A stretch of 64,000 nt of DNA from Mangifera indica. Lineage: Eukaryota > Streptophyta > Magnoliopsida > Sapindales > Anacardiaceae. Where the stretch lies: positions 1,922,001 through 1,986,000 of the forward strand of contig NC_058137.1 of NCBI RefSeq assembly GCF_011075055.1, read 5' to 3'. The stretch's first letter is position 1, and each line of letters opens with the position of its first letter. Under the pieces are notes generated by a model. It worked only from the letters and a program-made list of their open reading frames with translations. It had not been told where the DNA came from and searched no databases. A program made the translations under genes and the position numbers. Below are positions 1-64,000 of this stretch, one piece after another.

Positions 1-2382
<2,382 letters not shown>

Positions 2383-3283
2383 GTCTTTGCTGTGTTGAAG
2401 GGCTATGTATGTCAGTTGGCTTCTGAGTTTTTATGTTTAGTGACTGTAGACTAACCATTAAGTGACGAATAATGAACAAACAATCCTGGGTTTAAAAAAT
2501 TTCAATGCTTCAGCACAACAACCAATTATAATAAATAATATAATTATTTTATATTCTAATTTGTATCTTTTATCTAAATAATATAAAATTTGAAAAAAAA
2601 AAAAAAAACTTAACGATTTCCTTATATTAAATAATGTTTTAGCCTACTATGATGATGCCAATGCATAAATTCATGATTATTGATATAATTGAGAGACCAC
2701 AACATTTGGAGCTGTCATTTTCTTTTAAATTTTGTTTTTAACTATTAAAAAATATTAAAATTTTCAATTATTCTATTGAAGATATTGAACAATTATCAAG
2801 TTCAAATAAAATTAAAATAAGAATGATATAATAATTTTATGGTGAAAACAATAAACATTTTAAATTATATTTTTTCCTTCGAATCTATTTTTTAAAATAT
2901 CATAAAAATTTGGAGTCTCTTTATTATTTAGGCAATATTAATTTTTAAGTATGGTATAGATTAGACCCAATTTTGTGAGACAAAATAAAAATTTGATTCA
3001 CTTAATATGAAAATTTGAGTCAATATTAAAAAAAAAATTAGTCTTTTTTAATTAATTAAAAAAAAAGCCTAATTTGATAACGAGAAATGATGTAATCTCC
3101 TCTAAAATGGTCGTGGGAGGAGTTTTTAGTAAGTTACTTCAAAGATTAGCTTAGCAAATAAAACAAATTTAAATGGATAATAAAAATGAAGAAAAACAAG
3201 AAACGACGTCGTTCATAATTAAAAAAAATTCTCTAAAAGCCAGCGAGCTCAACAACACTTTATTTTGACAGTTAAAAAAAAAA
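2383..3283. other. Intergenic, AT-rich
   Basis: 3' UTR of the upstream gene, then AT-rich DNA with an A-run near 2594-2607, then the promoter and 5' UTR of the YidD gene. No further gene or repeat structure is recognised. Confidence 0.6.
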
Positions 3284-4048
3284 ATGGCGGTCGTTATGTC
3301 TCTCAACGTCCATAAGCCCTTCTCTACTACCGAGCTTCAGTTCCAAAACCCTAGTTTCAATTCCATCAAATACCAGCGTAAAAACCAAAATCTTCATTGC
3401 AGATTTTTCATCCCCCCGAAAAGTAAGAGCTATCGTAGCCTAATCGTCAATGGATTAAGCTCAGACTCGGACCAAAACACTCCACGAGGTCTCTTTCACT
3501 CTTATCCCTGAAAATGTTTATTTTAATTACTTGACTAAAATTTTTGATGGATTATGAATTTTCAATCAGATAACGAAGTTGATAATGTAGGCGTTAAAGC
3601 TGCACTATCTATGCTTAGATTTTACAAAAGTAAGTCTGTTCTTAACTCATTATTTTTGAATCTCGATTGTAATTTTTGTTCTTTGATACACTGAAAATGA
3701 AAACGAGACATTGCCAAATAAATTGGGGTCTGTTTATAATAGGAGAAATCTCGCCAATTTTGCCTAAGAGTTGTAGATATGTTCCAACGTGTAGTGAGTA
3801 TTCAATGCAAGCTTATAAGAAATATGGAGTTGTCAAGGGAAGCATCTTGACTGCGTGGCGTCTCTGTCGTTGCAATCCTCTTGGTATACACATGTACTTT
3901 TAGCCTTGTTTGTTTTGTCAAGTTTAGCATGCTTTCAATATCTTATAATATAAGCTGTTTTAATTGCATACAAAATGTTTCATCTTTAGGTGGGTCTGGA
4001 TTTGATCCTCCACGGTGGTTTGATGAGGAACATCCACCTGAACAATGA
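3284..4048 (+). CDS. UPF0161 / YidD family membrane-protein-insertion factor, plastid-targeted
   Basis: Homologue of bacterial YidD, a small protein encoded next to YidC that assists membrane-protein insertion; the Arabidopsis counterpart is At3g09310. Four exons with matching phase: 3284-3488, 3570-3629, 3743-3883, 3990-4048, giving 154 residues. The first 70 or so residues are basic and Ser/Asn-rich with almost no acidic residues, as in a chloroplast transit peptide. The conserved core follows: YKREISPILPKSCRYVPTCS, EYSMQAYKKYGVVKG, AWRLCRCNPLGGSGFDPP. The family cysteines in CRYVPTC and CRCNP are all present. The start is the first ATG, after a purine-rich leader. The plastid role is inferred from the transit peptide and from YidC/Alb3 biology. 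Confidence 0.93.
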
Positions 4049-7000
4049 GACAATATGATCCTAATGCTTCCAATTTAAAGGTACTTCACATTGTCATTTA
4101 GATGACAAATACATATAACAGTTGTTTTATTAGATGAATTATTGGCTTAAACTTCTTATATGTTGATGAAATAGTAGAATAGATTTAATCTTAATGTTCT
4201 ATGATTTTTTCATATGGAAGTTTTGTTTTATTCAAGGTAAAGCTGCAGTTGTCTCTTGCCTTAACAACTTACGTCCTGGATAGTTACTATTTTTTTGTAA
4301 CTGATATTTATCTGCACAAATGTGAATTCCAATTAATGATATTTTCTAATCTGCAAACAGGAAGAAACTAAAAACTCAGTCATTTAAGTGTAGCTTAATT
4401 TTGATATTATTCTCTATAGTTAAAGCACAAAACAGTTGTATAAGTATTTGATCTATTTTATGATTTTCAAGTCTTTTGGGTTGTGGAGTAATGGTATATT
4501 GGCATTGAAGCTTCTATTTTACAATAGTATTAACATTCCAATCCCAGTTTCTCAACTCGAATGGATGAAATGATGTAAAAATTTAATTACTTTAATATGG
4601 ACATGTTCTTTAGCTGCTGACATCAAGGTTTTGATGTTGAAGAGTAAAAGACATAGTTGTTGAACTATTGGATCTATTTTAATAATTTTTGAGGTTTTGA
4701 GTAATGGTCTAATGGTCTTGGAAGCTTCTAGTTTGCAGATGTGTTGACTCTGGGATCTCAATATCAACCCTCAAGGGAGGAAAGAATTAAAAATTTGGTG
4801 CTTTGATATGGACCTGAAATTTCCTTCATTTGCTGACATCAATTAGTTTCAGTATTGAAGTGTATAGGATTTGACTATGGATGGCACAACCTGAATGAAG
4901 TTTGAGCATGTTGCCAACATCTTGGGTTTATCATCTGTAGTTGAAACTGAAATCACAAAATCCTCTCTGCTTTGGGATACACTCGACTTATAGTCTATAT
5001 TGTGAGTCTCTTGTCTAGGTGGTTCAATTAGACCAAGTTAGAACATTATTAATCTTCACCTAAAATGACAGTTCAGGTTGAAATTTGACTGGTAAAATTG
5101 TGTATGGGAGATTCAAGATGCAGGCACAATAACCCAAACACATAAAGTTTTATCACCAAGATTGTGAAAATAGCTGGAGAAGGCGGCTTTTACAACAAAT
5201 TGTGCTATTATTGCATGGTATGTTATATGTCAGATGGGGGAGAGGGTGCTTTGCAACTAAGGTTTATTCCCTTAAAGTAAAAAGTTTATATTGTATTCTA
5301 TTACTGTAGATTTTGTGCAATAAGTAATTCAATCTACAAATTCGCCCACACCTATGATGATCTTTCTTATGGAGACATTCTATGATGAACCTCATTTGGA
5401 CTTTTGCTAGAGATGGTCAAAATATGTTAGGTAAAATAGTGCCAGAATTCCAATAAAGTTCCTTTGTGAACAGGATTTATTTCATGTGTAAGAATGCTTC
5501 TTTGCATTTTACCTTCCTTTACACGTTCGAAAACTATGACCACAGTATTGGTAATCATGAAACATGTGAGATGCAATGAACTAAGAAGATAAATTAAAAA
5601 AGATTTGACCATTTGATCTTATTGTATTTTTCAACCGAATGGGTGAATGTAAGAAAATATTTTGTATTGGGAATATGACTGAGGTTTGAGATGGCTTTAA
5701 GGTTGGGGTGCCTCTAAGTCATATCATTAGCAATTGCAAACTCATAAGACCTTGAAACTATCCTGACCAATCATCAGATTCTGCCATCTCCAAGTTGATA
5801 GAGTTGCTTCTAGCTTCTTCTTTTTTTTCTTGTATTGTCTAACTCTTCTAATTTTTTACAGTATTTGGTGTATCTCGTAGTATAAAATATTTATGCAAAT
5901 CTCAAGGGAAAGAAACTGAGACACTAAAGAAATTGATCCCGTTACCAGGGGGTAGGGCTGCAAATTTGTTGAACAGCACCGAGCTTGAGTTCAGAATAAA
6001 CTTGTGGTACAACTAAAATATATTATTAAGAAATTTTTAATAGTTTAAAATCATACACTTACATATTTGAAGTCTTACTCTGTAATTTTAAATATAATTA
6101 AAATCGATAAATATATAAGTTATTAGACTTAATTCTAATTTCTCGGATTGAGTTCAAGTCTTACATTTACTCTTGAGTTCAAGCTAAAATCATCTAAACT
6201 TGTTGCGTTTGAGTTCTTACTTAGATCCTATGCTTACTCTATCAAAATGAGCTCGAATCAAATAATATTTGGCTCAACCCATTTGCACCCTATGAAGAGA
6301 TTCTGAAAAATATTATTCACTGTCAATTTGCAAGATTTGTGGCCATTGATTTTCGCTTGAAATTCCTATCCTGACATTTGTTGCACAGGAGGTCTTAATC
6401 ACTGCTTTATCATCATCCATTATTTATCTTATCTAACTTGAATAAATAAAATATGAATCAAATTTTGGATTGGTCCCTACAGAAAGAGCTCCTTCGCCGA
6501 AGTTTCCAATTCCACGTGACTGAGGACGAATCAATATATTAATGTAGTGGGAGTCTACTTCATTCACATGAATAAAATCCATCTCCAGGACCGCCACTTT
6601 CAGCTCAACCTCCAAAACCAACAAGATGTCTCTGGAACTTGGCACTATTTTTTAAGTGGGCAGCCTTATTTTTTAAGTGTGAGAAACTTGTCTTGATTCT
6701 TGTTTTCTTGTATGGTGATAAACAATAATTAACTTTTTTAATGAATTTGAACAACAAGGATGCCTGAAGTGTCAGGATATTTTATTTTACTCTTTTGTAA
6801 TATCCAGAAATCTTTGAGGCTTTTCTATTTATCGGCCTAAACTTTAAAGAACTCACCACTTGTTCAGACCCCACAAGCTTAAAATGTAAGGGATTGACTT
6901 GCATCGACCAATTGGTTGGAACCATTCAGCAGCCCAAAAATTAACATGGCATGAAGCAAAAGCTGAAATGAAAGGTCAGCGGTTAATATTATATCATTTA

Positions 7001-7718
7001 CTTTAAAGGGTAATCCAAGGCCCCCACAACGATCTTGGGATATGTTGTTGTCAAAGGCACTTGGGGAACACCCTTGCAGGTGGACTGGTTGACAGTTAAC
7101 GCCTTTTCCAACGCCAAGGCTGAAGCCATTTCAATTCACTGATAATATTATTTCACATTTTCAAGTAGATGTCAACTGAAAGCTCTACCTCTACATCTTT
7201 TTGAAAGTTTAGTTTTGTTTGCCTGAAACAGATTCTTTCCATTTTAAAAGGCAATGAACAGTTTCTATTATGGTTTTAATCAGGGTTCAGTACATAAACA
7301 CACAGAAGAAGCTGAGATTCATACTATGTCATACAATTTCATCTACAAGTTAATTGGGAAATGATAGGGTGCATCTTTTCCGCTTTGAGCTTACTAAGTC
7401 AACAGTGATTGAGGTCAGCCAAAATACAAAATATCACTTAGAAAATTGTATATGTTCTGGTACTGCCAAGTGTGTAAGATGTGAATGAAACAGGAAATTT
7501 TCATTTGCCCAATAGTTGTACATCAGGCCACCATATTTACCTGCCAGTTTACAAAAAAAATCACTCATCTTGTTGTATGGTTACATGAGATGGACTGAAT
7601 GACTTGAAAGGAAAACAGAATAGAAAATCTTACCTCAGGGTGTCATATTATCTCTCTTAGAGCAACAAAAAGGTGAGAGTTGAATTCAGGCTCTAGTTAT
7701 CACAAATTTTGAAGATCA
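4049..7718. other. Intergenic region between the YidD gene and the GRAS gene
   Basis: No gene is recognised in about 3.7 kb. The left part is the YidD 3' UTR; the right 300-400 bp should hold the 3' UTR of the minus-strand GRAS gene. At 4552-4760 there are two imperfect copies of a segment around the phrase TTTTGATGTTGAA/AATGGTCT, suggesting a small local duplication. A 5950-6290 stretch belongs to a dispersed repeat reported separately. A 70-codon minus-strand frame at 6433-6645 reads without obvious low complexity but matches no family I know. Confidence 0.55.
5950..6290. repeat. Dispersed repeat rich in GAGTTCAAG / CTTGAGTTC words
   Basis: Degenerate alternation of GAGCTTGAGTTC, TTGAGTTCAAGC and GAGCTCGAATC words on both strands. 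The same texture recurs at 28530-28865, 42170-42420, 58250-58640 and 61430-62040, so it looks like an old dispersed family. Borders are approximate. Confidence 0.5.
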
Positions 7719-9974
7719 CTACGCAGTTTTCCAAGCAGAAAGGGCATAGATGATCCTTCCTTTCCATCCCTGCAAAAGCCACCGACTGTCTTCGTCAATT
7801 ACAAAATCTTTATGGTAGTTGGACCTCACTCTTTGAGTTGCCACCTTCACTATCTGCCGGTCAAAAGGAATCTGAACAAACCCAGCCCTAAGGTTTCGGA
7901 CTTGCCACTGCTTGTAAGTCTCTGGCCTTTCAACTCTCTCCCAGCCTTCACATGCTATAACATTCAAGGCCTCCCGGCCAAAGATCTCTTTCTCGATCAG
8001 CATCCTCTCACGATCTTCGCGGGGTACAATAGTTTCAAGCATATCGAACATTGCAGAGAAATGAAACAGAGCCTCTCGGAACCGGGTTACAAAGAAAGGT
8101 GCATTGTAGGCCCCGTTGACAATCCCGTGGATGAAAACATCCGGATTAATCTTCCTTATCAAATTGAGAAATATATTTCTTGCACTATCCACTGAAACAG
8201 TTTCATCAAGCAAGTTTTTACCTCGATACAAGCAATTAACAACCAGGAATTCGTCCCTGTCAATTTTCAGATCCTCAAGTTGAACGCAATCCCATCTTTT
8301 TGCTATAGCATGATACTCAAAAGGCACTTTGAACTCCTTAGCATAATCCGCTAAGCGACGTCCTGTTTCCTCAACTCCCTCTGCCGGCCGAAAACCAGGT
8401 TGGGGAAATTCTATTCCAGTAATCCGAAGCTTTGGAGGACCACCAGATCTTGTAGAAATCCGCTGCAAAAAGGTGGGCCACTGAAAACCATAAAGGATAC
8501 CAAAGTCTATGATATGAAGTCTCGTTGAGTTTTCTGCTAAGTTCCTTATTGTCTTGTTTGCAGTAAAATTAGAGATCTTTCTGAAAGGGCAGCAAGCAAG
8601 ATACAGGTAATAAGCTTTCAATATATCAGCAGCTGATATTCTCTTACTAACAAGGCCTTTGTAAATCTGGCTACCAGTGCCTGCCAAGCGTGCCTCAAGG
8701 CCATCTGCAAAGCAATGAGCCAATCTCTGATTTCCATCCCCAAAAGGAGAAGAATGCTGTCTTATCTGCTTCAGCAATTCATTTGCGTTCCTTCGATCGT
8801 CAGCAGCAACAGCTTGCACACAAAGAATTAGGAGAGTTCTCAAATCCACCACTTCATTTTTTCCACTCTGTTTCTTACCACGACCCTTTCCACCATTAGA
8901 TCCTTTTGATTGTCCATTTTGCTGCACATTTTTGTTTGATGCATTCTTAAAGGCTTCACGACGAGCTGCCATTGGGTGAGGTTTTCCACAAGCACAAAGC
9001 AACACCATATCAAACATCTCTGTTCGCAACGGGGATTCTAGATAAACTGCTGCCAGCTTGCTGCTCCTCTCTTCTTCTAAATTTGCATAGTCTCTACAAA
9101 GATTCTTCTTTCCCCTTGAGCCATTGGGTGAGCAATCTTCCCCATCATTTTTCTCCGCCTTTACTGCCACTTCACTAGAGCCGCCCTTTGGCTGCTGAGA
9201 TAGCATTTGATTAACGTCAAAATTAACAAATAACTCATTTTCATTCGGTAGAAATTTACTAGCCTCCTCAACACCTCTCCTGAATTGCCATATGGATTGG
9301 CTCTCATTATTCCAATCAGGGATCTGAAGGATACTGCTTGGAGAGTCCACCAGTCCATCCACACTTGTGATTACACTATTTGAAGAACTATAAGATGACC
9401 GAGATATGCTAGAAAGTAGATGAGTTTGTAATTCAGGCACAAAATATTCACCTGGATTCTGAATCCAAGTACTATCAACAAGGTAATTATTCACATCACT
9501 ACCACGATTAATACAATTATGGGAATTTCTAAAGGCATAACTATCCTGAATCTCCTCGTTCCGCTCAATATAAGAAAATTTTCGCTCAGGGGAAGGAGGG
9601 TACTTTTTGCCAAGAACATCATAGAATGATTTCTCAGCAGCTTCAAGATCCAAAGACCCTTGTAGCATGTAAGTCTTATCCTCCATATCTTCCTCCATAA
9701 GCATCTGATTTATGTACCTCAAGACTGCATCTGAAAAATCACAGTCTTCCGGGGAGTCTTCCTCATGATTTACACTTGAAATCGAGGCACCATTATTCGA
9801 TGAGGGATCAGGTTGACAGTACTGATAATCCCTAAAATTGTGATCTGCAAAGATACTATTGCCAAAATTTCCACCAACGAAATTCTGATTCGGAAATACC
9901 GGCAAGGGTTGATTGCTCAATTGGATCCCATTTACAGAACCTGAGAACACCCTTGACCTTGGGTCCATAATCAT
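7719..9974 (-). CDS. GRAS transcriptional regulator, SCL14/SCL33/SCL9-like (LISCL group)
   Basis: Nuclear GRAS-family co-regulator of 751 residues in one exon, the usual size for the SCL9/14/30/33 group. SCL14 partners TGA factors to induce detoxification genes; that role is inferred here by similarity. The N-terminal 375 residues are variable and acidic and include the blocks DAVLRYINQMLMEEDMEDK and AEKSFYDVLGKKYPPSPER typical of the group. The GRAS domain starts near residue 377. LHRI is VDLRTLLILCVQAVAADDRR, the VHIID core reads LHIIDFGILYGFQWPTFLQR, and LHRII contains GRRLADYAKEFKVPFEYHAI. The PFYRE region is NPDVFIHGIVNGAYNAPFFV with RFREALFHFSAMFD. The SAW motif ends ...WKGRIIYALSAWKTA. 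The start follows a likely 5' UTR intron whose donor is near 10270. No lesions seen. Confidence 0.95.
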   Translation of the reverse strand: MIMDPRSRVFSGSVNGIQLSNQPLPVFPNQNFVGGNFGNSIFADHNFRDYQYCQPDPSSNNGASISSVNHEEDSPEDCDFSDAVLRYINQMLMEEDMEDKTYMLQGSLDLEAAEKSFYDVLGKKYPPSPERKFSYIERNEEIQDSYAFRNSHNCINRGSDVNNYLVDSTWIQNPGEYFVPELQTHLLSSISRSSYSSSNSVITSVDGLVDSPSSILQIPDWNNESQSIWQFRRGVEEASKFLPNENELFVNFDVNQMLSQQPKGGSSEVAVKAEKNDGEDCSPNGSRGKKNLCRDYANLEEERSSKLAAVYLESPLRTEMFDMVLLCACGKPHPMAARREAFKNASNKNVQQNGQSKGSNGGKGRGKKQSGKNEVVDLRTLLILCVQAVAADDRRNANELLKQIRQHSSPFGDGNQRLAHCFADGLEARLAGTGSQIYKGLVSKRISAADILKAYYLYLACCPFRKISNFTANKTIRNLAENSTRLHIIDFGILYGFQWPTFLQRISTRSGGPPKLRITGIEFPQPGFRPAEGVEETGRRLADYAKEFKVPFEYHAIAKRWDCVQLEDLKIDRDEFLVVNCLYRGKNLLDETVSVDSARNIFLNLIRKINPDVFIHGIVNGAYNAPFFVTRFREALFHFSAMFDMLETIVPREDRERMLIEKEIFGREALNVIACEGWERVERPETYKQWQVRNLRAGFVQIPFDRQIVKVATQRVRSNYHKDFVIDEDSRWLLQGWKGRIIYALSAWKTA

Positions 9975-10560
9975 CTATTTTTGAATATAACCGTAATAAA
10001 ACCTCCAACTCAAGAAAGCATAAACCCAATCCCGCAAAAGTAATTTCCACAGAAAGCCACTAAATTTCTTCACAAGTTAGCTTCTTGCTTTTACAATCCA
10101 AGTTAAGAGAGCCTATTAAACATTAAAATCATCAAATAAAAAATGCCAAATTGGAATCAACAAGTATTAAGTTTCAAAACTCCCACTTCATAAATTCAAA
10201 TCTTGCAGAAATAATCAGAGATAATAAATTAAAACCATGAAACTATCATAAAAAAGAGCAAAGGCATACCTGAATGAAACCCACTTTACAGAGAAATAGA
10301 AAGCAGAGTTTGAAAGTGGAGAGTAACTTTACAGTTAGTTTCAGTTCAGTCTCCTAAAAAGAGAAAGTAAAAGAAAGGTGGCCAGGTGAATCACAGCCGT
10401 TAAATTACAAACTTGTCTTTCTATAATTAAAACACAGTGATTCTTTGTACTCTCCAACTAAAACAACGCCACGTGTGTTCTGAAAGGTCCATTTGGCTTA
10501 CGTGGCGTTTCAAACGGGACAATCACAGTATTGATTCCAATGCGCGCATGGTCCCATATA
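9975..10560 (-). promoter_or_regulatory. GRAS gene 5' UTR with intron, and proximal promoter containing a G-box inverted repeat
   Basis: A donor-like CAG|GTATGCC on the minus strand near 10270 suggests a leader intron ending just before the ATG. Upstream, AACGCCACGT at 10465-10474 and ACGTGGCGTT at 10500-10509 form a perfect 10-bp inverted repeat around ACGT cores (ABRE/G-box type), 25 bp apart. This is a plausible bZIP or bHLH site, fitting TGA/ABA-linked regulation of this group. Function is inferred. Confidence 0.5.
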
Positions 10561-12940
10561 GATTTTTTAAATCAAATCCAAAAAATGATTTAAAAAATTT
10601 TCAAAATATGGTTTAACTTGATTTTAATTATAATTAAAATTATATTTATCAATATTTTTAAATATATGATTTATATATGATACGATATAGATAGAAAATA
10701 ATACATATTATAAGGTGTATTGAATTAATATAATAAAGTAAGTATATTATATAACACAATTCATATCTTACGATATGATAAATATCACTGATATAAATTA
10801 ATATATTTAAAAAATAATAATAATATATTAGAGTTGTATATACAAAATTTTAAAATATTAAAGATATTTGTGATATTTTTTAAAATAATAATATGTCAAT
10901 TATAGTATTTTATTATTTTAATTTTTAAAAGATGTATCATACAATATAATATAAATTATGATAAATTAAACTTTTAATATATAATATGATAAACTATTTA
11001 ACTGCCTTGTTTAAATCTTTTAAAACTATTCATTTCTAAATAAATAAATAAATAAATATATATATAATTTAATAAAATTAATTGAATTATAGTATTTTAA
11101 AACATAATATACACATATAAAATATATATGTAAAGAAAATAATAAAATGAATATTAAAAAATAAATTACACACCTAATTATTTATTAAAAAATTTTATAA
11201 AATATAATTATATATATATATATATTTTTTAAAATATAGTTTACGATTTGATTCAATTTAAAAATTATTTAAACAGTAATTGGAATTAAAAAATAATTTA
11301 AAAAATTTTAGTCTAAATTAAACTATTTTAAAAATTAAATTAAATTAAGTTATAATTTTTAAATAATTTAATTTAATTTTATAATTTAAACTAAATTATA
11401 TCAACCATCAATTGGTTGACTTTTGGGGTGAGTGAAATTATGAAAATGGGGTCATGTGGATACATGGAAGATAATGAGGATGAGACGCAGGGGAGTAATT
11501 GGGATAATTTAAAAGAAAGAAAGAGACGTTGAACTGAAGACGAACTTTCAATTTGCGGGAAAGGGAAGTGGGTGAAACAGTTTGTTGAAGTGCGTGTCAA
11601 TCGTAGGTTGACCCGTAGTTTCAGTGCTTTCTGACGTGTCATCTTTCTATAAGCTAATACTGATAATATTTCACACACTTTTTCTTATTTATTACTGTAT
11701 AATTAATTAATTTAAGTATTTTCCCATACTGTGACCAGTCTGTTGAACCGGTTTGATCCGGTTTAGTGATTAGTTTGGTCTGAATCAATATTTAAACTCA
11801 TTTTTTTAACTATTGAATAAAAAACTATTTGTATTTAAAAATTGTGATTTGTTAAAAGTTCAATTATAAAATTCAATTCTATCAAACTCTTGTGCTAACA
11901 TTATATAATAGACTTTTTTTTGTAAAATTTTGTATTTATCATTCTCGAACTTAAACCTTTTCAACGACAGATGGTTTTAAGCCAAATCAACTATTCTTTT
12001 TTGTAAAATTATGTAGTTATTAAGATCTAAACTTAGATCATTTTAAAAATATATTATTATAATGTTTATTTAATGTAACACCGGTTCGGAAATGAAGGTC
12101 GGAGTGTGCGAAAACATTGATTGCATTGCATGAAGAAAGTGATGTTAGCACATTTTTTATGTTGCCAAAATGACATAGCTTGTTTCCTAGGATGATTTAC
12201 TTTGATTTTCCAGTATTTTGCACGAGGACTGCTAGAAAATGCAGGTTGCCTAACCCATGTGAACTTTAATCCAATCCAGTCCCAGTCAATTATTCATGAT
12301 TTTATGAATCAATTTATTATAATTTTATTCTCGAGATTTAACAAAACACCCAAAAGTTTTAAAAATTCATAAATTTACCCAAATTATTAATTAGTTTTTT
12401 TTAATACCCTTGAATTATTACATATTTTCAATTTTTTATTAATAAAATTAGATGTGAAAAGTCTATTAACATCAAAGATAATAGGTTTTTAAATTATTTT
12501 AAATTAAAAAATATTAATTAAATAATGATATATCATTTGAATACCTATTAAATATTAAAAACTAAGACATCTAATATTGCTTTATAATGTTCCATGGTAT
12601 ACAAAAGGCTCATTATGGCCCATTGAACAGGGAAAAAAGGTTGAGCAGATCACATGCCATGCAACCACCTGCTGCAACGACTATCAATAACATTAAGTAT
12701 CTCCATATGCTTCCACAGCCTAAACATAAAAATATTCATTTTCATCCAATGTTATGGGGACACTTTGGGTTGGCATGTTCTGCCTTTAACTGGTTCTGTC
12801 TGCAGAATGTGGATACCACCTTAAATCTCCATCGTGCACACTTAATATACGGAATATTAAATCAAAGAAAAATCATATCATAAGGGTCTGAATCTGTTCA
12901 CATTCAATACAGATGCATTGCACCATTGCAATTGTCAAAC
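10561..12940. other. Intergenic AT-rich region
   Basis: 10600-11400 is extremely AT-rich with ATATAT, TTTAAA and AATTTAATT runs. 11700-12560 is ordinary AT-rich DNA. 12560-12940 is probably the 3' flank of the TRP-like pseudogene. No gene recognised. Confidence 0.5.
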
Positions 12941-13274
12941 AGAATTCTTGTTCCGGTAACACAATCATTTTATATTTACATCCCCACCGGTGGGCAGCTT
13001 ACTGTACACCAATGAAAAAGGCGAAGCCTTAAACCGCTATTTTCAACTGTTGTTTGGCCTGGTGTTCGGACCAGTAGGCGTGCACGGTGAGGACCCTGTC
13101 TAAGAGAATTCTTGTTCCTGCAACACAATCATATATACAGTTCTATATTACATCACCACAGGCAGGCAGCTCACTGTACACCAATGAAAAAGGCAATGCA
13201 TTAAACCAATGTTTTCAACTGTTGATTGGCCTGGTTTTGGGACCAATATGCATGGGCAGTAAGGACTCTGTCTA
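12941..13274 (-). repeat. Imperfect tandem duplication of the TRP 3' coding end (two units of about 164 and 170 bp)
   Basis: Unit 1 (12941-13104) and unit 2 (13105-13274) both begin AGAATTCTTGTTCC and both contain, on the minus strand, the last TRP codons, a stop and 3' UTR. Unit 2 reads LLDRVLTAHAYWSQNQANQQ and unit 1 reads LLDRVLTVHAYWSEHQAKQQ; each then ends within a few residues at TAA. The units differ at many positions, so the duplication is old. Unit 1 lacks the preceding Myb coding sequence. Confidence 0.85.
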
Positions 13275-16200
13275 ATAGCTGCTGTGGTAAAAGTTTCTCC
13301 TCGCCTTTGCTGGGCCGAGATTCTTGCCATGTGCACCAATGTCTTCCACTTATCCCGAACCATTTGAAACTTGTTATTGATAGAAAATCCACTTGGCTTC
13401 TGTTTTCAATGGGAAACTATACCTTTAGGGAGCTAAACACCTAATCAACAGATAAAAAGTATTCACAATATATGAGACAGTATAATTCTTGATGGATTAC
13501 TCACCTTCAAATCCACATAAGTACGATGTTTTGCATTGTCAAAAGCATCTAACTTAACATCACGGCACCTGCAAATTTTAGACCAAAAATAGAAAATAAA
13601 GAGAGAACTCAATACTTACCTCAATGCAACCCAAAGGAAAAGAGTAATTAGAAGTTGAAACTTACCTTCCAGTTCCAAGTTTCTCAACTTCTTGAACTAG
13701 TGCTTCCACTTCTGAGACAGAGAAAGGTCTTCTAGCCCGGCACTGCACAAACTCAGAATGCCTAGATTTTTTATGAAATGGAACCATGGCCAATGCTTCC
13801 ATTGTAACTGCTGGTACTGCAACCAGAGCTTGGGAATCTGGCATGGTATTGTTGGTTGAAATATCAGCAGGAGAACAAATAGCCTTAACATTATTGTTAA
13901 CTTGGCAATCGATATTCATCTCTTGAGGTAGTAGAGACACATCAGAAGGCTCCGGTTGTGGAGTCAGTGACACTGAATGCCTGATACATGGAACATACTG
14001 ACACAAATTTGAAGAGAGATGAAGTCGGGAATATAAGCCCCAAAAATCCCATTACCCAGTCAAACGCACTCTCGGTCACTCTGTTCAATAAGCTAAAATT
14101 TCTTACCAAGTTGGATCCTGAGGCATGCCACTAGATAACAACCAAGAGTCATCAGTGTGCATAGGAGGCAAAATTTGTGCACTTTTGGGCTCTAACATAA
14201 ACTCTAAATTACGATGTCTGTCATCATGACAAATCCCAGTCTGAAGTAGAGTTTTGCTGTCATCTCTCACTGTCTTTCCCTGAAGAACGATACCAACATG
14301 CAGATCATCCCCAAGAATAGCCGTTGCTGCCTCCATGACCATTCTCTACATAAATGCTAGATGTTAGACATTAGCAATAGAGAATAAGAGGCCAGAATGA
14401 TTAAAATTTAAGACCTTTTGTCATGTGTCAAGCACAAAAAAAAAAAAAAAAAAACTATTCATGGTGTGAATTTTTCAGCTTAAATTTCATCTATTTGCTT
14501 CCGCAAAAGAGAAAATCCTGCAAAAATTGGTAAAAGAAAAAAATTAAACAAGTAAAATTACACACCTTCAATGAACCAACAGTTGCAGTTGCAGGAATCT
14601 CAATAAAAAGTTATGGAATCTTGAAAGGTCTGATACGAAGTTTCACTATATATCAACCATGGAAAGAAAGCAATGTCAAGGGCTCTCCCATTGGTAAAAT
14701 GACCAGTCAAAAACAGGGATATAACAAGAGCATTTTCAGATTCTTATACCAATACTATCTCTAGACTTAGACTTGGGACGTGCTTGTTGAGATGCTACTG
14801 AGGGAGATGCCCCTTTTGCTGCATGTAAGAGCAGGGAATATTCAGCCAATATGAAAATAACCCCAAACCCTAAACCAAAACACGAGAGAAAATGGAGAAA
14901 CAGAAAAGCTAGTAGCCTTTCAAAGTTGCACCTGCAAAACACTTATTACCATTGCTTCTCTTGTAAGGAGAATTATATGTGCCTTCATGATGAAACTCTC
15001 CATATGTGGAAGTAGGGATTTGATCAAACAACTTTCTCCTCTTGAAAGGAGAAATCCTTTGAGATCTTTGACAAGTATAACGAGGTCTGCCATAGCAGTA
15101 AACCTGATTCCTTTTCCAATCTAGTACATCAGTGCAGAAACAAAAACAGTTATTGATACACAGATTATGGAATTTGAATGATAATTTCATGACGCCAATT
15201 GAACAAATAAAGGAAAGAAATCCCACCAAAATACAGGGCCATAACAAGAACTTATTCTAGTCACAAACTCAATGTAAAGTCATAATACCTAAATTGACTC
15301 TGCAATCAGAATGCAAACTCCAACATTTATTAAATCATAAAAAAGGCACTGACCAGTTTTAGAATAAGCTCCCCTTCTCAACTTTGGAGCTAGTCTCCAA
15401 TGACTGGCTGCAGACGGATGCCTCACTCTTTGATCTACAACAGTAGCTAATGTAGGCTGTCACAATTTTACCAAACTGAGTGTACCTAAGAGAAGTTTCT
15501 TCATCATCTCTCATATCTACTTGAACATAAGCACAGCTCCTAGAGAAAGGTCCAAAAGTCGTACAGCCCAAAAACAGATATGCCCTAAAATTGCTTTCAG
15601 GAATGCCCAGTGAATAAGGTTCACTTCCTCTTGATGCAGCTTCACCTAATTTTACAAAGGGACCCCGACTTGCATTCCTTTTGCTGAAGTATGACAACTG
15701 TTGAGCAGAACAGACCTTGTCTGCTTGTCCATTTTGAGCAATGGATAGTTTTCCTTCAGACGTCATTTCAATTTTACTATCCACGTGGCCTCTGAAAATT
15801 TCCCCAAAATGTGGGGAGACTCGACCTACAATGCCAGAACGGCTTCTGCTTGCATTAACGTCATTAAAATGGGGCCACTGGTCAGCAAAACAAGTTATCT
15901 CTGACTGATCAAAGATTTTTTACGTTGGTTGATTTTCAATGTGAAATTTCCTGGAGAATGTGAAAACTTATTTACTGAATAGCTTTGATGGGGCCCTTGC
16001 AGTCCAGGAAAATGGAGAAAGGAATTCTCTGCAAAAGTTCCTGGCTCATGTAGGATTGCCTCTAAACATTTATCCCTAGCTTCTTGTTCCCATTCTTGAT
16101 TACTTACATATATATTTTTCTGAACCCCGTCATGAGCATCTTTGGGAGGAGAACTTCCAGTCTCTAGCAATAATTCACCAGCTACAGTGGCAAAAATTTC

Positions 16201-16283
16201 AAAAGCACATACCACATTGTCCTTGTACTTCTTCCTGACTGGTACCCTCCCCTAAATCCAGTTATAGAAATTCATTAAGATTG

Positions 16284-16288
16284 GAATA
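16284..16288. repeat. Left target-site duplication GAATA
   Basis: GAATA directly precedes the first TG of the left LTR and is repeated at 20391-20395 directly after the final CA of the right LTR. Five base pairs is the standard duplication for Ty3/gypsy and Ty1/copia integrases. Confidence 0.95.
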
Positions 16289-16880
16289 TGTTAGGACTCA
16301 TATATTTATTTATTTCCTGCAGGAAAAGAGAGGGTATAAAAGGGAAATGCAAAATCGGAAGCTGTTATCCTAATGCAAAATCAGCCACTAAAAATATGAA
16401 ATGTGGCAAAACAGGGGAAGGAGAGAGAGAAGTAGCTGTGGAAAAGAGTTAAAAGGAGAGCAGGTGCTGGAAAGAGGGGAGGAGGGAAAAATTTGAGTAG
16501 AGTGAGCGGGAGAGAGTCAGCCTCTCGAAAGCTGAACAAGGGAGCCTTTGGCTATGGTTTTTGGAGTTGTTTTGTGAATACTTTTGGAACTCAGTTCAGT
16601 GTTACTGAGTTGTGCCTTGCTGGAAATCTGTATTTGTTCTGTAAATTTGTGTTAATCAATTGTAACAGCTGAGAAATAGTCATTGTATTGGTAGAAAACT
16701 GCTGTAATCAAGTTTATAACTCCATCAATACAGCACATTTTTCTGCGCTATTTACATTTGTGTGTTCTGTCTTGGCTGGAATTTACGCAGTTCAGCAGTT
16801 GCTTTAGTTGGGTGATTAAGCTTTGGGTGAGATATCTTCAGAAGTGCAGTGGCAGTGAGGGGTTACCCAGGTTCCCATCA
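16289..16880 (+). repeat. Left LTR (592 bp)
   Basis: Starts TGTTAGGACTC and ends GGTTCCCATCA. Line-by-line reading shows no difference from the right LTR at 19799-20390. A TATA box (TATAAAA) lies at 16335-16341, about 46 bases into the LTR, so transcription probably starts near 16365. A GA-rich stretch follows at 16418-16540. Confidence 0.97.
16335..16341 (+). promoter_or_regulatory. TATA box in left LTR
   Basis: GGGTATAAAAGGG context, a strong plant-type TATA box. The copy in the right LTR (19845-19851) could drive transcription out of the element into TRP exon 1 DNA in the antisense direction. Confidence 0.7.
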
Positions 16881-16882
16881 AT

Positions 16883-16894
16883 TGGTATCAGAGC
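16883..16894 (+). other. Primer-binding site for initiator tRNA-Met
   Basis: TGGTATCAGAGC, the classical plant retrotransposon primer site complementary to the 3' end of initiator methionine tRNA, two bases after the left LTR. Confidence 0.95.
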
Positions 16895-16907
16895 ACCGAT
16901 TCTAAGG

Positions 16908-19883
16908 ATGGAGAAAGTCGACTTCATCAAAGATAGTGGGCGTTGGTGGATGGTTCGACGACTGACTCAATGGGAACTTCGAGAATCGATGACGAACAAA
17001 ATTTGTCCTCGCTGTGACGACAAGAAAGAGCCGAAGCATGACTGTAAGCGCAAATCATGGGCCATTCTTGTGGTGGAAGAAGACGATTTGGATGATGAAG
17101 GCGTCCTAATCGTATTTGACAGTGAAAAAAGGGGGAAAGAAGTTGAGATTGAGAATTTTGGCGAGAAAATAGTCGATTTAGGTGACTGGGAGAAGAAATC
17201 GGCAATATACAGTGAAAAAGTGGACGATGCCAACGAGATCCAGCGGTCAGAGTTCACTCTCTCACTTGGTTGCAGCGTTCCTGAGATGAAGATGCTGAAT
17301 GCTGGAGAAGGAGGCGCCCATGAAGAAAGAAGAGGAGGAGGAAGAAGGGTTTATAACCCTACCCGGCCCAATAACCCATTTACCCAGCCCAAACCCAACT
17401 CATTAAACCAAAATCCATCACTATTAAACCTAGCCCAATACCCAATCACACCCATACTAATTGATTCCGGCCCAAAACGTTTTTTACTCAACTCAAAATC
17501 AAATCCAACTACTAAGCCCAATCCAAAACCAAATTGGAATAACCCAGGAGCCCATAACCCAAACCCATTGCAATTAAATCCAAATCCATTACAACCCAAT
17601 TCTCAAAGACTCAATCTAGCCCTAACTCAACTCAACCTATACATTATATATTCCAGCCCAAAAACCCTTACACCAATAAATTCAAACCACCATACTCAAT
17701 TAATCATACCTAATAAAAAACCAAACCCAAGACCCGACCCGAAACCCAATTGGCCCATACCAAATATGAGCCCATCTTTTCCGCAATCTAATATGCATTC
17801 CAATAGATCAGACCAGAAGACAGATCAAAATCTGCTGTCTCATCTTCTAAGGAGCCTTGCTAGTCCTGCTGGTGAAAACGGAGGAAGAAGCATAGCAGGA
17901 CTCTTGCAGGATTCACAAAATATAATGAATCATTGCACTCATGTTGGGAACCCAGAAGTTGTTTCAGCTTTGATCGCAAATGGTCAAGGTCCTCCTGGGC
18001 CTTTCAGACAACATCTCAGTGTATCTGTATCTGAGATGCCACAGCAAGGTCCAACTGCTCATAATGCCAGGGGTGCAGAAGTTCAAGATGGTGCTGCAAG
18101 GCAGATCGAAATGAATAATTTTGATTTGAATGACATATATGTTGACTCAGATGATGGCACAGAAGATGTTGAGAGACCGTCTGTTCCTGCAAATCTGGGG
18201 GATAGCTCTCTTGATTGTCCTTCATGGGTCCAAATAGACTCTCAACAGTCGAGTCCCCCTCAGACTAGTGGGAACTCAGATTCAGCATCAGCCCAGTCAC
18301 CTTCTAGTTCCAGTGGAGATGCTCAGAGCCGCACAGATCGGATTGTGTTTAAGCTATTTGGGAAAGAACCAAATGATTTTCCTTGTGTCCTACGAGCACA
18401 GATACTTGAGTGGCTATCTCACATTCCTACTGATATGGAGAGCTATACTAGGCCTGGTTGTGTCATTCTGACGATTTATATTCGTCAGGCTGAAGCTGTT
18501 TGGGAGGAACTTTGTTGTGATTTGACTTTTAGTTTGAGGAGCCTTCTGGACCTCTATAATGACTCTTTCTGGACAACTGGATGGGTTTATGTTAGGGTGC
18601 AACATCAGATAGCATTCATTTACAGTGGTCATGTTGTTGTAGACACATCCTTGCCTCTTAGAAGTAACAGCTACAGTCAAATTCTTACTGTCAAGCCAAT
18701 TGCAATATCTGCGTCAGAGAGGGCACAATTTTCAATTAAAGGCATCAACCTATCTCGGCCAGCCACAAGGTTACTCTGTGCAGTAGAAAGGAAGTATATG
18801 GTTCAGGAAACTACTGATGCAGTAATGGATGATGTTGACAGCTTCAAAGACTATGATGAGCTCCAGTGTGTCAACTTTTCTTGCTCAATCCCTACAGTAA
18901 CTGTAAGAGGGTTTCATTCTAGCTTTAGAACCACTCAGGGAGGCTTGTCTCTGAATATTGATGTATCAACTACAATGATTATACAGCCTGGCCCCATTTT
19001 TGATTTTCTAATAGCCAATCAACACGTCAGGGATCCGTATGCAATAGACTGGGCCAAGGCTAAACGAACACTAAAGAATCTACGGATCAAGGTGGCTCCA
19101 TCCAACCAAGAGTACAAGATAACTGGATTGAGTGAGAAACCCTGTAGAGAGCAGATGTTTTCACTCAAGCAGAAAAATGTGAGGGATGAGGATGGTGAAG
19201 TTCAGTCCCAGGAATTAACTGTTTATGACTACTTTGTCAATCATCACAGTATGGATTTACGATATTCAGCAGATATTCCTTGCATCAATGTTGGGAAGCC
19301 AAAACGCCCTACATATACCCCACTTAAGCTTTGTTCTTTGGTTTCCTTACAACGTTACACAAAAGCTCTTAACACTCTACAGAGAGCTTTGCTTGTGGAA
19401 AAATCAAGGCAGAAGCCACAAGAAAGGATGAATACATTATCTAATGTTCTACGAAATGGCAAGCATGATGCTGAACCAATGCTACGTTCATGTGGCATTT
19501 CAATAAGTACTAATTTTGCTAAAGTGGAGCCAACAAAGATAGAACGATGGGCTGTTGTGAACTTTTCTGCACGCTGTGATATTCGTAGCCTTGTTCGTGA
19601 TCTGAAAAAAATGTGGCGACATGAAAGGCTTGAAGGTGTATCAGAATACAAGTATTCCTCCTATAGTGATCTTGAATTGCTTAATAAGTGGAAAGGGTTG
19701 CCGGATTGCAAGTGGACTTGGGAATCATGCAACAACCTTCAATATCTTTTTCCCCAATCACACCTTGAGGACAAGGTGCCTCTCGATGGGAGGGGAAATG
19801 TTAGGACTCATATATTTATTTATTTCCTGCAGGAAAAGAGAGGGTATAAAAGGGAAATGCAAAATCGGAAGCTGTTATCCTAA
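16908..19883 (+). CDS. Chimeric gag-SPL-AGO4-chromodomain fusion protein of the retrotransposon (991 aa)
   Basis: One uninterrupted frame. Start chosen as the ATG just after the primer site; the frame is open back to 16758 in the LTR, but that ATG would include LTR sequence. Order: gag-like residues 1-130 with zinc knuckle [14 protein letters not shown] (C-x2-C-x7-H-x-C); an Asn/Pro-rich linker, residues about 145-295; an SPL1/SPL12-type piece without the DNA-binding SBP domain, about 296-669; an AGO4-clade piece, about 667-901, with the end of L1, PAZ and L2 but no MID or PIWI; a chromodomain-like end ([17 protein letters not shown]); and a short tail encoded by the right LTR. The host pieces are intronless although AGO4 genes have many introns, so they were captured from mRNA. 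Not an AGO or SPL orthologue. Whether it is translated is unknown; slicer activity is impossible without PIWI. Confidence 0.85.
17340..17790 (+). repeat. Asn/Pro-rich low-complexity coding stretch
   Basis: Encodes repeated NP, PNPKPN, NPNPLQ and QPN words. It lies between the gag-like part and the captured SPL piece and has the CCA/AAC-rich composition of a slippage-generated linker. Such Pro/Asn-rich tracts also occur in gag proteins, so it may be parental. Confidence 0.7.
17793..18914 (+). other. Captured SPL1/SPL12-type host gene fragment (intronless)
   Basis: Family blocks in order: [96 protein letters not shown] and a last block ending in RGF. These are the mid-protein regions that follow the SBP domain in the large SPL proteins (SPL1, SPL12, SPL14). 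The SBP zinc fingers and C-terminal ankyrin part are absent. A block usually present before [11 protein letters not shown] seems deleted near 18090-18105. Several usually constant positions differ, for example IYIRQ for IYLRQ and [10 protein letters not shown] for a LLDLSDDSF-like sequence, so this copy has diverged from its donor. Confidence 0.92.
18906..19632 (+). other. Captured AGO4-clade ARGONAUTE fragment (L1 end, PAZ, L2; intronless)
   Basis: Begins [20 protein letters not shown], the end of the L1 region of AGO4/6/9-type proteins, and continues through [88 protein letters not shown] and [12 protein letters not shown]. About 35-45 residues seem missing at [13 protein letters not shown] (near 19515-19530). 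The frame of the AGO homology breaks at a run of seven A (19605-19611): after it the AGO-like KCGDMKG continues in the next frame while the chimera reads [11 protein letters not shown]. Nothing of MID core or PIWI follows. Confidence 0.93.
19636..19798 (+). other. Chromodomain-like end of a Ty3/gypsy integrase
   Basis: Encodes [20 protein letters not shown] followed by a [10 protein letters not shown] tail, matching the conserved KWKGLP...TWE...FP.FHLEDKV end of plant chromovirus polyproteins. The integrase core upstream is gone. This anchors the element's parentage and keeps the parental 3' end next to the polypurine tract. Confidence 0.88.
19788..19798 (+). other. Polypurine tract
   Basis: GGGAGGGGAAA immediately before the right LTR, the priming site for plus-strand synthesis. 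Confidence 0.93.
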
Positions 19884-20390
19884 TGCAAAATCAGCCACTA
19901 AAAATATGAAATGTGGCAAAACAGGGGAAGGAGAGAGAGAAGTAGCTGTGGAAAAGAGTTAAAAGGAGAGCAGGTGCTGGAAAGAGGGGAGGAGGGAAAA
20001 ATTTGAGTAGAGTGAGCGGGAGAGAGTCAGCCTCTCGAAAGCTGAACAAGGGAGCCTTTGGCTATGGTTTTTGGAGTTGTTTTGTGAATACTTTTGGAAC
20101 TCAGTTCAGTGTTACTGAGTTGTGCCTTGCTGGAAATCTGTATTTGTTCTGTAAATTTGTGTTAATCAATTGTAACAGCTGAGAAATAGTCATTGTATTG
20201 GTAGAAAACTGCTGTAATCAAGTTTATAACTCCATCAATACAGCACATTTTTCTGCGCTATTTACATTTGTGTGTTCTGTCTTGGCTGGAATTTACGCAG
20301 TTCAGCAGTTGCTTTAGTTGGGTGATTAAGCTTTGGGTGAGATATCTTCAGAAGTGCAGTGGCAGTGAGGGGTTACCCAGGTTCCCATCA
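19799..20390 (+). repeat. Right LTR (592 bp)
   Basis: No difference from the left LTR was found by eye. The chimeric frame ends 85 bases inside it. It is followed by the second GAATA (20391-20395). Confidence 0.97.
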
Positions 20391-20526
20391 GAATATCAAC
20401 TCTTAATACACAAATATAACTCTAAAGCAGTAAGCACTTATTTACCCTAACTGATCTAGGTGCACGAGGAACCACAGGCACCTCATAACCACTGAAACCA
20501 TAATCCAACCACCTCTGCAACACCAT

Positions 20527-22932
20527 ATCTCATACATTCATTACAAAAAGAGGAACTCATTAAATAAAACAAGCTGGCTAGCTTGAGTATGCAGACCTAA
20601 ACTACCCTGAAAGGAAAACATAATTGGAAGTGATTAGGGCTTCCTCAATAAAAGCATACAACAAAACTGAATGGTATCTCGACTTAAAAACAATGACACA
20701 AATTCTGCATTTGCTTATAACAGACAAGAACATAGTAAATGAACCAGCGAAGTAGCGGAGAAAAGAAAATAATAAATGAGTATTTCCAGCACTAATAACA
20801 TCCTTATTTCAATGAAAGAAAGAATCTATAACTTTCAGATAAAAATCGTTAAAAATTAAGAACAGCATGGCGAAAAGAAAAGGACACAAACAAAAGCTTC
20901 TGTCAGCAAAAATTAGGCCATTGATCTTCAGTAAAGAAGATTATCCACTTCCCATAAGAAGCAAACACATACAAACAAATAAAAACTTCACATCCAAAAC
21001 AAAAAACATAACTTATTTCAAAGCAATGAACGAAACAAATACAAATCCTTAGATTGGTCCTGTTAGAAGCCGCAAAAGCTTTCTGGGTTTATCTATCACA
21101 ATCATCAGTCAGATAAAACAATTTCACCAATAAATGTAATAATATTATACTTAAACAACTTCAACCAAAGCCAGTCACTCAGCATTCTCCAAAGTTGTCA
21201 TGATCTGAGGATCAATAGTTCATCAACAATTATAACAGCAAGAGATAAATGACCAGCAGAAGAAAGATCATAAAGATCACGCCTTTGACAACTATAACAA
21301 CATTGTAAATAAGTAGTAAATATTTAAAAAATCCTATGTGGTGAAAAAACAAAGATTATTACATATAAAAAGAGAACAGAGGAAAATTTACATACTACAG
21401 CAAATGGGTTTTCAACAATATACCTATTTCAACATAAAACTTAAAATGACAGAAAGATCATGGCTTTTGTGATATAAAAAAAATATTTCAAATTTCACAT
21501 TCCATTCAATGAATTTCAACAACTTCTGAACAGAAAAATTAAATGGACACAAGGGAAAACGCTAAAGAGTAACAAAATCTGAACTTGTCTCATCTTGAGG
21601 CAAAACTTGTATCACTTGATGAAACAATGCCCTTAAATGATGAGAACTTTTTTCAGTTAAAGGTAAAAACTTTGCCTGAAAACAGACATTCAGTTAATTA
21701 AGCATGTTCAAAGCCTAATATTTGAAGACAAAACATAAACTCCAACCTCACAGTTAGTCACCTTTTGTCTGATCAACCAAAAACCCCCTGAAAACCACAC
21801 AAACATATAAAATTTCCTCAAACCCAAAGAACTTGCGTAGTAAATAAATAAATAATCAATTCTGTGGGCTTTTAACTGGAATGACCGGTATCATTACGAG
21901 AGTTCACCTGCTTGTGAAGGTGAGACGAAGCACTTAGGACCAGTTCCACCATTCAGGGTGATCCATTCACCCCCACTTGAGTTTTAAAGCTGACACGTGG
22001 TGGCCTCTCCATGCATGGGGATTAATCTCATCTCGTTCAAATTAAAACAGACGTCATTTGTTGGGCAATTTTCCCAGAAATTTAGGCCAAGGATTAGTTG
22101 TAGCTCTCGTTGTTTCGTGTTTAAGTATATTCCCTTTGGACACATTTTGTTATTATTACCATAAAAGAGCGAACATGCTTCGTAAGTAACCCGTCATTTT
22201 GCTTTAATAATACGCAATAAGACTGTAAAAATGTTAAAAGATCTGGAAAATCTCCGTTTTAATTTCGTCTACAGGTGTCATTTCAATCCATCAAGGTCTC
22301 ATTCAAGACAATTTTGACGTTCAGAAATTACAATTTTTTCCAATATTTTGTTTCGAAATATATGTATTAAAATTTGAAAGATGGGGATAAGGACTGGTGA
22401 TGAAACAGAGAGTCGTGACAGTTGGGGAAGGAGGGGAAGCGCGTGAAGCCACGTGGATTAGAAGTGATAGGTGACATGAGGGCTAAATTTTTTACCGAGA
22501 ATGGCGGTACAAGAGCCACTATTTTCCCCGCTTAAACAGACTGTCCTCTCTCAAGACATGAAGCCCAAACTGACTTAGCCCAACCCGGCTCCGATTAAAG
22601 CCAAATATTCTTCCCTTTTTTACATTTTTTTTTTATTTTGATATTTGTAGTATTGAGTTGATAATTCTTTTAATATTATAATTTTTGAACACGTTCATGT
22701 ATATTTTATATTTAATATTTTAATTAATTAATTTAATTCTATGACCAATCTAAGGGACCAGACCAGAGAAAACAGAACAATGAAAGTATGAAACTACATG
22801 CAATATAAACAAAACAAAACTGCATAAAAGGCTATGTAATGATCAATCATAATTTGATACTAGCTAACATAACAAGAGTGAACAAAGAATTAAAAAATAC
22901 ATACAGTATACAGAAATCCATATGATTCATGT
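20527..22932. other. 5' flank of the TRP relic and intergenic space to the ORP gene
   Basis: 20527-22000 probably holds TRP leader sequence with an intron: a CAG|GTGAAC donor on the minus strand near 21909. Two minus-strand G-box contexts (CACGTGG near 22014 and CACGTGG near 22452) mark possible promoter sites. 22600-22760 is AT-rich. No intact gene seen. Confidence 0.5.
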
Positions 22933-23333
22933 TCATTCAGCATCTTCGTACTGCCAGGGGTTGAATTCAGTTGACTTTGCATTCATCTCTTCATTGCTAT
23001 TCAAACTATTTAAAGCCACCCGATGTTCAGCATACTTGCCATTGTACTTGTACACTTCTAATTCACCCCAAGGTGTAGAGGCCACTTCATCAGTAATGTC
23101 AAACCATTTTGGTGTGAACTTATCACCCTTGGCCTCCCGAGTTCTCTTTTCAGCTCTCTGTCTCTCTTCCAATCTAAAACAGAGTAAAAAATCAATTATA
23201 TTTGAGACATTGCCTAGTTGAGTTTTGAGAAGCAGAATAGAGCCATACAAGAGATTAGGCCCTCTTTTTGCTCAATAAAATTTAAAAAATGTTTATGTGA
23301 ATGGTATAAATGTCCCGGCTTGCATGCCATTGA

Positions 23334-23377
<44 letters not shown>

Positions 23378-26300
23378 GGGGACCTGGTCTTTTCTGAACC
23401 AGCTTTTGAGAGGTCACCATTTTCTAGAGCACCCCTATCAGTACGTAAACGAGAATCTGATGACATTAACTTCTTAGGAGCAGTGTCAAAGCTGTTCAAC
23501 TTGTGAGCAAAATATGTATACTGATATTTGTCATTTTTTGGTGCGTCAGCGACTCTCCAAACCTACAAACAGACAAAATGACTAACTAATAACAGAATGT
23601 ATGGAGGCTTTTAAAGGTTTGTTGAAAAACTTCATAGATTCACACTCTTTTTATCACTATGGTTCAACCGAAAAAATTTTGATAAATGGTTTATTTGAAG
23701 AACAGAGAAATTTTCTCAACTGAGTGATTGGAAATTTCAAGGCTAGAACAGGTACAAACAAATAAGAAACTTGAAAGACAAAACTAACCTCCTTTAGTTC
23801 AGTGCCTGGAAGAGGTTCCCCGTCCGAGTCACAAGGTTGGTAGTTCATTGACTGATTCCATTTCCCAGTCATCAATATCTTGGGTTCCTCATCAGCATTA
23901 TATACATAACCATCCACTTCATAACGACCAGATCTGCAAATAATGAGTTAAAATTTCAAGTATAACAATCCAAGACAAACATTTATTATAACCAGCTACT
24001 ATACTCGCTGTACTATATTAATGATCACAAAAAAGATAGAGCTTCTGTATTAGTCCCTTCTTCCATGAGAAAACCTGGATGATCTGGTCATGCTTTTCAG
24101 CCATTTTAAATACACGACTACTTTTAAGGGAAAAAATCATCAAGACAATTCTTAGAAGCAACATGACTGAGAAAAGATAAAGTCAAACTTGATAAGCTAC
24201 ATAAAACGATGAAAAGAGTGTCTTTTTAATTCTGCAAGCTACCTTATGCACCCCACTGGTCAACCACACACACAACACCCCCCCCCCCCCCCCCCCCCCC
24301 CCTCCCTTTTTCCCCAAAAAAATAAAATAAAATAAAGACTGTATCCAAGACAAAGTAATCATTAAGATCTTTAAGCATGCACTGTAAAATAAGCAAGGAA
24401 GAGAAGTAATACCCAAACCATCCACATGGTTGAAAATATAGCACGGCTTTGTCTCCTGTGTTCAAGTTTGTCATGATCATCTCCCCTGGTGAATCAATCC
24501 AAGTTCGTCCAAAAATTAAGTTGTTAACTTTTGTGGGAGGGGGCACCAAATCAAGAACTACTCCATCCCTCTTGAGGGTCACACGTGTCCTGCAAAAGGA
24601 TTTATCAAAAAGGTTATGCATGTACAATATGCAAACTTTATCCTATAAGCCAAAATATGTAGCAGAACAATCATAGTATGTAAACAAAAATCATGCTTAA
24701 TCATGAGATCAATGATAAGAAACTGTAATTTTCACAAATTGAATAGATATGAACAAGGACAACTAAATATTTCAAAAATGAAAAAGGGACCATCTCTAAG
24801 CCACAACTAATCAAGTAATGCATATCATAATTAATGATAGTTTCAATTGCATAGAAAAACTTCTTCCCTCTGGTTCTGTCAGAGGATACAAAGCAAAATA
24901 AACAAGGAAACCTCAGAAAAATTCCACTCAGATCCTCCTTAATGCAACTATATTAGAGGAATCTACAAGTAAAATTAATACTCTATCAACATCAAAGCAA
25001 CTATGATCTTTGTTTTATATTTCCACAAACTAGTCCACATGAATTTAACTTCTGCAAGCACTTCAAGAATATGCTGAAAACCTGAAACTTTAAAGCCTTA
25101 AAACCTAAATCCATAATTTAGAGAAGGGGGGCAGGTAATGATTATTCACAACCATATCCGAGAACTGTTATGTTGGCATGCTGTAAGAGTTCTAAGTACC
25201 ACCTTAAATCAAATATAAGATACCTGTTATAATTTAGATTTTATAAGAGTAAACACAGAAAAGTAAAACTCATGCTCACATATTGCAATACCAATACCGA
25301 TAAATCATCATATAGAAATTATTTTCTTTTATAAGACAGGGCAAAATATCAACAAAAGTCAAGCCTCAGAGACACGGGAAAGTTATACACCACTCACCTT
25401 CCAACTGGATAAATATCAATAGAGTTTCCCAAAAATTTTGTTCTCAACTTCGAAGTCACATCATAAGTGAAGTGCTCATTTTCAGCATGCCCAGCGCACA
25501 TTGGAGGGTGATGACTAACCTGAAAGAAAAATATGAATTAAAAACCTCAAAACAGGCAAGTAATAAAAAAGACCAAGCAAAAATACTAGCTTCTTCAAAA
25601 GTTTATGAGTTTTCCCAATAAAAACCTAGATAAATCTCAAAAATGAATGATTACTTGTTTCCATCAAAAGCATCAACAAAGAGAAAGAGAGAGATGGTGA
25701 GGAGATTAGGACTACAAAACTCACTTGTTCGGCTATAAATGTAATGCCACCATGATTAACCAATTCATAAGTTTCACCAAGAATTGGATTAAAGGGCTTC
25801 CAGGTTCTTTTGTATGCATAGTAGACGGATATAGCCCATGATGCTGCAATCAGAAACTGTAAGTCCCACAAAATGAAAAAATGCAAAGGGAGAGATATGG
25901 AGGTGAGTAAAAATAGTTCTTACAAGAATACACCAATCTCATGTAAGGATCCTCGCATTTATCTGCCAGATCTAGCAGGTTGGAGTACTCCATCAACTGT
26001 CAGAAAACAAAAATGATATGTGAAATATTATAGCAGAAAAACATAAAATAGAATGAGAACTTAGAACTAATGCAGACAAAATACAAAAAACACAAACCTC
26101 TGCCATTCTCTGAAGATTTGTATCTGGCTCACAAATAAGTACTGGAAGTGTCACCATCGATTGTACATCGGATCCTATATATTTCTGCATCATCTTCCAG
26201 TAACCGTCCCGGTCCTGAAAAAGTTAAAACATCAAAAAGTGAATAAACATCTCTTTGATCAATTATACCATAGGACGAAACCAACAACTGAACATCCAAT

Positions 26301-27593
26301 AGTGTTCTGATAAAAACTTTAATGTACTAGTTGGTGGGCAGACAAATGTTCTTTTATGTTATTTAGATTTGCAACATTTGAATGTTTCACAAAGATACTG
26401 TCATCTAAATTGATGTAAAATGTGCTCCCAACACAAATCCATTCCAAGATATTTGACTTGGGACAATGGCACACCACGCATTAAATAGATTAAACTTCAT
26501 TACTATAAGATTACAGTACAGATTCAACAAAATATACATAAACCATGATCCTAAGCTCTAACACATATAATGTCAAAACATTCCCCACTAAAGAGGCCTC
26601 TAGTATTTTTCTAAACCAGGGTCCATCTATAATTAGGCCAAATTGTGGGGAAGATTAATGAAATATACTCTTTCTAGTATGTCAGTGTGTGTATATATAG
26701 AGAGAGAACAAGAAAGAGAAAGTAATCTTCTTCTCACCTCTTGCTTCCATCTTCCTTTCTTTGCTTCCTCTTCAGCATCTTCTGTGCCTCCTTCTGGATT
26801 AATAACTTCCAGCCCTTCATAACCCAATAAACTGAATGACAAAACCACCAAAATGTGACCATGTCAGAATAATTACAAAGGGATCATGATACAGGCACCG
26901 TAATCCAACTCTGTGCATTGCGTTATTTTTAATATTATCTAAACAGTTTGATGCTGTATGTCAAATACCAGTATGATTAAACACAAACTATATTGAATGT
27001 CAACGAATAGAGAAGTCTTAAGGTTAGACAAGACAGATATAACCAGACACTATCCGTATTATCATTGAATAAAATCCTGTTATTTATGGAGTAACTTTCG
27101 TTTTCTTATTTTCAAATTTCAACTACCACCATATTATTTGTTCCCACTTATCCCGGGTACCTAGATAGCCTTAAAAAAGCAATAATCAAGTCCTGTGAAA
27201 CTAAGAGAATTAAGATCTTGAGCAAACTGATAATTTACAAACTAGGCATGAGACACCAGCCTATTTTAGTAATAGATACTCCTAATCGAGGAGTTCGTTT
27301 AATTCAAACGACTAAAAGATGAACTGTGAACATACTTCAAGCAGTTAACTGTTGGTATTACCGTCACAATTATGAAGGCGACTGAGATTCCGAGATCAAA
27401 AAGCTTCTAAGTTTTAGATATTTAAGGTAAAATAATGCATAGTTAAATCAAATCAGCAAATAAGTCTTCATAGAAAGTTGAAGTCAACGTACCCGTTGAC
27501 GGATTTGGTCATGGCGGAACCAAAAGTCGACAAACCGGCGGCGATGGAGGCGAAGAAACCACCACCACCTTGCTTCGGTTCATTAGAAGCCAT
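22933..27593 (-). CDS. Oxysterol-binding protein-related protein, ORP3-like
   Basis: Lipid-transfer protein of the OSBP/Osh family, short plant type without PH domain (ORP3A/B/C; Arabidopsis At5g02100, At3g09300), thought to move sterols or phosphoinositides at ER-Golgi contacts. Ten exons in phase: 27493-27593, 26738-26831, 26098-26214, 25924-25996, 25725-25843, 25398-25519, 24413-24589, 23789-23933, 23384-23562, 22933-23173; 455 residues. Gly-rich N terminus [14 protein letters not shown], then the [16 protein letters not shown], the family fingerprint EQVSHHPP split by the exon 5/6 border, [15 protein letters not shown], and the C-terminal [14 protein letters not shown]. All hallmark residues are present. 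A long microsatellite lies in its last intron and a run of 25 C in another. The gene looks intact. Confidence 0.96.
23334..23378 (+). repeat. Compound microsatellite (GT)n(GA)n in ORP intron
   Basis: About 11 GT units followed by about 11 GA units, six bases from the exon 9 donor (minus strand). Length changes could affect splice-site use; this is inference. Confidence 0.95.
24278..24302 (+). repeat. Run of 25 C
   Basis: Pure C run in the ORP intron before exon 8, G-rich on the transcribed RNA. Exact length is uncertain in any assembly. Confidence 0.9.
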
Positions 27594-29544
27594 CACTGAA
27601 TCACCAATCTGAAGTGAAAATCCTTGACGCTAAGAAACGAACAAGACCAGAACAGAGCTAGAGGTACGTTATATTGATGAATTTTAGTTAAAAATTTGCA
27701 AATTATATTGGAAATTCTTTTGATTATTTTATAGAGGAACAGCTGGATAGATGAAGCTTGCCGTTGGCGGTTCTTTGTTTTAAAGTAAAAATTAAGAAAG
27801 ACGTATGAGTGCGCGTTGCATTCTAGATGTATGTGTCTTCACGCGTTTATGAGGGAGTGTGGGGTTCAGCTGACGTTGTAAATCCCAAATCGGCAACTTT
27901 CTGGTAAATAGGCCTGCGAAACCACGCCAAATCACAAACCTACAAAACTGCCGGCACGGTAAGTTACACTCCGTCCAGATTCTCCCTTACGGCGTTATGC
28001 CGCTTGGAAGGTTAACCTGGTTAACAAGAATCACCTCAGTTTATAACTAAATAGTGAAAATATTCTTGTAGTTATCGAAAAAATAAAAACAGTATAATTT
28101 ATTTTTTATTTTATAATAAATAATAATACAAAAATAGCTTTTTTCGTTATCATTTATTACAATAAAATAGTTAAGTAAAGAGTAAATTACTAATTTTTGC
28201 TGAAGATAATAAGAAAATTTACCATTTTATCAGGACAATTTCCCTTAAAAGGAGTTCAATTTTAGAAGTCCAAAGAAGAAAAAATTATGCTTTTCCCAAA
28301 CTTTGGTGGAAAATAGTAATTTACTTCAAAGTAAAATTTCATGAACTCGTTAACAGTAATGATTTTAGTTATTTGTAAAAATTGGAAGTGGGTCGAGAAA
28401 ACCTGTTATTTTCATACATAAAGAAATACTTTTGACATGGTCTGGAGAAAGACAATCAAATCACTGTCTTAACAGTGAGTAATCTGTAAAGATTATATAT
28501 CAGCATATAATAAGTGGGCATTGAATAATAGTATTAGATTCGAATCAAATTTATTCGAATTTGAGTTTGAGCTAGGTTCAAATAATTTTAAAACAAGCCA
28601 ATCTTAAGCCAATTTGAACTAATATTTTTTAGCTCAAGCCGAGCTTGAGTTTGTTTGCCAAAATTTGAAAATAAAAATTTTCGATATAAAACGATATCAT
28701 TTTAATTAATATGTATTAAAATAACATCGTTTTAATAACAAATTAATTAAAAATTCGAATTTGAAATGAGTTGAACCGAACTCAAATATAACGAGTTTGA
28801 TGAGCCCGAACTCAAACTCAAATTCTATTATTAAGCTTGAATTTGATTCGGATCAAATCTTATCCTATCACGGGGCCATTATCAAATTTAAATAAAAATA
28901 GAAATGCAGATAGATGAATTGGTTCTCGCTGCCGTCCTGATAACTTTATCTATAAATTTCTGTCATGCACATGCACAGCCAGCAGCCGCCGCAACGTGTT
29001 TCTGATCGAGCATATGCTTCGTATTTTCTTTCTTATTTATTTACAACAGCCGTCGGGATGACTCGGTCTACTATTGAGAACATTCTTATTTGGAGCCGGG
29101 TCGTGCTTGTATCTTCAGTTTTGATATAGCAGGAAACAGTTTGACCGATAAATTATTAGCCGAAGCTTATGGGGATGACTTTGTAAATATCAGTGCATAA
29201 TTAAATAAAATCAAGATAATAGATACTTTTAACCGTTTGGACGACTTTTCTTTGCAATTGAAATTTCTTATTTTAAGTATTTTTTTTTCCAATGAAGTAA
29301 CCACAACATCCATGACTAGGCAAACATTTGTATGAAAAGAAACAAAAAAAATTGTTGGGTTAGATTGGAGTAGGTTTTCTGATGACATATTTTACGTGTA
29401 AATGTATTTGAAGTTGGTGGGCTGTTGACTTACCGCTTCTTTTCCTGACCAGGCTTTGCTTTTGCATTAGGATTTCAAACCAGTTCATCTGCCTATTTGT
29501 TGCAATCGTTTTGATCACAATCTGCCAAACCAGTTAGAGTTTCA
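27594..29544. other. Divergent intergenic region between ORP and rhomboid genes
   Basis: The ORP leader and promoter lie at the left, the rhomboid promoter at the right. 28530-28865 is a foldback repeat listed separately. No gene recognised. Confidence 0.55.
28530..28865. repeat. Foldback copy of the GAGTTTGAGC dispersed repeat
   Basis: Outer arms GATTCGAATCAAATTTATTC / GAATTTGATTCGGATC and inner arms AAACGATATCATTTTAA / TAAAATAACATCGTTTTA are imperfect inverted repeats around 28685-28735. This gives a 330-bp foldback of MITE style. Confidence 0.55.
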
Positions 29545-31542
29545 ATGGCGACGAAAGAGAAAAAATCCCTATCAGGAGCCCAAATCAGGGCCAATTCCAG
29601 GCTGGGCAACAGCAACGTTGTACACCCAGAAGATTTAGAGACACAGAGGCCAACTCCAGTTGTTTTTCAAGAAATCAAACATTTCAAGAAATGGGTTCCT
29701 TGGTTAATTCCTTGCTTTGTGGTAGCAAATATCATCGTGTTTGTCATCACTATGTACGTCAACAATTGTCCCAAGAACTCGGTCGGTTGCATTGCTACAT
29801 TTCTGGGTAGATTCTCCTTTCAGCCCTTTAAGGAGAATCCTCTGCTTGGTCCCTCCTCGATCACGTAAGTACTTATGTCTACGAATTTACCAGAAATTGA
29901 ACTAAGATGTATGTTCTTTCTATTTAGTTTTAGTTCATTTGTTGAATAATTTGTGGGTTTTGTGGTGGAGAAAGTTTGATGTGTTTATTGCTTTGTTTAT
30001 TTAGGCTGCAGAAGATGGGAGCTTTAGATGTGAATAGAGTGGTCCACCAACACCAGGGTTGGCGTCTCATCACTTGCAATTGGTTACATGGAGGAGTTCT
30101 TCATATTCTGGCAAATATGTTGAGTCTTTTAGTTATCGGAATTCGGCTTGAACAAGAATTTGGATTTGGTATGTCTTTCAATCAAATATGCGTATTTCTC
30201 CTTTGTTATCATGATGCAGTTGAAATTATGAGATATTAAGACTTTAAGCAGCAATCAGACTAAGGCTTCCAGTGGCATTCGACTTCTATTTCATAATTTT
30301 CTGTCAATTCTTGCAATACACTTGCCTGTTGGGACTCTCTTTTGCTTGTTATAATTGATAAATTGGCTATGAGTCTTTGTGATGAAGCCTCAGTATGTGA
30401 TTTTTAGCAAAATTTTGACTCACTGGAAGTTGTTTTGGTTCACCATCCTTCTTGTTGCTGATTGAGAATATTGCTTGTTCATATACAGTTCGGATTGGAT
30501 TGCTCTATGTCATCTCTGGATTTGGTGGGAGTTTATTCTCAGCTCTTTTCATCCAGTCAAATATCTCTGTTGGTGCATCTGGTGCCCTTTTTGGATTACT
30601 TGGAGGCATGCTTTCAGAACTTATCACTAATTGGACAACGTATGCCAACAAGGTACTTTTTGAAATGCTTTCTATTGAACTATGGATTTCCAAAATGAAT
30701 GTTGCTACTGTAAGTTACATTGTTGGCCTCTCTAATTACATCCAACTTTGGTGGTCTGTTCAGATTGCAGCATTTGTGACTCTCGTGGTAATCATTGCTA
30801 TAAATTTAGCTGTGGGAATCCTCCCTCATGTTGACAACTTTGCTCATATTGGAGGATTTGCTACCGGGTTTCTTCTTGGGTTTGTGTTTCTTATCCGCCC
30901 CCAGTTCGGATGGATTGCAAAACGATATTCTCCTCCTGGATATTCTACTTCATCCAGCCGTAAATTCAAGATTTATCAATGCGTACTTTGGCTTGTTTCT
31001 CTAATCCTCTTAATTGTGGGGTAAGCTTTTTCAATCTCTTTTTCATCTCTAATCCCCCATTGATCAGTTATATAATCCTTTATACAAAGTTGCTGTTTGA
31101 GGAACCATTAATTTTGCTGTTTTTAACAGCCCACTGGGCACTGTAAAATCTAAATTTTGTTTTGAATTACTAAGTTTTGTTTTTAATTAACTTTGCAGGT
31201 TAACTGTTGGCCTGGTTATGCTTCTCCGAGGAGTTGATGCAAATGATCATTGTTCCTGGTGTCATTACTTGTCTTGTGTCCCTACATCGAAATGGAGCTG
31301 CTCGACGAATGCTGCATACTGCTCGGTAACTACACTAATACTGTCTCTTCATTTGTAGTTGAAATGCATTATCTTATGATATAATGTGTTTGATGGGTGC
31401 AAATATTTGATTATTGCAGTCCAGCCAAGTGGGAAACCAGCTAAATATGACATGTTCGAGTAATGGAAAGTCTAGCTTTTACAATATGTCGGATCCAACC
31501 ATTTCTCAGATCGAGGGATTATGCAGTCAGCTTTGCAGTTGA
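29545..31542 (+). CDS. Rhomboid-like intramembrane serine protease (RBL)
   Basis: Polytopic Golgi/endomembrane protease of the plant RBL family. Six exons: 29545-29864, 30005-30168, 30489-30652, 30764-31020, 31199-31325, 31420-31542; 384 residues. The N terminus is cytosolic and charged; the first membrane span is near residues 52-74 ([20 protein letters not shown]). Catalytic features are intact: [14 protein letters not shown] in TM2, Ser192 in [10 protein letters not shown] and His244 in [11 protein letters not shown] Cys-rich C-terminal tail ([17 protein letters not shown]) is typical of plant RBL1-RBL7. An active protease is therefore expected. Substrates of plant RBLs are mostly unknown. 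The acceptor of exon 4 could be six bases downstream. Confidence 0.95.
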
Positions 31543-33118
31543 TTCATGTTAAATACAGGAGGGATGGATATTGTTTGTCAGTAGCCGTTTAGATGTATGA
31601 ACCCTCTGTAATTCCATTCCCTGTTGCTGTTTCTATTATACATATTTAGATCTCTCTTCAATTTTATGTAAATGACCTTCATGGTGTTAGCAATAGTTGA
31701 ATTGGTTGCTTAATTTTGGATATTTTACATGTACCAGTGCAACTGATTTTAGAATCTTGCATGTATGTTTCCCCTTCTGCAAGTTGTGCTCAATAGAGGC
31801 TTCAGTTCAGCCTCCTCCCGACAAACATCACATCGGCTTTTGAGGTGCAATGCATTGAATTTCAACTATTTGACACATCAATATGAAATGTGATAGTGAA
31901 ACCGCCAATACAAAGAAAAGTCATTAACCCCATTCGTTGTTTTGCAATTTATGAACCTAACGGAATTTTTTAATTGTCAAAGATTTGATATATTCTCAAC
32001 TAGGGTGGTTCCAGCTGATTCGTCTTGAATCTACCGCTGAATTTAAACAAGTCATTCTCGAGTTAAAGTCTCATATTGATAATTTAGATTGAGATTAAGT
32101 CATTTGTCCATCTAATGATGTTAAGAATGACAACAGACTGGATAAGAGATAAATACTTTAATTCTCACCTATGTCTTTACATGGAAAACATTTTTTCATC
32201 TCTGTCCCACCCAGTCTCTATTTTAGAGATAATAGGAAATCTTTATCACCTCCCTCACGGGAAAAATTTCTCTTCATTTCTCATTCCCATTTTTGCAGGA
32301 AAATTCTTTTCCCTTTCCCATCTTTACTAGAAAAATTTGTTTATCTTTTTCATCTTTACTAAAAAAATAATGAAATATTTATTAGGTATCAATGTAAATT
32401 TGTAATAATTCAAAATTTTTAGATATAATTCAATATTTAAATATTTAAAAGATATGTAAGAGATGAGATAAACTAGAGAGTGAATGAATCGAGAATATAT
32501 TTATTTTTGTCTTTGATTTTATCAAATAATCCCTTTCTCATTTGGGGAGAGCAAGTCAAGGATTTGATTTGAAGACTCAAATTGTCATCTCTAGATGACA
32601 TTGTTTATATTGTCAATAATACTATTTATCCATTCGATAATACTATTTAACTCCCTAATAGTCATCCAATGATATTATGTATCAATTCAAATAAGTTAAA
32701 ATTTGAACTTGAATAAGATATTTTAGATTTGATTTGAACTTGATTCGCCCTAGGCTATCCCTGGCTCAGACCGAATCCACTCATGTTTTTTTTTTTTTTT
32801 TCGCTGATAAAAAATTAGCTCTGAAAATCTAAATCCACCCGTGTTGTTAACAACAATGAACCAAGAATTGGGTTGGATTAAGTCCGTTGAGCCCATCATG
32901 ACCAGAAGGCCCAATATAAAAATATCCAAGCCCATATTCTTCAACACGTACTCGTAACCAAATCCTCTTTACACAGCCCTCCCGGTTCGGCTAAACGCGC
33001 TCAAACCAAAACCTCAGCGGATATTTTTTCCTGCAGGAAAACCTCACGCTCTGTTTGCTTTCATTTTCCCCTCTCTCTCCTTATGAACTCTAATTTCAGT
33101 TTCTCCTTCATTTAACGG
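31543..33118. other. Intergenic region between rhomboid and RNR1 genes
   Basis: 3' UTR of the rhomboid gene, then AT-rich DNA with a TTCTC/TTTCCC-rich patch at 32200-32350 and a T-run at 32785-32802. The RNR1 promoter and leader begin after about 32950. No gene recognised. Confidence 0.5.
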
Positions 33119-36100
33119 ATGATTATGGCCGTTAGAGTCGCTAACACTTGTTCCATCGTTTGCTCCGCTACTTCTCCCCCACTCGCTGCGTTTCAATGCC
33201 GTTTTTACCATTTCCGAACTTTGCAGTTTCGACTTCACTCCAAATCAAGGTTTCGGCTCCCTATTCTTTGGTCCAAGCAACAGTTTCTTAGCCATGCCAG
33301 TTTTCGCAGCTGTTCCGTTCATAGTCTTGTGGACAGTGTCATGGAAGAACTCAAAACCATGCGTAAACGTAAAAGAGTTTACGCCAAGTAAGCTTTATAT
33401 ATATATTATTTGAAATGCTGTTTCAAATTGTGAATTATTTTTTTATGTTGTTATTCTCAAGGCGCGGAATTAGTGTTTGGAAGTAAAATTGCTCGCAGCT
33501 TTAGCGAGAGAATCATATATAATCGTTTGAATTCGATTGAGCAACTTTTGTCGCTTCATTTTAGTTCAAAATCTTATCCAGAGAGGGCAACTTATCTTTG
33601 TAGAAATAGAGGGGGTGATACAACCTAGATAGCAAAGATAGCTTTGCACCACAAAGTTGAAAGCTGAGTTTGAACAAGATTATTAAATTTTTTTCTCCTG
33701 TTATTGAAGGCTTATAGTTTTTTGAAAATGATAAACTGAATGTGTATGAACATGGTTTGGAACAATGAGCAAAACCGTTCTTTGTTTAATTTAAAAAAAT
33801 TTTAAATTTTTTAATCTTATTAACTAATGTGAATGATTATTACTTAAAAGTTGTTATTAATATCACAACAACAATGATCAAGAAAGTACAATAGAAAATG
33901 CTGAGCAGATTCAAAGTAATGAAATTTGCTAGGAAATATGGTGGCTTTGATGTGTAGATGAGATTTGACAATGATTAAATTCATAACATATTGTTTTCTC
34001 CAAAATGGTGGCTCTGCTTTCCTCTGCCACTGCTAACATAGTCTCTTATTTCTAAGAAAGGAACAATATATAACTATATAGAAGCATAAATAATTACCAG
34101 GATCATTCTGTATCTTTTGTGTCTTAACAAATGATTTAATTGAGTGACAAATCTTTTTTTCTTGGTCTCAAAGAATTTATTTCCAGCCCATTGTCAAAAT
34201 AGAATAAAGCAATTCAATAGTTCTAGTCTCTGTAAGGGCTAAAGCACTAGTCTCAAATCAGAACAGCATATACGAAAGCTTCTGCTGATTTTTGCTTGTC
34301 TTCATACTTTATTGGTATTCATAGTTAAGTGTGCCTATATGTGTATTTATTCAATTTGTTTAGGTTGCATATTTAATGTGATAGTCAAGTGTCTTTACAG
34401 GGTGGGTTTGTCAGGTGGAGAGCTTTTTGTAAATAAGCTTGAAAACCGGGTACTGCAGAAAGGGTTGCTTCTGGAGTTCAAGAAAGATTCTGACCGTATA
34501 TTGCTGGCAGTTGCAGAGAGACCAGATGGGAAAAAGAACTGGATAGTGTCTGATCAGGTTCAAATAGAAACACCTAATGCGGCATGTTGAATAGGTTGCT
34601 AGGTGTTGAAACTATTTTTTATTTCCTTAAATGAACAGCTGGTGGAGTTTTCATTTGAGTGTTATTGTTTCTTGGCCTTCTTATGCAGAATGGTGTCTCA
34701 TGCTCCATTAAACCACAACAAATTACATTTATCGTCCCAGGTGTTGAAAATTTTGATCATTCTGGGATTTCACAATTTCTCCAGAAAGCTCAGGATAACT
34801 TGGTTGGTTTTTCTTGCATACTGAAGATGACAACTGTTGTGTTGTTTTCCAATCCGGTTGTTAAAGTTTGCAGTTGTTGTTCTGGTGCCAGGATCCAGCA
34901 CTTCTTGAGTTCGCTTGGGTTGAGCTTCTTGAAAAGAATAAATCAGTCTCTGTCGAAGAACTAGCAGAGGTACTGTCTTTAATTGTTAAACATCTGTCTT
35001 TGTGCTCCTTTAATGATCATGCCTCCCTCTGCAGATGATTTTTGGTAGTGCGGAGCCTCTTGAAAGCTATTGTGCCCACCTTCTGCTATCAAAAGATGAA
35101 ATCTATTTCAGTGTGCTTGCAGCTAAAGGTTCTCGCTCAATTTATGCACCTCGATCTACAGCACAGGTACAATTGAAATGGTAGAGTTTCCTCATTTGTT
35201 GTGCACACTGATATATCTTTCTGCTCTACCTATGTAGTTTGCTAGATACAATATGTTGAAACCAATTTGCCTTCAAGTTAATGATGTATTATGACTTATT
35301 GATGATGATCTAGCATATACTAGAAGTTTATGAAGCTTGACCATTTGGCTAGGCAGTGATTAATATCTTAATGTTCTGATTGCCTCTATCCCTTCAATGA
35401 TTGCATCTCATTCCTGTGGAAAACTAGGTAGAAGAACTTTTATGTAGGAAGCTTGCAAAGGAGGCTGCCGAGAAAGAACTACAGGAGTTTGTGCAACAAC
35501 TAATGTCTGCTAAGGCAATGCCTGCTCATGCTAAACCTCTCAAATCTTCATGGATGGTTGATGAGAAAGTCCGACACAAAATTGAATCTCTTGAAGCATA
35601 TGCTATTGATGCATGCAAAGATGATGATCGAAAGAAAATTGCAGGGATGGTAACTTGTCTAACTTGGCAGATGTTAAGATAAACTTGTCTCTATGCTATC
35701 TCAGAAGTTTCCGTTTTAGAAAGAAAAAAAAAATCTTTGTCCTTTTGATCTGTGCATATCAACAGCATTCTTTATTTCTTTATATTCAAATTAACATATT
35801 TTCTTGTCAGATCCTTAAGGCAATGGGACTAGCAAAAACAGCATCCTCAGCAGTAAACCTCCTCATAGATATTGGGTATTTTCCTGTACATGTCAATCTG
35901 GAAGTTTTGAAGTTCAACATTTACACTGATCATTCTGAAGAGATTATATCAGCTGCTGAAAGTCATATGATAGATTCATGTGATGAAGACGAGGTAATCT
36001 GATTGTTCTGCTTTTGATTTTGAAACACCTATAAAATTAGATATGCTTAGATCTTATTATAATTATCTACTGAAAGATATCTAGATGTTGTGGGTTTGGT

Positions 36101-39100
36101 TACATCCTTTCTGTGAATTCTGTCCTCTCACTCCCCAAGGAAGGAAAACAGAACCATCTGAAAGAATAATCTTCCCAGAAAAGAAAATAGGGAAATATTG
36201 GAATGCTCTTTATCGGGAAAGCTCCTGCAGTTAAATTGAGTGTGTGGTTGTTAAGATGACAAGTGAAATAGCTTTTGGAAAAGTAAATTCACCCCTCAAT
36301 ACAGCAAGTGACATTTGATATAGGATTATTGTTTATTTTTATGACATCCAGTGAAGTCTTGTTGCGTATTTTTACTTGGTGTTCTTCATGTTCAGCTTAA
36401 TAGGAAAGATCTTACTCATCTGAAAGTTTATGCCATTGATGTAGATGAAGCCGATGAGGTATTTGTTATTCAAATTTTTTCTTCTTAAAGTTCCTTGGTG
36501 ACTCTGAATATTTGTTCCTTCAAATTTTTAGTCTCTGATCTTGAATTGCTTGTGTTGTAAAATTATGTAGCTCGACGATGCCCTGAGTGCAACAAGGTTG
36601 CAGGATGGCCGGATTAAAGTGTATATACATGTTGCTGATCCAACCAGATATGTTGAGCCTGGGAGTATCTTGGACAAGTATCTTTCAAATTTTCATAGAG
36701 CATTTTTCTTAAAATAATTCCATATTGCAATCCTAATACAACTTCTTTCTGCTATGTTAATTATTTTATACATTTTATGATTGTAGGGAGGCAATGAAAA
36801 GAGGAACTTCTGTTTTCTTGTCCACTGCCACTTATCCCATGTTTCCAGAGAAACTTGCCATGCAGGGAATGAGTTTGAAACAAGGAGAGGTTTGCAATGT
36901 GGTGACTGTATCTGTTGTTCTGCATTCTGATGGCAGGTAAATTTTAAATTTTATTTATCTTTTTTTTTTTTTTTAATAAGTCTGTGCTTGCTTTATTTGT
37001 TTATTGAACATGGAGTTGATGGACTGAATGTGACAATCTGAAGGCAATCTTTGCCATCTGGAAACAATTTATTATTGGTAAGAAATGGAGACTTTTTTGG
37101 GAAGTCTGGATGCTATATGACCTACAAGTACTTGCTACTTTAACGGGTTTGAAGTGATTGATTATATTTCTGATATTTCTTTGGTAATTCTACCTTATTA
37201 CTTGGGTGATCTTCAAATCAAAGTTTGACCTCATTCTACTCTCATCTGAAATGTTTTTATGTTTTGAATGCATTGAACTGGATTAACCCTTACTAGATTT
37301 GCTTTATTTATGTGCTATTGTGATTGGTAAGTGTGGTATGTGATAATTCATTATATTAGGTTATCTCACACGTTGGTGAAGAATATTCGCTAAGATGATA
37401 GGGAATATTCTCTTTGGTTATGTATACTCTAATTATATAAACTATTCCATGCTTGTATGCAATAGTTGCAAATCTTGTAAAGATGTTATTTGTATTGATG
37501 AAATTGTGTCTGATATGGGTATTGCAGCATTGCTGAGTATTCGGTGGATAACTCAATCATTAAACCAACATACATGCTGACCTATGAGAGTGCCACTGAA
37601 CTGCTCCATTTAAATCTAGAGGAGGAGAGTGAACTCAGGCTCTTAGCAGAGGCAGCAGCCCTCCGGTTTCAATGGCGTCTCAGACAGGTTGGGCTTGATT
37701 TATGTATCACTGTGGACTCTAAATTGGGCAAAGTTTACTTTGAATTCCAACAGTTTGGTTTTATATTCTGTGATTATTTTTCTTTGAAAATGAATGGCGG
37801 TTTGTGATGACATTTTTTCTCAGAAACTTTAATGAAAACAAAGAGAAGCATGCATACTGTTAGTTACACATTGCACACTCTATACCTAAAGTTACATATG
37901 TGCATTGTTTTTCCCAAAAGATCCCCTTGCATTGATTATCTGTTGGTTCTGCAGGGTGCAATTGATACTGCCACATTAGAGACTCGTATAAAGGTTGCTA
38001 ATCCTGAAGATCCAGAACCAGTAATTAACCTATATGTCGAAAACCAGGCTGATCCTGCAATGCGTCTTGTTTCTGAGATGATGATTCTGTGTGGGGAAAC
38101 AATAGCCACTTATGGTTCATTCAATAACATTCCTTTACCCTACAGAGGACAGCCTCAATCAAATATTGATGTATCTGCATTTGCACATCTTCCAGAAGGG
38201 CCTGTTCGGAGCTCTGCCATTGTTAAAATAATGCGAGCTGCTGAAATTGATTTCAGGAAACCAATACGACACGGTGTTCTGGGGCTTCCTGGTTATGTTC
38301 AGTTCACATCTCCTATTCGTAGGTATTTGGATCTTCTTGCTCATTATCAGGTTAGTTTCTTCTAATTTTCTGAACACTTGTAGGTAATAGTGGATTGTTA
38401 GGGTTTTAGATTCTTGTCAGTTCTACAAGAACTTGGACACCATTGCACTCAAACTGTTTACTTTATTAGCTCATTTCCTGTGCTGAATGTACTGCATCTT
38501 TCTAGCATGCCAAAACTATACCTCATTGATGCATGCATTTGCTTTGTTTGTCGATCTTTTTATCAAAAAGAAGACACAATCAGTGGTCCTTCAATATTGT
38601 GATTATCATGGTCCATTTCCGAACCCTTATCCATTCCCCCAACCCCAACCAAACAAAAAATGTGGGAGAAAAATGCTTCCTCCATTAGTGAAATAATAAT
38701 ATATAAACTAATAAAGCTAAGACGAGAGTAGAAATGGACCTGATCCATTCTGACTACTTAAAACTTGTGTATTACTGTTTGTGTAGATCAAAGCATTTCT
38801 TAGAGGTGAACCTCCTCCTTTCTCTTCTGGCCAGCTTGAAGGGATGGCATCCATAGTGAACATGCATACTAGAGTGGCAAGGAAGCTGAGCAACAGTAGT
38901 CTTCGGTATTGGATAATAGAATTTCTGAGAAGGCAACCCAAAAATAAACGGTACAGTGCATTGATCCTTAGATTTATCAAAGATCGTACTGCAGCCTTAC
39001 TATTGGTTGAGGTAAGCATTTAATGGTTACCGAGTTAATGATTTAACATCTTGTGGGGGATTAGTCGGTTGAACTATAAGTTGTTACATTTTGTATAGGT

Positions 39101-39224
39101 GGGACTTCAAGCATCTGCATGGGTGTCTGTGGGAACACAAATTGGAGATGAGATTGAAGTTCAGGTGGAAGAAGCTCATCCGCGAGATGATGTTCTTTAT
39201 CTTAAGGAAGCTATTAGCTTGTAG
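33119..39224 (+). CDS. RNR1: Organellar exoribonuclease II (RNB domain), RNR1-like
   Basis: 3'-5' exoribonuclease of the RNase II/RNase R family that trims rRNA and mRNA 3' ends in chloroplasts and mitochondria (Arabidopsis RNR1, At5g02250). Fourteen exons in phase: 33119-33387, 34401-34557, 34689-34802, 34892-34969, 35035-35166, 35428-35649, 35811-35993, 36396-36458, 36571-36677, 36787-36936, 37528-37687, 37955-38350, 38787-39011, 39099-39224; 793 residues against about 800 in Arabidopsis. The first 65 residues are Arg/Ser-rich with few acids, as in a transit peptide. RNB signature: YAIDVDEADELDDALSATRL carries the metal-binding Asp cluster; also DPTRYVEPGSILDKEAMKRG and PGYVQFTSPIRRYLDLLAHY. 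A C-terminal S1-like end (VGTQIGDEIEVQVEEA) follows. An alternative start is Met3. Intact. Confidence 0.96.
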
Positions 39225-40506
39225 AAACAGATTGTTTGGAATAATTTGATATGGAGAAGTATGAAGAATCCTGCTTTGATATTGAAAATGGGTAAGCACT
39301 GTTCCTTTATCCACACTCATTGCCAGATCTGATAGTAATAGTGATTTTGTTAGAATGACGAGATCTGATTGAACTTGCAGTTTATTCATTGTATTGGGAC
39401 AAAACAATTTTGCTGAACCATAACTCCTCCGAAGCCTCATTCATTGAAACAAGGTCAAATGACATCTCCAGGAAAATGTATCGAGAAGCATAAATTATTC
39501 GATCCCACACATTCACTGTTTCAGATTGCTCATTGTCCAACCATGTGATAGAAAGCAGATATTACTTAAAGGGCTCGCCGCAGCGTTTGTTTGCAAGTCA
39601 GACGGAGAATAAGTCGGTTGGTAATGCATCATTGGAAACAGAGTGATTTTAGTCTGCAGTCTTGTTTTTGGTATAGAGAAGTAGAAAATTGAATTGTAAT
39701 TTCTAAAATTAAAATGTATATGTAAAAAAGAAGACTATTTTCTCAGACTTGTATGATTGTTTTCTTGATACGTTCTAATTTTCACTTCATAAATTGAATT
39801 TGGAGGATATGAACCTTTATATTTTTCACTGTATGATTTGAAAACTGAGATAAAGGTTGACGGTGATCAGCGAGCACACTACATGGGCTGGTAAGTAACT
39901 TGGGCCTTGAAAGCTATTGGGCTGGTGGATGGGCCTTTTGAAGTGTAAGAGCACATCTCTATTTTTTGAGTAAAATAGGAAATTATTTTTATTTCTCATC
40001 TATTTGATCTTTACCCTCATTGTTTTTTTTTTTTTTTTCTCTGACAAATTTTATCTTTCTCATAAAATGTTGAAGTCCCCACTTTTCTTTCACAAACTCC
40101 TCACTGAGAACTGGTTGAATATGGTTTTATTGACACCATACTAGTACTTATGAGAGGACTCTAAATCTCTAATCTTGTGAAAACTAACTACAAATCTAAC
40201 CATTCCACAAATTCTTCTTAAATGGTTTAAAATTAGTTATAAAAAAATTAAATTATTTAATTATAAAATGGTACATTAATTTATTTATATTTATTTATAC
40301 CCGTATGTATATTATTTTACATGTATAAATTAAAAGATACATGTGATAGTTTGAATTGTAATGCGAATAAATTGAACCGGATGATGATGGCCCACGCCGA
40401 CATGAGACATGCATTAATACACATCACGTAGAAGCACTGAGCAATCCTAGAGCTGGATACGCAAATTCCGGATCTCTGATTTTATTTTGTATATTCAAAG
40501 GCATAG

Positions 40507-40667
40507 ATAATATGTATTTATTTTAAGTATATAAATATATATATATTTATATATATTATTATATAATTAAATATTTTTTTATTTTTTTATTTAAAATATA
40601 AAATTATATTTTTAATTATGTAATAATATATATAAATTTATATATTTAAAATAAATATGTATAATAT
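40507..40667. repeat. AT-rich MITE-like inverted repeat
   Basis: ATATGTATTTATTTTAAGTA at the left is mirrored by TATTTAAAATAAATATGTAT at the right, with a TATATAATTAAATA / TTTAATTATGTAATAATATA core. Related sequence recurs at 44995-45115, 45471-45610 and 62785-62870. Confidence 0.65.
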
Positions 40668-42169
40668 TGAACAGATAATTTATATGGTATTATTCTTTGC
40701 TGAGTAACTCACTTCATGAAATCTTTTTTACTCTTTCAATGTTGGGGATAGAAGAAAGAAAGAGCATCCATAATTGATGTATCATCAATTGTACCATCAA
40801 CCAAATATATTAATATTATTTTTTCATAGTTTTTTAAAATAAATATTAGTAAAAAATATTTTTTTATAGGTTCTTGCGCGGTCAGAATTCTCTTAGGGAG
40901 AAATGCACTGATTAAGCACATCATCTGTGAGTCGGTGAACTCACAAATTTGACTAGGATAAGAATGGTGACTCATGACAATATTTGTTATTTTTATGTTC
41001 TTATCCATACGTCATTTGAGCCTCTTATTATCATAAAGTCACATTCTAGTTCTCCCTCCTATCATTATCAGATAATTCAATGGTCTCCTATATATGTGGA
41101 AGAGATTTTATGATCAATACGGTCCATCTAGATATCAACATACAATGCACCAAGATTTAATCTTTATATAATTGCAATATCATCTTTTTTCTCTTATTTC
41201 ATAAATATAAAATTATATAAAGATATACGAATAACTCTTCATTGATAACTTGACTGGTAAAAAAATAAGTTTTATGCATAAAAGAATATAAATTTAAATT
41301 TTTTCTAACGACGTATTAAAATCAAAATTTTAATTTATCTGGTTCAATGGTTATGAGGTTAGTTACTGAATCTATAATTTGTCTTACTCGATATGATTAA
41401 TTCAATCCTAAAAGTGATAATCTAGTTCAGACAAAGTTTCTTGTTATTGAAAAAAAAAAAAGAGCAAAAAATAAGTACCCATTTTACACAATCAAGCTTT
41501 TAGGTCGGGCCTTTATCAATAAGCTTGATGATATAGATATATATGGGGATGGTGTGGTTGATGTTGTTAATGAGTTATGGGGGCCATGCAGAGATGAAAA
41601 GAGGACATTAACATACCACAGATTTCCTATTTTAATTTACATGTTACTTCTTCAACTTCTCCACCAAACGCGTTAACATATTTTGAAAATTCCTGCTCAT
41701 CACTCACTGATGAAATACTATGATTTCTGATAGATACCTGTGGCTACTTCTCTGTGGTACCAAAATAATCCAGGAGGGGCTATTTGGATATCTTGTTGGG
41801 TCACCCCCAATTCAATTTTTGACCAATATTTCGGCCTTTTCACTGTTCGAACCATGTACATATATACATACCCATGTATGAACTGAAATATTTGAAATGA
41901 GATGGTGGGTTTGGGCAGAAATTGTGTCATTTGATGTCCGATGGTTGTCCCCTTTGAAAAGGATTCATCTCCATTCTTGTTGCTTACTTTTTCTCTTCAC
42001 ATTTCTCCTTTTCTCTCTCTCTCTCTCCCCCCTCATCTAATTAATCTATTTAATTATCATTAATACTCCAAACTAAGTACACGTAATTTTATTTTCATAT
42101 TTTATCTAAAAAATAATTAAAAAAATAAAATTATTGCATATACGTGGATGAGTTTATATCATAAATAGG

Positions 42170-42420
42170 GGGTCAATTCAAACCGATTTAGATTCGAATC
42201 TATATTCTATTTGAATGACCTAAACTCCAACAAGAGTTTTTGTTTGATAGTCTGACTCGAATTTAACTTATTTGTTTTTTCGATAAGAGTTTTAGTTTTA
42301 TTTACACTCTTATACAAATACTATATATTAACTCAAACAAGCTTAAACTCAATTTTGAATTAAATATTATGAATTCGAATTAAGTTTGAATGAACCATTA
42401 TTCGAATTTTGTACTTGTTG
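42170..42420. repeat. Dispersed repeat with GATTCGAATC / AACTCAAACTT words
   Basis: Shares word composition with 28530-28865 and 58250-58640. Old and degenerate, borders approximate. Confidence 0.45.
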
Positions 42421-44994
42421 AATTATTTGCCATGTATTGCTCCTAAGAGTATTATGAACACTTGTGTAAATTAAGATAGATTTTTAGGGATAGTACTACA
42501 TTTTCACCATATCTTCCAAAATTGACTTGACATGTGACATGTCCTTTTAAGCCTATCTGTTTTTTTTCTCTGTACAACGACAGCCAGGAAATCACCAAAA
42601 ACCCTAAAATTTTTCAAGAAATTGTAATAAAAAAATAAAATAAAAAGAAAGGTCATGACAGTAGAAACTGTAAAAATTGACTTGTATAAACAATTTAATA
42701 TGTTATTATTTGCTTTAGTGATGGAACATTAGTCATTACAGGGAAAATATCTAGATTCAAATCTCTGTTATATTTATAAAAATTTTAACTTATCTGATTT
42801 ACTAATTATAAATCTGATTTGATCACTTCGTCTCAAAATTTATCAACTCAATCACCATGATAAAATTGGGTGATTTACAGGATATCTAAATTAAATAGTA
42901 ATTAATATAATTACATAACTCAATTAACAAGAAAAAGCAAACACTAGTTGATGGAGACTTTGGTCCGAAGAAAAAAAAATAAAAACTTATTTTAATTATA
43001 AAATAATATTATATAAATCCTAATCAGAAAGTCAAATTGGATCATAAAAAATTATATCAAGTAAAATTCAAAAGACTAAAAAGTCAACAGGAGAATCCCC
43101 TGAGATTAATTAATATTAATCATAAATTAATATGTGATTAATTGCAACTTACATGAAGGCCCAACCGACAAATTAATAAGTTTAATGATAATAATTAATG
43201 AATTCCCATAAGTGGTACGGATCCTTTCTTTGCTTACAAAATTGGATTAATAAATAAATCAATTATTCGCCTCTAATAGTCAAATATTAATTAATATAAT
43301 ATATTATCAAAATGATTGGAAATTAAGTATTATAATTATTGTTTATAATTTGGAAAATTTTTCACCGACGCAAGAATTTATGGTAATAAATGGAATATTT
43401 CAATTAGTGGCTTGCATTATTACACCTAAATTAGAAAATCAGCCTTGGAATAATTCCATCTAATCTTGGAATAGTCCCCCTCTTAAAAATTAGCTTGATT
43501 TTTAAATCCAACTCAAATTAAGGAAAATTTAGTTTAATCTCACTCAGGTTTAGTTTAAATTTATAATTTATATTTGTAATTTAAATTCAGTTTAAATTTA
43601 TAATTTAATTTTATGAATCGAGTTTATAATTTGAATTTATAATTTATTAACAAAACGATATTGTTTTATTTATTATTAAATAAAAAATAATTATTTTATC
43701 TATAAACTATAATAAAAAATGTATAAATTCATTTTAATTTGTATTTATTTTTATACATGATTTTGAATTCTTATTTACGTTTATTTATTAAAAGACTTTT
43801 TAATATATTCGTACTGAAACGAGAGGAATAATAAATTATTAGATTACTTAATCAAGTCAAGGTTTACTAGTTTGTTGATAAGAGGTTCACATCAAAAAAG
43901 GGTGGTCGGCTGTAATGAGCTTAATCATGTTGGCAAAGTTACATGTGTAGAAGGAAAAGTTGATGAGACAGAAGGCTGCGATTTGCGAAAGCAATGAGAA
44001 GCTCTCTTAAGAAAACCGATTGATTGCGGCTTCCATGTGGGGGGGTTCTACTTGTGATGCCTGCCATTGTTTGCTTCAGCTATAATAAAAATATTAGTAA
44101 TTTGAAACGACCCTCTTGAAGATAACTTGACTTCAATCGGAAAATATGAATTATTTATTTATTGTTTTAAAATAAGCTTGAAGAACGTGAAGATGGAGAT
44201 CAGGAGGAATCGAGAAAATAATTTAGGAGGCACGTTCACATGTCTGGGCAAGCATGTGGTGGGTTCCTGCATGGTTATGGTTGGTGAAGACGACTTCAAT
44301 TCGTTTCCTGACGTGGCAGATTCGACCCATCTGATTGGTCAGTCTCCTTTTATAAATGTTTTCACTACTTCATGTTTTCAATTAATGAACTAATCTGCAC
44401 CGTCTATCATTGTTTAACACCAGTACCAGATGACCTAATCTCTTAAGCCCTGAATATTATAATGAAATAACAAAAATACCCTTAGAGTATCGGACACGTC
44501 TTACACCGCCCAACAAAGATCAACGTAGATAAAAATGGGTGTCATGAAAACAAATATTTCTATAAGATCCAAGCACAAATGGCTTTTATGGGATTTTGAA
44601 ACAGAAACCAAAAAAAAGCATTATCTATATATGAAACATAAGACAAGTTCAAGATATCTTATTAAAAGGATGGGATTAAAATGGGTATAAAATATTAATG
44701 GGGGGAAAATGGAAAAGAAAAGGAAAGGCAATTTGTGAAGGCACATGGGTGGGGGTTATCGATATAGAAGATTAGGAGGATGGAAGAATTTGAAGAAAAA
44801 AGAGAAGAAGCGACCAAACAATAATTCGAGTCACATGGGAAAAGTTGAGATCTTTGAGCCTTTTCTTGATGGATGGCTTTGAATCCTTCCTTGACTTGAC
44901 CCTTTGAATTCACTTGTAAATAGATTAGATTACGGACTAGGCCACATGCCGTTACTTGTAGTTGATGTGACCCTCAAATGTGATCAAAGTTTTC

Positions 44995-45115
44995 CTTGAT
45001 GCAAATTTTGGCATACCAATTAAAATATATGTCATAATATAATTAAATAATTTTAAATTAAAAATAAAATAATATTTAATAATATATTATTTAAATATTT
45101 AATTAAAATTTCAAA
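44995..45115. repeat. AT-rich MITE family member, partial
   Basis: Contains TATAATTAAATAATTTTAAA followed by TTAAAAATAAAATAATATTT, a near match to the segment at 62790-62845. Confidence 0.5.
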
Positions 45116-45339
45116 ACTCTTACACTTAACATTACTCAAATGTCATGACGTGACTATAATAGCATCATCAAATTAACGGGGTTGAAGCATTTTTGCCTCG
45201 GATAGGAAGGAAAATAATAAATAATATATCATTAATATTTTTAATGTGACCACCATTAATGTTGTTGTATGATCTCATAAGTATAGAAATCAATGCATCT
45301 TATAAAATATTATTTAACATGTTATGCTAATAATAATAC

Positions 45340-45610
45340 AAGTTGTGGTATGGGAATAATTTTTATGTATTATTTTATAAATAAATAATAATATATCATT
45401 ATATAATTAAATAATTAAAAATAAAAAATAAAAAAATTTCAGTTATATGATAATATAATATAAGTAATATTATATATATTTATTTTAAATACATAATTAT
45501 ATATATTTATATGTGTTATTACATAATTAAGTGTTATTTTATCTTTAATTTAAAATTATTCAATTATATGATAATATATATAAATATATACATATTTATA
45601 TACGTATAAT
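45340..45610. repeat. AT-rich MITE family, one full and one partial unit
   Basis: 45471-45610 repeats the 40507-40667 pattern (ATATTTATTTTAAATACATA ... TATATAAATATATACATATT). The sequence before it, 45340-45450, resembles a second unit. Confidence 0.5.
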
Positions 45611-45703
45611 AATTATATATAATTTTATTGATATATTATTATTATTTATATAAAAAATTATATTATTGACTACAATAATCCCGTTCACCCATCATAATTT
45701 AAT

Positions 45704-45749
45704 GTCATAAATTTGTGAAATTTAACGTCATAAATTTGTGAAATTTAAC
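45704..45749 (+). repeat. 23-bp perfect tandem duplication
   Basis: The unit begins GTCATAAATTTGTGAAATTT and occurs twice head to tail (45704-45726, 45727-45749). Confidence 0.9.
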
Positions 45750-46104
45750 CACAAATTCACCCAATACGACGACGTGGCACCTCTTCCTCCATCAACTTGT
45801 CGACGATTAAATGTATGTAACTCCAGCTGGTAAATTAAATACAGTAAAAACAACAATTATTTGCGACGTACGAAATAGAGAGAAACCAGATGAGCAAAAT
45901 GAAAATCATGGGCCGTCCATTTGATAGAGGTGGGGTCCACTTGGTAGGGCTTAGATGAATACGTACAATATACAGAGGCCACGCGATACGTGGTCCCCAT
46001 CAATTTTACGCGGTTTCGTGGGCAGTAAGGCTTTTAAGACTTTTCCCACCCAAGTAGACAAAACCAAAGTGATCTCCTTTCCATCTTTGAAAACTCAATC
46101 AACT

Positions 46105-46797
46105 ATTTATTAGCAAAATTTTATTAAAAAGCTTCACAAAAGTTAATGATAGAATTATTATTTAAAATATAAAATTTATTATATTTTTTCTTATAAATTT
46201 TAAAAATCAATAATTTTACTCATGTCTAAAATTTTTAAATATTAAAAAGTAGTATATCTCTCCTCCTAACAAAAATTTAGGGTTTTCTTCCTCTTTACTC
46301 TTATCACCATCTTCGATAAATGATATTTTGTCTTTCTTTATTTTTTACGATGCCTTTAGATCCGAAGCCCCCAAACCACATCTAAATCAAAAAAGACGAT
46401 GAAGATGTCATCCCAGATGAAGATGATGCCTTGGTCATGTTGTCATTATCACCCAAACAAAGGGCTCCTTTGTTTAGTTTTTTTAATCGAGACAAAAGGA
46501 CGTCTGAATTTTGTCTAGGAAAAATGGGTTTCAAATCAAGGGGCATCACCAAGAGGAAGAAAGGTTAGTTGTCATTCACCAGAGATGGTCGCTAGAGTTG
46601 GAAGGAAAAAAACTTTAAGTTTGAAGGGGGGAAGAATACTACTTTTCAAAGTTTGAAAACTTTAGGCAATAGTAAAGTTGTTAGTTTTTAAAATATAAAA
46701 AAAAATATGATGAATTTTATGTTTTTAAATTTTTTTGTTGAATGATGATTTTACTCTTAATTTTAATTAAGTTTTTTAATAAAATTTTACTCATAAA
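46105..46797. mobile_element. Putative non-autonomous DNA transposon with long (about 180 bp) terminal inverted repeats
   Basis: The left end, starting near TTTATTAGCAAAATTTTATT (46106), is an imperfect inverted copy of the right end, whose reverse complement starts TTTATGAGTAAAATTTTATT (near 46796). Similarity extends inward through ATAAAATTTATTATATTTTT to a shared AAAAGTAGTA word. TIRs this long are typical of Mutator-like elements. The 350-bp interior (46270-46620) is much less AT-rich and includes GAAGATGATGCC-type coding-like sequence, but no transposase. No clean target duplication was identified. Confidence 0.6.
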
Positions 46798-47920
46798 TTA
46801 GTGTTTAAGTTTTGAAAATTGGAGGGGATCGCTTTGGGTTTTCATTGTACCTTGGGTGGGAACAAGTTTTTTGGCCTCATTTGAATGTGCAAACTTTCTA
46901 ATTGCAGTCTCTTAATATGACATTGTTATTTAAAAGTTATGTTTGAATTAGGGATTTTATACCAAACCCTTCTTCGATATATGAAATCGAGCATAATTTT
47001 GTGATGAAATAACCCACTTATTTCTTGAAAAGAAATGGAAAGAGTGCTTGCTATTCAACTCCTTGTTTGAAAAAATCCTCCATTTTAGTTGGATTTGTTT
47101 TTGTTCACACATTTGAATAATTGTTCCCAATACAAGTTGATTATGGTTCATCCATTAGTAAGAGAAAGATGATCAAAAAATTCTCAATCATGGTCATTGA
47201 GGATTGAATCTTCTATACAATATACAAAAAGATTGAAATGTTCTTTAAATGAAAGTTACAATATTATGCCCTATACAAAAATTGCCATGCAAAAGAAGCA
47301 AAGGGAGTTCAAGTTGGGTAGGATCAATTCAAGACTAGCAAGCAATTTGGGTGGTGTAATTCTAAAGCCGCCTTCTTTAATTTAACTCTATTGGTCAGCC
47401 ATTTAACATTTTTAATTCAATTTTATACCATTCCGTTGTCCAAGAGGGAATTCTTGCTGTCTCAAAACAATTTGTTGCTACAGGAACATATTCGCACAAC
47501 CAAAATGAAGGAATATAATTGGGGATTTAGGGATTGTTGATTTTTTAGTTTGGAAAAAAAATTTGATATTGATATAATGCTAACAAATCTCAGAGTCATA
47601 ATCTCATATTTTGGAATTCCTTTAATTTATTTATTCAGTCAAATACCATGTGGCATTTGTCATCAAAATTCCACACTTGCCTTGATCTGACCAAGCAAAT
47701 TTAACATGAATCACCCATGTGTTGCTCACATGTTATAGCCCACAACTCACCTCACCTCATCCAACTCAGCAAACCCAAATACAAAAACAAATAAAATTCC
47801 ATAAATCTCTCGCCCTCGCTTTAACTTTAATGCGATCTCAAAGGAAGAAATGATTCGCAGTAACAAACGCTATTAATTACATTTCACTGCTCATTCTCTT
47901 TAACCCTGACCTTCTCTCTC

Positions 47921-47926
47921 TATAAG
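47921..47926 (+). promoter_or_regulatory. TATA box of the expansin gene
   Basis: CTCTCTATAAGTGCCCC, 112 bases before the start codon. The TATA box is followed by a CT-rich leader. Confidence 0.6.
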
Positions 47927-47958
47927 TGCCCCCTCACGCTCTTCCCGCTTTGTGCCAT

Positions 47959-47961
<3 letters not shown>

Positions 47962-47996
<35 letters not shown>
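47962..47996 (+). repeat. (CT)n microsatellite in expansin 5' UTR
   Basis: About 17 CT units in the leader. CT/GA runs in plant leaders often act as Y-patch or GAGA-type elements; function not shown. Confidence 0.9.
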
Positions 47997-48004
<8 letters not shown>

Positions 48005-48032
48005 TTCTTTCTGTTCAAACTTTTCGCACACA

Positions 48033-49352
48033 ATGGCCATTGCAAATGTGCTCTGTTATGCTTTACTTGCACTCTCCTCTTTCGCAGCGGTGAATGCCAA
48101 AATTCCTGGTGTTTTCACTGGTGGGCCATGGCAGACTGCCCATGCTACTTTCTACGGTGGCAGTGACGCCTCCGGAACCATGGGTATAGATTTGTTTGCC
48201 CTTACATTTCTCTATATTTTACTACTTGTGTGTAAGTGACCGACTGGTGGTGTGTTTTTTAGGTGGTGCTTGTGGCTACGGGAATCTTTACAGCCAAGGC
48301 TACGGTGTCAACACCGCTGCATTAAGTACGGCTCTGTTTAACAACGGTCTAAGCTGCGGCGCGTGCTTTGAGATTAAGTGCGCCAATGACCCCAGATGGT
48401 GCCACTCTGGCGGTCCTTCTATCGTCGTTACTGCAACCAACTTCTGCCCGCCAAACTTCGCTCTGCCGTCCGACAATGGCGGATGGTGCAACCCTCCCCG
48501 CCCTCACTTTGACCTCGCCATGCCCGTGTTCCTCAAGATCGCCGAGTACCATGCTGGTATTGTTCCCGTTGCTTACCGCAGGTGAGTTTGCCGAAATGCT
48601 CATCATTTTACACATTTTTTCGTCATTTTACTTGGTTTATAAGAATGATGAAGAATGGAAAAAATTGGTCAAACTTTTTATTTTAATTTTGAATAATTAA
48701 TAGTTATTTTCTTTTCTTGAAACGAACTGAGACTGAAAAGAGTTGCCTTTATTATTTAAGCCCTTACCCATATTTTCACTTTCACAAGGACATTATCGTA
48801 AATAGCACAAAAAATAACCGGAAAGTAAGGGTGGGGCAGTGTCCTAAAGCAAGAAAATCTGGGACACGTTTCACGTTCTCCCACGCGCGTGTTGGGTCAC
48901 TCGTCACAATTTCTTGGGACTCTGTGCCCTACAGTAAAATGAGTTTCTGTTTCGCGGAAGCTTCGGGTGTTTAACCCTTTTTAAAGGTGCCCTTAACTGT
49001 CACGGTGACGATTTGTTGATTGGTTGTATGATTCGTCTGCAGGGTGCCATGCAGAAAGCATGGTGGAATCAGATTCACCGTTAACGGTTTCCGTTACTTT
49101 AACTTGGTGCTGGTGACCAACGTGGCTGGTGCGGGAGACATTGTGCGCGTGAGCGTGAAGGGAACTAAGACGGGATGGTTGAGCATGAGCCGTAACTGGG
49201 GGCAAAACTGGCAATCAAATGCTGTACTCGTGGGCCAGGCTCTTTCATTTAGGGTCACGGGCAGTGATCGCCGTACATCAACTTCATGGAACGTGGCACC
49301 ACCTAATTGGCAGTTCGGTCAAACCTTCACGGGAAAGAATTTCCGTGTCTGA
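48033..49352 (+). CDS. EXPA9: Alpha-expansin, secreted cell-wall loosening protein
   Basis: Three exons (48033-48183, 48263-48581, 49043-49352), 259 residues, the normal length. A signal peptide ([20 protein letters not shown], cleaved after about residue 22) directs it to the wall, where expansins loosen cellulose-xyloglucan contacts without hydrolysis. The double-psi barrel domain shows [20 protein letters not shown], the cysteine set through CGACFEIKC and the HFD motif ([10 protein letters not shown]). The C-terminal domain has the surface Trp residues ([14 protein letters not shown]) and ends [10 protein letters not shown]. The symbol rests on its place between RNR1 and the ABCI gene, as for Arabidopsis EXPA9; the subclade was not tested by phylogeny. 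Confidence 0.95.
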
Positions 49353-51465
49353 TTAAAAAAAAAAAATTTCATCTCCCGCTTTCAAATTTGTTTTCCCTCA
49401 TTTTCCCGGGAAAATTTGAAGTGATGGGCGAAATGGGATTTTACATTAGGATTCAAGTTAAAGTCAGAGTGAGTAAAAAAATGATTGTGATAGTTAAGTT
49501 GGAAAAATGACTAAAGTAAGAGTGTGGCATTTGCTTTTCTTCCCTTCTTTCTTTCTGTTGGACTTGTCATTTTGGCTCGGTGATAATAGTAAAAAACCAG
49601 CCATTTGTTAAAGTGTAAGAGGCTGAAGGTGGCTGCAAGAAGAAACCATGTAGCCCGCAGCCCTGGTGATATATAATATGTTTTACTTATAAATATGTAA
49701 TATATTTTAATTGACTTATATGTGTGTATGTATGGATTTTAATTTCTGTATTACTGTTGCCATGTCCCCAGTTGTCGGTGGCTGTCATTGGGGCCATGTG
49801 TGGATGGCTCCACTGGTTTATCTTTTAGTAGGTCCGTAAGTGGAAATTCTGACAAAATATATTTAAGTAAAAGAAGAAATACTAGTTCTGAAGATAACTG
49901 GATTTCTTGTGAAATGTGCCCATCATTTACAATGTTGAATAAGTTTACATTATCTAGAGGTTCGGTAGGGCTAATATCATCTTTTTTTTCCTAATTGAAT
50001 GCTTGGGTTAATCTTGGTGTTGAGTAGAAATCAATATGTGGGGCTTTTCAGATGAAGGTCTTGATGGGAATCCAGATCTGTAAATGTCCCCTGGTTATTG
50101 GCTGTTTCCTCTTTTGTGTGTACTGCTTGCCAGCCAGCTCGCATTTAGTTTGGCACCAAACAGCTTCCTACCTCCGGACCGGAATCCAAGTGTTGTAGGA
50201 CATACCATACACAAAGCGGAGGTTGTTGGTTTAGGCTCACTCACTGGTCTCAATCCCGTAGTTTAAAGTTGCAGGGACCATCACGCATTCCAAGATAGAG
50301 TTTTATAATATTGTTAGTATAAATTATTATTATTATATTTAATAAAATTTTATAAATAAAAATAATTATTATATTAGATAATAATAATAAAAATATTATT
50401 TTATTTAAATATCATTATATATAATTATTTAAAAATATTTTAATATTATTTGTTATATTAATTAAAAATAATTTCTTTAAAAAATTAATAAATAAAAATA
50501 TAATTATAATAAAATTAATAAAAAAATTATTAAAATATTTTATTTCTTATAAATTATCAGATACTCTTTCTATAACTTTAACCAAACCCAATGTTGTTGT
50601 AAAAGATGCTATGGAGATATAGTTGTCTAGATTTTTAAAATGAGGGCAATATAGAAAACGTAAAGATTGGCTATAATATTTCTCTAGAATCAACCTAGGT
50701 TTTGTGACTATTTTGACTTAAGCCAAGATTCTCTCTTTAGTGGCCTATCACTTGCTTGCTTTCTTATGATTCCTCCTATAGCGATAGCTTCAATTTCCCA
50801 AAGGGAGAGAGGGAAATTGGCAGAGCACTTTATCTCACTCTTTATGATATCATAGACCAAACTAGACAAACAAAATTTTACCCTAAAGTAGATTAAAGTT
50901 AACCATTTGATTCCAATTAACTGTTGGTTTCGCTAGACTAAAGAAAAAGGAAACAAAGTTTACAGTGAGAAAAACAATAAGGGGGGCGGTGGTAGGTTCT
51001 ATTAAGATAAGATTAAGTGGTGGGCAAAAAGAGGGAAAACTTGTCTGCAGCTTGTAAAGAAAGAATGGTATACTACTTAGCTTTTATACCTTATCAATTT
51101 ATATGATCTGAAAAACCAACTTTCGGTATATATGAAAACAATAGGCATCAAGACCCCACTTTGCATAACCAAGTGCAACCAAGTTTTGATTGTTGTCAAT
51201 AAAATTGCATAAAAAACAGAATTGCAATTGGGATTTTGATTTGAGGTTCACATTGAAACTTGAAGTTCTGCATATATGCCAAAACGATGATGATTTTGAT
51301 TCAGAATTATTGACGTATAGTTTAGCAAATTGAGTGCCAATTTTTATTCTGTGTTTCCAACCATTGTTTTGAGGCCTCGAATGGGCTTTAAGCTTAATAA
51401 TTGACGAGCCCAAGCAAAGAGGTGGGAACTTTGAGTGTGAGATCGATCGGCCCAATAAAACTTAC
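49353..51465. other. Intergenic region downstream of the expansin
   Basis: Expansin 3' UTR, then AT-rich DNA (50300-50560 is almost pure A/T). A 60-codon frame at 50084-50266 is listed separately. No other gene recognised. Confidence 0.5.
50084..50266 (+). CDS. Possible small secreted peptide (60 aa), unrecognised
   Basis: Begins MSPGYWLFPLLCVLLASQLA, a signal-peptide-like hydrophobic core, followed by a Pro/Asn/Val-containing tail ending LTGLNPVV. The local base composition is less AT-rich than its surroundings. No family is recognised, there is no cysteine pattern in the mature part, and an overlapping upstream ATG (50052) runs in another frame. It may be chance or the relic of a gene. Confidence 0.25.
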   Translation: MSPGYWLFPLLCVLLASQLAFSLAPNSFLPPDRNPSVVGHTIHKAEVVGLGSLTGLNPVV

Positions 51466-51466
51466 C

Positions 51467-51538
51467 GCCATCTGTGGGGAATGAACCCCACGACCACATG
51501 GTTAAGAGCCATGTGCTCTACTGCTGAGCTAAGATGGC
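51467..51538 (-). tRNA. tRNA-Lys (CUU anticodon), possibly degenerate
   Basis: Reads as a full cloverleaf on the minus strand: acceptor arms GCCATCT / AGATGGC pair perfectly, anticodon arm CATGG-CTCTTAA-CCATG gives anticodon CTT, T arm TGGGG-TTCATTC-CCCCA. Discriminator base is G (51466). Two oddities: the D loop (CAGCAGTAG) lacks the usual GG pair, and T-loop position 58 is T rather than the near-invariant A, which also weakens the B box. No T-run terminator follows closely on that strand. It could be a pseudogene or a tRNA-derived repeat. Confidence 0.6.
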
Positions 51539-52386
51539 TGTTTAAAATTTCGCCACTTAAAAATGATTTTGTTCTTATTAATTAGTAGGGTAGGGTGTAT
51601 TTTATTTTCCTTAGAAATTTTATTATGAGGGAGCTTTTAATAATTATAATTTTTCTTTTTTAATTCTTTCTCCATGAAATTGACAAAATTAATAAACACA
51701 TGAAATCCTTTATACACATTTTTTCTACTACTAGTATTTTTCTCTCCCTTAACGTGGAAGAAGGGTTGAAGCTGAAACAACCCACCGCCAACACGAAGTT
51801 AAATGTGCCTACAAGGCTGTGGTTGTAGTCTTTGAAAGTACTTTTGGTAGGACAACTTTTTCCAACCACTCGTATTTCCTTCTTTTCCTCCCCATGTGAA
51901 TGGTAGTAGCATGGTCCACATGCATAACACCACCCTCACCAACCCCGGATCCAAACCTTTTTCTAAGTTATAAGCATTTACAGCAACTCAACCAATTGGC
52001 ATTGTAAAATGTAAATCCTTTAACACTCAAACATCCATCTTGGCCTATGACAGTTCTCTGTGTATTTGTATACTGCATTTGTTTTCAGGAATAGCCAGAT
52101 TATTATTATGTATAAGACAGTGCAGTATCATAGTTTCGCAATTGAAAACTCTCTACAATCACAACATGGGAAAATTCAAGTACAACATAATATTTGTAAT
52201 TTTATTGACATCGAAACTTGCATGATATTTTCTGGATAAATATTATTTAATTTATATGCGAACTCTGCTTCTTGGTGATGCTTCCTCAAGCAACATTTGA
52301 CATATAGTATAATTCTTAGTAAAGAACCAATCATTAACATCAATTGTGGAAAGGTCTGAGAACTTGTTTTGAAACAATTTCGTCTA
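51539..52386. other. Intergenic region
   Basis: AT-rich sequence between the tRNA-like gene and the ABCI stop codon; its right end should hold the ABCI 3' UTR. Nothing else recognised. Confidence 0.5.
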
Positions 52387-54254
52387 CTACCTCAGAACTC
52401 TGTTTGAGCTTAAGAAGAAGTTCTCTTCGCCAGCAACTGTGGAATGCAGCCTTCCTGCAGCCCAACCGTTGTTCAGTGCTCGAACAGAAGCACGAGCTGG
52501 ATCCCCTGTTACACAGCTTCCCTCAACTTGTTTTTCGAATTCAGCAAGACCACTTGCCTTTCTTTCGTTTTTTCTCTTCCTCTCTTCATCTCTTTCCTTC
52601 CTCAGCCAACTCTCCACTGTTCTCTGCAAATTCAATTCTAAAACAGTTAAGCAAATAAAAGAGATGAATTGAATCCAAAATACAATTGTAAGTTATCAAT
52701 TACAATATACTGTAAAAGCAGCCATTATCAGTGACATATATGACCGAAAGACTAGTAATAAAAATTTGAAGTTTGGATGTGGAAAGCTACCATCAGTGAT
52801 AGCTTGCTAATCTCCTTAACTTGATTCATTGGCATTGCCAATTGCAACTTTCCATGAGCCACATACACCTGAGACCACAAAAGAGAGAAGACGATGAGAA
52901 GCATTTACAGTAATTGGAATAATATAGATTTAGAAAATAATTCTTAAAAATTACTTCTAAGGATGGAACCAAGACATACAATATGAGATGGCCAGTTCTC
53001 CAATCCATCAAATATATGGGTAGCATAGATAATTGTAGCACCACGCTCTTCACATTCCTTCTTCAGAAACTTGAGGAGATCAGCCCTCGCTAGTACATCA
53101 AGATCAACTGTGATCTCATCTAGAAGAAGAACCTAGACAAACAAGAAATTGGTCTTGAGGCAATTAAACTTTTCAACAATTGTACAAAGCATCAAGACAA
53201 ATGCTTGAACTTAAGCACGATGAAATAGATCATACCTTGAAAGGCCTGAGGAGACCCATACAAATTTGAACACGTCTTCTCTGACCATCAGATACCTTAT
53301 GCATTCTCCATGACAAATCAATATCTAATACCTAAACTATCAAGAAAACAAGAAGGAATTTGAATATCGGCAAAACAACATAATATCCTCCTTGAGCAAT
53401 AAATAAAGTAGTAGATACTCATTGCATTTTACCTTGATTAGTTCAGCTCTTCTTTGAGGATCAGTACCTGCAACTCCAAATATCATTTTCTCTGCCGAAA
53501 CATCCATTTGTATTGGAACCTCAAACCCTGCAAAAGCAACCTCCCTCCTCCACTGCAAAAATGAAAATAGCTCCCTTCAATACAATAAGAATTCCATTTG
53601 ACAAAAACCAAAGATTTAAGTTCAATTAAAGTTATAAAGCAACTTCATTAAGAGAATTAATATATTTTATTTTAAACAAAAAATTATCTTGAACCGATTT
53701 CAAATCATCAACAATCAAATTAATAAACTTGCAATGTTTTTTTTCCCTTTACACATGCAATACATGTTTATTAATTCTTGAACCGATTTCAAATCATCAA
53801 CAATCAAATTAGATATATTTTTGAATTAAACAAATAATAGTTTGTAAAGATTTTATAAAGGTGAAACCTCTCCTCCAAGGTAGCTGAGATCGCCAGAGGA
53901 GGTCAAAGCGGTGTCGTGGAAAGCAGACCTGCCAAGTACTCTCACCATGTGCGGCTCTACCATGTGTTTTCCTCCAAGGATCTTCAATATCGTCGTTTTT
54001 CCTATTTACATACATATCACTGAATTAATGGCCAATTCATTATTAGCCCTAAGTTAAGAAACTGAAATTGGGGACAAACCGGCGCCATTCGATCCGACGA
54101 GAAGGCAGCGATCTCCAGCATTGAGAGTAAGTGAGAAATCGTCAATCAATGGAGTGGAGCCCGCCGGTGGGTGACCGTCGATTCCTGGATATGTGAACTT
54201 CAGTCCGTTGATCTCCACCGTTGGTTTTGAATTCTCTATCACTGCCATCTTCAT
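52387..54254 (-). CDS. ABCI20: ABC transporter I family ATPase (ABCI19/20/21 type)
   Basis: Soluble single-nucleotide-binding-domain ABC protein; Arabidopsis ABCI19-21 form an ER-associated complex linked to cytokinin responses, and At5g02270 (ABCI20/NAP9) is the syntenic member. Seven exons: 54080-54254, 53868-54001, 53433-53552, 53236-53331, 52980-53132, 52791-52868, 52387-52623; 330 residues. Motifs in order: Walker A GSNGAGKTT (split by intron 1), degenerate signature [16 protein letters not shown], Walker [15 protein letters not shown]-loop YATHIFDGL, and the long charged C terminus ([20 protein letters not shown]). No membrane span. Met3 is an alternative start. The last exon could use an acceptor 16 bases further upstream, but AGAACAGTGG fits the family frame. 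Confidence 0.95.
53687..53811. repeat. 36-bp direct repeat pair in ABCI intron 2
   Basis: The word beginning TCTTGAACCGATTTCAAATC occurs at 53687-53722 and 53776-53811 without visible mismatch, 53 bases apart. Confidence 0.9.
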
Positions 54255-54484
54255 TCACCTGACCAAGGATCATAACATATCTTACACGGTGGTTTATAGA
54301 TGACAACTCCATTAAAACGCCCCTGCCATTCACGGTTTCATTAATGATAAAAATATTATAGACGTGGCGCTATCATAACCGTGTGATTTCTCGTTATTAT
54401 TATTTTAATATTTTATCAACATTAACAAATAGAGAATTGAGTTTTACTCTCTTCTGATTCTTCTTCGTCTAGGAGCTCTCAAGA
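54255..54484. promoter_or_regulatory. 230-bp bidirectional promoter between ABCI and TRS23 genes
   Basis: The start codons of the two divergent genes are 230 bp apart, so both leaders and promoters must share this segment. No convincing TATA box is seen on either side, as expected for housekeeping genes. Confidence 0.75.
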
Positions 54485-57420
54485 ATGGCTGCAATCTACA
54501 GTCTCTACATCATTAACAAATCGGGCGGCTTGATTTTTTACAAGGTGTTATCTCTATCTATCTTTAATATTCTGCTCTGATTATCGAAATTGAGCGATGT
54601 TTTTGGTTAAAATAATTTGATTTTGTGGAATGAATAGGATTATGGATCAGCTGGACGAATGGACACTAATGATAGCTTGAGAGTGGCCAGTTTATGGCAT
54701 TCAATGCACGCGATCTCTCAACAGTTATCGCCGACTACTGGTTGTTCGGGCATCGAACTCCTTGAAGCGGATACTTTTGATCTCCATTGTTTCCAATCAC
54801 TTACCGGTGATTTTATTTGACTTACTATTCATTTCTGTCTACCTTCTTGTTTTTGTTTGGGATTTAGTTTTGTTCATGAAAATTTATGGAAGGAATCAAG
54901 GAATAGAATTTTGGTTGACGCTAAATGTACATTCTCCTGTTCTCTATTCATCTCCACTTCTACAGAGAAATCAGTTGAGTGTGAGGAGAGAAATTAAGAT
55001 CCTAACTTCTCTTCCTTGTTTCCTGTTAGAAAAGTGTTCTCTCGGAGACTCAAACCAAGTGTTAGGTTTTTAAAGTCTGTTATTCTGAGAGCCTCAAATA
55101 TATGGAAAACGAATGAAAAGTCAGGCACCGCTAGATTAGTTATAGTTACCTGCTGCTAGTTGAAACGATTATATTAAAAATTTAGAGGATTCGCTAAAAC
55201 TACAGTAGCATACCCTATATGCATTTGATCATGTACACCAGGGTAGATTTTCTGTGTAAGACTCTGTGGGGAGTTAACTAACTTTAACTTAGGGGTGAGA
55301 GGTCATACAGTTATGATGTACATGGCACTATGTGACAGTTGATGTCAAGTGTGATGCTTAGAATGAGGCAGGTGAATTCAGGTGTGACATGTAGAATGAT
55401 ATTAGACTAGTAAGCTACGAAATGAAGAATGACATATTTCTCTCACAGCTATGCACAATTATTATAGTTGATGATTCTTGGCATGATTTGCAATAATTGA
55501 CACTTAAGAGTATTTGACACTTGTGTATAAACAAGGTAGAGTATACCTTATTCAATGATTTTCTTTGCTTGCTCTCTTTGTAATTTTTAAATCTCTAACT
55601 CTGTAGCTAGCTCTTTGGAACTTTTTCTCATGGTAGCAGAGCTATGACTAATGTTCAGTTGTCATGGCAAAATCAAGAAACAAATCCCACTTGTTAACTT
55701 ATATAGAACAACAGACACAACAGTTGCATTCACAGAAAGTGGAATCAACTAACACTTGTACTCAAAACACTTTTAATTCAGTGATTCCTGAAGAGACATG
55801 AAGATCTTAATTGATTTTCTCGGCTTAATCTCAACATGCAGGACTATTTATTTCTTTACTGGGCTTGTTTGCTTTTTCCTCTCAGTTCCAAAAATCTATT
55901 CCTATGGTTATAGGAACTACCAGACCTGATTCCTCATTACTTCAATATGTTTTTGTCATTCCCCTTAATCGTGAAAATTGCAAGAGTCCGAAAATTTGTC
56001 CTGGAGATTATCATGTCTTGGGGACTTGATGCCCTATCAGTCCAAGATGTTTTTGCCTTTCCCCTAAATCGTGAAAAATTGCAGATGACTTGAGTATCAC
56101 TCCAAGACCTAGATTAATACTTGCTATAAAGCCAATAGGATATTATTGTTCTTGGACTAGTCATCTGCTCAGAATGGAGAACTTGGGATTTCCATAATGA
56201 ATACTTTGCTCTATCAAGCCATATAGGCATTCTAAGGATGGAATTTTAGACTGTAGCAAACAAGTATCAGAAGAAAGAAAGGCCCAAATTCAATAAAAAT
56301 TAAAAGGAATGATTAAGAAGGTTATTGAAACAAGATGCTGCCATATAATTCCTAAGAAATAAATGGAAATAGCCACACCAAGAGGAAAATTGAGATTGAG
56401 CTAGGAAAAATGATGAAGATTTCTATGTTTCTTCTAACACAGTTTGACCATTCTCTGATCCAACCCCTGACAAGATCTATATGATCAGAGCATCTTGAGT
56501 AAGAGAACATGGGCAATTCTCAAGTTGTTAGAACTGGAATTCATCTTAAAAATTACTCATGGTTGTCTGACTTTTTCCTGTGTTTTAAATTTGCATCCTA
56601 AGCTGTGGGATGCGAGCTTTATCTTGTGAGCAGTATGAACGTGGAGAGCCTGCCAAACCTCACAAGTGGTGGTAATCTGTTGCTGCACCAAGAAACCCTT
56701 CTGTTATAATTGACTTCAGCCAGCTTAACAAGGTCTGTTTCTGCTTTTTCCAATTGAGATTGCAGGTGAATACAACCTTGTTTGAGCCAGGAGAAGTGCT
56801 TATGAAGGGATGTTAAGTTTTCATTGTCCCGTGACTAATTCCTCGATAAGTCATTATCTCTAACCAAGGGAAGGACTTGGGATTTCTGTACTGTATTTGT
56901 TGCATTTACTTGAAGAATCATTAGTTAAATTGTCCATAGAAATCTAGGAATTTTGTTATCCTTCAATTCATGACTAATGCCCCTTAACTCTTTTTTCTTC
57001 TTTTTAACTGCTAAAGTCTATTCTTATACATGTGACCCAATTTGAAACATCCCATCAACCTGTTAAATGTAATTTATTTTTTTAAATGTTTTTGGTTGTA
57101 TAGGTTTTTGCTATACTTTCATTGATCATTGAGAGATACTGAAGGGGCGTATTTCTTTTTGAGTGTGAAGAGTTGACAATGTTCTTCTGATGCTGGAAGG
57201 ATATTATCTATTTTGTTGTACAGGGACAAAGTTCTTTGTGGTCTGTGAACCTGGAACGCAGCAGATGGAGAGTCTTTTGAAAGTTATTTATGAATTGTAC
57301 ACAGATTACGTCCTTAAGAATCCCTTTTATGAAATGGAGATGCCCATTCGATGTGAGCTATTTGACATCTATCTAACCCAGGCTATACAGGAGGAACGTG
57401 TTGCCTTGTTAGGGCGATGA
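54485..57420 (+). CDS. TRS23: TRAPP complex subunit, TRAPPC4/Trs23 homologue
   Basis: Sedlin/bet5-type longin-fold subunit of the TRAPP tethering complex in ER-Golgi and TGN traffic (Arabidopsis At5g02280). Three exons (54485-54544, 54638-54806, 57224-57420) give 141 residues, the family length. Diagnostic blocks: [74 protein letters not shown] and the C terminus [20 protein letters not shown]. The codon for Gly across the exon 2/3 border is completed correctly. Intron 2 is 2.4 kb and unusually long for this gene. Intact. Confidence 0.96.
54807..57223 (+). other. Long intron 2 of the TRS23 gene
   Basis: 2417 bp. The stretch 55640-56760 is richer in codon-like sequence than typical intron (short frames with words such as ACTACCAGACCTGATTCCTC) and could be the eroded remains of a retrotransposon, but I could not match any gag or pol motif. 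Confidence 0.5.
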
Positions 57421-57651
57421 ATTGTCCATGAACATTGATCTCACTTACAATATTTTGTTATGTAATTTTGACTTGTTATCTTTGCAATAGCCAGAAACTC
57501 AAGCTTAGTTCAGTTGTACAATTCCCAAACCTTTTTTTTTTTTTTTTTAATGGGTAAGTTACAATTCTCAAACTTGGTCATAATACAGGAGTAAACTCCT
57601 GAATCTGTTTTACCATTTACAATGAAAAAATAGATGCAGCAATCATATTCT
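57421..57651. terminator. Convergent 3' ends of TRS23 and the NAK-type kinase
   Basis: The stop codons face each other 230 bp apart. The segment contains a T-run at 57532-57548 and several AATAAA-like words, so both polyadenylation regions must overlap here. Confidence 0.5.
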
Positions 57652-60269
57652 CTAACCATGGAGAGGCGAAGCAGAAGGCCTATGATAAGTAGTTTTTTGA
57701 CGATTCGAATGAATTTGGCGTCTTCTGAGGTGCTCTTTTTGAGAATAGTTTGATATGTTTCCCGATTCCTGAAGTTGTCCTAATACTTTTACCACTTCAT
57801 CCATTTCTGGTCTGTACCTGGCTTCTGTGGCAAGGCATTGAAGCGCAAGTGTGGCTGCCCTCTGGGCTTGAATCAGGGAAAACTGGCCTTCAAGTCGAGG
57901 ATCCATAACACGGAATATTCTACGTTTGTTGATCAAGTAAGGTTTTGCCCATTCCACAAGGTTGTGCTCTCCAGATGGCCGGTTTTTGTCAATAGCTCGT
58001 CGCCCAGATAGCATTTCCAGAAGAACAACTCCGAAGCTGTATATGTCACTCTTGGCACTCAAATGACCTTCCAATTAGACAATGAAATTATTGATCAGAC
58101 TGACATTCCTCACTACTGCTCAGTATATTCCGATAACAATAACTCATCAGCAGGTCCCGGTGGAAGGCATCTTTGTAACAATTGAACAATACCGTTGACT
58201 CGGTAAAGCTGTCTCTCTTGAGACTGTTTGAATGATTGTCTCCCTTCAGGGTTTAATTGAGCTGAGCCAAACTAAGTAGTGTTTGACTTGGGTTCAACTT
58301 GATTAGCTTAAGGGAGAGCTTGAACTCAAACTTGTCAAACTGGTAAGATCTTGGTACAAGCTTGAAACAAGAATGATTGACTCGAACTCTATTCAAAAAA
58401 TTACTTTACAACTATTAACTTTAAAATACTATATTTAAACCCCACAATTTATATATATTTATCAAAAGCATGAAATTCATAAGATTCTAAAGTTCAAAAT
58501 GCAAGATTTTAAATTTTTAAGAATTTATTGATATCTTACTTGAACCGAAAATGAGGTCGCTAGCTCATCAAATTAGGCAACTTCAAGTTCAAACTCGATT
58601 CAAGACTTAAAACTCAAGCCCAACTCGGCTTTAATCGAGTTGAATCATGACTCAGTTCATTTACACTCCTTGTATTCCTCCCTGTCTTTCCAATCTTCTA
58701 AAGTACAGAAAATATAACAAAAGGTAGAAGTACCTGAGGCTAAATACTCTGGAGCAGCATATCCATAGGTTCCCATGATCCTCGTTGACACATGGCTTTT
58801 GTCACCGGTTGGTCCATCTCTGGCCAAACCGAAATCAGAGAGTTTGGCATTGTAGTTCTGCCAACATAGAGGAAAAATATCAGCAGTACAGCAAATAAAT
58901 TCTGATGAACCTTAGACCAGAGTGAATTCAATCAACTTATGGAAATGTCATTGAAAGATTTGGCCAAGTTGCATACCAAATCAAGCAAGATATTCGAAGC
59001 CTTGAAATCGCGATATATAACTTTCGGTTCAGCACTGTGAAGAAAGGCAAGCCCCTTCGCAGCACCTAGGGCAATTTTCATTCGGAGGCTCCAGGAAAGA
59101 GGCTGGAAATGTGATCCCCCTGCTTCAACATAAGCAATAATGCTTCATTCTAAGATATGTAATTGAATACAATGTCGAAAGCAGCAGAAACTATATAGGG
59201 ATATGAAAAACTTACTCCTGAACAGATGATTTTCCATACTACCGCGAGGCATGAATTCATATACCAGAAGTCGATGCTCATCCTCTAAACAGTAACCAAT
59301 CAACTTCACAAGATTAGGATGATGGAATTGCCCAAGATAGTTAATTTCTGTCTGTATGCCCGAAAACATGAATGAGGATCAATATGATGCCTTAAGTGAG
59401 GTACCAAATAAGCATATTTGTTAAGGGCATTTATATAGTCCCAGTTCAAGCAATTTGAAGCTGATCAGTAACCGAAACTTGAAACTCACCAGCCATTCCT
59501 TGTGACCCTGATATCCTTCTCGGTTAAGTCTCTTCACCGCAATTACCATGCCAGTGCCAGGCTTGGAAGCAGCGAGCGAATGCTCGTCGACCCAGCCCTT
59601 AAAGACTGAGCCAAAACCGCCTTCTCCTAAGACACTATCAGGCCGGAAGTTTCGGGTGGAGGTCCTTAGGTCACTGAAGCTGAAGTTCTTTATATTAGAT
59701 GATTGCAAGATCTCACCCTCACTCCTTGGGGTTTGAGGTATAGAAGGTGAAGAGAACTTGCTACTAGAACAGCTTAAGTTCTTCCCACCTCTTGAATTCA
59801 CTTCTGCAGGAAAGGAAAATTTAAGGGAGTTCGTAAAAGTTAAATCCAAATTAAAACAGAGATCACAAACCCCTTCCACTTAACACTATAAAAATGTTAG
59901 AAATCAGCACACTGAAAGTCTAACAAAAGCACAAACTTAACATAGAAAAATACAACATCCATCCACGGAGAAGAACACTAAATCGGAAGTGTTAATTCTG
60001 CTAAGCAATTAAACGACTCTTAAACATAAAAATTCCTAACAAATCTAATAACAAACGAATCATATTAACATGTCTCGCCAAATGACCAAAATAACATCCA
60101 TCGAATCAGAAGATGAAGTTGAGTACATTGGTGAAAATTATCAAACATCTCATAAACTTTATCTACAAAACGGTCAATACACAATCACAATCCAAATCAA
60201 TATAATAACTGACATACCTGTATGAGAAGGACTCTCAGCCTTGATCCGGTTGCTCCAGCAGACTCCCAT
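57652..60269 (-). CDS. NAK: Receptor-like cytoplasmic kinase, NAK / PBL (RLCK VII) type
   Basis: Plasma-membrane-anchored Ser/Thr kinase of the RLCK-VII group, syntenic to Arabidopsis NAK (At5g02290). Six exons: 60218-60269, 59490-59803, 59216-59351, 58977-59119, 58734-58857, 57652-58067; 394 residues. N terminus [12 protein letters not shown] has Gly2 for myristoylation and Cys4 for palmitoylation. Kinase motifs: P-loop [11 protein letters not shown], Lys in MVIAVKRL, catalytic loop [17 protein letters not shown] in [15 protein letters not shown], activation segment [20 protein letters not shown], and [20 protein letters not shown]. The Arg before the catalytic Asp makes it an RD kinase. The short first exon lies below usual ORF cut-offs and was placed by splice phase. 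Likely substrate of pattern-receptor complexes, by analogy with other PBLs. Confidence 0.96.
58250..58640. repeat. Dispersed repeat in kinase intron 5
   Basis: GAGCTTGAACTCAAACTTGT and CTTCAAGTTCAAACTCGATT words place it in the same family as 5950-6290 and 28530-28865. It accounts for most of the enlarged intron. Confidence 0.5.
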
Positions 60270-61429
60270 TTACACACAACAAAGATCCTATTAAAACAAA
60301 CTGAAGCCAGAATCCCAAATCCAACAGAAGAGAGATCACTTCCTTGTTGGGGATGAGATTCTTTCTGGGTAGTGATATTTTCAACTTCAAGAGTAGATTT
60401 TGCTTGAAAACTTGATTAAAAGATAGCTCACAGCGCAAGAAAAAGAGGAAAAAAGTGGTCTTTCTTATTGATAGTTGTGTTCATTTTTTCTTTCTATTTG
60501 TTGTTGGCCTTTTAAGACCTCTTAGCCAACCAAAGACAAGTTGACTTGGTTTCTTTCTTGTCTCTTTGTCTTTTGTCACTCCAGCAAACAACCGTGAACT
60601 GAAACCATACTTCATATTTTTACAGATGTCTTTAATTAATTAAATAATTAACCATTTAATTAGACGATTTTTTTGTCAATGACAATTCATCCCATCATCA
60701 TCATTATTCGTTGTATTGTCTCTTTCTGTGGCTGCGCTGATTCTGGGCCGTCGGATTCCATTATAATGATTAGAGCTTTCGTAAGATCCTCAATTATTTG
60801 TCAAAAGTCCATCAGAACTTTTTGCCACAACAGGAAACTGATTAATAACTGGTTCTTTCCCTTCTATCCTCCACGTGTACGCAAAATATTCTCCACATTT
60901 ACGTTTTACTTACCTGCATCCCAATAAACATTACTTGAAATTTTCTGAAATGTTTTATTTATTTTTATACATAAAAAAAATAATTTGGGTGTAAATATAT
61001 TTCCATCTAGTTTCGGTTAATAAAAATTATTTTGATATTCTATTTTTAATTGTTTATATTATTAATAAAAGAAGTAATTTAATTATTATTTTTATCTTAA
61101 ATATTAAAAAATTATTAAAATAATTTTGATTTTATTATAATTATATTTTGATTTATTAAATTTTAAGATAAAAATAACTATATTTTTAATTAATATAATA
61201 AATAATATAAAAATATTTTAAAGTAATTATACTTAAAGACATTTAAGTAAAATAATTTATTAATATTTTTTTATAAATATTAACTAAACATAATAATTAT
61301 TTATATTTATAAAAAATAATAATAATTTATACCTAGTATTCTTCCAAATGATTTATTTTCAAAGTAATATTTAAATCTTGATAATAAATCATTATCCAAG
61401 TGAAACATCTTCTAAAGGTTATTCCGATC

Positions 61430-62040
61430 CCAACTAATCAAACTTGAATCCAACTTTGAATTTAGATTGAATTTGTAATATTTAACTTGAATTTGAACTA
61501 TTTTGAATTGTTGAGTTTGGTGTACAATATCATCAAAGAATTATTAATAAGTCAAAGTTGAAATTCTAGTTCAAGATCATGTTGTTAGAGCTAAATTGTG
61601 GACTCGATTAGATAGGGTTAGATTTGAACTACGTTAACTTAATTTTAAAAATTAGTTCAATTTTGACCAATTTATCAAATTTGAATAGACAAAATCAATT
61701 CATTTTTGAAATTGAACATAATTTGAATAAAAGAGAATTTGACTCAATCTGATTCATGAACCAAATGATGATTCAATTTGATTTAAATTTGACTTATAAT
61801 TTAATTCTAATTATGTCATACCACTATTAAATCGATATAGTTTAATTTATTATTAAATAAAATAATTTTTATCGATAAATCATAAACATAAATTTTAATT
61901 ATAAATCTAAATAATAGATTTAAATTAAAAATTTAGGTTAAATTAAATTAAATTTAAATTATACTTAATTTTAATTCAATCAATTTAAACTAGATTCGGG
62001 TTAAATTATCTATCATTTAAACTAAATTCATTCGAAGGGG
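61430..62040. repeat. Degenerate dispersed repeat (GAATTTGAAC / TTCAATTTGA words)
   Basis: Long tract of alternating AATTTGA and TCAAATT words with an internal ATCGATATAGTTTAATTTAT segment resembling the AAACGATATCATTTTAATTA core seen at 28685. Borders approximate. Confidence 0.4.
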
Positions 62041-62784
62041 ATATTTACGCTGGAATAGTTTTATATTTATTTCTATTTCCAGCTGTCGTGATGGACCCCA
62101 CCCTACAAACGACACAGACAAAGATTATTCTTTACCGACTGCCAATTCATGCAACAACAGTCTTTCCTTGTGCAATTAAATTAAAACGATATAATTAAGT
62201 TTGAAATTAACTTACCCAAACAAAAAGCATGGGAATATCACTTGAGTGGGATGGCCCCGACATGGTACACCTTATTCTTTGTTCTCGTTTTTGTATGAGA
62301 TTTTATCCTTTGTTTCTAATTTGTTCCCGTTACGGAGGTTTAATAATTCCGTATCTCCTATTTATAAGAATTTTTTTTATTCTTATATTTATAAAAATAA
62401 TTTTTTTTATATTATCTAAATATGATATAAATATATTAAATAATAAAATTAACTAAAATTAATTAATTTCAAATATCATAAATAATATATGTCTTAATAT
62501 ACTGTTTAATTAGAGAAAGACTGATTATCATACAATTAATCATGATTAGTGCATGGCAGCATGCATGTACCAAGACAAGAAGGACAAATATTTAATCTTG
62601 CTGGCGTTGAATTCACTGAAAAGATTTAGCCAAGTCTCAACGTGCCTCGATAACCATCAGGTTCCCACGTTGTCCATAAATTAAAATTCATATAAATTAT
62701 CAGGTGACGAAGGACCTTACCAAATAATATTATTATTAATCTTTCAATTGGAGGCTAATATTATATTTTTTTTCAATTAGATTT

Positions 62785-62870
62785 TTAAATGATATATTAT
62801 TATATAATTAAATAATTTTAAATTAATAATAAAATAATATCTAATTATATTTTTTAAATATTCAGGATAG
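62785..62870. repeat. Partial AT-rich MITE family member
   Basis: ATATATTATTATATAATTAA followed by ATAATTTTAAATTAATAATA matches the cores at 40540 and 45020. Confidence 0.5.
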
Positions 62871-63346
62871 AGTATATATAACAGTATTTTTATATTATTA
62901 TAGCAATTTGGGGTTTGGGTTTGGGTTTGGGCTTGTTCTTGGCTACTGGGCTGAAAATTTTTAATGTGGGCTTAATAAAATATTAGGCCTTAAATTAGAT
63001 CAAAAAGCCCACCAAAATTGAGAAGTCAAAACTCAGAATAATTATTAAGCTTGATATCTTTACAAATAAGTGACACAATTCAGGTAGAAAGATGGATGGT
63101 TCCATCGTCAAACTATAAATAAAAATGCTTGATATATTCATTCCATTTTGTTTGGTTTCTTCAGAAAAGTGGCCTGCAAGCGAAGGAGCTGTGCCCTAAA
63201 TCCATAACAATGAGGGGGCTGTAATGGCAGCCTTACAATGTTAAATGGGGTTAAGGGAAGAAGGGATGTTTCCCTTTCACCGAATCAGGTTTTAGTTGGG
63301 TTGAGAAACGTGGCTCAGGGCGTCAGGCTCAGGGAGATCAGACCAG

Positions 63347-63374
63347 AGACCCTCTGGTTCAAACCAGAGGGTCT
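63347..63374. repeat. Perfect 13-bp-arm palindrome followed by a T-run
   Basis: AGACCCTCTGGTT and AACCAGAGGGTCT are separated by CA, giving a near-perfect hairpin, with GATTTTTTTT directly after. GACCAGAG words upstream suggest local duplication. Confidence 0.85.
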
Positions 63375-64000
63375 GATTTTTTTTATTTTTTCAACCCCAT
63401 CTCGCCCACACACCCGTCTCACCGATCCCTATGAATTTTGCAGGCTTTTTTGTACTCTTTCATAATTTGATATTACTTTTCTTCCTTTATTTGGAGTTTG
63501 TGGTGTTCATTTTAGGTTAGCGTGAAACGATGTCGTTTAAAGAAATTGAATTCCTCCATACCCCACCTACCATAAAAACCTGTGTCTTTTCAGAGGTGGG
63601 TCATCAATGGAGATTTGGGAGGATCAGGATCTCCCTCAATTTTACAATATGATTGATATGTCAAATCAATCTTTTGTTATTCCAAAGATACCCTTCTATC
63701 ATTCTTTTCCAGATTTAGCTCAGCATCCTTCCCGTCTCTTCACTTTTCTTTTCTTTAATATATTAGACAACCGTAATTACAAAATCCCAAACCACCCACC
63801 AGACCAACTCAAAAGAATTGTTGGACCAAACTCCCTAATGGGTCCTTCCATGTTCAATAACTTGTGAAAGAGTCCTACAGGAAAAGAGGGTTCTAGTTCT
63901 GCTTCGATGACAAAATGGTTTGAATTCAAGGACTATTAGCCATACGTTAAAACGTTATTGTTCATCTTTATGAAAAGCTAGTAGTCATTGCATAATATCA

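Follow-up and report, generated by a model that had tools for sequence, protein, structure and literature searches.

Different host-gene pieces on shared ends in a mango family of LTR retrotransposons, with a recent insertion carrying SPL1 and AGO4

Background

TR-GAG, TRIM and LARD elements are non-autonomous LTR retrotransposons, and Bs1 of maize is not known to have a reverse transcriptase (RT). In the part of the literature drawn on here, Bs1 is described as an LTR element with transduced pieces of three host genes, and a chimeric gene arose from it (PMC13317346). Host genes also lie inside LTR elements as the LTR-captured genes of rice and sorghum and as the retroduplicated NLRs of pepper, the pepper captures being reported mostly from non-autonomous elements and with spliced mRNA as their source (PMC3726574, PMC5664825, in the sections cited). 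TART-A of Drosophila is described as having captured part of the silencing gene nxf2 and as making matching small RNAs (PMC7785250, in the portion cited). A first-pass annotation of the locus studied here had considered host-gene capture to be rare, a view that is not supported for plants.

We analyzed a window of 64,000 nt of the Mangifera indica genome (GCF_011075055.1, contig NC_058137.1), within which all coordinates are counted. We refer to the element at 16289-20390 as WIN, to other places in the same assembly by C-numbers and to related loci by L-numbers.

Results

WIN is a complete LTR element, with paired LTRs, target site duplication (TSD), primer-binding site and polypurine tract all present in the sequence (Table 1), exactly as the first-pass annotation had listed them. 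The primer-binding site, TGGTATCAGAGC, is presumably complementary to the initiator Met-tRNA. The two LTRs have 0/592 differences, in support of the young age proposed for the element, and WIN is a recent insertion. The inferred intron 1 of a telomere-binding-protein gene measures 4194 bp with WIN and 87 bp without WIN and one GAATA. The interior had been described as a gag knuckle followed by SPL, AGO4 and chromodomain segments. One 991-codon frame reads all of them, running from a nucleocapsid-like leader through an NP-rich linker and the SPL1 and then AGO4 pieces to a weak chromodomain end.

Table 1. Features of WIN and its insertion site (window coordinates)
Feature	Position	Strand	Basis or comparison
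TSD GAATA, left copy	16284..16288	none	sequence
5' LTR, 592 bp, TG...CA, TATAAA at 16335	16289..16880	+	identical to 3' LTR
Primer-binding site TGGTATCAGAGC	16883..16894	+	sequence
Single ORF, 991 codons, stop inside 3' LTR	16908..19883	+	
N-terminal leader common to the family, nucleocapsid-like knuckle C-x2-C-x7-H-x-C (17004-17045)	16908..17345	+	
NP-rich linker, present too in cargo-less relatives L019, L021, L022	17346..17786	+	
SPL1 capture, corresponding to residues 252-627 of mango SPL1 and lacking six host introns	17787..18914	+	
AGO4 capture, covering linker 1, PAZ, linker 2 and the beginning of Mid	18906..19612	+	
+1 base in A-run and 28-bp deletion between CTTGAAGG repeats	19605..19635	+	relative to L009, L014, L015, L020
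C-terminal chromovirus-type end common to the family, weak chromodomain match 19671-19742	19627..19798	+	
Polypurine tract GATGGGAGGGGAAA	19785..19798	+	sequence
3' LTR, 592 bp	19799..20390	+	identical to 5' LTR
TSD GAATA, right copy	20391..20395	none	sequence
Inferred intron 1 of telomere-binding-protein gene, opposite strand to WIN	16252..20445	-	

When the WIN protein was compared with Pfam models, PAZ (2.1e-26) and ArgoL1 were matched, and the chromodomain stayed under the cut-off (E 0.36 for the whole protein, 0.016 for the piece). There was no match to RT, RNase H or integrase models, nor to capsid/gag or protease models; as a positive control for the library, RVT_1 and protease were found in a Ty3 ORF elsewhere in the mango genome. 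The statement that the interior holds no RT or integrase core, one of the points named beforehand as able to refute the first reading, is upheld, and WIN shows no match to the protease, RT, RNase H and integrase that an autonomous Ty3/Gypsy chromovirus would have. Pfam gave no match for the leader, which aligns with the mango Ty3 ORF (26% over 66 amino acids, E 3e-8) at a position between the gag and protease domains of the latter, that is, with the nucleocapsid region of Ty3/chromovirus gag that marks chromovirus derivation. At the other extremity of the frame, the chromodomain-like end adjoins the polypurine tract. An autonomous partner was not found among 40 scored LTR matches of 107 candidates in the mango assembly. 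Pattern searches with the leader and the C-terminal end in viral contigs gave 44 and 4 matches, 0 of which were confirmed, and a homology search with the first 320 WIN residues returned 7 proteins, all of SPL1 type.

Both host pieces derive from spliced mRNA, as had been proposed: six parental introns of SPL1 and at least five of AGO4 are absent in WIN. The SPL1 part (amino acids 294-669) shares 94% identity with mango SPL1 across 376 residues, and its parent lies on C8 in separate exons. The SPL paralog on C5 was rejected as parent, being more distant from WIN (dS 0.221 versus 0.060 for C8). The AGO4 part (amino acids 667-901) matches Pistacia AGO4 at 210 of 235 residues outside one 33-residue gap, and its parent on C2 gives seven exon matches that are contiguous in WIN. 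Five AGO4 introns are cleanly absent, and two more fall within the stretch spanned by a deletion of 99 nt that lies at AGTGGAR repeats close to position 19522. Exon skipping was rejected as the source of the gap, both limits of which fall inside host exons at these repeats; the stretch deleted in WIN is kept in L015. Exact matches at the joints are short: three to four bases between linker and SPL, and AGG, at most AGAGG, between SPL and AGO, where a 7-nt exact match was rejected on account of one mismatch to the host letters in AGGRTTT. WIN is a gene-transducing element as first claimed, with coding sequence from the spliced mRNA of two host genes inside its LTRs, as in Bs1-like elements.

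The linker-SPL joint recurs in a second element on C13. This second SPL copy, together with many relatives, indicates that the lineage has moved, as anticipated, and more than once. The relatives have the two ends of WIN in common and differ in cargo. Of one set of 17 loci, 11 have the leader, and so do L040 and L053-L055. Ketol-acid reductoisomerase cargo occurs in L014 and L053-L055 (E 1.7e-204 in L053), HSP90-type cargo in L020 (E 2.9e-18), DUF7815 in L009 and a CBS domain in L015 (E 1.9e-4, just short of the Pfam cut-off). Besides these four kinds of gene, the relatives carry one other cargo; a PDB search with the L012 cargo gave two weak matches. For the reductoisomerase, HSP90-type, CBS and DUF7815 cargo, whose parents were not located, protein matches suggest a spliced origin. 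Five-base TSDs are present in 10 of the 10 relatives inspected. The LTRs of L053, L054 and L055 are 100, 99.8 and 100% alike, and these elements have 957 codons without a stop.

AGO4 pieces occur in 13 places in element context, and the 11 that were read share one end; across the family, different cargo sits on shared ends. AGO4 remnants in relatives extend to residue 554-567 of P0123. No PAZ remains in the arrangements with reductoisomerase or HSP90-type cargo, and L012 and L013 carry no AGO4. Given the common end, the capture of AGO4 probably preceded that of SPL1, an order that is supported but not proven. It had been suggested that the two mRNAs were copied together into one particle genome. 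Since AGO4 is also present in elements without SPL1, we rejected simultaneous capture, and the captures were most likely stepwise.

The frame is kept in most cargo-bearing copies. Of 13 cargo-bearing loci, 12 have the leader and the C-terminal end in one frame, and each of the six cargo arrangements includes at least one in-frame copy (6/6; the chance for six is 0.0014). In the SPL sibling L040 and the cargo-less L022 the frame is not kept, and only 2 of the 9 units of a cargo-less array on C3 are in frame. Read in the frame of the leader, 9 of 15 elements meet at least one stop before the 3' LTR (L022 left out). The two indels near the end of the WIN frame cancel each other, with a net change of -27 that keeps the frame relative to L009, L014, L015 and L020.

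Discussion

The reading that we favor, with a probability of about 0.84, is that WIN inserted recently and belongs to a small mango family that is non-autonomous, chromovirus-derived and repeatedly captures spliced host mRNA. The chassis would comprise LTR, primer site, nucleocapsid-like leader and linker on its 5' side, and chromodomain-type end, polypurine tract and LTR, mostly with the AGO4 tail, on its 3' side. Element RNA and host mRNA may enter the same particles, supplied by an autonomous chromovirus, where minus-strand synthesis would copy the 3' chassis, jump onto the host mRNA and then back to the linker, and the template-switched product would integrate. AGO4 would have come first, and later captures, including SPL1, would have replaced different stretches of it. 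Products that read from the leader into the 3' LTR in a single frame would be retained more often; the probable reason is that the RNA needs translation for stability or packaging, or that the fused ends function as a protein.

A narrower explanation, to which we give somewhat less than even odds, is that the frame stays open solely to spare the genomic RNA the nonsense-mediated decay that premature stops would bring, the protein sequence being irrelevant. It agrees with the last open stretch entering the 3' LTR in nine elements (WIN, L012, L014, L015, L017, L020 and L053-L055, of which L015, L017 and L020 also contain a stop further upstream), and with near-neutral ratios in SPL1 (1.14 between WIN and C13) and in the reductoisomerase part (0.89 between L014 and L053). 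However, the leader ratio is 0.11-0.31 when WIN is compared with L015, L020 or L014, although this may be a legacy of an autonomous ancestor, and among six element pairs the AGO4 ratio is 0.32-0.49 in five and 0.72 (P 0.36) in the sixth, WIN-C13; the L014-L020 AGO comparison was left out as misaligned, with dS above 2.

An anti-silencing role for the AGO4 remnant is possible, yet we judge it unlikely that the remnant is kept as an aid against RNA-directed DNA methylation, whether through AGO4-matching small RNAs or a fusion protein with the AGO4 fragment. The recurrence of AGO4 pieces across the family and the precedent of TART-A and nxf2, as far as the cited portion goes (PMC7785250), would favor such a role. 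Host AGO4 is matched exactly by 304 of 687 21-mers and one 64-nt run of the element; however, 514 of 1108 SPL1 21-mers match their own parent too, so the AGO4 matching may merely follow from recency. Within-family AGO4 changes (25 nonsynonymous to 18 synonymous) differ from those of SPL1 (P 0.034) and lie below an expectation of 0.77 (P 0.0046), which ignores transition bias and falls to about 0.71 in a simulation at kappa 4, weakening the test. The WIN-C13 ratio, the arrangements without PAZ and the loci without AGO4 also argue against this role. Its extension to a gene-collecting platform, in which the inherited AGO4 piece would counter methylation while the family keeps moving and samples host mRNAs into in-frame chromodomain-type fusions, seems to us decidedly unlikely. 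An ordinary one-off capture, an unconstrained by-product with a frame open by the chance of youth, is very unlikely: the SPL1 part does drift neutrally (33 nonsynonymous to 8 synonymous changes, by which selection on its protein was rejected), its conserved columns are changed in 12 of 33 element cases versus 263 of 3255 in orthologs and zero stops in the SPL and AGO part are not improbable under drift (P 0.16-0.19), but the existence of the family already disfavors it, as do the second SPL copy, the widespread AGO4 pieces, the in-frame copies in six cargo arrangements and the cancelling indels.

The family offers a natural series of captures on shared ends with parents in the same genome, so that the order, joints and frame rules of gene capture by retrotransposons can be read directly. 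AGO4 belongs to the core genes of the pathway by which such elements are silenced, and the shared remnant makes a plant arms-race hypothesis testable with small-RNA data.

Among known systems, chromoviruses resemble WIN in the leader, which aligns with the nucleocapsid position of a mango Ty3 gag-pol, and in the chromodomain-like end by the polypurine tract; they differ in the capsid, protease, RT, RNase H and integrase domains that have no model match in WIN. Like TR-GAG, TRIM and LARD, WIN is a non-autonomous LTR element, but it has no gag model match and carries host cargo. From what is described of TART-A, both are retroelements with a captured part of a silencing gene; TART-A differs in being a telomeric element of flies. 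The rice, sorghum and pepper cases are surveys, and the parts cited describe no shared in-frame arrangement of leader, cargo and chromodomain. Bs1, as portrayed in the part of its account used here, is likewise an LTR element with transduced host-gene pieces, whereas the mango family has varied captures on common ends, a shared AGO4 capture, and a nucleocapsid-like leader and chromodomain-type end in frame. While capture itself is well known, this serial, in-frame design with a common remnant of a silencing gene is unusual.

Structure and insertion site of the element

The element is flanked by a GAATA duplication. It has a pair of 592-bp LTRs with 0 differences between them, and its interior holds a polypurine tract and a primer site for Met-tRNA; when it was aligned to the window with BLAST it matched only itself and its own LTR pair. 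Its frame (see the table) encodes 991 residues and ends at a stop codon within the 3' LTR. The leader, the N-terminal nucleocapsid-like part, contains a C-x2-C-x7-H-x-C knuckle; the SPL1 piece corresponds to SPL1 residues 252-627 and is 94% identical to mango SPL1; the AGO4 piece shares 89% identity with Pistacia AGO4 outside one 33-residue gap and includes a nearly full-length PAZ match. In a listing of 120 out of 530 homologs, coverage of the chimera reaches 44% at most. These features bear out the LTR retrotransposon with SPL and AGO4 pieces described in the first-pass annotation, and its list of interior parts; the chromodomain among them is weak, its match at the chromovirus-like C-terminal end scoring under the Pfam cut-off. 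The lack of a reverse transcriptase and integrase core was confirmed, as a Pfam scan found neither in the element and detected RVT_1 and protease in the control, a Ty3 ORF of the same genome.

Coordinates and cargo of the element, its relatives and other features
Feature	Position	Content or cargo	AGO4 piece (P0123 residues)
Element	window 16289-20390 (4102 bp)	SPL1 + AGO4	277-544
Open frame of element	window 16908-19883	N to C: leader, NP-rich linker, SPL1 piece, AGO4 piece, chromovirus-like end	
L040 (SPL sibling)	C13	SPL1 + AGO4	348-567
L009		DUF7815 gene + AGO4	347-554
L015, L016, L017		CBS-domain gene + AGO4	337-554
L020		HSP90-type + AGO4	19-207 + 482-554
L014		ketol-acid reductoisomerase + AGO4	165-207 + 482-554
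L053, L054, L055		ketol-acid reductoisomerase + AGO4	48-130 + 482-565
L012, L013		without gene name, without AGO4	
Cargo-less tandem array (L051, L043, L050)	G000 C3:14764000-14787000	at least 9 units of ~1.7 kb: LTR, leader, linker, C-terminal stub; LTRs shared between units	
Ty3 gag-pol ORF (control)	L048:6871-9900	gag, protease, RT domains	
Intron 1, putative host gene	window 16252-20445	element in antisense	
GRAS-family open frame, 751 aa	window 7719-9974, minus strand	Pfam E 1.3e-124	
Predicted tRNA-Lys(CTT) gene	window 51466-51538		
Predicted tRNA-Pro(AGG) gene	window 63285-63377		

The window corresponds to C1:1922001-1986000 in an assembly of 391 Mb. The element appears to lie in a telomere-binding-protein gene, if, as we infer, exons 1 and 2 and a downstream exon form one gene. 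The downstream exon matches TBP1 in the PDB (E 2.4e-8) and nothing in Pfam. With the element in place, intron 1 measures 4194 bp instead of 87 bp, and splicing may be affected.

Parent genes and joints

The SPL1 search of the genome scored four candidates: the elements in the window and on C13, a paralog on C5, and the parent gene, which is split into separate exons on C8. Five SPL1 introns between exon matches are absent from the element, as is a sixth at base 13/14. The AGO4 parent lies on C2, and its seven exon matches are contiguous within the element. Five of its introns are cleanly missing there, and a further two fall in the stretch spanned by the element's 99-nt deletion. The CBS-bearing relative L015 does not have this deletion, and the introns of that stretch are missing there too. 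Both the SPL1 and the AGO4 piece thus derive from spliced host mRNA.

Repeats clearly mark the internal AGO4 loss (AGTGGAR) and the tail loss (CTTGAAGG). At the SPL|AGO joint the exact match between the two hosts is limited to AGG, or AGAGG at most, and AGGRTTT holds one mismatch; three to four bases match at the linker|SPL joint. As sequences, the joints are compatible with template switching. Host mRNA and element RNA would have been packaged together, with a helper element supplying mobility.

Family and order of captures

The genome search with the LTR proposed in the first-pass annotation scored 40 of 107 candidates, all at places in the window or in stretches that were read. It recovered relatives: in the first set, 11 of 17 loci carry the leader, which was not found in L010, L011, L018, L023, L024 and L025 (L023 has a short C-terminal-end match on the opposite strand). 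Three of nine further stretches cover the C3 array, and the other six hold no family copy; two of these, L046 and L048, have a weak leader-like match, in L048 within Ty3 gag-pol. All 17 AGO4 candidates were scored, and 13 places with AGO4 pieces look like elements, 11 of them read through and two (C14 and C11:14.9 Mb) known from an AGO4-tail match only. A 5-bp target-site duplication was present in 10/10 relatives inspected. L015 and L016, ~31 kb apart on C18, have the same flanks and target-site duplication, and probably reflect a single insertion that was doubled either with its surroundings in the genome or in the assembly. When LTRs of L015, L021, L022 and L040 are compared with the window LTR, some match only 157-592 and others only ~1-250, which looks like an exchange of LTR halves.

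The joint between AGO4 and the chromovirus end is common to all AGO4 pieces read, and therefore a single AGO4 capture suffices. Since elements without SPL1 cargo have this joint as well, the earlier proposal that SPL and AGO4 were copied together into one particle genome is not supported, and the captures were most likely stepwise. Sequence divergence between host and element (dS 0.068-0.087 for AGO4, 0.048-0.060 for SPL1; small counts) is in line with capture of AGO4 before SPL1. The window and C13 copies split at dS 0.042, earlier than the window insertion, whose LTRs are identical; the SPL chimera thus moved again after the split.

Reading frame and selection

Loci entered the frame census through LTR, SPL or AGO4 DNA searches, with an open frame as no criterion. 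Leader and C-terminal end are in a common frame in 11 of 12 loci compared (the exception is L022) and also in L053-L055, where 957 codons are open with 4 to 24 differences per 3100 bases. Twelve of 13 cargo-bearing loci are in frame, and each of the six arrangements has at least one in-frame copy (chance for six, 0.0014). The window copy combines a +1 in an A-run with a 28-bp deletion between CTTGAAGG repeats, leaving the frame intact. In L040 leader and C-terminal end are out of the common frame, and its 23 stops are due to a frameshift. Two observations count against a frame rule: only 2/9 cargo-less units of the C3 array are in frame, and 9/15 elements (L022 left out) have at least one stop ahead of the 3' LTR. 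An open frame may be required to keep the RNA stable or to yield a fusion protein, two possibilities that the data do not separate.

Non-synonymous to synonymous changes in the SPL1 part (14:4 in the window copy, 15:3 plus one stop on C13, 4:1 on the stem, 4:7 in the host) indicate that it drifts in the elements; changes fall at conserved columns in 12/33 cases, compared with 263/3255 in orthologs. AGO4 shows 25 non-synonymous and 18 synonymous changes plus one stop within the family, leaving out 3 and 4, respectively, common to all elements. This non-synonymous share is below the expected 0.77 (P 0.0046) and differs from that of SPL1 (P 0.034). Selection on the AGO4 protein part is only suggestive, because strong transition bias lowers the expectation to ~0.71 and the window-C13 pair alone gives 0.72 (P 0.36). 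The dN/dS of the window leader is 0.11-0.46 against distant relatives and 0.52-0.77 against close ones; what is seen against the distant relatives may go back to an autonomous ancestor. L012 and L013 give 0.44 over the whole frame, and L014 and L053 0.58 over the shared part (P 0.04).

Comparison with known systems

Gene capture by LTR elements had been called rare. It is an established phenomenon, judging from work on maize Bs1, an LTR element with captured host-gene pieces (PMC13317346), and from surveys of captured host genes in rice, sorghum and pepper (PMC3726574, PMC5664825). A literature search that covered few subscription papers showed, among the papers listed, neither an LTR family with AGO4 or SPL1 cargo nor one with serial in-frame leader-cargo-chromodomain fusions. 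For the idea that the AGO4 piece acts against silencing, the nearest precedent in the literature covered is TART-A/nxf2 (PMC7785250).
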